Virus record (IMG/VR): IMGVR_UViG_3300021959_008099
Location: 1 to 35,352 of that record
DNA length: 35,352 nucleotides
Direction: 5' to 3' (one strand)
Source of the DNA: a virus
The notes beneath the pieces were generated by a model, which saw only the letters and a list, made by a program, of their open reading frames with translations, was not told where the DNA came from and searched no databases. Positions 1 to 35,352 of this stretch are shown piece by piece. The position numbers and the translations under genes were made by a program. The first letter of the stretch is position 1. The number at the start of each line of letters is the position of its first letter.

Positions 1-1470
1 GAAGATGATGTTGAAGAAGCAATTGAAAATGCTATGGAAGCAACGGTAACCTTTGGTTCTGATACCAAACCAATGAAAAAAGATGGTTCTCAAGTAGGAT
101 CAAGAAGAAAGTTCCTTAAGAGAAAGTCTGGCGAGTTTCTTCAAAAATCAAAGAAGAAAGTAGGAATGGCAGTTGCTCAGGCACGAGTTGATGCTTACAA
201 TAAAAAGAGAGAAGTAAAGCAAGCAGCAAAGGATAAGGTAAATCAAAAGAAGCAAGGTCTTAAGAACTTTATCAAAAATAAGGCTCAAAAGGTTGTTGAC
301 CGTATGAGTGAGGAAGTTGAAGTAGAAGAGTATGTTGATTTCCTTATTACTGAAGGATATGATTGCTCTGATCTTACCTGGAATGATATGTATGAGGAGT
401 ATCAATCTTTAGATGAAGGTTTACGTTCTGCAGTAAAAAGACTTCTTGGTAACAAGAAAGAAGAACCAGCAAAACCCATGAGTAGGGGTGATCAACTTCG
501 TAAGAAGTATAATGTTGGTCCAGAAAAATCTGATACTTCTGCTAAGGCTCAGATTCTTCAACGTACTCGTGCAAAAGCAGAAAGAGATCAAAAAGAATTT
601 GGTGGTTCACGTTATTCCAAAGGTGTTGCAGATAGATCAAAAGCAGCACATGAACGTCAGTTGAAAGGTGGTTATAGTAAGTATGGTGCTGATGATGCGA
701 GAGGTAAAGGTAATAAATCCCGCAAACGTGCTGCAGCTTTAACCAAAGAAGAACTTGAGCAGATTGAAGAACTTCATAAAGGTAGGCACGGACAGACTGA
801 GAAGCAGTATCAGGACAGCAGATCTGATGCTGGTAAGATGATCTCTGGTGACTCCAAGGGTAGCGGTGCAAACTACTCATACAGAGCAAAGAACACTGGT
901 CCTAATCCCGCTGGTGGTTCTAAGAAACCACAAGGTCAAGCCCGTATGGGTTCCAAGGACAGGGCATACTTGAAGATGCGGAAAGCAAACCTGAGAAAAG
1001 AAGAGGCATCAATGACTCCTCAAGAATTGCAACTTCAAAAGAAGAAAGCAATGGTTGATAGAATGATTGCTCAGAAAAGACAACAGAGTTTGAACAAAGC
1101 AAAAAAGACTGAGCCACCCGCGAAAGCAATGGGTGAAGCAACCGAAGATTCTCTGAGAGACCGTCGCATGGAACGTGGTGGTGTTGATGGTAATAACCGT
1201 TACAACAAAGCACCTAGTAACACACCTAATACATTTGGTAAGAAAAAACCCTATGATGGTATGTCTGCACTTGAGAAAGTGAAGACAAGCATCCGTGCCA
1301 AGCATGGTAAAGGTGCCATCAAAGAAGACGCCAAAATGGCCAAACAGTCAGATGAGAAACTAGCAGCACTCCATAAGCAAGTAAGTTCTAGTGATCAGAG
1401 TCTTCCTTCTAATCAATTTATGATGAAGAGAGTGACAAAGGAGATGAATCGCAGAAAGAAAGCGACTTGA
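1..1470 (+). CDS. Lysine-rich phage protein, 5' end outside window
   Basis: The frame is open from base 1 and the residues before the first visible Met (base 34) are acidic and protein-like, so I read this as the 3' part of a longer gene. The visible part is very rich in Lys, Arg and Gln, with long basic helical stretches and a short acidic segment near residue 105 (EVEVEEYVDFLITEGYD). Such low-complexity basic proteins are common among marine T4-like phages next to structural genes; a virion-internal or DNA-binding role is only a guess. It ends one base before the next start, implying co-transcription with the DUF3008 gene. Confidence 0.72.
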   Translation, partial: EDDVEEAIENAMEATVTFGSDTKPMKKDGSQVGSRRKFLKRKSGEFLQKSKKKVGMAVAQARVDAYNKKREVKQAAKDKVNQKKQGLKNFIKNKAQKVVDRMSEEVEVEEYVDFLITEGYDCSDLTWNDMYEEYQSLDEGLRSAVKRLLGNKKEEPAKPMSRGDQLRKKYNVGPEKSDTSAKAQILQRTRAKAERDQKEFGGSRYSKGVADRSKAAHERQLKGGYSKYGADDARGKGNKSRKRAAALTKEELEQIEELHKGRHGQTEKQYQDSRSDAGKMISGDSKGSGANYSYRAKNTGPNPAGGSKKPQGQARMGSKDRAYLKMRKANLRKEEASMTPQELQLQKKKAMVDRMIAQKRQQSLNKAKKTEPPAKAMGEATEDSLRDRRMERGGVDGNNRYNKAPSNTPNTFGKKKPYDGMSALEKVKTSIRAKHGKGAIKEDAKMAKQSDEKLAALHKQVSSSDQSLPSNQFMMKRVTKEMNRRKKAT

Positions 1471-1471
1471 T

Positions 1472-1678
1472 ATGCCAGCAGTATCTAAAGCACAGCAAAG
1501 GTTCATGGGTATGGTATATGCCACCAAGAAAGGTGACATGACTAACCCTTCTCCTGAGGTTGCTAAAGCAGCAGCATCAATGAAGAAGAGTGATGCGAAA
1601 GACTTTGCTTCTACTAAGCATAAAAAGTTACCTGAGAAAAAGAAAAAATCATTAAAAGAATTTTTAGAGAATATATAG
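1472..1678 (+). CDS. DUF3008 family small protein
   Basis: A 68-residue basic protein starting MPAVSKAQQRFMGMVYA, the typical opening of the DUF3008 family found in marine phages and some bacteria. The C-terminal third is nearly all Lys with a few acidic residues. The upstream gene also has a Lys-rich tail, so the two may work together. No catalytic motif is visible and the function is unknown. The ATG follows the upstream stop by one base. Confidence 0.75.
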   Translation: MPAVSKAQQRFMGMVYATKKGDMTNPSPEVAKAAASMKKSDAKDFASTKHKKLPEKKKKSLKEFLENI

Positions 1679-1699
1679 TATTAGTAATTGAGATTTACC

Positions 1700-1900
1700 A
1701 TGCTTGCATTTTTACTTCCATTAGCATCAAAAATTATTAAAGATGCCGTATCAAATATTCCAGAAAACGAAGAACTCGGTGAGAAGATGGTTGAGATCTG
1801 TCTTGTTATTCTTGCTAAAGCAGTTAAGCTGACCAAGACTGATATGGATGATCAACTTCTTGAAGTTGTAACTAAGGCAATTAATGCAAGAAAAGAATAA
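1700..1900 (+). CDS. Small conserved-type phage protein
   Basis: A 66-residue protein: a hydrophobic N terminus (MLAFLLPLASKIIKDAV), an acidic middle, then an amphipathic helix. The frame could start at TTG 1688, but ATG 1700 gives the natural hydrophobic start. It is the last gene before a terminator-like hairpin at 1906-1930, so it probably closes the transcript of the genes before it. I do not recognise the family; a membrane-associated protein is possible. Confidence 0.6.
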   Translation: MLAFLLPLASKIIKDAVSNIPENEELGEKMVEICLVILAKAVKLTKTDMDDQLLEVVTKAINARKE

Positions 1901-1905
1901 TATTC

Positions 1906-1930
1906 TGAGACTTTACGGTCTCATGTTTTT
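1906..1930 (+). terminator. Rho-independent terminator
   Basis: Perfect 6-bp stem TGAGAC / GTCTCA (1906-1911 and 1918-1923) with loop TTTACG, followed by TGTTTTT. It lies just after the stop at 1900, and its T-run runs straight into the late promoter box at 1930, so one short segment separates two transcription units. Confidence 0.72.
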
Positions 1931-1937
1931 ATAAATA
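1930..1937 (+). promoter_or_regulatory. T4-type late promoter TATAAATA
   Basis: The octamer TATAAATA matches the T4 late promoter recognised by the gp55 sigma factor. It follows a terminator hairpin and lies 33 bases before the structural-type gene at 1971. Confidence 0.75.
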
Positions 1938-1970
1938 TTATTAGCAAAATTTTTAAAACGGAAAAAAGAC

Positions 1971-2474
1971 ATGGCACTTTGGGGAAATAACGATGCAGTG
2001 GGTTCTGTTGGAACCGTTATATTAAATTATGACACTGGAGTAGTAACAGGAACTGCCACAACATTTGGAAATGTTGGAGCAGCACAAACTGGGGATGTTA
2101 TTCAATTCGGTACTAAAGCAACTACCTTTTTTGGTAATGCTGTAATTGTTTCGATTGCTTCTACCATTAGTTGTACTATTGGTTCCACTGCAGGCCTGAG
2201 CGGTGCAGCAATTGCTGGAGTTGAGCATAGCATTAGTCAACTTCCAAAATATACTGTTCTTGATTCAACCTATTCTAAGAAAGGTTCACCATCTGGCGAT
2301 TCATTCGTATATGCGGTAAATCCAAATGGTGGTGGTGCATACGAAGCTAGTCATGAAGGATGGGTTGGTGTTACAACCTACATGGGTGCTGAAGGTGAAC
2401 TAAGAGTTAAGAAAGAAGTTCTAGTCGCAATGTCCGGTATCACTACTGGAAATACTGTTTATCCTACACCATAA
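1971..2474 (+). CDS. Putative virion structural protein
   Basis: A 167-residue Gly/Ala/Thr/Val-rich protein starting MALWGNNDAVGSVG, with alternating hydrophobic beta-strand character, few charged residues in the first 100 positions, and a C-terminal part with an EASHEGWVGV segment. Its late promoter (1930-1937) and its composition fit a small late virion protein of cyanomyoviruses. No enzyme motif is visible. The ATG is preceded by a purine-rich GGAAAAAAG that can act as a ribosome binding site. Confidence 0.7.
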   Translation: MALWGNNDAVGSVGTVILNYDTGVVTGTATTFGNVGAAQTGDVIQFGTKATTFFGNAVIVSIASTISCTIGSTAGLSGAAIAGVEHSISQLPKYTVLDSTYSKKGSPSGDSFVYAVNPNGGGAYEASHEGWVGVTTYMGAEGELRVKKEVLVAMSGITTGNTVYPTP

Positions 2475-2478
2475 TTAA

Positions 2479-2865
2479 ATGATATTTAATGGATTGAATG
2501 AGGATAACTTCCTCCTCTTTGCGATTAAAAATTATCAAAATTCCCAAGCTGTAACTAAAGATGATTTTGATAAGGATCTTAATCATTTTAAGTATATAAA
2601 AAGATTGCTAAAACGATATAAGAGAGATGGGGAATTAAAAACTCATCTCCTCTTAAATCATTTTATTATTCTTTATAACATTTTTGGGGAAGCAGCAACA
2701 CCTATGTTGTTCTATAAAATAGAAGAAGAACTCTGGTCACAAATTAAAACCTTTGTAATTTTTTTGGGTAAGTTGCCAGAGTATCCAAAATGCTATATTC
2801 ATGATGTTCAAGTTGATATTTATTGCTTGTCAGAACTTTACAAAATCTACAATGGAAAAGAATAA
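2479..2865 (+). CDS. Conserved cyanophage protein (DUF7207-like)
   Basis: A 128-residue soluble, helical protein starting MIFNGLNEDNFLLFAIKNY. I recall this as a conserved protein lying just upstream of the T4-like primase region in marine phages (DUF7207-type). It has many aromatic residues and a basic patch (KRLLKRYKRD), with no recognised catalytic motif. It starts four bases after the preceding stop and overlaps the next ORF by 14 bases, so it is part of one tight operon. Confidence 0.7.
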   Translation: MIFNGLNEDNFLLFAIKNYQNSQAVTKDDFDKDLNHFKYIKRLLKRYKRDGELKTHLLLNHFIILYNIFGEAATPMLFYKIEEELWSQIKTFVIFLGKLPEYPKCYIHDVQVDIYCLSELYKIYNGKE

Positions 2866-3055
2866 GTTTGATAGAATCTTGGACATAGTTCGTTCGGGCA
2901 TAAATTTAAGAGAAGAACCGGTTAATAATATTGGCAGTGGCAACATTGCAGGTTCTGTAGAGGCAGGTGATGATCCTCCAGTAAGATTGAAGAAGAAAAA
3001 AAAATATATCTATATGAAGGGCATTAGAAAAATGTGGAAACCTGACAATGGATAA
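2852..3055 (+). CDS. Small phage protein with IAG-DDPPV motif
   Basis: A 67-residue protein starting at ATG 2852 inside the end of the preceding gene. The middle contains SGNIAGSVEAGDDPPV, a pattern I recall from small proteins of marine T4-like phages, followed by a poly-Lys stretch and a basic C terminus. A longer frame from 2801 exists but lies wholly within the upstream gene, so 2852 is preferred. Its stop overlaps the start of the next gene by eight bases. Function unknown. Confidence 0.62.
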   Translation: MEKNKFDRILDIVRSGINLREEPVNNIGSGNIAGSVEAGDDPPVRLKKKKKYIYMKGIRKMWKPDNG

Positions 3056-3446
3056 TATTAAGGTTGCTATTTTGGAGGAGAGACTTAGTAATTTTGAGCA
3101 GTTAGTTACTCGTTTAGATTCTGCTATTGAAAAAATTGCAGAGGTAAATAATAATGTGAGTAGGATGCTTGCTGTACATGAGGAAAGACTATCAAAACAA
3201 GAAGAAATTGACTCAGTATTGTTTGATAAAATCGACAAACTCCGTGATAAAATGGACAGCGATCATGACAACGTTACTAAACGACTTTCGTTACTAGAAA
3301 AAAAACTATGGATTGGTATTGGAGCAATTGCATCAATATTGATTATAAGCAATCCACAAGCAATCAAAACTCTTAGACCATTGCTATCTTCTACCGAAAG
3401 TGCTATAATGGCATCAGCAGTAACCTTTGTGAATGGATCACATTGA
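3048..3446 (+). CDS. Coiled-coil, single-membrane-span protein (DUF7201-like)
   Basis: A 132-residue protein. Residues about 5-90 form a heptad-rich coiled coil (AILEERLSNFEQLVTRLDSA, then LSLLEKKL), followed by one hydrophobic span (IGIGAIASILIISNP, about 91-105) and a short tail. This layout suggests a membrane-anchored oligomer. Related proteins sit in front of the primase gene in cyanomyoviruses. It overlaps the primase start by 14 bases. Confidence 0.65.
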   Translation: MDNIKVAILEERLSNFEQLVTRLDSAIEKIAEVNNNVSRMLAVHEERLSKQEEIDSVLFDKIDKLRDKMDSDHDNVTKRLSLLEKKLWIGIGAIASILIISNPQAIKTLRPLLSSTESAIMASAVTFVNGSH

Positions 3447-4410
3447 TTCTAAATTTATTGGTTTTATATCTTCTAGACTAGAAAAATTTAAAAGAGTTAA
3501 ACCAAATCTTTATAATTTTCGTTGTCCTATTTGTGGGGATTCTCAAAAGAATCGTAATAAGACAAGAGGATATATTTACTCAGTAAAAGCAAACACTAAT
3601 TTTAAGTGTCATAATTGTGGCGCATCGATGTCACTTAATAATTTTTTAAAGCATGTTGATCCTGGTTTACATAAGCAATATACTCTTGAAAAATTTAAGA
3701 ATGGCCACTCTGGAAGAAACTTTGTTGTTGATGAACCCAAATTTGAGTTTAAGCAGATAAAGTTTAAAACCAAAATAGATTTGCCAAAAGCATCAGAAGA
3801 CCCATCATCTTGTGGATACTTAACTAGTAGAAAATTAAATCCAAATGATTTTTATTATGCACATAAATTTAAAGAATTTGTAAATTCAAAAAAGAAAGTT
3901 TTTGATAGTACTTATCGCGACGAACCAAGAATTATTATTCCGCTATATTATCAACAAAATTTAATTGGAATTCAAGGAAGATCTCTGAATTTTGCAAATT
4001 CAAAATCTGTTAAATATATCACTGTGATGTTTAATGATGACGCACCAAAAATCTACGGACTCGATAGTATCAGAAAAGATGTTCCAGTCTATGTTACAGA
4101 AGGACCATTCGACAGCAAGTTCATTCGCAATGCGATTGCTATGTGTGGAGCTGACGCTGATGTTAGTTGTTGGGGGATCAGCAATCCTGTTTGGATCTAT
4201 GATAACGAACCACGTAATAGAGAGATCGTCTCAAGGATTGAGCGAACAATTAATAATGGGGAAAAAATAGTCATTTGGCCAAATGGTATTGATGACAAGG
4301 ATATTAATGATATGGTGATGTCTGGACTGGATGTACAGTCTGTGATAGAATCAAATACATACTCTGGTTTAGAAGCAAAACTTAAGTTTAACATCTGGAA
4401 AAAAATATGA
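3433..4410 (+). CDS. 61: DNA primase, T4 gp61-like
   Basis: Makes RNA primers for lagging-strand synthesis with the gp41 helicase. An N-terminal zinc-binding site is visible: C31-x2-C34 (CPICGDSQKN) and C59-x2-C62 (CHNCG). A central catalytic core carries the TOPRIM-type motif VTEGPFDSKFI with the acidic residues E223 and D227, followed by DDKDINDMV. Length (325 aa) is close to T4 gp61 (about 342). It sits directly upstream of nrdA and overlaps it by four bases (ATGA), so DNA and nucleotide synthesis genes are co-expressed. Confidence 0.9.
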   Translation: MDHIDSKFIGFISSRLEKFKRVKPNLYNFRCPICGDSQKNRNKTRGYIYSVKANTNFKCHNCGASMSLNNFLKHVDPGLHKQYTLEKFKNGHSGRNFVVDEPKFEFKQIKFKTKIDLPKASEDPSSCGYLTSRKLNPNDFYYAHKFKEFVNSKKKVFDSTYRDEPRIIIPLYYQQNLIGIQGRSLNFANSKSVKYITVMFNDDAPKIYGLDSIRKDVPVYVTEGPFDSKFIRNAIAMCGADADVSCWGISNPVWIYDNEPRNREIVSRIERTINNGEKIVIWPNGIDDKDINDMVMSGLDVQSVIESNTYSGLEAKLKFNIWKKI

Positions 4411-6704
4411 GCAACGGAACAAAAGTTAAAAAAAGAGATGGTCGTATTGAATCTCTAGATTTGGATAAAATGCATCTCATGGTAGAAGAATCATGTCAAG
4501 GTCTTGCTGGCGTATCTGCTAGTCAAGTTGAGATGAAGTCTGGTATTCAATTTTATGATGGTATTACTACTGGAGAAATTCAAGAAATTCTCATTAGGTC
4601 TGCAAGTGATCTGATTGATCTAGACCATCCAAATTATCAGTATGTTGCTGCGCGTCTTCTATTGTTTTCTGTTAGGAAGCAACTTTATGGGAAGATGAAA
4701 GAACTTCCTACACTTGAGCAGCACATTATTGATTGTGTATCTGCAGAGGTTTATGATAGTGATATTTACAACAAGTACTCTCAAGAAGAGATTGAACGTG
4801 CTGATTCTTTTATTGATCATGACCGTGACTTTCTATTCACTTATGCAGGTTTACGTCAAGTCGTTGATAAGTACCTCGTGCAGGATCGTAGCAGTGGAGG
4901 AGTATATGAAACTCCACAGTTTATGTACATGATGATTGCTCTGACCATCTTTGCAGAGTATCCAAAAGAAACTAGAATGTCATATGTAAAGAGGTATTAT
5001 GACGCAATCTCAAAGCACAAACTCAACATCCCAACACCAATCATGGCAGGAGTGCGAACACCACTTCGTCAATTTGCATCTTGTGTTCTCGTTGATGTTG
5101 ATGACACCCTCGATAGTATCTTTAGCAGTGATATGGCTATTGGTAAATACGTCGCACAAAGGGCTGGTATTGGCATCAACGCAGGTCGAATCCGTGGTAT
5201 CAACTCTAAAATCAGAAATGGAGAGGTACAACATACAGGCGTTGTCCCCTTCCTTAAAAAGTTTGAATCAACTGTCAGATGCTGCACTCAAAACGGCATC
5301 AGAGGTGGTTCTGCTACAGTTCACTTTCCTATCTGGCACCAGGAAATAGAAGACATTATTGTTCTCAAGAACAATAAAGGAACAGAAGACAATCGAGTGA
5401 GGAAACTTGACTACTCAATCCAAATTTCAAAACTTTTCTACGAACGTTTCATTGCGAATGAAGACATTAGCCTCTTCTCACCGCATGACGTACCAGGTCT
5501 CTATGATGCTTTTGGTACTGACAGGTTTGATGATCTATATGTGGGGTTTGAACGAGATGAGTCTGTTCCAAGAAAGACTATCGGGGCACAAGAATTAATT
5601 CTGAATATCCTAAAGGAGAGAGCAGAGACTGGTAGGTTGTATCTTATGAACATCGACCATTGTAACTCACACTCTTCTTTCAAAGACAAGGTTAACATGA
5701 GCAACCTCTGTCAGGAGATCACTCTACCTACAGATCCAATCAATCATATTGATGATCAATTGGGTGAGATTGCACTCTGTATTCTTTCTGCAGTTAATGT
5801 TGGTAAGATTAAATCTGATGAAGAACTTGAAGATTTATGTGATTTATCTGTTCGTAGTCTTGAGGAACTGATTGACTATCAGGAGTACCCTGTATTAGCT
5901 GCAGAACGTGCTACAAAGGCACGTAGATCCCTTGGAGTGGGTTTTATTGGTTTAGCACATTATCTTGCTAAACTTGGATATAATTACGACTCTCAGGACG
6001 CATGGGATGCTGTTCATGGACTCTCAGAATCTTTCCAATATTATCTTCTCAAGTCTTCAAATCAAATTGCAAAAGAAAAGGGGTGGTGCCACGATTTTGG
6101 TCGCACTAAATATGCAGATGGAATTCTTCCAATTGACACATATAAAAATGATGTTGATGAAATTTCTTCTATTAAGTTAACGCATGATTGGGATAGTCTT
6201 CGCTCAGATATCAAAGAGTATGGTCTCAGACACAGCACATTGTCCGCACAAATGCCTTCAGAAAGCAGTTCCGTTGTGTCAAACGCAACCAATGGAATCG
6301 AACCACCTAGAGACTACTTGTCCATTAAAAAATCAAAGAAAGGACCTCTTAAGCAGATTGTTCCTCAATACGGAACACTGAAGAATAACTACACTCTTCT
6401 ATGGGATATGAAATCCAATCGTGGATATATTAATGTTGTTGCTGTGATGCAGAAATTCTTTGACCAAGCAATTTCTGGTAACTGGAGTTACAATCCAGAG
6501 AATTATCCAGACAACGAAGTTCCCGTGTCTGTAATGGCACAAGATTTTTTAACTACATATAAGTACGGTTGGAAGACTTCTTACTACCAAAATACTTACG
6601 ATAGTAAGAATGATGAGGTTGAAGAAGAGAAACCAAATTTGGGTAATTTGTTAACCGATCTAGAACACGCCGAGGAGGGAGAGTGTGAATCCTGTGCAGT
6701 TTAA
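4407..6704 (+). CDS. nrdA: Ribonucleotide reductase class Ia, large subunit
   Basis: Reduces ribonucleoside diphosphates to deoxy forms with NrdB, feeding phage DNA synthesis. The 765-residue protein starts with an ATP-cone-type sequence (KVKKRDGRIESLDLDKM) and contains the active-site strands FASCVLVDVDDT and the NLCQEITLPT motif (Asn-x-Cys-x-Glu, the radical Cys and its partners), then QMPSESSSVVSNATNGIEP. The C terminus ECESCAV carries the Cys pair that thioredoxin or glutaredoxin re-reduces. It overlaps the primase by four bases and nrdB by 20. Confidence 0.95.
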   Translation: MSNGTKVKKRDGRIESLDLDKMHLMVEESCQGLAGVSASQVEMKSGIQFYDGITTGEIQEILIRSASDLIDLDHPNYQYVAARLLLFSVRKQLYGKMKELPTLEQHIIDCVSAEVYDSDIYNKYSQEEIERADSFIDHDRDFLFTYAGLRQVVDKYLVQDRSSGGVYETPQFMYMMIALTIFAEYPKETRMSYVKRYYDAISKHKLNIPTPIMAGVRTPLRQFASCVLVDVDDTLDSIFSSDMAIGKYVAQRAGIGINAGRIRGINSKIRNGEVQHTGVVPFLKKFESTVRCCTQNGIRGGSATVHFPIWHQEIEDIIVLKNNKGTEDNRVRKLDYSIQISKLFYERFIANEDISLFSPHDVPGLYDAFGTDRFDDLYVGFERDESVPRKTIGAQELILNILKERAETGRLYLMNIDHCNSHSSFKDKVNMSNLCQEITLPTDPINHIDDQLGEIALCILSAVNVGKIKSDEELEDLCDLSVRSLEELIDYQEYPVLAAERATKARRSLGVGFIGLAHYLAKLGYNYDSQDAWDAVHGLSESFQYYLLKSSNQIAKEKGWCHDFGRTKYADGILPIDTYKNDVDEISSIKLTHDWDSLRSDIKEYGLRHSTLSAQMPSESSSVVSNATNGIEPPRDYLSIKKSKKGPLKQIVPQYGTLKNNYTLLWDMKSNRGYINVVAVMQKFFDQAISGNWSYNPENYPDNEVPVSVMAQDFLTTYKYGWKTSYYQNTYDSKNDEVEEEKPNLGNLLTDLEHAEEGECESCAV
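6673..6687 (+). promoter_or_regulatory. Strong Shine-Dalgarno favouring the nrdB GTG start
   Basis: AGGAGG at 6673-6678 lies six bases before GTG 6685, an ideal ribosome binding site inside the end of nrdA. The alternative ATG at 6745 has only AAAGG placed too close to it. This supports a GTG start for nrdB. Confidence 0.6.
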
Positions 6705-7875
6705 AATATCATCTGTGGACAATACTAATACTAATGTTAAAGGTATGACTGTCTTTAACACTGAACAAGTCAATACTAAAAAGCAACCGATGTTTTTCGG
6801 TAAACCTCTGGGTATCCAGAGATACGATTCATACAAATATCCAATTTTTGATAAGCTTACCACACAACAATTAGGATACTTCTGGAGACCTGAGGAGGTT
6901 TCTTTACAGAAGGATCGTGGTGACTATCAATTATTGCGTTCAGAACAAAAGCATATCTATACTTCTAACCTAAAGTATCAGATTATGCTTGACTCCATTC
7001 AGGGTCGTGGTCCTGGGATGGCTTTTATACCTTATTGCAGTCTACCCGAACTAGAAGCATGTATGGAAGTCTGGGGATTTATGGAGATGATCCATAGTCG
7101 CTCTTACACATACATTATTAAAAATGTCTATAGTGATCCTTCAGAAGTCTTTGATAAGATTGTTACCGATCCTCGTATCTTAGAACGTGCTGCGAGTGTG
7201 ACAGAATCTTATGATGACTTTATTAAAAATGCTCATCAGTATGATAATTCTAATGATTGGCAACATGCATTGGAACAAGTACCTCAGGCATTAGCAGGAA
7301 AGTATGAACTTAAACGCAAACTTTACAGAGCAGTTGCCAATGTCAACATACTGGAAGGTATTCGTTTTTATGTTTCTTTCGCTTGCAGCTTTGCATTTGG
7401 TGAACTTAAACTTATGGAGGGATCCGCTAAGATCATCTCCCTTATTGCAAGAGATGAGAATCAACACCTCGCCATTACTCAAAATATTTTGAAGAAATGG
7501 AGAGAAGGTGATGATCCTGAAATGGCACAGATTATGAAGGAGGAAGAGGAGTGGACTTATAAAGCATTTGATCGTGCTGTAAATGAAGAGAAGCGTTGGG
7601 CTGACTATCTATTTCAAGATGGATCTATGATTGGTCTGAATGATAAACTTCTTCAACAGTATGTTGAATGGATTGCTAATCGACGCCTTAAGGGTATCGG
7701 TCTGCGTCCTGTATACGACATTGCAGCAAATGCAAACCCATTGCCCTGGACACAGCATTGGATCTCCTCTAAGGGTCTTCAAGTGGCACCACAGGAGACT
7801 GAGGTTGAGTCATATGTTGTTGGTGGAATTAAACAAGATGTTAAGAAAGATACCTTCTCCGGTTTCCAACTCTGA
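6685..7875 (+). CDS. nrdB: Ribonucleotide reductase class Ia, small subunit
   Basis: Holds the di-iron centre and tyrosyl radical used by NrdA. Ligands fit the class Ia pattern: D80 (DRGDY), E134 and H137 (FMEMIHSRSY), E224 (LEGI), E258 and H261 (DENQH), with radical Tyr Y141 in the E-x2-H-x3-Y arrangement. I chose GTG 6685 because of a perfect ribosome binding site. The T4 protein aligns from the internal ATG 6745 (MTVFNTEQVN), so the first 20 residues may be an extension, or the real start may be 6745 (376 aa). Overlaps nrdA by 20 bases. Confidence 0.93.
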   Translation: MNPVQFKISSVDNTNTNVKGMTVFNTEQVNTKKQPMFFGKPLGIQRYDSYKYPIFDKLTTQQLGYFWRPEEVSLQKDRGDYQLLRSEQKHIYTSNLKYQIMLDSIQGRGPGMAFIPYCSLPELEACMEVWGFMEMIHSRSYTYIIKNVYSDPSEVFDKIVTDPRILERAASVTESYDDFIKNAHQYDNSNDWQHALEQVPQALAGKYELKRKLYRAVANVNILEGIRFYVSFACSFAFGELKLMEGSAKIISLIARDENQHLAITQNILKKWREGDDPEMAQIMKEEEEWTYKAFDRAVNEEKRWADYLFQDGSMIGLNDKLLQQYVEWIANRRLKGIGLRPVYDIAANANPLPWTQHWISSKGLQVAPQETEVESYVVGGIKQDVKKDTFSGFQL

Positions 7876-7990
7876 TTTAGAAAAATATATTGAAGCAAAA
7901 AAGTGTGATGACTTTATATTTGAGAATCGTGACATTGATGACAAACTAGATCAAAACTGCTTAAATAGGGGGGACACTTCCACCTTTAGC

Positions 7991-8152
7991 ATGCCTAAGA
8001 ATCAAATCACAAAAGATGAAATAAAAAATCGTGTACTTCAATTAAAAAATGAGGTATACGAAGAACCCGAAACAGTGTGGCAAGGGGATCGAGATATGGC
8101 ACATAAATATCTCGACAAGGTATTGAACATCATTGAAGAATATAGATACTGA
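7991..8152 (+). CDS. Small conserved-type cyanophage protein
   Basis: A 53-residue, charged, helical protein starting MPKNQITKDEIKNRVLQL and ending NIIEEYRY. The frame stays open upstream to ATG 7838 inside nrdB, which would give a 104-residue protein with a protein-like leader (SDLEKYIEAKKCDDFIFENR). I prefer 7991 because cyanophage relatives that I recall start like MPKNQ, but neither start has a clear ribosome binding site. Function unknown. Its end overlaps the next gene by 20 bases. Confidence 0.55.
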   Translation: MPKNQITKDEIKNRVLQLKNEVYEEPETVWQGDRDMAHKYLDKVLNIIEEYRY

Positions 8153-8576
8153 CTATGAAAACCCATGGGTCTATTTGGGCACTCCCTTTGATGGTAGCCT
8201 TATTCGGGACAACTTTGGTTTTGTTTATAACATTACCAATCTCACCAACCAACGACAATACATTGGGAGAAAGTATTTTTGGTCTTTCCGAACACCCAAA
8301 GGAAAGAAACGCAAAGTAAAACAAGAATCTGATTGGAGAAAGTATTATGGGTCTTGTCCAGAACTTAAAGAGGACATTGACAAATTGGGCAGACAAAATT
8401 TTAGTAGAACTATCCTGTCTTTACATAAAACAAGTGGCAAAACAAACTTTGAAGAGACAAGACAACTCTTTGTCCATGGAGTCCTTACCGAATCACTTGA
8501 CACAGGAGGACCTGCCTACTACAATAGTAACATCCTCAGCAGGTACTTCCGAAAAGACTATTATGATGGAGACTGA
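8133..8576 (+). CDS. GIY-YIG (Seg-like) homing endonuclease
   Basis: A 147-residue protein with GFVYNITNLTNQRQYIGRKYF, a GIY-YIG-type opening (here VYN...YIG), followed by a basic strand and SDWRKYYGSCPELK, as in the SegE-like endonucleases of T4-type phages. It would cut DNA site-specifically and promote its own spread. The only in-frame start is TTG 8133, because no internal Met exists. It overlaps genes on both sides, so it is fully embedded in the operon. Confidence 0.72.
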   Translation: MKNIDTDYENPWVYLGTPFDGSLIRDNFGFVYNITNLTNQRQYIGRKYFWSFRTPKGKKRKVKQESDWRKYYGSCPELKEDIDKLGRQNFSRTILSLHKTSGKTNFEETRQLFVHGVLTESLDTGGPAYYNSNILSRYFRKDYYDGD

Positions 8577-8793
8577 AGAAATTGTTACAGACATTCGACA
8601 GTGGGCTATTGACAAAGTTAAAGAGTATAATGGACAGGGCATTGAAAGAATGTACGATCAATTTGCAATCATGGCAGAGTTTGATGAGTGGTTTGATCCT
8701 GAAGAAAATTTAGAGATTATATCACTTGACAAAATCACAAAACAGCAGTATGATGACTTTGTTGACATGAACGACGAAATCGAAAGGGCATGA
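8563..8793 (+). CDS. Small acidic hypothetical protein
   Basis: A 76-residue acidic, helical protein (MMETEEIVTDIRQWAIDKVKEY). The frame is open further upstream to 8347, but that stretch lies inside the endonuclease gene and does not look natural. ATG 8563 or 8566 gives a 14- or 11-base overlap, typical here. No motif recognised. It is the last gene before the first tRNA pair. Confidence 0.55.
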   Translation: MMETEEIVTDIRQWAIDKVKEYNGQGIERMYDQFAIMAEFDEWFDPEENLEIISLDKITKQQYDDFVDMNDEIERA

Positions 8794-8812
8794 TCAACTG
8801 CGGTGACCCCCT

Positions 8813-8847
8813 TGGTAGTTTAGGGTTAGCGGCGATAGGAACTACCA
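8813..8847 (+). repeat. Inverted repeat just before tRNA genes
   Basis: TGGTAGTT (8813-8820) and AACTACCA (8840-8847) form a perfect 8-bp stem around a 19-base loop, ending three bases before tRNA-Arg. There is no T-run, so a simple terminator is unlikely. It could be a processing hairpin or a degenerate tRNA remnant (acceptor-like stem around a D-arm-like TAGGGTTAGC). Confidence 0.5.
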
Positions 8848-8850
8848 CTA

Positions 8851-8924
<74 letters not shown>

Positions 8925-8927
8925 CTT

Positions 8928-8998
8928 GCGGAATTAGTTTAGAGGCAAAACTAAAGGTTTCCAACCTTTCGTCACCAGTTCGATTCTGGTATTCCGCT
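8928..8998 (+). tRNA. tRNA-Gly (TCC)
   Basis: Cloverleaf: acceptor GCGGAAT/ATTCCGC, anticodon stem AAAGG/CCTTT with loop TTTCCAA (anticodon TCC, reads GGA), T arm ACCAG/CTGGT around TTCGATT, discriminator T. It lies three bases after tRNA-Arg, so the two are probably cut from one transcript. Confidence 0.95.
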
Positions 8999-9015
8999 TT
9001 CTCCAATTTATTATT

Positions 9016-9204
9016 ATGTCAAAGTATGATTTTGGAGGACTTGAAAAACATCCTGCTAACATTCTAAGATTGATTAGTGAGTTAGAAGGATCATATCAAC
9101 TCTGTAAGTATATGGGTTTTGAAGAGGATATGAAAATCCTTGACAAGATGAAAAAACCATATTATAAACTCTATTTCAAAACGAAGAAGGAGTTGGGCGA
9201 ATAG
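9016..9204 (+). CDS. Small hypothetical protein ending inside tRNA-Val
   Basis: A 62-residue soluble protein (MSKYDFGGLEKHPANILRLI) with a basic C terminus; family not recognised. Its last ten bases lie inside tRNA-Val: codons GGC GAA TAG are tRNA positions 2-10, with the stop made from U8-A9-G10. It sits between two tRNAs 17 bases after tRNA-Gly. Pattern and codon use fit its neighbours, so I believe it is expressed. Confidence 0.6.
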   Translation: MSKYDFGGLEKHPANILRLISELEGSYQLCKYMGFEEDMKILDKMKKPYYKLYFKTKKELGE

Positions 9205-9266
9205 TTCAGCGGTAGAACACTTGATTTACATTCAAGTTGTCGGGGGTTCGATCCCCTCTTCGCCCA
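9195..9266 (+). tRNA. tRNA-Val (TAC)
   Basis: Cloverleaf: acceptor GGGCGAA/TTCGCCC, anticodon stem CTTGA/TCAAG with loop TTTACAT (anticodon TAC, reads GTA), T arm GGGGG/CCCTC around TTCGATC with one G-T pair, discriminator A. Its first ten bases are also the end of the upstream gene. Confidence 0.95.
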
Positions 9267-9288
9267 TGTCAAATTCAATGTATGCCTA

Positions 9289-9537
9289 ATGATTACTATC
9301 AGATGTAAAGAGTGTAGAAAAGAACTAACGAACACTAGCAAAGTTCAGTTCTGTGGTTGTCCAAATCAAATGAGTATTGTGGATAATAAGATTGGTGCCA
9401 AAGACTTGGATAAAGTTGTAATGGTGACCAACAATGTAGAGAGAAAAATTGATAGTCATTTCTCTAGTCAAGAACTTATCTATCAAGAAGAAAGACGCCG
9501 CCGCAAAGTTCGTAGATTGGACTTTGATGTAAAATAG
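9289..9537 (+). CDS. Small zinc-ribbon-like protein
   Basis: An 82-residue protein starting MITIRCKECRKELTNTSKVQFCGCPNQ: four cysteines as C-x2-C and C-x-C, suggesting a zinc ribbon. The second half is basic and ends RRRRKVRRLDFDVK, which may bind nucleic acid. I recall similar short proteins in marine cyanophages, with no known function. The TAG stop at 9535-9537 touches the first base of tRNA-Ser, so RNase P processing would cut the mRNA right at the stop codon. Confidence 0.65.
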   Translation: MITIRCKECRKELTNTSKVQFCGCPNQMSIVDNKIGAKDLDKVVMVTNNVERKIDSHFSSQELIYQEERRRRKVRRLDFDVK

Positions 9538-9622
9538 GGAGAGTTGGTCGAGTGGTTTATGGCACTGGTCTTGAAAACCAGCAAGGGTAATACCTTCCAG
9601 GGTTCAAATCCCTGACTCTCCG
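9538..9622 (+). tRNA. tRNA-Ser (TGA)
   Basis: Class II cloverleaf with long variable arm: acceptor GGAGAGT/ACTCTCC, anticodon stem CTGGT/ACCAG with loop CTTGAAA (anticodon TGA, reads TCA), variable arm about AAGGGTAATACCTT, T arm CAGGG/CCCTG around TTCAAAT, discriminator G. Confidence 0.95.
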
Positions 9623-9698
9623 TTAGCAAATACACATAGTTGATATTAGTGTAGTATATTTCTACATTAAATAGTATTGTAGACACTTTCTTTCTACC

Positions 9699-9854
9699 AT
9701 GCATCCCGACGAATTAAAAAACTGGACAATCATCAAAGAAAAGTTTGAGGAAAACGTAACAACAGACAACTTCTTTTACAAAAGAGCTTGTGCTATAGTT
9801 GGAGGACTACCAGACCCTATGAGTAATTTTCCTAATGTCTCAGAGGATGAATGA
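9699..9854 (+). CDS. Small hypothetical protein (51 aa)
   Basis: Short protein starting MHPDELKNWTIIKEKFEE, with an internal FYKRACAIVGGLPDPMSNFP. Soluble and mixed charge; it resembles short conserved proteins of cyanophages, though I cannot name the family. It opens a run of tiny genes with overlapping starts and stops: the next gene starts 20 bases before its stop. The 76 bases between tRNA-Ser and this gene hold a weak hairpin (TGTAG/CTACA) and no clear promoter. Confidence 0.58.
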   Translation: MHPDELKNWTIIKEKFEENVTTDNFFYKRACAIVGGLPDPMSNFPNVSEDE

Positions 9855-10050
9855 AATAAAACTAGAGCACTATATAACTCAACAAGAATGTCAGGAGATG
9901 ATTGACGATGCAATACGAAAGCATAATCGTAATGCTGGAATTATCAGTATGTGTGTTGGTTGGGTTGTTCTCGCACTTTTTGCTGAGGGTCTTCTTCGAC
10001 TTATCGGAGTAATACCTCCAGTTTTTCCTTGGTTAAATATACAACTATGA
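9835..10050 (+). CDS. Small single-span membrane protein
   Basis: A 71-residue protein: a charged N-terminal helix (EHYITQQECQEMIDDAIRKHNRN) followed by a hydrophobic span (IISMCVGWVVLALFAEGLLRLIGVI) and a short tail ending FPWLNIQL. It starts at ATG 9835 or 9847; the first overlaps the previous gene by 20 bases. Predicted inner-membrane protein with a cytoplasmic N-terminal domain; function unknown. Conserved-looking in cyanomyoviruses from memory. Confidence 0.65.
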   Translation: MSQRMNEIKLEHYITQQECQEMIDDAIRKHNRNAGIISMCVGWVVLALFAEGLLRLIGVIPPVFPWLNIQL

Positions 10051-10136
10051 TGAGTGGATTATTTGTTTTTGGATTTATTACTTTAATGGTTATTGGTATG
10101 GAAATAACATGGTCTGTAAAAAATAAAAATCGATGA
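10047..10136 (+). CDS. Micro membrane protein (29 aa)
   Basis: The frame starts ATGATG at 10047, overlapping the previous stop, and encodes MMSGLFVFGFITLMVIGMEI plus a basic tail (KNKNR). It is one hydrophobic helix with positive residues after it. It ends overlapping the ATG at 10133 by four bases. This start/stop coupling on both sides is the main support; the size makes the call tentative. Confidence 0.5.
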   Translation: MMSGLFVFGFITLMVIGMEITWSVKNKNR

Positions 10137-10315
10137 AACCATTAATTATCTTGACATATTCTCTGCCATTAGTTGTAGTTTTTATAGTCATAAAAACTTT
10201 TGTTTATTCTTTTAATAAAAATAATTATACTAAACAGAATCCCTTTAATCGTAATGCATATAAAGATGTAGGTATGGGAGAAGATGAATATAGTGAGCGT
10301 ACAGATTACAGATAG
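10133..10315 (+). CDS. Small single-span membrane protein
   Basis: A 60-residue protein: an N-terminal hydrophobic helix (LIILTYSLPLVVVFIVIKTF) then a polar, mostly basic-to-acidic tail (NPFNRNAYKDVGMGEDEY). The short positive start and long tail suggest a membrane anchor with a soluble end. It overlaps the previous gene by four bases and stops nine bases before the next ATG. Family unknown. Confidence 0.55.
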   Translation: MKPLIILTYSLPLVVVFIVIKTFVYSFNKNNYTKQNPFNRNAYKDVGMGEDEYSERTDYR

Positions 10316-10323
10316 GTAATTCT

Positions 10324-10485
10324 ATGATACATCAAATGTCGCATTTTGCAGCAGCAACACTTAATAATCCAATTGGTATTAGTATACTAGGACTTTTATT
10401 AATAACTGTTCCTGTTATTGGTATAGATTATGTTCACAAATATGGATGGGAACACTGGGCACCATTTGACAAGGGACACAAGTAG
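10324..10485 (+). CDS. Small single-span membrane protein (53 aa)
   Basis: Starts MIHQMSHFAAATLNNPIG, then one hydrophobic span (ISILGLLLITVPVIGIDYV) and an aromatic, polar end (HKYGWEHWAPFDKGHK). The layout recalls small thylakoid or inner-membrane subunits but I cannot assign it to one. Its last codons contain the -35 element of the promoter at 10466-10494, so this gene and the next promoter share sequence. Confidence 0.55.
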   Translation: MIHQMSHFAAATLNNPIGISILGLLLITVPVIGIDYVHKYGWEHWAPFDKGHK

Positions 10486-10494
10486 AGTTATAAT
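10466..10494 (+). promoter_or_regulatory. Consensus sigma70 promoter
   Basis: TTGACA (10466-10471), a 17-base spacer, and TATAAT (10489-10494): both hexamers perfect. The -35 box sits inside the end of the upstream gene and the expected start is near 10501, 34 bases before ATG 10535. It supports 10535 over the upstream in-frame ATG at 10430. Probably an early promoter read by host RNA polymerase. Confidence 0.8.
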
Positions 10495-10534
10495 AAAAAC
10501 ACAATCGTGTCGCCCCGATTATTTTATTTTAAAA

Positions 10535-11122
10535 ATGAATTCTATAAAATCTATTGAATGGGAATGGAGACATGGAAAAGTGTTTACTCAAATAACTTAT
10601 GAATCTGGAAAAAAGGAAGTAAGAAGAAATATAGAACCTCCACCAACAAAAGCATGCCATGATATCGCACACTTTATTTGTGCAATGCATGAAAATATGG
10701 AATGGGATTATGAAGATGAGCCAAATCATATTGCAGAATACAATGCAGTTTTCGTAGAAAATTTGTTATCATCATTTTGTCATTGTTACTATAATGATTC
10801 TATTATAGATATTAAAATGCATTCAGACACAATCTATGAGGAAATGAAATGGTTTGCTAAAAGGTATTATAAAATACATAGAGATCATCCAAGCGGTAAA
10901 AAATATGATGAACTGCTGAATGATTTTTTAGAAGAAGTTGATTTTTCTATCTTAGTCCAACACTTTAAAGGGTATTATCAGACTTATACTATTGAAGATT
11001 TGGTTGGAAATTGTGAATTTGATATGATACTAAAACTTGATTCAAAATCTCAATATGAATTTGAACCACTTTATGATTATTTGACCAAAATTAAAACTAA
11101 TTTATTGGAGAAAAATAAGTAA
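10535..11122 (+). CDS. Hypothetical protein behind a consensus promoter
   Basis: A 195-residue soluble, acidic protein starting MNSIKSIEWEWRHGKVFTQI. It is rich in aromatic residues, His and Cys (ACHDIAHFICAMHENMEW, SFCHCYYND) and has no motif I recognise. A longer frame from 10430 overlaps the previous gene and would start upstream of the promoter at 10466-10494, so 10535 is preferred. Together with the Phd-like gene two bases downstream it may be an early host-takeover unit. The AT-rich, weakly conserved look suggests an accessory gene. Confidence 0.6.
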   Translation: MNSIKSIEWEWRHGKVFTQITYESGKKEVRRNIEPPPTKACHDIAHFICAMHENMEWDYEDEPNHIAEYNAVFVENLLSSFCHCYYNDSIIDIKMHSDTIYEEMKWFAKRYYKIHRDHPSGKKYDELLNDFLEEVDFSILVQHFKGYYQTYTIEDLVGNCEFDMILKLDSKSQYEFEPLYDYLTKIKTNLLEKNK

Positions 11123-11123
11123 A

Positions 11124-11297
11124 ATGGAAATTTTTACGATAAATGAATGGGAAAGTAGATTTGACGAACTTGTCGAAAGAGTCGAAAATGGTGAAACCAT
11201 AGGTATTGTAAGAGAAGATGGTAAGGCAGCAGTAATGATGCCTGCCGATGATGAACTCATACGAATATACACTGAGCAAAATAACGAAGCTCAGTAG
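11124..11297 (+). CDS. Phd/YefM-like antitoxin protein
   Basis: A 57-residue protein MEIFTINEWESRFDELVERV followed by ENGETIGIVREDGKAAVMMPAD: the N-terminal fold of Phd/YefM antitoxins, where a helix precedes the pattern v..G..i.I.r.g...avi... A toxin gene is not visible next to it, so it may neutralise a host toxin or act as a DNA-binding repressor. It begins one base after the previous stop and ends 10 bases before tRNA-Ile. Short proteins of this type recur in cyanophages. Confidence 0.65.
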   Translation: MEIFTINEWESRFDELVERVENGETIGIVREDGKAAVMMPADDELIRIYTEQNNEAQ

Positions 11298-11307
11298 TTC
11301 ATCATCT

Positions 11308-11379
11308 GGGACTGTCGCATATTGGTTAATGCTCGCTCCTTATAAGGGCGCAAACTGGGTTCAATTCCCAGCAGTCCCA
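11308..11379 (+). tRNA. tRNA-Ile (TAT)
   Basis: Cloverleaf: acceptor GGGACTG/CAGTCCC, D arm GCAT/ATGC, anticodon stem CGCTC/GGGCG (one T-G pair) with loop CTTATAA (anticodon TAT), T arm CTGGG/CCCAG around TTCAATT, discriminator A. TAT would read ATA directly, whereas most bacteria use a lysidine-modified CAT tRNA. Confidence 0.88.
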
Positions 11380-11382
11380 TAA

Positions 11383-11417
11383 GTTAATACACTTGTATAA
11401 ATAACTAGTGTATTAAC
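11383..11417 (+). promoter_or_regulatory. Late promoter TATAAATA in the loop of a perfect 10-bp inverted repeat
   Basis: GTTAATACAC (11383-11392) and GTGTATTAAC (11408-11417) are perfect reverse complements. The 15-base loop holds TATAAATA (11396-11403), the T4 late consensus. It lies between tRNA-Ile and the HNH endonuclease gene, and would drive the endonuclease and tRNA-Met late, unless the hairpin or a protein blocks it. Confidence 0.72.
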
Positions 11418-11434
11418 CATTCTCCTCTATACCT

Positions 11435-11830
11435 ATGTTATCTATCTGCCGTAACTGTTCTAAAGAATTTAAACACAATCCTTCACAGGGTGGCACCTAC
11501 TGTAGTCGTAACTGTCAGAGAGAATACCAAGATACAAAATATATAAAGGAGTGGTTAAACGGAGAACAGTCTGGTATAATAAGGGGAAATGCAGTCTCTG
11601 GTTACATACGAAGGTATCTACTGGAACAAGCAGGCCACAAGTGCTCTCAGTGTGGATGGAATGAAATCCACCCCGTCACTGGTAAGTCTCCCTTAGAGAT
11701 AGACCACATAGACGGTAACAGAAAGAATGCCAGACTCAAAAATCTTAGGGTATTGTGTCCTAACTGTCACAGTCTCACCCCCACATTCAGGGCATTAAAT
11801 AAAAAACAAAAGTCCTATTTGCTCCTTTAG
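11435..11830 (+). CDS. HNH homing endonuclease
   Basis: A 131-residue protein with two zinc-binding cysteine pairs at the N terminus (CRNCSKEF, YCSRNCQREY), a third pair (CSQCGW), and an HNH core: LEIDHIDGNRKNARLKNLRVLCPNCH, with the catalytic His in DH and the last pair binding zinc. It cuts DNA site-specifically and spreads itself. It is flanked by tRNA-Ile with an inverted repeat upstream, and its last ten bases, including its TAG stop, lie inside tRNA-Met. Such tRNA-linked freestanding endonucleases are typical of T4-like phages. Confidence 0.85.
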   Translation: MLSICRNCSKEFKHNPSQGGTYCSRNCQREYQDTKYIKEWLNGEQSGIIRGNAVSGYIRRYLLEQAGHKCSQCGWNEIHPVTGKSPLEIDHIDGNRKNARLKNLRVLCPNCHSLTPTFRALNKKQKSYLLL

Positions 11831-11893
11831 CAATCTGGTGAATGCAGCGAACTCATAATTCGCCTGAGGCGTGTTCGATCCACGCAAGGAGCA
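11821..11893 (+). tRNA. tRNA with CAT anticodon (elongator Met most likely)
   Basis: Cloverleaf: acceptor GCTCCTT/AAGGAGC, D arm GCA/TGC, anticodon stem GCGAA/TTCGC with loop CTCATAA (anticodon CAT), T arm GCGTG/CACGC around TTCGATC, discriminator A. The paired first acceptor position and lack of a GGG/CCC anticodon stem argue against an initiator. It could be Ile2 (lysidine), but the phage already has tRNA-Ile (TAT). Confidence 0.9.
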
Positions 11894-11894
11894 C

Positions 11895-11923
11895 TTGACA
11901 GAACTCTGTCAAACCCTTATAAT
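11895..11923 (+). promoter_or_regulatory. Consensus sigma70 promoter with palindrome over the -35 box
   Basis: TTGACA (11895-11900), 17 bases, TATAAT (11918-11923), both perfect, starting two bases after tRNA-Met. The -35 box is the left arm of a perfect inverted repeat, TTGACAG-AACT-CTGTCAA (11895-11912), which may be a repressor site or a tRNA 3'-end hairpin. Expected start near 11930, 16 bases before ATG 11946. Confidence 0.8.
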
Positions 11924-11945
11924 AACAAGGTCAACACACAGAACG

Positions 11946-12158
11946 ATGGCACTTACAGCAAAATTCAAGAAAGATCTTAGCACTCTTCGTGCTGCTTCTA
12001 ATGGAGAAATTTTCCTTGATGTAAAAAATCCGAAACTTTTTAAAAAAGTTCGTCGTTATTATGAAAACACTGGTGTCGTCTTTTCAGGCGATGCTCTTGA
12101 TGATTATGATATTTTGATGGAACAAATCTCTGTCGATCTTGAAGCAGTTGAAGCATGA
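11946..12158 (+). CDS. Small hypothetical phage protein
   Basis: A 70-residue protein starting MALTAKFKKDLSTLRAASNG: a basic N-terminal half and an acidic C-terminal half (DALDDYDILMEQISVDLEAVEA). It starts right after a consensus promoter and its stop overlaps the next start by four bases (ATGA). The longer in-frame start at 11871 lies inside tRNA-Met and is unlikely. Function unknown; the position suggests an early gene. Confidence 0.6.
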   Translation: MALTAKFKKDLSTLRAASNGEIFLDVKNPKLFKKVRRYYENTGVVFSGDALDDYDILMEQISVDLEAVEA

Positions 12159-12391
12159 AAGTTCTACTAGAACGTTTTCCATATCGTTATGTTGAGTGTG
12201 GCACATTGGAAATCAATGGTATGCCAGACTATCGTATTCAGAAAGCAAACAGTTGGTCAAAGAGATACAGTGATATGTACCTTCTTGACAACCAGATGCA
12301 ACTCTTGACTGCGATTGATGACCCAGAGTATACTCTCTGGCTTGACCCAGAGAATGTCCCTTGTTATGTTACAGACTCGGTAAGTCGCTAA
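12155..12391 (+). CDS. Small hypothetical phage protein
   Basis: A 78-residue soluble, aromatic-rich protein (MKVLLERFPYRYVECGTLEI, then YTLWLDPENVPCYVTDSV). No motif recognised. It is coupled to the previous gene by an ATGA overlap, so both should come from the promoter at 11895-11923. A short non-coding stretch of 66 bases follows, holding only a weak CTAAATA box. Confidence 0.55.
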   Translation: MKVLLERFPYRYVECGTLEINGMPDYRIQKANSWSKRYSDMYLLDNQMQLLTAIDDPEYTLWLDPENVPCYVTDSVSR

Positions 12392-12457
12392 ACTAGTCCT
12401 GGTGGAGTCATGAGACCCTGTTAAAACTAAATAATAAAGAGTTAATTTTATAGTCGT

Positions 12458-12670
12458 ATGTCAACTAAAGGAACCGCAGCAAAGTCTGCAAATGGGGCAG
12501 CAATGTCCAAGTATGATGTTGAAGTTGAGGCAAGACTTCAATCACTTGAGAAAAAATCAAATGATGGAGGTGATGATAGAATCGCAGTTCTAGAAAAAAA
12601 ATATACAGCACTTCTTGAAGAATTGAAGGGAGCTAGACTTCCACTTGACTTCAACGATCTTTCTCTATAA
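12458..12670 (+). CDS. Small coiled-coil phage protein
   Basis: A 70-residue protein starting MSTKGTAAKSANGAAMSKYD, then a coiled coil in two parts (VEVEARLQSLEKKS and DRIAVLEKKYTALLEELKG) and a short hydrophobic end. A similar opening occurs in small conserved cyanophage proteins that I recall. It may help assembly or bind a partner through the coiled coil. It is the last gene before a hairpin and a terminator, so it closes this unit. Confidence 0.65.
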   Translation: MSTKGTAAKSANGAAMSKYDVEVEARLQSLEKKSNDGGDDRIAVLEKKYTALLEELKGARLPLDFNDLSL

Positions 12671-12716
12671 GGTTTCTTGCTTTTCCTAAAAGCAAGTGGC
12701 GTGCATGAAAAAACCT
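12670..12716 (+). other. Structured 3' UTR element
   Basis: Right after the stop, CTTGCTTTT/AAAAGCAAG (12676-12684, 12688-12696) form a perfect 9-bp stem with loop CCT. AGGTTT (12670-12675) and AAACCT (12711-12716) enclose it as an outer 6-bp stem. With the terminator at 12722-12748 the transcript end carries two stacked structures. Confidence 0.5.
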
Positions 12717-12721
12717 AGTTG

Positions 12722-12748
12722 GGGTGGTTGCATAAACCACCCTTTTTT
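12722..12748 (+). terminator. Rho-independent terminator
   Basis: Perfect 8-bp stem GGGTGGTT (12722-12729) / AACCACCC (12735-12742), loop GCATA, then TTTTTT. It isolates the tRNA region from the glycan gene run. Confidence 0.9.
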
Positions 12749-12770
12749 AGTATAATTTAAAAATATTGGT

Positions 12771-12779
12771 TGATATAAT
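12771..12779 (+). promoter_or_regulatory. Extended -10 promoter of the glycan gene run
   Basis: TGATATAAT is a TGn-TATAAT extended -10 element, able to work without a good -35 box. Expected start near 12786, 33 bases before ATG 12819. A second perfect TATAAT lies at 12751-12756 with only TTGCAT 17 bases upstream. No further terminator is seen until 28.8 kb, so these may drive all 20 genes. Confidence 0.55.
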
Positions 12780-12818
12780 GAAAATAGGATTTAACTGTAG
12801 TTCATTCGATTAAGTGGT

Positions 12819-13343
12819 ATGAAAATTATTGACATTGGATTACAAGATGCTCTCCTTATTGAGGTTGATAAGTATCTGGATAACAGGGGATTTTTTATTG
12901 AGTCCTACAACGAAAAGAAGTTTGGACTTGAGTATGACTTTGTTCAAGACAATCATTCTATGTCGCATAAAGGAGTCTTAAGAGGGCTTCATTATCAAAT
13001 TAAAAATCCACAGGGTAAATTGGTAAGATGCATTAGAGGTTCTGTATATGATGTTATTGTTGACTTGAGAGAATCCTCTGAGAGTTTTGGTGAGTGGTAT
13101 GGTGTCGAATTGGATAGACCAGAACTTCAACTCTGGGTTCCACCAGGATTTGCTCATGGTTTCTATACCAGAACTGGTAGGGCTAATGTAGTATATAAGA
13201 CTACTGATTTTTATTATCCTGAGCATGAGAGAACTCTTCTTTGGAATGATCTCACAATTGATTGGCATCTGGATGAAAGTCCTACTCTTTCTGTTAAAGA
13301 TTGTGAAGGAAAGTCATTTCAAGAGTGTGAAAAGTTTGTATGA
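12819..13343 (+). CDS. rfbC: dTDP-4-dehydrorhamnose 3,5-epimerase (RmlC)
   Basis: Inverts C3 and C5 of a 4-keto-6-deoxy nucleotide hexose, as in dTDP-L-rhamnose synthesis. Family hallmarks are clear: QDNHSMSHKGVLRGLHYQ with the catalytic His H58, GKLVRCIRGSVYDVIVDLR, and LWVPPGFAHGF with the following aromatic Y132-Y133. Length 174 aa is normal. No rmlA, rmlB or rmlD lies in the window, so the substrate must come from host enzymes or from elsewhere in the phage. First gene of the glycan run; its stop overlaps the next start. Confidence 0.92.
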   Translation: MKIIDIGLQDALLIEVDKYLDNRGFFIESYNEKKFGLEYDFVQDNHSMSHKGVLRGLHYQIKNPQGKLVRCIRGSVYDVIVDLRESSESFGEWYGVELDRPELQLWVPPGFAHGFYTRTGRANVVYKTTDFYYPEHERTLLWNDLTIDWHLDESPTLSVKDCEGKSFQECEKFV

Positions 13344-14164
13344 TTAATCTCTCTGTATTTGGATCTACTGGATATATTGGTAGTAATTACTGTAGGATGT
13401 ATCCCGATCAAATTTTTATTCCAAGAGACAGTAGGAAACCACAGTCTTCTGATATACTATATTTTATTAGTACTACAACTAATCAAAATGTATTTAAAGA
13501 CTTGCAGATTGATATTGATACTAACCTAAAAATTCTGACAGAGGTTTTATCACACTGTAAAAAAACTGGAACTATATTTAACTTTGTTAGTTCTGGATTT
13601 GTATATGGTAATGATGTAATTGATGCTAAAGAAGATGACCCATGTGATCCCACAGGGTTCTACTCCATTACCAAAAGATGTGCAGAGTCATTAGTTATAT
13701 CTTACTGCAAAACCTTTGGAATCGAATATCGTATCTTCAGGATTGGCAATGTTTATGGATTAGATCCTACGATCACTTCTGGAAAGAATGTCCTTGGATA
13801 TATGATTAGTTTATTAAAACATGATAAACAAATTAAATTATATGATGGAGGAGACTATCTAAAAGATTATATGTTTGTTGATGATATTTGTAGAGCAATT
13901 GATCATTTGATGGTTTGGAGTAAACCTAATGAGATTTATAATATAGCATCTGGAAGTTCGCAATCTTTTAGATCTATCATTACAACTGCTAGAGACATAC
14001 TTGATAGTAAAAGTGAATTGATTGATGTATCGATGCCAGATGATCAAAAATATATTCAGGTCAAGAATATGACACTAAATACTGAGAAACTACAATCACT
14101 AAAATTTGATTGTGAAATGAGTTTCTATCAAGGTTTGCAAACTCTTTGTGATGTGATAGAATGA
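13340..14164 (+). CDS. NAD-dependent sugar epimerase/dehydratase (extended SDR)
   Basis: Rossmann opening with G8-x2-G11-x2-G14 (FGSTGYIGSN) and the catalytic Y108-x3-K112 (YSITK). The C-terminal half holds the substrate domain (KDYMFVDDICRAID, then YNIASG). Member of the NDP-sugar epimerase/dehydratase/reductase group, 274 aa, slightly short. Next to RmlC it could be the 4-keto reductase (RmlD role) or a different reductase. It overlaps rfbC by four bases. Confidence 0.8.
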   Translation: MINLSVFGSTGYIGSNYCRMYPDQIFIPRDSRKPQSSDILYFISTTTNQNVFKDLQIDIDTNLKILTEVLSHCKKTGTIFNFVSSGFVYGNDVIDAKEDDPCDPTGFYSITKRCAESLVISYCKTFGIEYRIFRIGNVYGLDPTITSGKNVLGYMISLLKHDKQIKLYDGGDYLKDYMFVDDICRAIDHLMVWSKPNEIYNIASGSSQSFRSIITTARDILDSKSELIDVSMPDDQKYIQVKNMTLNTEKLQSLKFDCEMSFYQGLQTLCDVIE

Positions 14165-14183
14165 AAAAAAGTATACTAAATGA

Positions 14184-14921
14184 ATGATATCCAAACATCT
14201 TGTAGTAAGTAATCATGCTAACCATGATTTAGAATGGTTAAAAATGACGTATGCTTATGGGTTTTCTCCTAGCAACACATTAATCTATGATAGAACTCCT
14301 GATGATTTTGAGGGTAAATCAAAAATAGATCATCTTGGATTGGTTGTCCCTTCTCCAAACGTGGGATCAAATCCATACGATATGGGAAGATACATTGTGG
14401 ATTATTATGATAACCTTCCAGACATGGTTGTGTTTATCAAAGGTAATCTACTTGTAAAGGAATACGGATCAAGAGAAAGGTTTATATATGCTCTTCAATC
14501 AAACTGGTTTGTGCCAATTGATCATGGAACAGTTTGTCAAAACTTTTTCCCAAACATTATGAATGATCATTGGTTTTCGCATCCAATGGAATGGTATGAC
14601 AAAGCACCTGATTATTTCTTTGGTGCAGAAAATATTAAGGGTATGAAGATTCATTCTAGAATCCCTACATTCAGAGACTTTCTTCATGATCTATTTGATA
14701 TTGATGATGGAGATATTCCTCAATTGATTAGTTTTGCTCCTGGGTGTAACTATTCTGTTCCTAAAAATTGTATTTTGAAGTATAGTAAGAACTTCTATAA
14801 AAAGATTATGGACTATACTGATTACAATAATAATCCTGTTGAGGCACATTGGTTTGAGAGAGTGTTTCAGCTTGCTTGGCAGGGATGCTTAAAAGAAAAT
14901 TTTTCACACATTGTAGACTGA
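14184..14921 (+). CDS. DUF3431-like protein, possible glycosyltransferase
   Basis: A 245-residue protein with ANHDLEWLK near the start, NVGSNPYDMGRYIVDYYDNL and PDMVVFIKGN in the middle, and EAHWFERVFQLAW at the end. This set recalls DUF3431 proteins, where an asparagine-valine-glycine turn precedes a Y-x-x-x-x-YDNLPD-x-x-x-F-x-x-GN strand. These are thought to act in glycan assembly but the reaction is unknown. The neighbours support such a role. It starts 20 bases after the previous stop. Confidence 0.62.
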   Translation: MISKHLVVSNHANHDLEWLKMTYAYGFSPSNTLIYDRTPDDFEGKSKIDHLGLVVPSPNVGSNPYDMGRYIVDYYDNLPDMVVFIKGNLLVKEYGSRERFIYALQSNWFVPIDHGTVCQNFFPNIMNDHWFSHPMEWYDKAPDYFFGAENIKGMKIHSRIPTFRDFLHDLFDIDDGDIPQLISFAPGCNYSVPKNCILKYSKNFYKKIMDYTDYNNNPVEAHWFERVFQLAWQGCLKENFSHIVD

Positions 14922-14922
14922 A

Positions 14923-16221
14923 ATGAAAGAACAAATTAAAGAATTTATTGACAATCTTTTTGAGACAGAAGAAAATTTTTTCCCATATCTTTACAATAAA
15001 GATTATGTAAAAGGGGAGAGCAACATTTTTTATTCTGGTCCTTACTGGGATAATCAAGAAGTAGAGGTTGCTTTGAAGACTTTCCTTACTGGAAAATGGT
15101 TATCCTCTGGTGAGAATGTAAACAAGTTTGAAAAGCAGTTTTCTAAAAAGTTTAACTTTGAACATTCTGTCATGGTCAATTCAGGTTCTTCTGCTAACCT
15201 GGTAATGATTGCAGCACTTAAGAAGTACTTTTCGTGGGATGATGGTGATGAAATTATTGTATCTGTCTGTGGATTTCCTACAACATTAAATCCAATTATC
15301 CAGAATAATCTGAAACCAGTATTTGTTGATATTGATTATTCTGATCTAAATTGGGATGTTAATGAGATTCGTAAAAAGATTACTCCAAGAACTAAAGCAT
15401 TATTTTCATCTCCTGTTCTTGCCAATCCCTATGATTATGATGCTATTTTAGATATTTGTAATGAGTATAATTTAGAACTTATTGCAGATAATTGTGATAG
15501 TCTTGGAAGTAAATGGAAGGGAGAGTATCTCACTAAACATGCTGTTGCCTCTTCATGTTCTTTCTATCCTGCTCACCATATCACTACGATTGAAGGTGGA
15601 ATGGTATCTTCAAACATTAAGGAAATTGTTGATATTGCTCGTAGTTTTGCATGGTGGGGTAGAGATTGTTATTGTGTAGGATCTCAGAATCTCTTGAGTT
15701 GTGGAACTTGTGGTAAGCGATTTGATAAATGGCTTACTGGTTATGATAAGATTGTTGATCACAAGTATGTCTTTGGAGAAATTGGATATAACCTAAAACC
15801 AATTGACATGCTTGGATCTATTGGATCTGTTCAACTTAAAAAGTTTGATGAGATTCATAATAAACGTAGATCTAATAAAGATAAACTTCATAAGATCTTT
15901 GAAAGCATTCCTGGAGTTCGCGTTGTTGGTGAACTTCCTGATGCTGAGACAAGCTGGTTTGGAGTTCCAATTATTTGTGATGGGGATAAAACAGAACTTG
16001 TTGAATTTCTAGAAAAAAATAAAATTCAAACCAGGAATTACTTCGCAGGAAATCTTTTAATACATCCTGCATATCGACACTTGGAGTCTGCATTCAACTA
16101 TCCAAACGCAATGAAAGTTTTGGATAATGTATTTTTTGTTGGATGTTCTCCTGTTATCATCGATTCTATGATAGAATACATAGAAGAGGTAACTAATCTG
16201 TACAAAACAAATTTATTATGA
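14923..16221 (+). CDS. rfbH: CDP-6-deoxy-4-keto-hexose 3-dehydrase (E1), RfbH-like
   Basis: Removes the C3 hydroxyl of a 4-keto-6-deoxy nucleotide hexose, using PMP and a [2Fe-2S] cluster. It has the aminotransferase fold but His at the PLP-lysine site (SFYPAHHIT, H218), the mark of E1 rather than an aminotransferase. Cysteines C191, C249, C251 and C260 (plus C263) reproduce the E1 cluster ligands: C-x57-C-x-C-x8-C against the classic last spacing of seven. Also HKYVFGEIGYNLK. Length 432 aa matches. E3 reductase is absent, so electrons may come from ferredoxin. Overlaps the next gene by four bases. Confidence 0.88.
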   Translation: MKEQIKEFIDNLFETEENFFPYLYNKDYVKGESNIFYSGPYWDNQEVEVALKTFLTGKWLSSGENVNKFEKQFSKKFNFEHSVMVNSGSSANLVMIAALKKYFSWDDGDEIIVSVCGFPTTLNPIIQNNLKPVFVDIDYSDLNWDVNEIRKKITPRTKALFSSPVLANPYDYDAILDICNEYNLELIADNCDSLGSKWKGEYLTKHAVASSCSFYPAHHITTIEGGMVSSNIKEIVDIARSFAWWGRDCYCVGSQNLLSCGTCGKRFDKWLTGYDKIVDHKYVFGEIGYNLKPIDMLGSIGSVQLKKFDEIHNKRRSNKDKLHKIFESIPGVRVVGELPDAETSWFGVPIICDGDKTELVEFLEKNKIQTRNYFAGNLLIHPAYRHLESAFNYPNAMKVLDNVFFVGCSPVIIDSMIEYIEEVTNLYKTNLL

Positions 16222-17267
16222 GTGAATATACTAAGACTGCACTGGTACTTGGTGCGGGTGGATTTATTGGAAGTCATATGGTGAAAAGACTCAAGTCCGA
16301 AGGATACTGGGTTCGTGGTGTAGATCTTAAACGTCCTGAGTTCTCCGAATCATCTGCTGATGAATTCGTTCAAGGAGACTTGCGTGACAGAAGTTTTGTT
16401 CGTCGTTGTATTCGTACTACTGGTGTTAATGGTGGTTTCTACGCACAAATTGTTGACAAGTTTCTTTCACCTTTTGACGAGATCTATCAGTTTGCTGCTG
16501 ATATGGGTGGTGCAGGATTTGTTTTCACTGGAGAAAACGATGCAGACATCATGCACAATTCAGTGTCTATTAATCTGAATGTACTCGAAGAGCAACATCT
16601 ACTTAATTTAGATAAGGATGTAAATAAGACTAAAATTTTCTATTCTGGTTCAGCATGTATGTATCCAGAGTATAATCAACTTGACCCCGATAACCCAGAC
16701 TGTCGTGAAGAATCAGCATATCCAGCAGCACCAGACTCTGAGTATGGATGGGAGAAACTATTCTCTGAGCGTCTCTACTTCTCTTACAATCGCAACCACG
16801 GCATTCCTGTTCGTGTTGCTAGGTATCACAACATCTTTGGTCCTGAAGGAACCTGGAACGGTGGAAGAGAGAAGGCACCAGCTGCAATCTGCCGTAAAGT
16901 CGCTTACCTCCCAAAGGACGGTGGAGCTATCGAGGTGTGGGGAGATGGCCTACAAACTCGTTCCTTCTTGTTCGTTGACGAATGCGTTGAAGCAACTTAC
17001 AGATTAATGCAATCGGACTTCATTGGACCAGTTAATATTGGTTCTGAAGAGATGGTTACTATCAATCAGTTGGTAGATATTGCTGCTGAGGTTGCAGAAA
17101 AAAAAGTCACTAAGATTCATATTGATGGCCCTCTTGGTGTTCGTGGCCGTAATTCTAACAATGATTTGATCCGTGAGAAATTAGATTGGGATTATCAAAT
17201 GACACTTAAAGAAGGAATTCGTTACACATACTATTGGATTCAGGAACAAATTAATGACCAAGCATAA
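16218..17267 (+). CDS. GDP-mannose 3,5-epimerase, plant-type (GME)
   Basis: Converts GDP-D-mannose to GDP-L-galactose (and GDP-L-gulose). Rossmann motif GAGGFIG (12-18); AADMGGAGF (93-101); SGSACMYPE with the acid/base Cys C147; Y176-x3-K180; HNIFGPEGTWNGGREKAPAA with catalytic K219; WGDGLQTRSF. All these match plant GME closely. 349 aa against about 377 in plants. It is followed by GT10 and, further on, two GT11 genes that could use GDP-L-galactose. Four-base overlap with rfbH and a 14-base overlap with the next gene. Confidence 0.93.
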   Translation: MSEYTKTALVLGAGGFIGSHMVKRLKSEGYWVRGVDLKRPEFSESSADEFVQGDLRDRSFVRRCIRTTGVNGGFYAQIVDKFLSPFDEIYQFAADMGGAGFVFTGENDADIMHNSVSINLNVLEEQHLLNLDKDVNKTKIFYSGSACMYPEYNQLDPDNPDCREESAYPAAPDSEYGWEKLFSERLYFSYNRNHGIPVRVARYHNIFGPEGTWNGGREKAPAAICRKVAYLPKDGGAIEVWGDGLQTRSFLFVDECVEATYRLMQSDFIGPVNIGSEEMVTINQLVDIAAEVAEKKVTKIHIDGPLGVRGRNSNNDLIREKLDWDYQMTLKEGIRYTYYWIQEQINDQA

Positions 17268-18060
17268 ATTTAACTTAGTAGGAAATACTTTTAATTATAT
17301 TGATGCTCCCAGATGTTCAGTAGCAGGAAAAAGTTCTAAACTGACAGAATGGGTTGATGAAGGTGGAGATGGTACTTTCTATGTTGACTCTGCCATTGGT
17401 CTTGGGTTTGATGACTCAAGATCAGGTCCAAAGTATGCATGGATACTTGAGTCTGCCGCAATTCTTCCACAAATCACTGATTTTGTGAAGGGTGCCGGTA
17501 GACAACGAATGTTGGATACTTATGATATCATCTTTACTCATAATAAAGAATTGATTGATATTGACCCTGAAAAATTTAAGTGGGTTCCTGCACAAGGCAC
17601 ATGGATCAAAGAACCGAAGGTCTATGATAAGACTAAGATGATCTCAATGATTGCATCAAATAAAAATATGTGTGCAGGACATTCTAATCGTCTTGAGTGG
17701 GTAGAAAGGCTAAAAGATCAAGTTGACTTTTTTGGAAGAGGATTTCCTACAGAAATTTCTAAAAAAGAAGAAGGTCTTTGTGACTATATGTTCTCTGTTG
17801 CTATTGAAAATGCATCATATGAAACATACTTTACTGAAAAACTTTTAGATTGTTTTGCAACAGGAACTATTCCTGTTTACTATGGCGCTCCAGATATTGG
17901 AAATGTCTTTAATAAAGATGGCATCATTGACTTATCTGAAGAGTTTGAAGTATCTGAAGAAATATACTATAGTAAGATGGATGCCATCAAAGAAAATTTA
18001 GAAAAGACTAAAAAAATGGAAGTACTAGAAGATTTTATTTGGGAGACTTATTTTCAATGA
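17254..18060 (+). CDS. GT10 (alpha-1,3-fucosyltransferase family) glycosyltransferase
   Basis: The C-terminal half has the GT10 signature: YMFSVAIENASYETYFTEKL (178-197), then LDCFATGTIPVYYGAPDI, which binds the GDP-L-sugar donor. The N-terminal half (acceptor side) is divergent. Family members transfer L-fucose from GDP-fucose; here the gene just follows GDP-mannose 3,5-epimerase, so L-galactose (6-hydroxy-L-fucose) may be the real donor. 268 aa, shorter than animal enzymes and without a membrane anchor, so it acts in the cytoplasm. Confidence 0.85.
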   Translation: MTKHKFNLVGNTFNYIDAPRCSVAGKSSKLTEWVDEGGDGTFYVDSAIGLGFDDSRSGPKYAWILESAAILPQITDFVKGAGRQRMLDTYDIIFTHNKELIDIDPEKFKWVPAQGTWIKEPKVYDKTKMISMIASNKNMCAGHSNRLEWVERLKDQVDFFGRGFPTEISKKEEGLCDYMFSVAIENASYETYFTEKLLDCFATGTIPVYYGAPDIGNVFNKDGIIDLSEEFEVSEEIYYSKMDAIKENLEKTKKMEVLEDFIWETYFQ

Positions 18061-18599
18061 CTAGAGAACTTTACAATAGAGCAGCTGCAGAAGGAAAAAA
18101 TCCTATGCACTATATTTACGAAGACCTTGGTATTAAGAGGGGGTGTAAATATTTTGTAGAAACTGGTACTCATCTTGGTGGTAGCGTTGATGTTGCATTA
18201 GAACTTGGATTTGATAAAATCTTTAGTTGTGAAATTATGACTGATCGTTATAATCACTGTATGAGCAAGTATGAAAATAATGACGATGTATATCTTTGGA
18301 ATGGAACTTCCCTAGATTGTTTTCCTGATATAGTAAGTAGATTAGATCACAAGTCTTTATTCTGGCTTGATGCACATGGAGAAGGTGGAGGAGTTCCTAC
18401 TTTTGAAGAACTAGACATTATTGCAACCTCTTCAATCAAGGATCACAGTATTCTTATTGATGATGTTCCAGTTTACTTCTCTCATAATAAGCAAGAGTTG
18501 AAGGATAAAATTCTTTCAGTAAATCCAAACTATACGATTGTTGAATATCAAACAATTAATGAGCATAAAGATTATGTGATTGGAGCATTTGTTGAATGA
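18057..18599 (+). CDS. SAM-methyltransferase-like protein
   Basis: A 180-residue protein with a Rossmann-type motif I opening, KYFVETGTHLGGSVDVALEL (31-50), an acidic strand end (FSCEIMTDRY) and LFWLDAHGEGG, the pattern of small class I SAM methyltransferases with a D/E-rich metal site. It likely methylates a sugar or small molecule in the glycan pathway; the substrate is unknown. ATG 18057 overlaps the previous stop (ATGA); an in-frame TTG at 18039 is rejected. Confidence 0.65.
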   Translation: MTRELYNRAAAEGKNPMHYIYEDLGIKRGCKYFVETGTHLGGSVDVALELGFDKIFSCEIMTDRYNHCMSKYENNDDVYLWNGTSLDCFPDIVSRLDHKSLFWLDAHGEGGGVPTFEELDIIATSSIKDHSILIDDVPVYFSHNKQELKDKILSVNPNYTIVEYQTINEHKDYVIGAFVE

Positions 18600-19351
18600 G
18601 TGATAAAGTTTGTATAATTAAGCAACCTGCAGGAATTGGAGATATCTTTTTCTGTCAAAAAATTGCACAATCTATTTTATCAGAAACTAATTGCACTAAG
18701 GTTATTTGGCCAGTAGCAACAACATATTCTTATCTGAAAGATTATATGATCGCAGAGAATGTGGAGTTTGTTGATGAAGATTCTGATTTTCCTTTCAAGG
18801 AAGTCTATAACTCAAGTAGCATTTATATGGTACAGGCACCTGAATATTTGTTTGTACCTCTTCAGACATCAGATTATATTCAAAAGACTTCTAAGAGACA
18901 TAATAATCCTCTAGGTCATGGGCATATGAAATATGATTTTTGTGGTGTAGATTATTTGGATTGGAAAGAGTACTTTAATTTCTCTCGTAATGAAGAAAAA
19001 GAAAATGCTCTGATTGAAAGGATTGGACTTGATATTACAAAACCATATAATCTCATTAATAATAATTGTGGAACGTATCCCAATTACGGTAAAAGAGAAG
19101 ATATCGAAACTACTAATGACTATCCAAATGTATACATGGATTTCTATGAAGGTGTAACATTATTTGATTGGATAAAAATCTTTGAGAATGCTAAAGAAAT
19201 TCACACAGTAGAAACATCCATATATTATATTTTGGAAAAGTTGAATCTGGAAAATGTTTACATTTATGCAAAACCAACTCCAGAAAATAGAGCAAATGAC
19301 TTTTCATATATGAAAGATCATTGTAGTAAAACTTGGAACTATATTAATTAA
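18596..19351 (+). CDS. Putative glycosyltransferase (GT-B type, uncertain)
   Basis: A 251-residue protein with an N-terminal IIKQPAGIGDIFFCQKIA, the GIGD-type loop that opens GT9/heptosyltransferase-like enzymes, and EIHTVETSIYYILEKLN near the end, where GT9 proteins place a donor loop (a single-serine/threonine version). The remainder is not recognised. The gene at 21571 has the same kind of opening. Overlaps the preceding gene by four bases; supports a third donor-using step. Confidence 0.5.
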   Translation: MSDKVCIIKQPAGIGDIFFCQKIAQSILSETNCTKVIWPVATTYSYLKDYMIAENVEFVDEDSDFPFKEVYNSSSIYMVQAPEYLFVPLQTSDYIQKTSKRHNNPLGHGHMKYDFCGVDYLDWKEYFNFSRNEEKENALIERIGLDITKPYNLINNNCGTYPNYGKREDIETTNDYPNVYMDFYEGVTLFDWIKIFENAKEIHTVETSIYYILEKLNLENVYIYAKPTPENRANDFSYMKDHCSKTWNYIN

Positions 19352-19352
19352 A

Positions 19353-20372
19353 ATGAAAGCAGCAGTATTAGAACAGATTGATGCACCACTTGCAGTCAGA
19401 GATGTTGAACTGACTGAATTGAAAGTAGGTCAAGTTCTTGTAAAAGTTCTTGTTAGTGGTCTTTGTGGGGCACAACTTCATGAAATTCGTGGACATAAGG
19501 GCAATGCAAAATTCCTTCCACACCTTATGGGTCATGAGGGATGTGGTATTGTAGACGAAGTTGGACCTGGTGTAACCACTGTAAAGGTGGGAGACAAGGT
19601 TGTAATGCATTGGAGACCTGGTACTGGTATTGAAGCACCATTTCCTTCATACATTCTTGATGGAAAGAGTATGAGCAGTGGTAAGTGTACCACTCTCAGT
19701 GAGTATTCTATCGTCTCTGAGAACAGATTAACTACTGTTCCACAAGATACTCCAGAAGATCTATGTGCTATTCTTGGTTGTGCTCTTACAACTGCAATGG
19801 GAATCATTGATAATGAAGTTGATCTCAAGTTTGGTGAAAGTGTTGCTGTTATTGGATGTGGTGGTGTAGGACTTAATCTCATTCAGGCAGCTTCCCTTAA
19901 AAGTGCATGTCCAATTTATGCCGTAGAAAAAAATATTAATAAGAAAAATTTATGTTTTATTGCTGGAGCAACAACTTTTATTGATGACATTAGTTCCATC
20001 GAAGAAAAAGTTGATGTGATTATTGATACTACAGGAATTCCAAATGTAATCAGTACTTGTGTGTCTAAATTATCAGGTAAGGGTCGTATGATTCTTGTTG
20101 GCCAACCTGCACCAGGACGTGGTGTAGAGGTGATGAATGCTGTTAACTTGTTTAGTGGTATGGGTCAGACCATTAAGGCAACTCAGGGCGGCAGGACCAA
20201 CCCTACAGAAGACATTCCTCGTTATGTTCGTATGCATCAAGAAGGTATTCTTGATGTTGACAAATTTGTAACTCATAGATTTAAACTTGGTCAGGTAAAC
20301 GAAGCATTTGACTTGCTTAGAAGTGGAAATGCTGGTAGAATTATTATCGAAATAGGAGATACTGAAAAATGA
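19353..20372 (+). CDS. Zinc-dependent medium-chain dehydrogenase/reductase
   Basis: Oxidises or reduces an alcohol/carbonyl group with NAD(P). Catalytic zinc ligands C38 (GLCGAQLHE), H61-E62 (GHEGCGIV) and C143 (LGCALTTAMG); nucleotide-binding GCGGVG at 168-173. The four-cysteine structural zinc loop of classical alcohol dehydrogenases is missing, which fits some sugar- and polyol-type members. 339 aa. It overlaps the TPP enzyme gene downstream by four bases, so the two probably act in sequence: one makes a carbonyl compound and the other reduces or oxidises it. Confidence 0.88.
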   Translation: MKAAVLEQIDAPLAVRDVELTELKVGQVLVKVLVSGLCGAQLHEIRGHKGNAKFLPHLMGHEGCGIVDEVGPGVTTVKVGDKVVMHWRPGTGIEAPFPSYILDGKSMSSGKCTTLSEYSIVSENRLTTVPQDTPEDLCAILGCALTTAMGIIDNEVDLKFGESVAVIGCGGVGLNLIQAASLKSACPIYAVEKNINKKNLCFIAGATTFIDDISSIEEKVDVIIDTTGIPNVISTCVSKLSGKGRMILVGQPAPGRGVEVMNAVNLFSGMGQTIKATQGGRTNPTEDIPRYVRMHQEGILDVDKFVTHRFKLGQVNEAFDLLRSGNAGRIIIEIGDTEK

Positions 20373-21571
20373 GAGGAACTGACTGGACACCAGAAAAGCT
20401 GAGTGAGTTTTCAGATCATATTGCAGAAGTTCATGATGCTGGTTATCTTCCTTTTACAGTTCATCTGTGTGGAGGTAACGAACAGCAACTGATTGATATT
20501 TTTGCAGATATCAATGAAGGGGATTATGTTCTTTCCACACATAGAAACTCATATCACGCACTTCTTCATGGAATCCCTCCTGAAGAAGTAGAGCAGAAAA
20601 TGCGTGATGGTCGTAGTATGTTTATGTTTGATCGTGAACGTAACTTTTATGTCTCTGCAATTATTGGTGGAACTCCTGGTATTGCTGTTGGTATTGGTTG
20701 GGCACTGAAGAGAAAGAAATCTGATCAACGTGTATGGTGCTTTGTTGGCGATGGTATTGAGGATACTGGACACTTTGCAGAAGCAGTTCGTTATGTTGAT
20801 GGATGGAATCTTCCAGTCACCTTTGTTATTGAAGATGATGGTATGGCAGTGAATGCATCTAAAGAATCTCGTTGGGGCACTAGTGTAGATTTAGACTGGC
20901 CTCCCTGTGTTGTTCGTTATCACTACACAAAGACTCGTCCACATATTCGTACAGGCAACTTTGCACCACTGGATATAATGAAGTCTGTCATGAAGACTGA
21001 CAAAGAGTATTTTCCTGTACTTGAAGATCGTTCAACTGATTTGAACATTGAAGAGTCTGGTCTTTCTTTTAAAGATTCTGTATCTCTTGCAATGACAGAG
21101 ATGGGTGATGAAGGAAATATTTTCATTGGTTATAGTATCGTTCCTGGAGATGCTATGGAAACACTTAAGAATGTCAATCTAGATCAAAAAATTGAAACAC
21201 CTGTCGCAGAAAATTTAATGGTAGGTCTTGCTATTGGTATGGCATTTGAAGGATTTAGACCTGTGGTTTACTTTGAACGTCATGACTTTATGTTAGTTGG
21301 TGCAGATGCTATTGTGAACCATGTAGATAAGATTGAAAGGATCTCTCATGGAGAATTTAAATGTCCTGTAATTTTCAAGACAGTTGTTGATGACAGTACT
21401 CTATTCTATTCAGGACCAACACATGAACAAGACTTCACTGAAGGATTTCGTCACCTTGTAGACTTCCCTGTGTTTGATCCACAAACACCTGACGAAGTTC
21501 TTGCCGCATATAGATATGCTCAGGCAAGTGATAGACCCGCAATGATTGTAGAACACAAAAAATTCTTCTAA
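20369..21571 (+). CDS. Compact thiamine-diphosphate enzyme, E1 alpha-beta like
   Basis: Two domains in 400 residues. Residues about 30-190 are like pyruvate dehydrogenase E1 alpha or transketolase PP domain, with GGTPGIAVGIGWAL and the TPP motif GDG (127-129) ending with N162. Residues about 230-400 are E1 beta-like: ETPVAENLMVGLAIGMAFEG with the Glu (E281) that activates TPP, and DAIVNHVDKI. The C-terminal transketolase domain is missing. Family members decarboxylate 2-oxo acids and may join the two-carbon unit to a carbonyl. In a sugar cluster it may make a branched sugar, but this is inference. Confidence 0.82.
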   Translation: MRGTDWTPEKLSEFSDHIAEVHDAGYLPFTVHLCGGNEQQLIDIFADINEGDYVLSTHRNSYHALLHGIPPEEVEQKMRDGRSMFMFDRERNFYVSAIIGGTPGIAVGIGWALKRKKSDQRVWCFVGDGIEDTGHFAEAVRYVDGWNLPVTFVIEDDGMAVNASKESRWGTSVDLDWPPCVVRYHYTKTRPHIRTGNFAPLDIMKSVMKTDKEYFPVLEDRSTDLNIEESGLSFKDSVSLAMTEMGDEGNIFIGYSIVPGDAMETLKNVNLDQKIETPVAENLMVGLAIGMAFEGFRPVVYFERHDFMLVGADAIVNHVDKIERISHGEFKCPVIFKTVVDDSTLFYSGPTHEQDFTEGFRHLVDFPVFDPQTPDEVLAAYRYAQASDRPAMIVEHKKFF

Positions 21572-22413
21572 TGAAAACATATCTTTCCGTAGGAATTGGT
21601 GACATGATGTGTCTCGATTCCCTTCTTGTTGATGAAGAGAGAAAAAGTATTACTGAAATATACTGGGCCTGTAGGTTTGGTGGAGTATTATCTACTCTCT
21701 TTAATAATAATCCATCATATCCTAATGTAACTAAGCATTATTTTATTGATGATGAAGTGGGAGCAAATGCAATGAATCAACTTGATCCTATTGCTGCTCC
21801 CTTTTGGCATTTTAGACCCGACTTTCAAAGAAACTTTAGTATTGGATTGAATCTATTTCAATTACAAGAAAACGAAGTTCAAGCAATTGATGTTGCTGGG
21901 ACCTTTACTGAAGTATGTGATGAAGTTAGGAATGGAACGGCAAATTTCCATGGATCAACTTTTCTTAAAAATGCAAAGGATCCTGGATATAGTGATTATA
22001 TTTTATTTCACTGTCCTACATCGACTAGACCAAAGCAAGACATCGCCACTATCACAGAATCTGATTGGCAATTTGTAGAAGATCTATCTCAAAAAACTAA
22101 TAAACAAGTTATTGTTATATCTGATCGTGAGGTTGATGTTCCACTTACAAATTTTGAACTTCTGGTAAACCCTGATATCCAACAAATTATTAACTTAGTT
22201 GCATACTGTGACTACTATGCTGGATGTGATTCTTTCTGTGCTATACTTTCATCCAAGAGACTTCCAAAAGAAAATTTATTTGTGAAGACTCATGATCAAA
22301 ATATCAAATCAAATTTGTTGAGTGGTAATTCTGGATTCATGTATGCATACTTTAATCCACATTCGCCAGAAGATATTGCATATTTCTATAAGCCTTATAT
22401 CGGTAATCCATGA
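21571..22413 (+). CDS. Putative glycosyltransferase (GT9-like, uncertain)
   Basis: A 280-residue protein starting MKTYLSVGIGDMMCLDSLLV, a GIGD-type loop as in GT9/heptosyltransferases; later QIINLVAYCDYYAGCDSFCAIL resembles the donor-binding segment of that family (x-CD-x-x-G-x-DS). With heptose-nucleotide genes just downstream, a heptosyl transfer is plausible but not shown. Its ATG overlaps the preceding stop by one base and its stop overlaps the next gene by four. Confidence 0.55.
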   Translation: MKTYLSVGIGDMMCLDSLLVDEERKSITEIYWACRFGGVLSTLFNNNPSYPNVTKHYFIDDEVGANAMNQLDPIAAPFWHFRPDFQRNFSIGLNLFQLQENEVQAIDVAGTFTEVCDEVRNGTANFHGSTFLKNAKDPGYSDYILFHCPTSTRPKQDIATITESDWQFVEDLSQKTNKQVIVISDREVDVPLTNFELLVNPDIQQIINLVAYCDYYAGCDSFCAILSSKRLPKENLFVKTHDQNIKSNLLSGNSGFMYAYFNPHSPEDIAYFYKPYIGNP

Positions 22414-23141
22414 ATAAAATTTTAGTCATTGGTGAGACTTGCAGAGATGTATTTGTCTACTGTGATTCAAATAGATTATGTCCCGAAGCACCTGTTCCTG
22501 TATTAAATATTGTCGATCAGAGAGAAAATCCTGGCATGGCTGGTAATGTTCGCAGAAACATTGAAAGTCTGTCTGGAAAAGTAATTGATATTGCCACGAA
22601 TAATAACTGGTATGAAATTGCAAAGACCAGATACGTTCATAAAGAAAGTAATCATATGTTTTTTAGGGTTGATACAACTCAATTAATTCCTAGAATCAAC
22701 TTAAAGGAACTTGATTTAAATTATGATTTGATTGTAATTTCTGATTACAATAAGGGTTTCTTATTAGAAGAAGATATTCAATACATTTGTTCCAATCATT
22801 CAAATGTCTTTATAGACACGAAGAAAATCTTGGGTGACTGGGTAAATGGTGCAAGGTTTATTAAAATCAATGACTATGAATATCGTAATTCTGAATCATA
22901 TTTGACTGATGGTATGAAACAAAAAATTATTCATACTATGGGTGGAAAGGGTTGTGAGTTTAAAGGTAAAAAATATTCAACCAAAAAAGTGGAAGTAAAA
23001 GATCTTTCTGGTGCAGGAGATACTTTTATGTCCGCACTGGTTGTAAAGTTTGTAGAGACTGATGATATTATAAAGAGTATTGTGTATGCAAATGAATGTG
23101 CATCTAAAGTTGTAGCGCAAAAAGGAGTTGCTGTATTATGA
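22410..23141 (+). CDS. hldA: Heptose-7-phosphate kinase, HldA/RfaE1-like (PfkB family)
   Basis: Phosphorylates D-glycero-D-manno-heptose 7-phosphate at C1. Opening GETCRDVFVYCDSNRLCPEA and PVPVLN with ENPGMAGNV match the N-terminal domain of RfaE/HldE (SPEAPVP then RPGGAANV). The PfkB signature DLSGAGDTF (198-206) gives the catalytic Asp D204. 243 aa, shorter than the usual 310-320 kinase domain, so some lid strands are lost. The separate adenylyltransferase is 782 bases downstream at 23923, so HldE is split here. Confidence 0.8.
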   Translation: MNKILVIGETCRDVFVYCDSNRLCPEAPVPVLNIVDQRENPGMAGNVRRNIESLSGKVIDIATNNNWYEIAKTRYVHKESNHMFFRVDTTQLIPRINLKELDLNYDLIVISDYNKGFLLEEDIQYICSNHSNVFIDTKKILGDWVNGARFIKINDYEYRNSESYLTDGMKQKIIHTMGGKGCEFKGKKYSTKKVEVKDLSGAGDTFMSALVVKFVETDDIIKSIVYANECASKVVAQKGVAVL

Positions 23142-23926
23142 TTATTCTTACTGGTTCGCAAGGTTTCATTGGTAAAAAATTTCTCAAGGCACTTCAAGAT
23201 TCTGGTAAAGAAGTAGTAGAAGTAGAAAAGGATAATAGTTGGCACTGGAGAACTTACTTTAGTGATTGGAAGAAAGTTGAATGTATAATCCATCAAGGAG
23301 CAATGTCTTCTACTACAAACACAAACTTGAAACAAATATTTACTTTTAATGTAGAATATAGTGAGTGGCTTTTTTCTCAAGCAGCAAAGCATGGTATTCC
23401 TGTTAAGTATGCATCCTCTGCATCTGTCTATGGTAACCAGCAAGGTATTATTAATCCACTGAATTACTATGCTCTATCTAAAGTAACCACTGACTATTGG
23501 GTACAAGATCATATTGATGAGTTTCCTCTCATTCAGGGATTTAGATACTTCAATGTATATGGTGATGGTGAAGATGGTAAGGGGGATCAAGCAAGCCCAG
23601 TTAGTAAGTTTGCAAAGCAAGTTCAAGAGACTGGTAAACTTAAGTTGTTTGAAGGATCTGATAAGTTCCTGAGAGACTTTATTTGTGTTGATGATATTGT
23701 TGAGTTAGTTCTCAATAATAATAAGCAATCTGGAATCTATGATCTTGGAACCAGCAAACCTGTAAGTTTCCAGCATGTTGCAGAATGCGTGGCAAGGAAG
23801 TATAATGGTGAGGTGGAGTACATTCCATTTCCAGATCACCTAAAAGGCAAGTATCAAGATTATACTTGTGCAAAAGAACACTGGGGTGATTACAAATTCA
23901 TTACTGTTGAGGACTATTTAAAATGA
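23138..23926 (+). CDS. hldD: ADP-glycero-manno-heptose 6-epimerase, HldD/RfaD-like
   Basis: Inverts C6 of ADP-heptose. Rossmann G-x2-G-x2-G (TGSQGFIG), IIHQGAMSSTT (HQGA marker of HldD), YASSASVYG, catalytic YYALSK, GFRYFNVYG followed by GKGDQASPV, KLFEGSDKFLRDFI and EYIPFPDHLKGKYQ. These are clear HldD markers. 262 aa against about 310, so loops are trimmed. Coupled by four-base overlaps to the kinase upstream and the nucleotidyltransferase downstream: the three form the core of heptose-nucleotide synthesis. Confidence 0.9.
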   Translation: MIILTGSQGFIGKKFLKALQDSGKEVVEVEKDNSWHWRTYFSDWKKVECIIHQGAMSSTTNTNLKQIFTFNVEYSEWLFSQAAKHGIPVKYASSASVYGNQQGIINPLNYYALSKVTTDYWVQDHIDEFPLIQGFRYFNVYGDGEDGKGDQASPVSKFAKQVQETGKLKLFEGSDKFLRDFICVDDIVELVLNNNKQSGIYDLGTSKPVSFQHVAECVARKYNGEVEYIPFPDHLKGKYQDYTCAKEHWGDYKFITVEDYLK

Positions 23927-24321
23927 AAACCATCTGGACTAATGGATGCTTTGACATTCTTCATCCAGGACATATCGAACTATTCAAGGCATGCAAATCT
24001 CTTGGTGATCGATTGATCGTTGGTATCGATACTGATGAGAAAGTTCAATCTGATAAAGGTCCTGAAAGACCAATCAATGATATTTGTCATAGGTATTCTA
24101 TTCTGAGTGCAATTAAATATATTGATATTGTTCATGTATTTGGTAGTACCAAAGAGCTGGAAGAACTCGTTCAATTTTATAACCCAGATATTCTAGTTGT
24201 GGGTAGTGATTGGCGTAATGGAACTGTTGTTGGTAAACAATATGCAAAAGAGGTGAGGTATTTTAGTCGTGTTGGTGGATACTCTTCTACTAATGTGATA
24301 GATAAAATTAAAATGCTATGA
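23923..24321 (+). CDS. hldC: Heptose-1-phosphate adenylyltransferase, HldC/RfaE2-like
   Basis: Adds a nucleotide to heptose 1-phosphate. Cytidylyltransferase-fold opening TNGCFDILHPGHIELF with the H14-P-G-H17 nucleotide-binding motif, DTDEKVQSDKGPERPIN, then DILVVGSDWRNGTVVG, all as in the C-terminal domain of HldE. 132 aa, a single domain, so HldE is split in two. Some relatives use CTP and glycerol 3-phosphate, but the presence of HldD and a kinase beside it favours heptose. Confidence 0.88.
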   Translation: MKTIWTNGCFDILHPGHIELFKACKSLGDRLIVGIDTDEKVQSDKGPERPINDICHRYSILSAIKYIDIVHVFGSTKELEELVQFYNPDILVVGSDWRNGTVVGKQYAKEVRYFSRVGGYSSTNVIDKIKML

Positions 24322-24650
24322 GATATGTAATTGATATTGATGGGACTATCTGCACTCCTGGTCCTACAGATGAGATGAGATATGAGCAAGCAATGCCAAT
24401 ACAATCTAGAATTGATGAAATAAATAAATTATACGATGAAGGACATAACATCGTTTACCTCACTGCTAGGGGAATGGGTAGGTATAATAATAATGCAGAC
24501 CTGGCAAAGAAAAAATTTTACGAACTTACTGAAATACAATTAAGTTTGTGGGGATGTAGGTATCACCAATTATTTCTTGGAAAACCTTCTGGGGATCTTT
24601 ATATCGACGACAAAGGTATCAATGCAAATGAATTCTTCTCATTCAATTAA
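24318..24650 (+). CDS. HAD-family phosphatase, small
   Basis: A 110-residue HAD-type protein: DIDGTIC (6-12) with nucleophile D6 and acid D8, then NIVYLTARGMGRY (motif II Thr), and LGKPSGDLYIDDKGINANEF with Lys and the terminal Asp pair. No cap domain. In this position it may do the GmhB step (removing the C7 phosphate of heptose 1,7-bisphosphate). Similar short HADs in capsule clusters are often of unclear function. Overlaps the previous gene by four bases. Confidence 0.75.
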   Translation: MRYVIDIDGTICTPGPTDEMRYEQAMPIQSRIDEINKLYDEGHNIVYLTARGMGRYNNNADLAKKKFYELTEIQLSLWGCRYHQLFLGKPSGDLYIDDKGINANEFFSFN

Positions 24651-24987
24651 ATATGTCCCCAAAGGGTGGGGATATGAAAAGTGGATTTGTAATACCGAAG
24701 ATTATTGTGGTAAACTTTTATTCTTTAAAAGAGGTTTTAGATGCTCTTGGCATTATCATAAAGTGAAGGATGAAACATTCTATCTTCAAAGTGGATTGTT
24801 ATCTGTTTATTATGGATGGGATGATAACTTAGCTACTGCTGATCTACTTGTCCTAGAACCTGGAGATAAATTTCATATCCCAGTTGGATTGAAGCATCAA
24901 ATGGTTGCATTAGAAGATTCAGAACTATTTGAATTCTCTACTGAACATTTTGATGAAGATAGTTATCGATTAATTAAAGGCGATTAA
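24622..24987 (+). CDS. Cupin-domain protein
   Basis: A 121-residue single-domain cupin: VPKGWGYEKW at the start, CSWHYHKVKDETFYLQSG (metal-binding His-x-His...Glu) and LEPGDKFHIPVGLKHQM (second motif with His). The GWGYEKW opening recalls phosphomannose-isomerase-type cupins. It may isomerise or epimerise a sugar phosphate, or bind a sugar nucleotide. The start overlaps the HAD gene by 29 bases (ATG 24622 or 24628). Often seen in cyanophage glycan clusters. Confidence 0.72.
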   Translation: MQMNSSHSIKYVPKGWGYEKWICNTEDYCGKLLFFKRGFRCSWHYHKVKDETFYLQSGLLSVYYGWDDNLATADLLVLEPGDKFHIPVGLKHQMVALEDSELFEFSTEHFDEDSYRLIKGD

Positions 24988-24989
24988 TT

Positions 24990-25847
24990 ATGATTGGAAT
25001 GAATAAACTGGGGACTAAAGGTAGACTTGGTAACCAGATGTTTCAGTATGCGTCATTAGTAGGCATAGCAAAAAATCTAGGATATGAACATTGCATTCCA
25101 GATCATTCTGATGTGACATGGTTTCATAGACATGTAGATGATAATATTGTTACAGTAAATCATCATTTGCAGCATTTATTTGAGCTCAACCATCTTAATG
25201 GTAGGTTTGGAATTATTGATGGATATGAAGTTGATTTGCATCAACATGAATTTTGTCAAGAGTTGTTTGATCAATGTCCAGATAATGCAAGTCTTTATGG
25301 ACATTTTGAAAGTTACAAATATTTTAAAAATGCAGAAGACGAAGTAAAAAATGATTTTACATTTAAAGAGAATTACTTAGACTCTGCAAATGCATTTCAT
25401 AAAAAGCATAATACTAGCGATCCAGTATGTTTAAACATTAGACGTGGTAAGGACTTTATCAGAGTTCAAGATTATCATGCTATCTGTACAGAAAAATATT
25501 ATCAGGAATCTATTGATGACCTAGGAAGAGATCGTCAATACATTGTTATCTCTGATGATATTGAATGGTGCAAAACTATTTTTACTGGTAGCAATTTTAT
25601 CTTTAATGATGAAGAAAGAGAAGAAAATGAGAAGGCTCATCATGACATGTGTTTAGGTGCTTCTTGTTCAGACTTTATTATTGCCAATAGTACATTTTCT
25701 TGGTGGATGGCATACTTGGGAAGTAATGCAAATAAGAAAGTTTATATACCAGACCCTTGGTTTGGACCTGCTTTAAGTCACCTAGATACATCTGGTTATT
25801 ATTTTCCAGGAACCATAAAATTTAATCGTGAGGTTATTAGAATATGA
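24990..25847 (+). CDS. GT11-like (alpha-1,2-fucosyltransferase family) enzyme A
   Basis: GT11 opening GRLGNQMFQYASL (11-23), LNIRRGKDF (148-156) and DFIIANSTFSWWMAYLG near the C terminus. The central motif is usually HxRRxD; here His is Asn and a Lys is inserted, so donor binding may be altered. Donor is normally GDP-L-fucose; with GDP-mannose 3,5-epimerase in the same run, GDP-L-galactose is possible. Closely related to the second copy at 26647, with a GT2 gene between them. Overlaps the following gene by four bases. Confidence 0.85.
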   Translation: MIGMNKLGTKGRLGNQMFQYASLVGIAKNLGYEHCIPDHSDVTWFHRHVDDNIVTVNHHLQHLFELNHLNGRFGIIDGYEVDLHQHEFCQELFDQCPDNASLYGHFESYKYFKNAEDEVKNDFTFKENYLDSANAFHKKHNTSDPVCLNIRRGKDFIRVQDYHAICTEKYYQESIDDLGRDRQYIVISDDIEWCKTIFTGSNFIFNDEEREENEKAHHDMCLGASCSDFIIANSTFSWWMAYLGSNANKKVYIPDPWFGPALSHLDTSGYYFPGTIKFNREVIRI

Positions 25848-26650
25848 TGGATTTGACATTTCTCATTCCTACAAGGATTGAGACTGAAGACCGACTTAGG
25901 AATATAATTTCATCAGTAACATATTTGCTACGAAATATTCCTGCAAAAGTCATTGTAAAGGAAGTTTCAAATAGATCTATATTTAAATTTAGAGCTCTAC
26001 CTGAAATTAAAAAATATGCAAATGTGGATAATCTCACGCATATTTTTGAAGAAAATGATGATCCACTATTCTGCAAAAGTAAAGTCTTAAATGATTTAAT
26101 CGTCGCATCAGATACAAAAATAGTTGCTAACTATGACGCAGACTGCATCTTACCCATCAGTTCTTATCATGAAGCATATCAATTAATTAATGACGGACAT
26201 GCAGATGTAGTATATCCATATCAATGTGGCATCTATCAATGGTGTGCTGACTATGATATGCAAATTTATAGTGAGTTTATTGATAAATTAGATACATCAG
26301 TCCTGGATAAAAAGAAAAGACTTTCTAATTCAACAATTGGATGGTCTCAGTTTATCAGTCGTCAAAAATATATTGATTCTTTTTTGATGAATGAGAATTT
26401 TATATCATGGGGATGCGAAGACGATGAATTTTATTATCGTATGAGTATTCTTGGCAATCGTATTGCCAGAGTGAATGATTATGTTTATCATCTAGAACAT
26501 TCGCGAACACATAACTCTTGGTTTAGTAACCCAAATTTTAATAACAACTATCAACTCTGGAATAAAATTAAAACATTTGACAGAAATCAGTTACTCAGTT
26601 ATTATAAAGAGCAGGAATATCTACAAAAAAGAAAAGAACAATTGAAATGA
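25844..26650 (+). CDS. GT2-type glycosyltransferase (galactosyltransferase-like C-terminal motif)
   Basis: GT-A fold glycosyltransferase: LTFLIPTRIE at the N terminus, the metal-binding YDAD (97-100, a DxD motif), and SWGCEDDEFYYRM (188-200), a WGxEDxE-type motif shared by chondroitin-polymerase and GT7 C-terminal domains, which position the acceptor and catalytic acid. 268 aa, no membrane span. Donor cannot be read from sequence. Coupled by four-base overlaps to GT11 genes on both sides, so these three probably add consecutive sugars. Confidence 0.82.
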   Translation: MMDLTFLIPTRIETEDRLRNIISSVTYLLRNIPAKVIVKEVSNRSIFKFRALPEIKKYANVDNLTHIFEENDDPLFCKSKVLNDLIVASDTKIVANYDADCILPISSYHEAYQLINDGHADVVYPYQCGIYQWCADYDMQIYSEFIDKLDTSVLDKKKRLSNSTIGWSQFISRQKYIDSFLMNENFISWGCEDDEFYYRMSILGNRIARVNDYVYHLEHSRTHNSWFSNPNFNNNYQLWNKIKTFDRNQLLSYYKEQEYLQKRKEQLK

Positions 26651-27471
26651 TAGGTTTTAATGCGCTTGGGCGAATGGGAAGATTTGCCAATCAGATGTTT
26701 CAGTATGCATCACTAAAAGGTATTTCACGAAATACTGGTGTAGATTTCTGTATACCAAACTATGATCAACCAGTTGATGATGGTCTTGGAAATATGGTTA
26801 GATCTGAACTTTTTGATTCTTTTGATCTAAACGTCAATATTGAAGTTCTTAACAATGGACATGCTCCATCTGTAAAAGAAAGATTTTTTCATTTTGACGA
26901 AGAACTTTTTAAACTATGTCCTGATCACGTAAGTCTTATTGGGTATTTTCAATCCGAAAAATACTTTAAACATATTGAAAATGAAATTCGTGAAGACTTT
27001 ACTTTCAAGGATGATGTTATGAATCCTTGCAAAGAGATGATTAGTTCTGTTGATAATCCTATTGCTCTTCATATTAGAAGAACTGATTACCTTGCCAATA
27101 GTGTGAATCATTTCAATCTTCCTCTAGAATATTATGAAGCAGCACTAAAACATTTTGATGATAAACGAAATGTAATTGTATTTTCAGATGATCCTTCATG
27201 GTGTGAAGAACAAAAGTTATTCTCTGATGATAGATTTATGATCTCTGAAAATACTGATAATAGAGTTGACCTTTGTCTAATGTCTCTTTGTGACGATTTT
27301 ATTATTGCAAACTCTTCTTACTCCTGGTGGGGTGCATGGCTTTCTTCTAACAAAGATAAAAAAGTTATAGCACCCATTCAATGGTTTGGTAAGACTGGAT
27401 ATACAAAAGACCACGATACGAAAGATTTAATTCCCGATGGATGGACAAGAATTATTGATGGACAAGAATAA
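26647..27471 (+). CDS. GT11 (alpha-1,2-fucosyltransferase family) enzyme B
   Basis: GT11 opening GRFANQMFQYASLKG (11-25), canonical HIRRTDY (142-148) and FIIANSSYSWWGAWLSS. The conserved HxRRxD motif is intact, unlike the first copy at 24990. 274 aa, cytoplasmic. The two copies share the same layout (GYFQSEKYFKH here, GHFESYKYFKN there), suggesting duplication followed by specialisation. Donor GDP-L-fucose by family, GDP-L-galactose by context. Confidence 0.9.
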   Translation: MIGFNALGRMGRFANQMFQYASLKGISRNTGVDFCIPNYDQPVDDGLGNMVRSELFDSFDLNVNIEVLNNGHAPSVKERFFHFDEELFKLCPDHVSLIGYFQSEKYFKHIENEIREDFTFKDDVMNPCKEMISSVDNPIALHIRRTDYLANSVNHFNLPLEYYEAALKHFDDKRNVIVFSDDPSWCEEQKLFSDDRFMISENTDNRVDLCLMSLCDDFIIANSSYSWWGAWLSSNKDKKVIAPIQWFGKTGYTKDHDTKDLIPDGWTRIIDGQE

Positions 27472-28267
27472 GTCCTCTTTTAAATTAAAAAATCTACCTC
27501 ATATATACTGGCTGAATCTTGACAGTGATGTTGAGAGACGAAAGTATATGGAATCTCAATTTAGGTATTGGGAAATTGAGAAGCATACTAGAATCTCTGG
27601 ATATGATGCTAGAGGTGATAACGATGTTTCATGTCATTTGAAAGGAATTATCCCAGATAATGTCAATCAGAATGAACTTGGTTGCTGTATGTCTCATCTT
27701 AAAGCAATCAAACATTTTTATGAGGAGACCGATGACGAGTACTGTATCATTGTTGAAGATGATGTAAATTTGGATATTGCAAAATATTGGAATTTTACAT
27801 GGACTGATTTCTTTTCTCTTCTACCATATGATTGGGATTGTGTTCAGTTAACTACTATCTGCACAGGAGACATTCATGTAAAACTTCATCTAAAGTTTAT
27901 CAATGATTTTTCTGCTGCCATCTATTTGATTAGTCGTCATCATGCATCAAAAATGATGAAGTATCATATTCGTGGCAACAAGTTTAAACTTGATAACGGT
28001 GTAAAACCAAGAGCAGTATCTGAGGATACTATTCTTGAAAGTGGAAAGACTTATACTATTCCACTCTTTTTATATAATCTTGAATTTGATTCAACAATTC
28101 ATCCTGAACATATTAATGTCTTTCATAAAGCTCCACACGATGCATTATTGAATTGGTGGCAGCAATCTGGTTCGGAGGTTGACATTAAAGACCACATGAA
28201 CTATGATCCGTATCTGGGTCGAATTACTGAACCTTCCCAGAAACATGAGGAAAACCCACCCTCTTGA
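27458..28267 (+). CDS. GT25-family glycosyltransferase
   Basis: GT25 (LPS galactosyltransferase type) markers: IYWLNLDSDVERR near the N terminus, ELGCCMSHLKAIKHF, and the EDDV metal motif, then FSAAIYLISRHHASKMM. The family adds galactose or glucose to LPS-like acceptors. ATG 27458 gives a 14-base overlap with GT11; ATG 27437 is also possible. It ends the glycan run: its TGA stop is inside the -35 box TTGACA of the next promoter. About 269 aa. Confidence 0.85.
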   Translation: MDKNKSSFKLKNLPHIYWLNLDSDVERRKYMESQFRYWEIEKHTRISGYDARGDNDVSCHLKGIIPDNVNQNELGCCMSHLKAIKHFYEETDDEYCIIVEDDVNLDIAKYWNFTWTDFFSLLPYDWDCVQLTTICTGDIHVKLHLKFINDFSAAIYLISRHHASKMMKYHIRGNKFKLDNGVKPRAVSEDTILESGKTYTIPLFLYNLEFDSTIHPEHINVFHKAPHDALLNWWQQSGSEVDIKDHMNYDPYLGRITEPSQKHEENPPS

Positions 28268-28297
28268 CATACTACGAAATTTCGAGTAGTATAAATA
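28264..28297 (+). promoter_or_regulatory. Promoter with -35 over a stop codon plus late box TATAAATA
   Basis: TTGACA (28264-28269) contains the GT25 stop TGA (28265-28267). Seventeen bases later TAGTAT (28287-28292) can serve as -10, and it overlaps TATAAATA (28290-28297), the late promoter consensus. Between them lies a near-perfect palindrome, CGAAATTTCG (28275-28284), flanked by TACTA and TAGTA. This could give both early and late transcription of the porin-like gene. Confidence 0.7.
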
Positions 28298-28412
28298 CTT
28301 CACCTTTTGTCTTTCAGTAATTAAAGCAACAAAAGGCAATACTTAACACGGGACAGTCGAGTCCCTATTCATCTGCGGGTATCCATTCCGCAAGTAACTA
28401 AAGGTAAAACAA
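28298..28412 (+). other. Structured 5' leader of the porin-like gene
   Basis: Three hairpins in 115 bases: CCTTTTGT/ACAAAAGG (28303-28310, 28329-28336) with inner CTTT/AAAG; GGGAC/GTCCC (28350-28354, 28361-28365); TGCGG/CCGCA (28374-28378, 28388-28392). Then AAAGGT (28399-28404) as ribosome binding site. No T-run follows any stem, so these are not simple terminators; mRNA stability or translation control is likelier. Confidence 0.5.
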
Positions 28413-28778
28413 ATGTTTAAATCTGTATTCGCAGCAGCTGCTGCTCTGTCCATGTCCGCAGGCGCTGCTCTTGCAGGACCATATGTTAACGTCGAAACCA
28501 ATGCTGGTTGGGTTGGAGATGACTACACTGCTGCAACCACGGATCTTCACGTTGGATTTGAAGGTGAAGCAGGTGCTGCTTCTTACTACGTCCAGGCTGG
28601 TCCTGCAATCGTCGCTGTTGACGGTGAAGACACTGATACTCAGTTCTCTGGTAAAGCAGGAGTTGGCGTTCCCGTCTCCGATGCTCTTGGAGTATATGGT
28701 GAGTTGTCCTTCCTGACTGCTGACAATGATGATGACTTCGGTCTTGGTGGTAAGTTGGGCGTCAAGTACAACTTCTGA
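28413..28778 (+). CDS. Secreted, porin-like beta-barrel protein
   Basis: A 121-residue protein with a clear signal peptide: MFKSVF, then an Ala-rich hydrophobic core and a cut after AALA (about residue 21). The rest has alternating strands, Gly-rich turns and acidic residues (VDGEDTDTQF, DNDDDFGLGG) and ends KLGVKYNF, with the terminal Phe of outer-membrane barrels. About 100 mature residues allow six to eight strands. It may go to the host outer membrane or form a secreted barrel. It has its own promoter, a structured leader and a terminator, so high expression is expected. Confidence 0.75.
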   Translation: MFKSVFAAAAALSMSAGAALAGPYVNVETNAGWVGDDYTAATTDLHVGFEGEAGAASYYVQAGPAIVAVDGEDTDTQFSGKAGVGVPVSDALGVYGELSFLTADNDDDFGLGGKLGVKYNF

Positions 28779-28787
28779 TCGTTCATA

Positions 28788-28816
28788 TAGACACATAAAC
28801 ATCTAGATGTTATACT
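28788..28816 (+). promoter_or_regulatory. Promoter overlapping a terminator
   Basis: TAGACA (28788-28793), 17 bases, TATACT (28811-28816), each one base off consensus. The expected start (about 28823) lies inside the left arm of the terminator at 28817-28842, so transcripts from upstream end here while the new one lacks the left arm. Confidence 0.65.
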
Positions 28817-28842
28817 GGGGGTGCGACGGCATCCCCTTTTTT
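28817..28842 (+). terminator. Rho-independent terminator of the porin-like gene
   Basis: GGGGGTGC (28817-28824) / GCATCCCC (28829-28836), loop GACG, one G-U pair, then TTTTTT (28837-28842). The ATG of the next gene begins at 28843, directly after the T-run. Confidence 0.9.
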
Positions 28843-29052
28843 ATGAAAAAATATTTTATAAACTTCATAACGAATCCAGGAACGCTGACCTCCCTCACAC
28901 TATTGGGGGTGATAGCACTGATAGGGGCACTGCATAACCATGCTCACTATACAATGGATAGAGATGCAGATGCTTATGTGAGACAGTGGTGTAGGTCATC
29001 ACCAGAAAACAAAAATACCTGTATCAGATATGGTACTGACTCAGACTATTGA
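28843..29052 (+). CDS. Small single-span membrane protein
   Basis: A 69-residue protein starting MKKYFINFITNPGTLTSLTL, with a hydrophobic span (LTLLGVIALIGALHNHAHY) and a polar end with two Cys (QWCRSSPENKNTCIRYG) that could form a disulphide. Its frame is open to 28807, but that start lies upstream of the terminator and inside the hairpin. ATG 28843 has no clear ribosome binding site and an approximately 20-base leader. Function unknown. The stop TGA lies inside TTGACA of the next promoter. Confidence 0.58.
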   Translation: MKKYFINFITNPGTLTSLTLLGVIALIGALHNHAHYTMDRDADAYVRQWCRSSPENKNTCIRYGTDSDY

Positions 29053-29077
29053 CAGATCTTTAAATTTACTATATAAT
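29049..29077 (+). promoter_or_regulatory. Consensus sigma70 promoter of hli, -35 over a stop codon
   Basis: TTGACA (29049-29054), 17 bases, TATAAT (29072-29077): perfect. The upstream gene's TGA stop (29050-29052) is part of TTGACA. Expected start near 29084, 21 bases before ATG 29105. Confidence 0.85.
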
Positions 29078-29104
29078 ATGTAAAGATTTATAACGAAGTG
29101 TAAC

Positions 29105-29323
29105 ATGACTGTAACAACCAATGATCGCGGACAACAGAATCTGTTCGCTAAAGAACCCCAGATGTATGTCTCTCAGATTGATGCTGAGCGTTATGGATAT
29201 GAGACCTATGCAGAAAGGGCAGAGAAATTGAATGGACGCACTGCTATGGTTGGATTTGTTGCTGCTGTTGTCTCTTATGCTTTCAGTGGTAGCGTATTTT
29301 TCTTTGGTGCCTTCGGATTCTGA
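29105..29323 (+). CDS. hli: High-light-inducible protein (Hli)
   Basis: A 72-residue single-helix protein with the chlorophyll-binding motif AEKLNGRTAMVGF (39-51) followed by a membrane span VAAVVSYAFSGSVFF. Hli proteins bind chlorophyll and carotenoid in thylakoids and protect photosystems under stress; cyanophages keep them to preserve host photosynthesis during infection. The N-terminal 38 residues are a polar extension. A perfect consensus promoter precedes it, fitting early host-polymerase transcription. The stop TGA lies in CTGACA of the next promoter. Confidence 0.95.
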   Translation: MTVTTNDRGQQNLFAKEPQMYVSQIDAERYGYETYAERAEKLNGRTAMVGFVAAVVSYAFSGSVFFFGAFGF

Positions 29324-29347
29324 CAACTGACAATTTTCTGCTATAAT
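29320..29347 (+). promoter_or_regulatory. Promoter, -35 over the hli stop codon
   Basis: CTGACA (29320-29325) contains the hli stop TGA (29321-29323); 16 bases later TATAAT (29342-29347). Expected start near 29354, 26 bases before ATG 29380. Confidence 0.72.
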
Positions 29348-29379
29348 AGTAGATAGATATTTCAGATATCAAACACTAA

Positions 29380-29532
29380 ATGACAAATCCTAATGCTCTC
29401 TATGATGACATGGAGAGATTGAATGCCCTTTACGAAGAACTTTGTTGGAATCATGATGATGAATTAGTATTTCAAATAGAATATCTGACAGGTAAAGGTA
29501 GAATTATTATCAAAAACAAAACACAGGAGTAA
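29380..29532 (+). CDS. Small conserved-type phage protein (50 aa)
   Basis: Short acidic protein MTNPNALYDDMERLNALYEE then LCWNHDDELVFQIEYLTGKG. Helical N-terminal half, basic end. Has its own promoter and directly precedes the 35-residue Hli-type gene, whose ribosome binding site AGGAG lies at its stop. A similar protein recurs in cyanophages in my recollection. Function unknown. Confidence 0.6.
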   Translation: MTNPNALYDDMERLNALYEELCWNHDDELVFQIEYLTGKGRIIIKNKTQE

Positions 29533-29537
29533 AACAA

Positions 29538-29645
29538 ATGAACGAAAACGCAGAACGTATTAATGGTTGGGCCGCAATGATCGGTGTTATTGCAGCAATG
29601 GGAGCATATGGATTAACAGGACAAATTATTCCGGGAGTATGGTAA
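29538..29645 (+). CDS. hli: Minimal Hli-type protein (35 aa)
   Basis: NAERINGWAAMIGVIAAMGA then YGLTGQIIPGVW: the Hli motif ExxNGxxAMIG with a membrane span and the GQIIPG end typical of cyanobacterial Hli. The Arg of the usual NGR is Trp here, which would remove a salt bridge found in the family. Only 35 residues, essentially one helix. AGGAG at 29525-29529 lies eight bases before the ATG. Just upstream of a four-gene cluster that seems photosynthesis or stress related. Confidence 0.85.
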   Translation: MNENAERINGWAAMIGVIAAMGAYGLTGQIIPGVW

Positions 29646-29783
29646 ATGTTAGTATTCGCATCAGGTTTGATGATTCTTTTTGTTATTAATGCAATCTTAT
29701 CTGATATTGATGTTGATGATGACAATGACGGACCAGGTGGTGGATTAATGCAACCAGTTTATTCACCGTCTTCTTCTGCTTGA
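29646..29783 (+). CDS. Small membrane protein with acidic tail (45 aa)
   Basis: MLVFASGLMILFVINAILSD then an acidic IDVDDDNDGPGGG and a short Pro/Ser tail: one hydrophobic helix plus a highly acidic linker. Starts immediately after the preceding stop, so translational coupling is likely. The same pattern (hydrophobic, SDID, DDDND, GGPGGG) recurs in cyanophages as far as I recall. The stop TGA is in TTGACA of the next promoter. Confidence 0.65.
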   Translation: MLVFASGLMILFVINAILSDIDVDDDNDGPGGGLMQPVYSPSSSA

Positions 29784-29808
29784 CAAACTAAATAAATTAC
29801 GGTATATT
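29780..29808 (+). promoter_or_regulatory. Promoter overlapping a stop codon and a terminator
   Basis: TTGACA (29780-29785, containing the upstream TGA stop at 29781-29783), 17 bases, TATATT (29803-29808). Expected start near 29815 lies inside the left arm of the terminator at 29812-29833, as at 28788-28842. Confidence 0.72.
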
Positions 29809-29811
29809 ACA

Positions 29812-29833
29812 GGAGCATCGATGCTCCTTTTTT
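29812..29833 (+). terminator. Rho-independent terminator
   Basis: Palindrome GGAGCATCGATGCTCC (29812-29827: stem GGAGCA/TGCTCC, loop TCGA) followed by TTTTTT. It ends upstream transcription just before the cell-wall hydrolase gene. Confidence 0.88.
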
Positions 29834-29839
29834 AATGAC

Positions 29840-30238
29840 ATGATTTTAGAAACAATCCTAGCACTAACACCCCTCGATTATGATCACTTAGCAAGAGCGA
29901 TTCAAGTTGAAGCGGCTGTAAATACTTTTGATGAGTACTGTGTTGCAGTATCAATTATCAATCGAGTTAGGTCTCCTTACTTTCCCAACACTGTTGCTGA
30001 CGTAGTTTATGCTCCTGGTCAATATCAAGGATTTGATTACAAGAGACCTGTTGCCAACATAAATTTGGTTAACGAATTACAATCAAATAAAGGAAAAGAA
30101 AATCTTTTAAAAGCATATAGCATTATTGGAGATAGGACTGACTTTAAAGGACAGAGTATGCTACCATATCGCGTGGTAGCAGAAGACCCAATGTGTGATC
30201 CAAAAGGCAACTTCTTTCATTACCACTGGCAATCATGA
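29840..30238 (+). CDS. Cell-wall hydrolase, SleB/CwlJ-like (Hydrolase_2)
   Basis: Cleaves peptidoglycan, probably at lysis or entry. The Hydrolase_2 opening ARAIQVEAAVNTFDEYCVAV (18-37) has the catalytic Glu E24, then SIINRVRSPYFPNTVADVVY and APGQYQGF. 132 aa, a single domain without signal peptide or membrane segment. It has its own promoter overlapping a terminator. The gene ends with a four-base overlap into the next one. Common in cyanomyoviruses. Confidence 0.85.
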   Translation: MILETILALTPLDYDHLARAIQVEAAVNTFDEYCVAVSIINRVRSPYFPNTVADVVYAPGQYQGFDYKRPVANINLVNELQSNKGKENLLKAYSIIGDRTDFKGQSMLPYRVVAEDPMCDPKGNFFHYHWQS

Positions 30239-30501
30239 CATATCCAGCACCAATTATTGCACCTTATGATGAATGGTTTAGTGAACCAATTTTAACGGAA
30301 ACACAAATGGAGCATGAGAAATTGATGAAAAAATTTAGCGATGATATTGTTGTAAATATGGATGGTGGTATTGGAGGTTCCTGGGAAGTTAAATCTGAAC
30401 CTGAGAACATCCATGAAGTGATGTATGATATAGCAACCAAGTGTGGAAAGACTACATTACATTTAAACCCTATTGGTGGATCGGAGAATATTCATGGTTG
30501 A
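30235..30501 (+). CDS. Hypothetical protein (88 aa)
   Basis: MTYPAPIIAPYDEWFSEPIL then a charged helix and a central MDGGIGGSWEVKSEPENIH. Soluble and acidic. No motif recognised. Coupled to the hydrolase by four bases and overlapping the next start by eight. May be a small accessory protein of the lysis region. Confidence 0.55.
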   Translation: MTYPAPIIAPYDEWFSEPILTETQMEHEKLMKKFSDDIVVNMDGGIGGSWEVKSEPENIHEVMYDIATKCGKTTLHLNPIGGSENIHG

Positions 30502-30715
30502 TGATTGGAGATATAGTAAAGAAAAACTTAAACTCAGAGAAAAATCTCTTCTTATTCTTTTGAGTAGATATGGTGTTGATCTTGACAACGAAAGAAAATC
30601 AAAGTATAGTAATCAATCTATATATGAGTGTGCCCATGACTGGGTGTCCCAAGGTAATGTAAATTGTAATGGCATTACCAAATACTACGAGGCTTATTAT
30701 GCAAAAAGTAATTAA
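30494..30715 (+). CDS. Hypothetical protein (73 aa)
   Basis: MVDDWRYSKEKLKLREKSLL followed by LLSRYGVDLDNERKSKYSNQ and YECAHDWVSQGNVNCNGITK; helical, basic, with Cys and Trp. The longer in-frame start at 30473 overlaps the previous gene more deeply and is not preferred. Family unknown. Overlaps the membrane protein gene downstream by 17 bases. Confidence 0.55.
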   Translation: MVDDWRYSKEKLKLREKSLLILLSRYGVDLDNERKSKYSNQSIYECAHDWVSQGNVNCNGITKYYEAYYAKSN

Positions 30716-30968
30716 TATTTTAGCAGTCCTATCATTTATAGGAACTGCAGGTATCGTCGGTGGCGGTACTGCACTATATCTTAATAAAGATTCTATTATT
30801 GAGAACGCAAAGAATAAAATCACAGCAGCAGCATCAGAAGCAATTGCTGGTGCTCTACCTGGAATGCCGGAACTTCCTAGTGCCACTGGTGGTGTTGTTG
30901 GTGGCGCTGCTAGTGGTGTATCTGTTCCCCCCATACCTTCCACAACTGGTCCCGCTCTTCCTTTCTGA
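30699..30968 (+). CDS. Membrane-anchored Gly/Pro-rich small protein
   Basis: Starting at ATG 30699 it has an N-terminal signal-anchor helix (VINILAVLSFIGTAGIVGGG), a helical middle and a Gly/Ser/Pro-rich tail (LPSATGGVVGGAASGVSVPP). 89 aa. The tail should be flexible and exposed. The upstream in-frame ATG at 30669 lies inside the previous gene. Conserved-type cyanophage protein with no known role; it lies beside a secreted metallopeptidase-like gene. Confidence 0.65.
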   Translation: MQKVINILAVLSFIGTAGIVGGGTALYLNKDSIIENAKNKITAAASEAIAGALPGMPELPSATGGVVGGAASGVSVPPIPSTTGPALPF

Positions 30969-30970
30969 TT

Positions 30971-31642
30971 ATGAAAAAAATTATTTTTAGTTTATTGGCA
31001 TCCGCAGCATTAGTTGCTCCTGTCTCTGCAGATCCACTTAAAGAAAGTGAATATAATACCATGCACTCTATGGGATGTATGCTTCTTGGTGAATGTGCTG
31101 ATGATGTGGTGAAAGTATACTCTATGCTTGACATCTCATCGCAGTATGATAACACTGAAGAATTTACTAGTGTCACCGGTGAGTTTCATAACATGCTTCA
31201 CTCCTTGAATGAGATTGGAGTGAATGTATTCCTTTCTGACGAGAAGTATTTTCCGAAAGGACATCGTGGTGTGTATCATACTGTCTCTAATAACTTCTTT
31301 CTAAACAAGAACTTCATGGGCGATCCTGGTACACTCATGATGGTTATGCGTCATGAAGGATGGCACGCTGCACAAGATTGTATGGCAGGGACTATTGATA
31401 ATAGTTTGATTGCTATTATCAAACCAGAGGATGAAGTTCCCATGATCTGGCGTGTGATGGCAGAGCGCACATATCCTGAGTTTGCTGTACCATGGGAAGC
31501 AGAAGCAGGTTGGGCAGGTAGAACTGAGAATATGACAATGAATGCTCTTGCTGCTTGTGCTGGTGGTAATATGTGGGAAATATACCCTCCCACTCCACTG
31601 ACTAGAGAGTATCTAGTCAAAGAAGGATATATTTCTAAATAG
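30971..31642 (+). CDS. Secreted HExxH (zincin-like) protein
   Basis: Signal peptide MKKIIFSLLASAALVAPVSA with cut before D21. Zinc-type motif HEGWH at 128-132 (MRHEGWHAAQD), the HExxH pattern of zinc metallopeptidases, in a helix preceded by a hydrophobic strand (GTLMMV). Six Cys in the mature part may form disulphides. It would act in the host periplasm or in the virion, on a protein substrate not identified. The third zinc ligand is probably the Glu/His of EAEAGWAG; not proven. 223 aa. Confidence 0.72.
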   Translation: MKKIIFSLLASAALVAPVSADPLKESEYNTMHSMGCMLLGECADDVVKVYSMLDISSQYDNTEEFTSVTGEFHNMLHSLNEIGVNVFLSDEKYFPKGHRGVYHTVSNNFFLNKNFMGDPGTLMMVMRHEGWHAAQDCMAGTIDNSLIAIIKPEDEVPMIWRVMAERTYPEFAVPWEAEAGWAGRTENMTMNALAACAGGNMWEIYPPTPLTREYLVKEGYISK

Positions 31643-31663
31643 AGATAAGTTGCTCTATATGGA

Positions 31664-32098
31664 ATGCCAGAAGAAGTAAAAAAGGAAGAACCTAAGAAGA
31701 AAGGTATTCTGGGTAAATTAAAGGAAGCAGCAGATGACAAAGAAGAACAGCTTGCTATTCTGTCTACTTTTGTTAGACTTGGCATCCTTGTTTGGAGCGG
31801 TGGAATACTCACGCTCGCTTATATTAAACTTCCTCCCGCACTCGGTATTCCAGAGCAAAAACTAGATCCGACTTTTATAGCCAGCGTCTTCACCGGAGTT
31901 TTGGCTACGTTCGGAGTTCAGGCAGCAAAGAAAGCAGGAGAATCTAGTAATGGTGGTGGTGGCATTACCAAAGCAGATATGGAAAGATTGATTGCTGCTG
32001 CAGCACAAACTGCACCTGCTCAAACTATTCGTGTGGAGCAAGCACCAATTAAGTTTATCACTAATGATGGCGAACCACCTGTAAAACCTACCGTGTAA
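31664..32098 (+). CDS. Two-span membrane protein, holin-like candidate
   Basis: 144 aa: a lysine-rich N terminus (MPEEVKKEEPKKKGILGKLK), two hydrophobic spans (about 35-56, FVRLGILVWSGGILTLAYIK; about 69-86, FIASVFTGVLATFGVQAA), a Gly run (GGGG), then an amphipathic C-terminal tail. The size and topology fit class II holins, but no motif proves it. It lies near the cell-wall hydrolase, which supports a lysis role by context only. Confidence 0.6.
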   Translation: MPEEVKKEEPKKKGILGKLKEAADDKEEQLAILSTFVRLGILVWSGGILTLAYIKLPPALGIPEQKLDPTFIASVFTGVLATFGVQAAKKAGESSNGGGGITKADMERLIAAAAQTAPAQTIRVEQAPIKFITNDGEPPVKPTV

Positions 32099-32102
32099 TC
32101 TT

Positions 32103-32669
32103 ATGAACTTCTTTAAATGGACTGCATTAGGAGTTGGTGGTGTTGTTGCCGTAGCACATATTGGTGTTCTAGGGCACATCATCCAAGCAACAAAAACACC
32201 AGAAGTTCCAATTATTAATTTACCTAGAGGAGATTACTCTTCTTATAAGATCAAAGCAGGTAAAGAAGGTTATAGTATAGAATATAAAGCAAACGACCCT
32301 GCTATTCTTAATTCTGAGAGATCACTTGATTTAGATAAGAATAAGAAAGGATTCTTTGGTGGTAATAGTAGTGAGAAGAGAACTGAATATAGACGTGATG
32401 AATATACAATGGATGGCACTCGTAACACAGGAGGTGCTATAGACGACGAGGGAAAGTCTGCAAAAGACATAGAGTGTATCGTGGCGGACGCTGGAGCACG
32501 GTCTCAAGGTGCAATGGCAGGAACTAGTATTGCTGCTGGCATTGGTGTTCCTGCTGTGATCGGTATTCCATATGTTGGATGGTTAGCAGCTGGTTGGGTG
32601 TCATTATTGGGTGGTAAAGTAGGTTCTACTGTTGGTTCTACTGTTGGTTCAGTCTTTAACGATTGCTAA
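32103..32669 (+). CDS. Membrane protein with glycine-rich C-terminal spans
   Basis: 188 aa: N-terminal signal-anchor (WTALGVGGVVAVAHIGVLGH), a charged soluble domain (about 35-130), then a Gly/Ala-rich hydrophobic C terminus (AGIGVPAVIGIPYVGWLAAG and VGSTVGSTVGSVFNDC). Such Gly-rich tails pack as membrane helices. A Cys pair (C125-ish and the last residue) may bridge. Family not recognised beyond a cyanophage-like pattern. Stop and next ATG overlap (TAATG). Confidence 0.6.
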   Translation: MNFFKWTALGVGGVVAVAHIGVLGHIIQATKTPEVPIINLPRGDYSSYKIKAGKEGYSIEYKANDPAILNSERSLDLDKNKKGFFGGNSSEKRTEYRRDEYTMDGTRNTGGAIDDEGKSAKDIECIVADAGARSQGAMAGTSIAAGIGVPAVIGIPYVGWLAAGWVSLLGGKVGSTVGSTVGSVFNDC

Positions 32670-32845
32670 TGAAATTTGATTTAACAATAGATGATTATAC
32701 AATCATCCTAAACGCATTACACTACTATAAGAAAGTTGATAAGCGAGGAAATTTTCAGCAATATGATGATGAGCGTATTAATAAGTTGAGAGATAAAATG
32801 GCATATCAATTAGTTCCTTCTGCAGGGAGTGAAAATAGATTGTGA
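32669..32845 (+). CDS. Small hypothetical protein (58 aa)
   Basis: MKFDLTIDDYTIILNALHYY then a charged helix (KKVDKRGNFQQYDDERINKL). Soluble, helical; it resembles small cyanophage proteins. The A of its ATG is the last base of the previous stop, and its stop overlaps the GTG of the next gene by four bases, so all are one operon. Function unknown. Confidence 0.6.
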   Translation: MKFDLTIDDYTIILNALHYYKKVDKRGNFQQYDDERINKLRDKMAYQLVPSAGSENRL

Positions 32846-33051
32846 ATTTATTGTTACGTCCACTTGATAATCCGGCTGATCCTGTATGGTCAGTAATCAT
32901 TCTAGTAATTATTGCTGTTGGGTTGGCACTAGGTTATGTTATATACATACTAAGAGAATCGTTTGAGGAATTAGCAGATGGGTGCTATGACACCACCGAG
33001 CAGGAAGAGCTGCTACAACTTCCGAGTAGTGGAGGTAAATCGTGTCCTTGA
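32842..33051 (+). CDS. Small single-span membrane protein, GTG start
   Basis: GTG start at 32842 overlapping the previous TGA. 69 aa: MNLLLRPLDNPADPVWSVII, a span (VIILVIIAVGLALGYVIYIL), then an acidic tail (ESFEELADGCYDTTEQEELL). The tail overlaps the next gene by 74 bases in another frame, so the end of one and the start of the other share sequence. An annotator might shorten either gene; both frames look natural. Confidence 0.55.
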   Translation: MNLLLRPLDNPADPVWSVIILVIIAVGLALGYVIYILRESFEELADGCYDTTEQEELLQLPSSGGKSCP

Positions 33052-33439
33052 TGGTGACACCATAGACGTAACTATCGACCTCGGGTTTGATCTATACAAG
33101 AAAGAAAGAGTTAGAGTTGCAGGAGTTGATACGCCAGAGAAAAGGACGAAAAATTTAGAGGAGAAGGCACTTGGAATCGACGCAACCAACTGGCTCAAAG
33201 AGAAATTGGAAAGCACTATTGCTGGTGACGATGAGTTGTCTGTTAGGACTGAACTTGTTGGTGGCGTCGGCAAATATGGTCGTCTTCTTGGTTGGTTATA
33301 CATTGGGGACGAGTCAGTGTCCCTTAACGAGCAAATGATTGAGTTTGGGTATGCCCTTGCCTATGATGGTGGCACCAAAGATATGAACCTTGAAGCACTA
33401 AAAGAAATTCGTAGATCACATGGAACATTAGTAGAATGA
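32978..33439 (+). CDS. Thermonuclease (SNase-like) domain protein
   Basis: Staphylococcal-nuclease-type fold: VVEVNRVLDGDTIDVTIDLG (with the Asp-Gly-Asp turn), YKKERVRVAGVDTPEKRTKN, then GVGKYGRLLGWLYIGDESVS and LNEQMIEFGYALAY. The catalytic Arg, Asp, Glu, Arg positions appear to be present (R in RVRVAG, D in DTPE, E in EKAL, R in GKYGRLL). 153 aa. Probably a calcium-dependent nuclease used to degrade host DNA or RNA. GAGGA eight bases before ATG 32978 supports this start, despite the 74-base overlap upstream. Confidence 0.83.
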   Translation: MGAMTPPSRKSCYNFRVVEVNRVLDGDTIDVTIDLGFDLYKKERVRVAGVDTPEKRTKNLEEKALGIDATNWLKEKLESTIAGDDELSVRTELVGGVGKYGRLLGWLYIGDESVSLNEQMIEFGYALAYDGGTKDMNLEALKEIRRSHGTLVE

Positions 33440-33442
33440 AAA

Positions 33443-34246
33443 ATGATTCCAGAAATACAATTAGACAACATTGATATTGGAATCGGACAAGTTAGTAATT
33501 TAATTATTAATGATACCCCCGATTGGTTAAAGACACCATCACATGCAGTGCCAATTTACCCACCCGTGACTACACAGGTGGGTGTTCCTATTGTTAATAT
33601 TCCTGGATGCGTTGAATCTCACAGAGATAGTAGTGAGAATCAAACACTCAAAGAAGAAGATAAAGATGGTGTTCAAGTATTTTGTGATGCAGGAACTCCT
33701 AGTTATAACCCAATAGATTATGATCCACGTAGGTTAGAGATAACAACAGAGTCTCCTCCACCTCCACCAGTCGTCCCAAACACTCCAGAAGCACCAGAGA
33801 CTCCTGCTACACCAACACCTCCTAGAACTGATGCTGCATTAGCAGAGTGTCCTACAAGAGAGCAGCAGTTAAAGAACCCTGTAGGAAAAGTATTACGAAA
33901 CAATAAAAAGATTACTAGGTATGAGACAGTAGGAAAAGAATGTCTCCCTGTATTTGAGAATTTAAATATACCAGATCAGATTATTGCTAACCTACCATCA
34001 CCAGGTGCTGTAACTGTTACCGCCTCAATTGCTGTAGTCGCGACGACCTCTGCACTGCTCGCAAAGCCTCTTGCTGATCTTTTGTTAAAGGTTGTGAAAC
34101 CGACTGTGAAGAAGGTAATGAAGAAGATTGCGACCTTACGGGGTAAGACGCCCCCTGTATTGTCTGCGACTGAGAGGAAGGCGGCACAACGGGATCGGAA
34201 TCGGGCGATAAAGGTGTTACGTTCGGCACTGAAACCGAAGGGATAG
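33443..34246 (+). CDS. Membrane-anchored protein with Pro-rich linker
   Basis: 267 aa: an N-terminal domain with PDWLKTPSHAVPIYPPVTTQ and three cysteines, a Pro/Thr linker (TESPPPPPVVPNTPEAPETP) at about 101-120, a second small domain, a membrane span (TVTASIAVVATTSALLAKPL, about 188-207), and a very basic tail ending SALKPKG. The last 76 residues are encoded on DNA that is also the 3' part of the minus-strand gene, and there the codons shift to GC-rich forms (CGG, GCG, ACG, GGG). Conserved-type cyanophage protein; function unknown. Confidence 0.7.
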   Translation: MIPEIQLDNIDIGIGQVSNLIINDTPDWLKTPSHAVPIYPPVTTQVGVPIVNIPGCVESHRDSSENQTLKEEDKDGVQVFCDAGTPSYNPIDYDPRRLEITTESPPPPPVVPNTPEAPETPATPTPPRTDAALAECPTREQQLKNPVGKVLRNNKKITRYETVGKECLPVFENLNIPDQIIANLPSPGAVTVTASIAVVATTSALLAKPLADLLLKVVKPTVKKVMKKIATLRGKTPPVLSATERKAAQRDRNRAIKVLRSALKPKG

Positions 34247-35009
34247 AATGTCTATGTTGCATGACGGTATTGACATTTTGTACTACAACGTCTGCACATA
34301 TTTTATAATAAGGACTTCTGGGATGAAAAGAAATTCCTCTCTGCATTAATTCACCACAATTCTTAAGTCTGGCAATCTCAAAGTCCAATCTCTTATTAGC
34401 AATCATTTGTTGCTGCATTTGGATTTGAGTATCTGCTGCTGTCTTACAACGTTCTTGTAGTCCACCATCAAGTGGAAAAGAAAGTGTTGCTGACAATCCA
34501 ATACTAGTACTGTAGTTTTTTGTATCTCCGGTTCTTACCGGTTTATCCCACAATTTCCGTCCTGGATTATCAGGAACACCATCTCCTGTCATTTCCATAA
34601 TAGTGATAGGCATGTTTTCACCATCTTCATAGGCACGAACAGTTTCACCATCTTCATTGACATAAGTTTTGTCATTATAATGTTCTGACCATGGCCAGTT
34701 TTTTACATTCTTTTGAACTTCTACTAACTGACCTTCAAAATCTCTGTTGTCATACTGAGGTTCGTAGTAATGTGTCTCAAATGGATCTTTCTCATTACGA
34801 GCATGAGTGATGAATGGTGTGATATTAGCAGTCGGTCCTTGACATGCGATACCACCACCATATTGATTGGTGATGTAGGGACCTTGTAAAACCTGAATAG
34901 CTTGGTTCGTCACTGAGCCAGAGCTATTCGCGATTGGGTTTGCTGTTGCACTTACACCACCCACATCCGCAGCGCGAGCAATACTAGGAGATAAAATGCA
35001 AAGCAGCAT
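34017..35009 (-). CDS. Secreted cyanophage protein, start region appears frameshifted
   Basis: The frame runs to TAA at 34017. Its clear protein part is AADVGGVSATANPIANSSGS to NCGELMQRGISFHPRSPYYK, a conserved-type cyanophage virion or surface protein, with a Ser/Gln-rich tail. ATG 35009 gives only a short leader, MLLCILSPSIARA. An ATG at 35038, one frame away, follows the upstream stop directly; one extra A in its AAGAAAT run would yield MEQRKSVAGIM joined to that leader, a proper signal peptide. So a one-base deletion, sequencing error or -1 frameshift is suspected. Converges on the plus gene, overlapping it by 230 bases. Confidence 0.65.
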   Translation of the reverse strand: MLLCILSPSIARAADVGGVSATANPIANSSGSVTNQAIQVLQGPYITNQYGGGIACQGPTANITPFITHARNEKDPFETHYYEPQYDNRDFEGQLVEVQKNVKNWPWSEHYNDKTYVNEDGETVRAYEDGENMPITIMEMTGDGVPDNPGRKLWDKPVRTGDTKNYSTSIGLSATLSFPLDGGLQERCKTAADTQIQMQQQMIANKRLDFEIARLKNCGELMQRGISFHPRSPYYKICADVVVQNVNTVMQHRHSIPSVSVPNVTPLSPDSDPVVPPSSQSQTIQGASYPVRSQSSSLPSSQSVSQPLTKDQQEALRAVQRSSRLQQLRR

Positions 35010-35038
35010 AATACCAGCAACGGATTTCTTTGTTCCAT

Positions 35039-35352
35039 TTACTGACTGAAAATTGAGGTCGTATCGGTTATTGAAGTGACCTCCGTAACTCTTTGGATCA
35101 CAGTTTGGTTTGTCACTCCTGGTCCCATGTAGGTCTGAGTGAACTGGAATGCTGCTCCTGGTTCTGCGATTGTGAAACTCTGTCCATTTAAATCGAGACC
35201 AGAGTTGGCACTTGTTACTTGCCCCTCTGTTCCTCCTAATGGATTCACTATCACTGAGTTTGTTGTTGGGTTGGGACTTAGAGATTGTCCCCCGTTGGTC
35301 ACGTTTGTACCCGATACTGAATATTGCCATCCTGTTGCATAGTCTATAGAGT
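35039..35352 (-). CDS. Minus-strand phage protein, 5' end outside window
   Basis: The frame is open from the right edge and ends at TAA 35041-35039, directly before the ATG of the next minus-strand gene. About 103 residues are visible: SIDYATGWQYSVSGTNVTNG, then SNP- and NSVIVNPLGG-type sequence, and AAFQFTQTYMGPGVTNQTVI; Gly/Thr/Asn/Ser rich, beta-type, like secreted or virion proteins. A GTG at 35302 could start an 87-residue form, but the residues before it look protein-like, so the gene is probably longer. Function unknown. Confidence 0.65.
   Translation of the reverse strand, partial: SIDYATGWQYSVSGTNVTNGGQSLSPNPTTNSVIVNPLGGTEGQVTSANSGLDLNGQSFTIAEPGAAFQFTQTYMGPGVTNQTVIQRVTEVTSITDTTSIFSQ

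Follow-up and report, generated by a model that had tools for sequence, protein, structure and literature searches.

In the filamentous phages fd and M13, the central terminator overlaps the promoter of gene III. A related arrangement is found in the Kayvirus vB_SauM-515A1, in which the early promoter p98 is located immediately after the terminator t97, with RNA-seq support (PMC7698491). For cyanomyoviruses, the excerpted text of PMC2984593 gives the NATAAATA motif as the late promoter and treats as an open question how these viruses keep early, middle, and late transcription apart when they lack the asi and motA functions of T4. No description of promoters starting inside phage terminator hairpins was found in the literature searched, which covered few subscription journals.

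We analyzed a 35-kb fragment of a T4-like cyanomyovirus (IMG/VR record IMGVR_UViG_3300021959_008099). The whole stretch of 35,352 nucleotides is hereafter called the window. Its best relatives included S-SM2, Bellamy, and S-CAM1, among others. A preliminary description had named two promoters whose start points lie inside terminator hairpins. Reading of the sequence located both promoters and both hairpins, at 28788–28842 (case 1) and 29780–29833 (case 2), and both promoters were of the sigma70 type with 17-nt spacing. The distance from promoter end to hairpin start was 0–2 bases at both places. We consider that the two segments are probably fused terminator–promoter junctions of a marine cyanobacterial virus. 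In related cyanophages, with which a comparison had been proposed, the layout recurred, in 48 of 79 loci for case 1 and in 15 aligned junctions for case 2. As judged from these sequences, the layout is conserved and repeated in the window and in many relatives.

The gene upstream of case 1 encodes a cyanophage outer-membrane beta-barrel protein (PF24653, phrog_417; 28413–28778, plus strand). A late promoter motif, TATAAATA, of the NATAAATA type was read upstream of it at 28289–28296 (plus strand). The junction itself, also on the plus strand, begins with the −35 hexamer TAGACA (28788–28793), followed by an extended −10, TGTTATACT (28808–28816), with TG at 28808–28809 and TATACT at 28811–28816. 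The promoter scored 10/12 plus the TG, with a spacer of 17 nt. A predicted intrinsic terminator with an 8-bp stem and U6 comes next at 28817–28842 (left arm 28817–28824, loop 28825–28828, right arm 28829–28836, U-tract 28837–28842). With the +1 set seven bases past the −10, the predicted start is at about 28823, inside the left arm. The ATG of the downstream gene phrog_2587 (28843–29052, plus strand) stands directly after the U-tract, in line with the earlier remark that a gene begins close to the T-run.

Case 1 was surveyed in the 79 loci, window included, that contained the outer-membrane-protein gene and enough downstream sequence. A terminator directly followed this gene in all 79, and a fused promoter was found in 48. 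In the fused (A-type) loci with a readable ORF, the next start codon was 0–1 nt past the U-tract (47/47). The genes downstream of fused loci belonged to two families that were unlinked by BLASTP. Thirteen loci had the endolysin gene next instead, and the fused promoter was missing from all of these. Most relatives retained TAGACA or TTTACA as the −35, and TG and TATAMT were near-invariant; among 20 distinct sequences, TG and TATA.T were invariant or nearly so, and the base between them was T, C, or A. The hairpin arms differed little among relatives. Isolate S-CAM1 had the same layout after its outer-membrane-protein homologue, and the exact core of the element was present in 96 stretches of viral contigs.

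The case 1 spacer contains a 14-bp palindrome, AACATCTAGATGTT, at 28798–28811, to which no strand applies. It could be a DNA operator or a weak RNA hairpin, as far as the sequence suggests. A role as a genome-wide operator was rejected: no searched locus or record had more than one copy, and in the loci read the copy always followed the outer-membrane-protein gene. It was retained exactly or nearly in L019, L080, and Bellamy, all lacking the −10, and in S-SM2 (centre AA). In L019, it reads AACACCTAGGTGTT, a paired change. One-sided changes were of both wobble and mismatch types.

Case 2 (plus strand) is preceded by a 45-aa ORF (29646–29783, plus strand), the TGA stop of which (29781–29783) lies within the −35 hexamer TTGACA (29780–29785). 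The −10 hexamer is TATATT (29803–29808), the spacer is 17 nt, and the promoter scored 11/12. The predicted intrinsic terminator (29811–29833) has a 7-bp stem and a T-run (arms 29811–29817 and 29822–29828; T-run 29828–29833), and the predicted +1 at about 29815 is again in the left arm. After the T-run ending at 29833, an endolysin/cell wall hydrolase gene starts at 29840 (29840–30238, plus strand). The 15 aligned junctions, with isolate Bellamy included, were mostly upstream of endolysin-type genes. Invariant columns were TTGACA, TAT..T, the CCT that closes the right arm, and the U-tract. Sequence varied in the spacer and loop, and the arms, as read from the alignment, changed together (GGAGC/GCTCC, GGGAAC/GTTCCC, and GGGGAC/GTCCCC), a compensatory change by which terminators are recognized. 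In L149, the end of the −10 was itself part of the left arm. On the level of the alignment, this conservation pattern is the one expected if promoter and terminator are under joint selection. The parts are nevertheless separable, since L019, L080, and Bellamy kept the case 1 hairpin, together with the palindrome, without the −10, and L091 and L093 kept the case 2 promoter without the hairpin.

Both hairpins had the form of Rho-independent terminators, with G+C-rich stems of 8 and 7 bp directly before a U-tract, and both promoters corresponded to the sigma70-type early promoters of cyanomyoviruses, with hexamers at 16–18 nt or an extended −10. The T4-type late promoter NATAAATA was absent at the −10 of either junction and present upstream of the preceding gene. 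No Rfam family was found across either junction. The calculated energies of the full hairpins were −16.3 (case 1) and −9.5 kcal/mol (case 2), whereas the RNAs from the predicted +1 gave −1.9 and −1.2 kcal/mol. These values support the earlier proposal that a new RNA without the left arm would be unable to fold the terminator. Both hairpins were better than all 200 shuffles (z −4.1 for case 1 and −3.9 for case 2). Over 26 junctions, the mean was −13.4 kcal/mol for the full hairpin, −1.6 kcal/mol from the predicted +1, and −13.5 kcal/mol with the promoter shifted 6 nt upstream. The −35 was weak or missing in a few members, which rely on the extended −10.

The window had 26 plus-strand promoter-like sites with a match of at least 10/12. 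Its raw number of promoter-like sites was close to that expected from shuffles. The evidence therefore lies in the register and in how well it is conserved, and not in the motif by itself. The chance that a promoter-like site ends within 3 bases of the stem was about 0.005 for a given terminator in the window, and about 8e-5 for two of the three strong plus-strand terminators.

To quantify the layout across genomes, a single fixed rule was used to call terminators in every genome set. The complete cyanophages were Syn9, S-PM2, P-SSM2, S-SM2, Bellamy, Syn19, S-SSM7, and S-CAM1 (n = 8), and the controls were T4, KVP40, and 1.2 Mb of Synechococcus/Cyanobium DNA. The layout was defined as a −10 whose end is no more than 3 bases from where the stem starts, the expectation was taken from the region further upstream, and similar entries were removed. 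In the complete T4-like cyanophages, 11 of 110 terminators had the layout, compared with 0.7 expected. Pooling with fetched fragments gave 26/187 (1.7 expected); because the IMG/VR fragments were fetched via flanking genes, these families are over-represented, and only the complete genomes give an unbiased count. We introduced the extended −10 rule once the first hits had been seen; the simpler rule without it gave 13/118 versus 2. A reversed-consensus control found 3 in the pooled set, as against 26. An adjacent 7-nt zone of equal size, in which a promoter would yield RNA with the complete hairpin, contained 4. T4 and KVP40 had the layout at 1 of 67 terminators, and host cyanobacteria at 0 of 43, a weak control given the 43 terminators and the high-GC genomes. 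Chance as the origin of the layout was ruled out by the reversed-consensus, adjacent-zone, T4/KVP40, and host controls.

The junctions occurred in about ten unrelated contexts, as counted by eye. They were found directly after psbD in Syn9, S-PM2, and S-CAM1, one gene further in Syn19, and after psbA in S-PM2. The TGA stops of psbD and psbA were directly followed by TATAAT or TATACT (S-PM2 138887 and 136626, Syn9 168323, and S-CAM1), so that the stop codon supplies the TG of the extended −10 ahead of the terminator. The S-PM2 psbA site is within an annotated antisense RNA region (Cyanophage Functional RNA 1).

Two further fusions of terminator and promoter were observed, so the two cases first described were too narrow a frame: the layout is one of three such fusions in these phages. 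In the second, the −35 is in the hairpin loop, the right arm and U-tract form a 16–18-nt spacer, and the −10 is just beyond. It was present at 20 of 187 cyanophage terminators and at 0 of 110 control terminators. A perfect example is S-SM2 167143 (GGAACCC TTGACA GGGTTCC TTTTTTACTA TATAAT). In a control with swapped downstream sequences, the complete genomes gave a mean of 4.4 (maximum 10) versus 13 observed, indicating that −10s are over-abundant in general immediately after U-tracts and that this accounts for part of the signal. The window has one such fusion by sequence and fold, at 12722–12756 (plus strand; hairpin 12722–12742), preceding a dTDP-sugar epimerase gene, and relatives have the same layout. 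Its −35 TTGCAT (12728–12733) extends into the loop, its −10 is TATAAT (12751–12756), and its 17-nt spacer consists of the right arm and U-tract. In the third fusion, a late promoter NATAAATA lies within 15 nt after the stem. It was found at 23 of 187 cyanophage terminators, not significantly commoner than the 4 of 67 in T4 and KVP40 (p 0.11), and we therefore make no claim of cyanophage specificity for it. With strict calls and a slightly wider late-promoter window, 71 of the 187 cyanophage terminators, about a third, had one of the three fusions.

Several observations were made around these elements. A weak match to the wcaG RNA (26.9 bits, below the cut-off of 42) was located at 12618–12710, just before the loop −35 fusion, and at the equivalent position of a relative, L014 (10068–10166), the match was 98.9 bits. 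The motif (A)RTGGCAC(A) was found directly before many loop −35 hairpins, often right after a stop codon, in S-PM2, P-SSM2, S-SM2, Bellamy, Syn19, and S-SSM7. At the promoter of the high-light-inducible gene in the window (29049–29077), TTGACA-17-TATAAT was retained; the hairpin around its −35 in S-SM2 and Bellamy was unrecognizable there. L365 and L366, binned as Rhodobacteraceae and Crocinitomicaceae, carried cyanophage-type high-light-inducible genes with 96% and 67% identity to that of the window, and they are probably mis-binned phage contigs.

We propose that host RNA polymerase with the primary sigma factor would bind the −35 and −10 and initiate within the hairpin's left arm. Lacking that arm, the new RNA would form no terminator fold and would read on into the next gene, the start codon of which lies 0–7 nt after the U-tract. 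RNA from the upstream gene would have both arms and would stop at the U-tract. Judging by sequence, energy, and conservation together, a start in the left arm with escape, and stopping of the upstream RNA, is the most likely reading. Initiation at these bases, the efficiency of termination, and the timing are inferred from sequence. The preliminary idea that one stretch of DNA may both stop old RNA and start new RNA agrees with a layout that is conserved, that recurs in many unrelated contexts, and that is more frequent than in the controls. Case 1 combines a late promoter before the upstream gene with a junction promoter of the early (sigma70) type, so a late transcript would end where an early-type transcript begins.

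The same description had seen a designed insulation between genes, and this held in part. The downstream gene would be shielded from read-through RNA. Promoter occlusion would remain, since polymerases from upstream must pass over the promoter on their way to the terminator, and the insulation is thus one-sided; moreover, plain intergenic compaction predicts the same layout. According to such compaction, DNA is saved by packing stop codon, promoter, terminator, and start codon together, with no regulatory gain from the overlap; the parts work as described above, and the −10 lies as close to the hairpin as escape of the new RNA permits. The packing of stop codons points this way. In the window, four promoter-like sites have a −35 that includes the TGA of the ORF before it (28264–28269, 29049–29054, 29320–29325, and 29780–29785), and in complete cyanophages a stop codon was inside the −35 at 11.3 sites per correct spacing versus 3.2 per wrong spacing (about 3.5×). 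The U-tract adjoining the start codon and the equally tight other fusion types are also consistent with it. However, T4 and KVP40 have comparable genome sizes and are without the layout, and compaction leaves the retention of the terminator unexplained. We regard compaction alone as quite possible, although short of probable.

On top of the preferred reading, a start in the left arm with escape, an added function may be considered. Of 76 case 1 loci, 75 had the late promoter NATAAATA no more than 200 nt ahead of the outer-membrane-protein gene, so late transcription could occlude the sigma70-type junction promoter and stop short of the early gene. Late traffic would in this way turn off the early gene in a self-timed manner and without a repressor. 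That cyanomyoviruses are without motA and asi homologues, according to the excerpted text of PMC2984593, would fit such a switch. However, other junctions come after psbA or psbD rather than virion genes, and occlusion requires dense upstream traffic, which makes this function doubtful. A wider proposal is that T4-like cyanophages have a genome-wide grammar of the three fusion types, ending one transcript class and launching the next as a repressor-free timing switch at late/early borders; we put this forward only tentatively.

A hand-over of recycled polymerase is improbable. Here, the polymerase would release its RNA at the U-tract, slide back, and restart at the overlapping promoter, coupling the rates of the two transcripts. 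In vitro, E. coli polymerase moves along the DNA by diffusion once intrinsic termination has occurred, and it starts again at promoters close by (PMC6978380); the junction promoters are about 30 bp or less from the release point. However, this was not seen in vivo in the same study, sigma retention is required, and a late (gp55) polymerase would need to exchange its sigma factor for a sigma70 promoter. We also considered that transcription may start a few bases earlier, with most new RNAs carrying the full hairpin and stopping at 20–30 nt unless conditions change. A start 2 nt earlier indeed left several pairs in some members (S-PM2 136626 and S-CAM1 94909), but the predicted +1 is inside the left arm and promoters were rare in the whole-hairpin zone (4 versus 26 in equal-sized zones), so such attenuation is highly unlikely. 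Finally, that the sites are no promoters, just AT-rich sequence ahead of a G-rich stem fitting a loose consensus, agrees with the shuffle-like number of promoter-like sites in the window but is very hard to reconcile with the reversed-consensus control, the sharp register, the 17-nt spacing, the hexamers conserved beside a variable spacer, and the association with the downstream gene.

A recurrent element of about 60 bp that is predicted to end one transcript and start another, in some places directly after psbA and psbD, provides concrete, mappable sites for the question of transcription timing in cyanomyoviruses. It is also a compact, ready-made part for cyanobacterial expression design. In these phages, many candidate sites will escape promoter and terminator predictors that do not allow the two to overlap.

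The junctions consist of ordinary parts in an unusually regular overlapping arrangement, and promoters beside phage terminators are already known. Similar to the case of fd and M13, terminator and promoter share DNA between two genes on the same strand; a difference is that fd/M13 is a small phage with a single such site. We classified the junctions as ordinary parts newly arranged because adjacency is known in phages and the fusion is undescribed in the cyanophage passages. Those passages, excerpts of PMC3037559 and PMC2984593, deal with the same phages, with predicted sigma70 promoters and NATAAATA late promoters, and with the same type of terminator; within them, promoters and terminators are treated separately, with no overlap or fusion described. 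Reinitiation by E. coli RNA polymerase after termination resembles the junctions in that released polymerase can make use of a promoter near the place of termination, whereas that system is in vitro and engineered, with promoter and terminator separate (PMC6978380). Like the virus studied here, vB_SauM-515A1 is a large lytic myovirus with a sigma70-type promoter adjoining an intrinsic terminator at one junction (PMC7698491). Its promoter comes after the terminator, with the start outside the left arm, and it is described for one place, in contrast to the repeated layout of the cyanophage junctions (PMC7698491).
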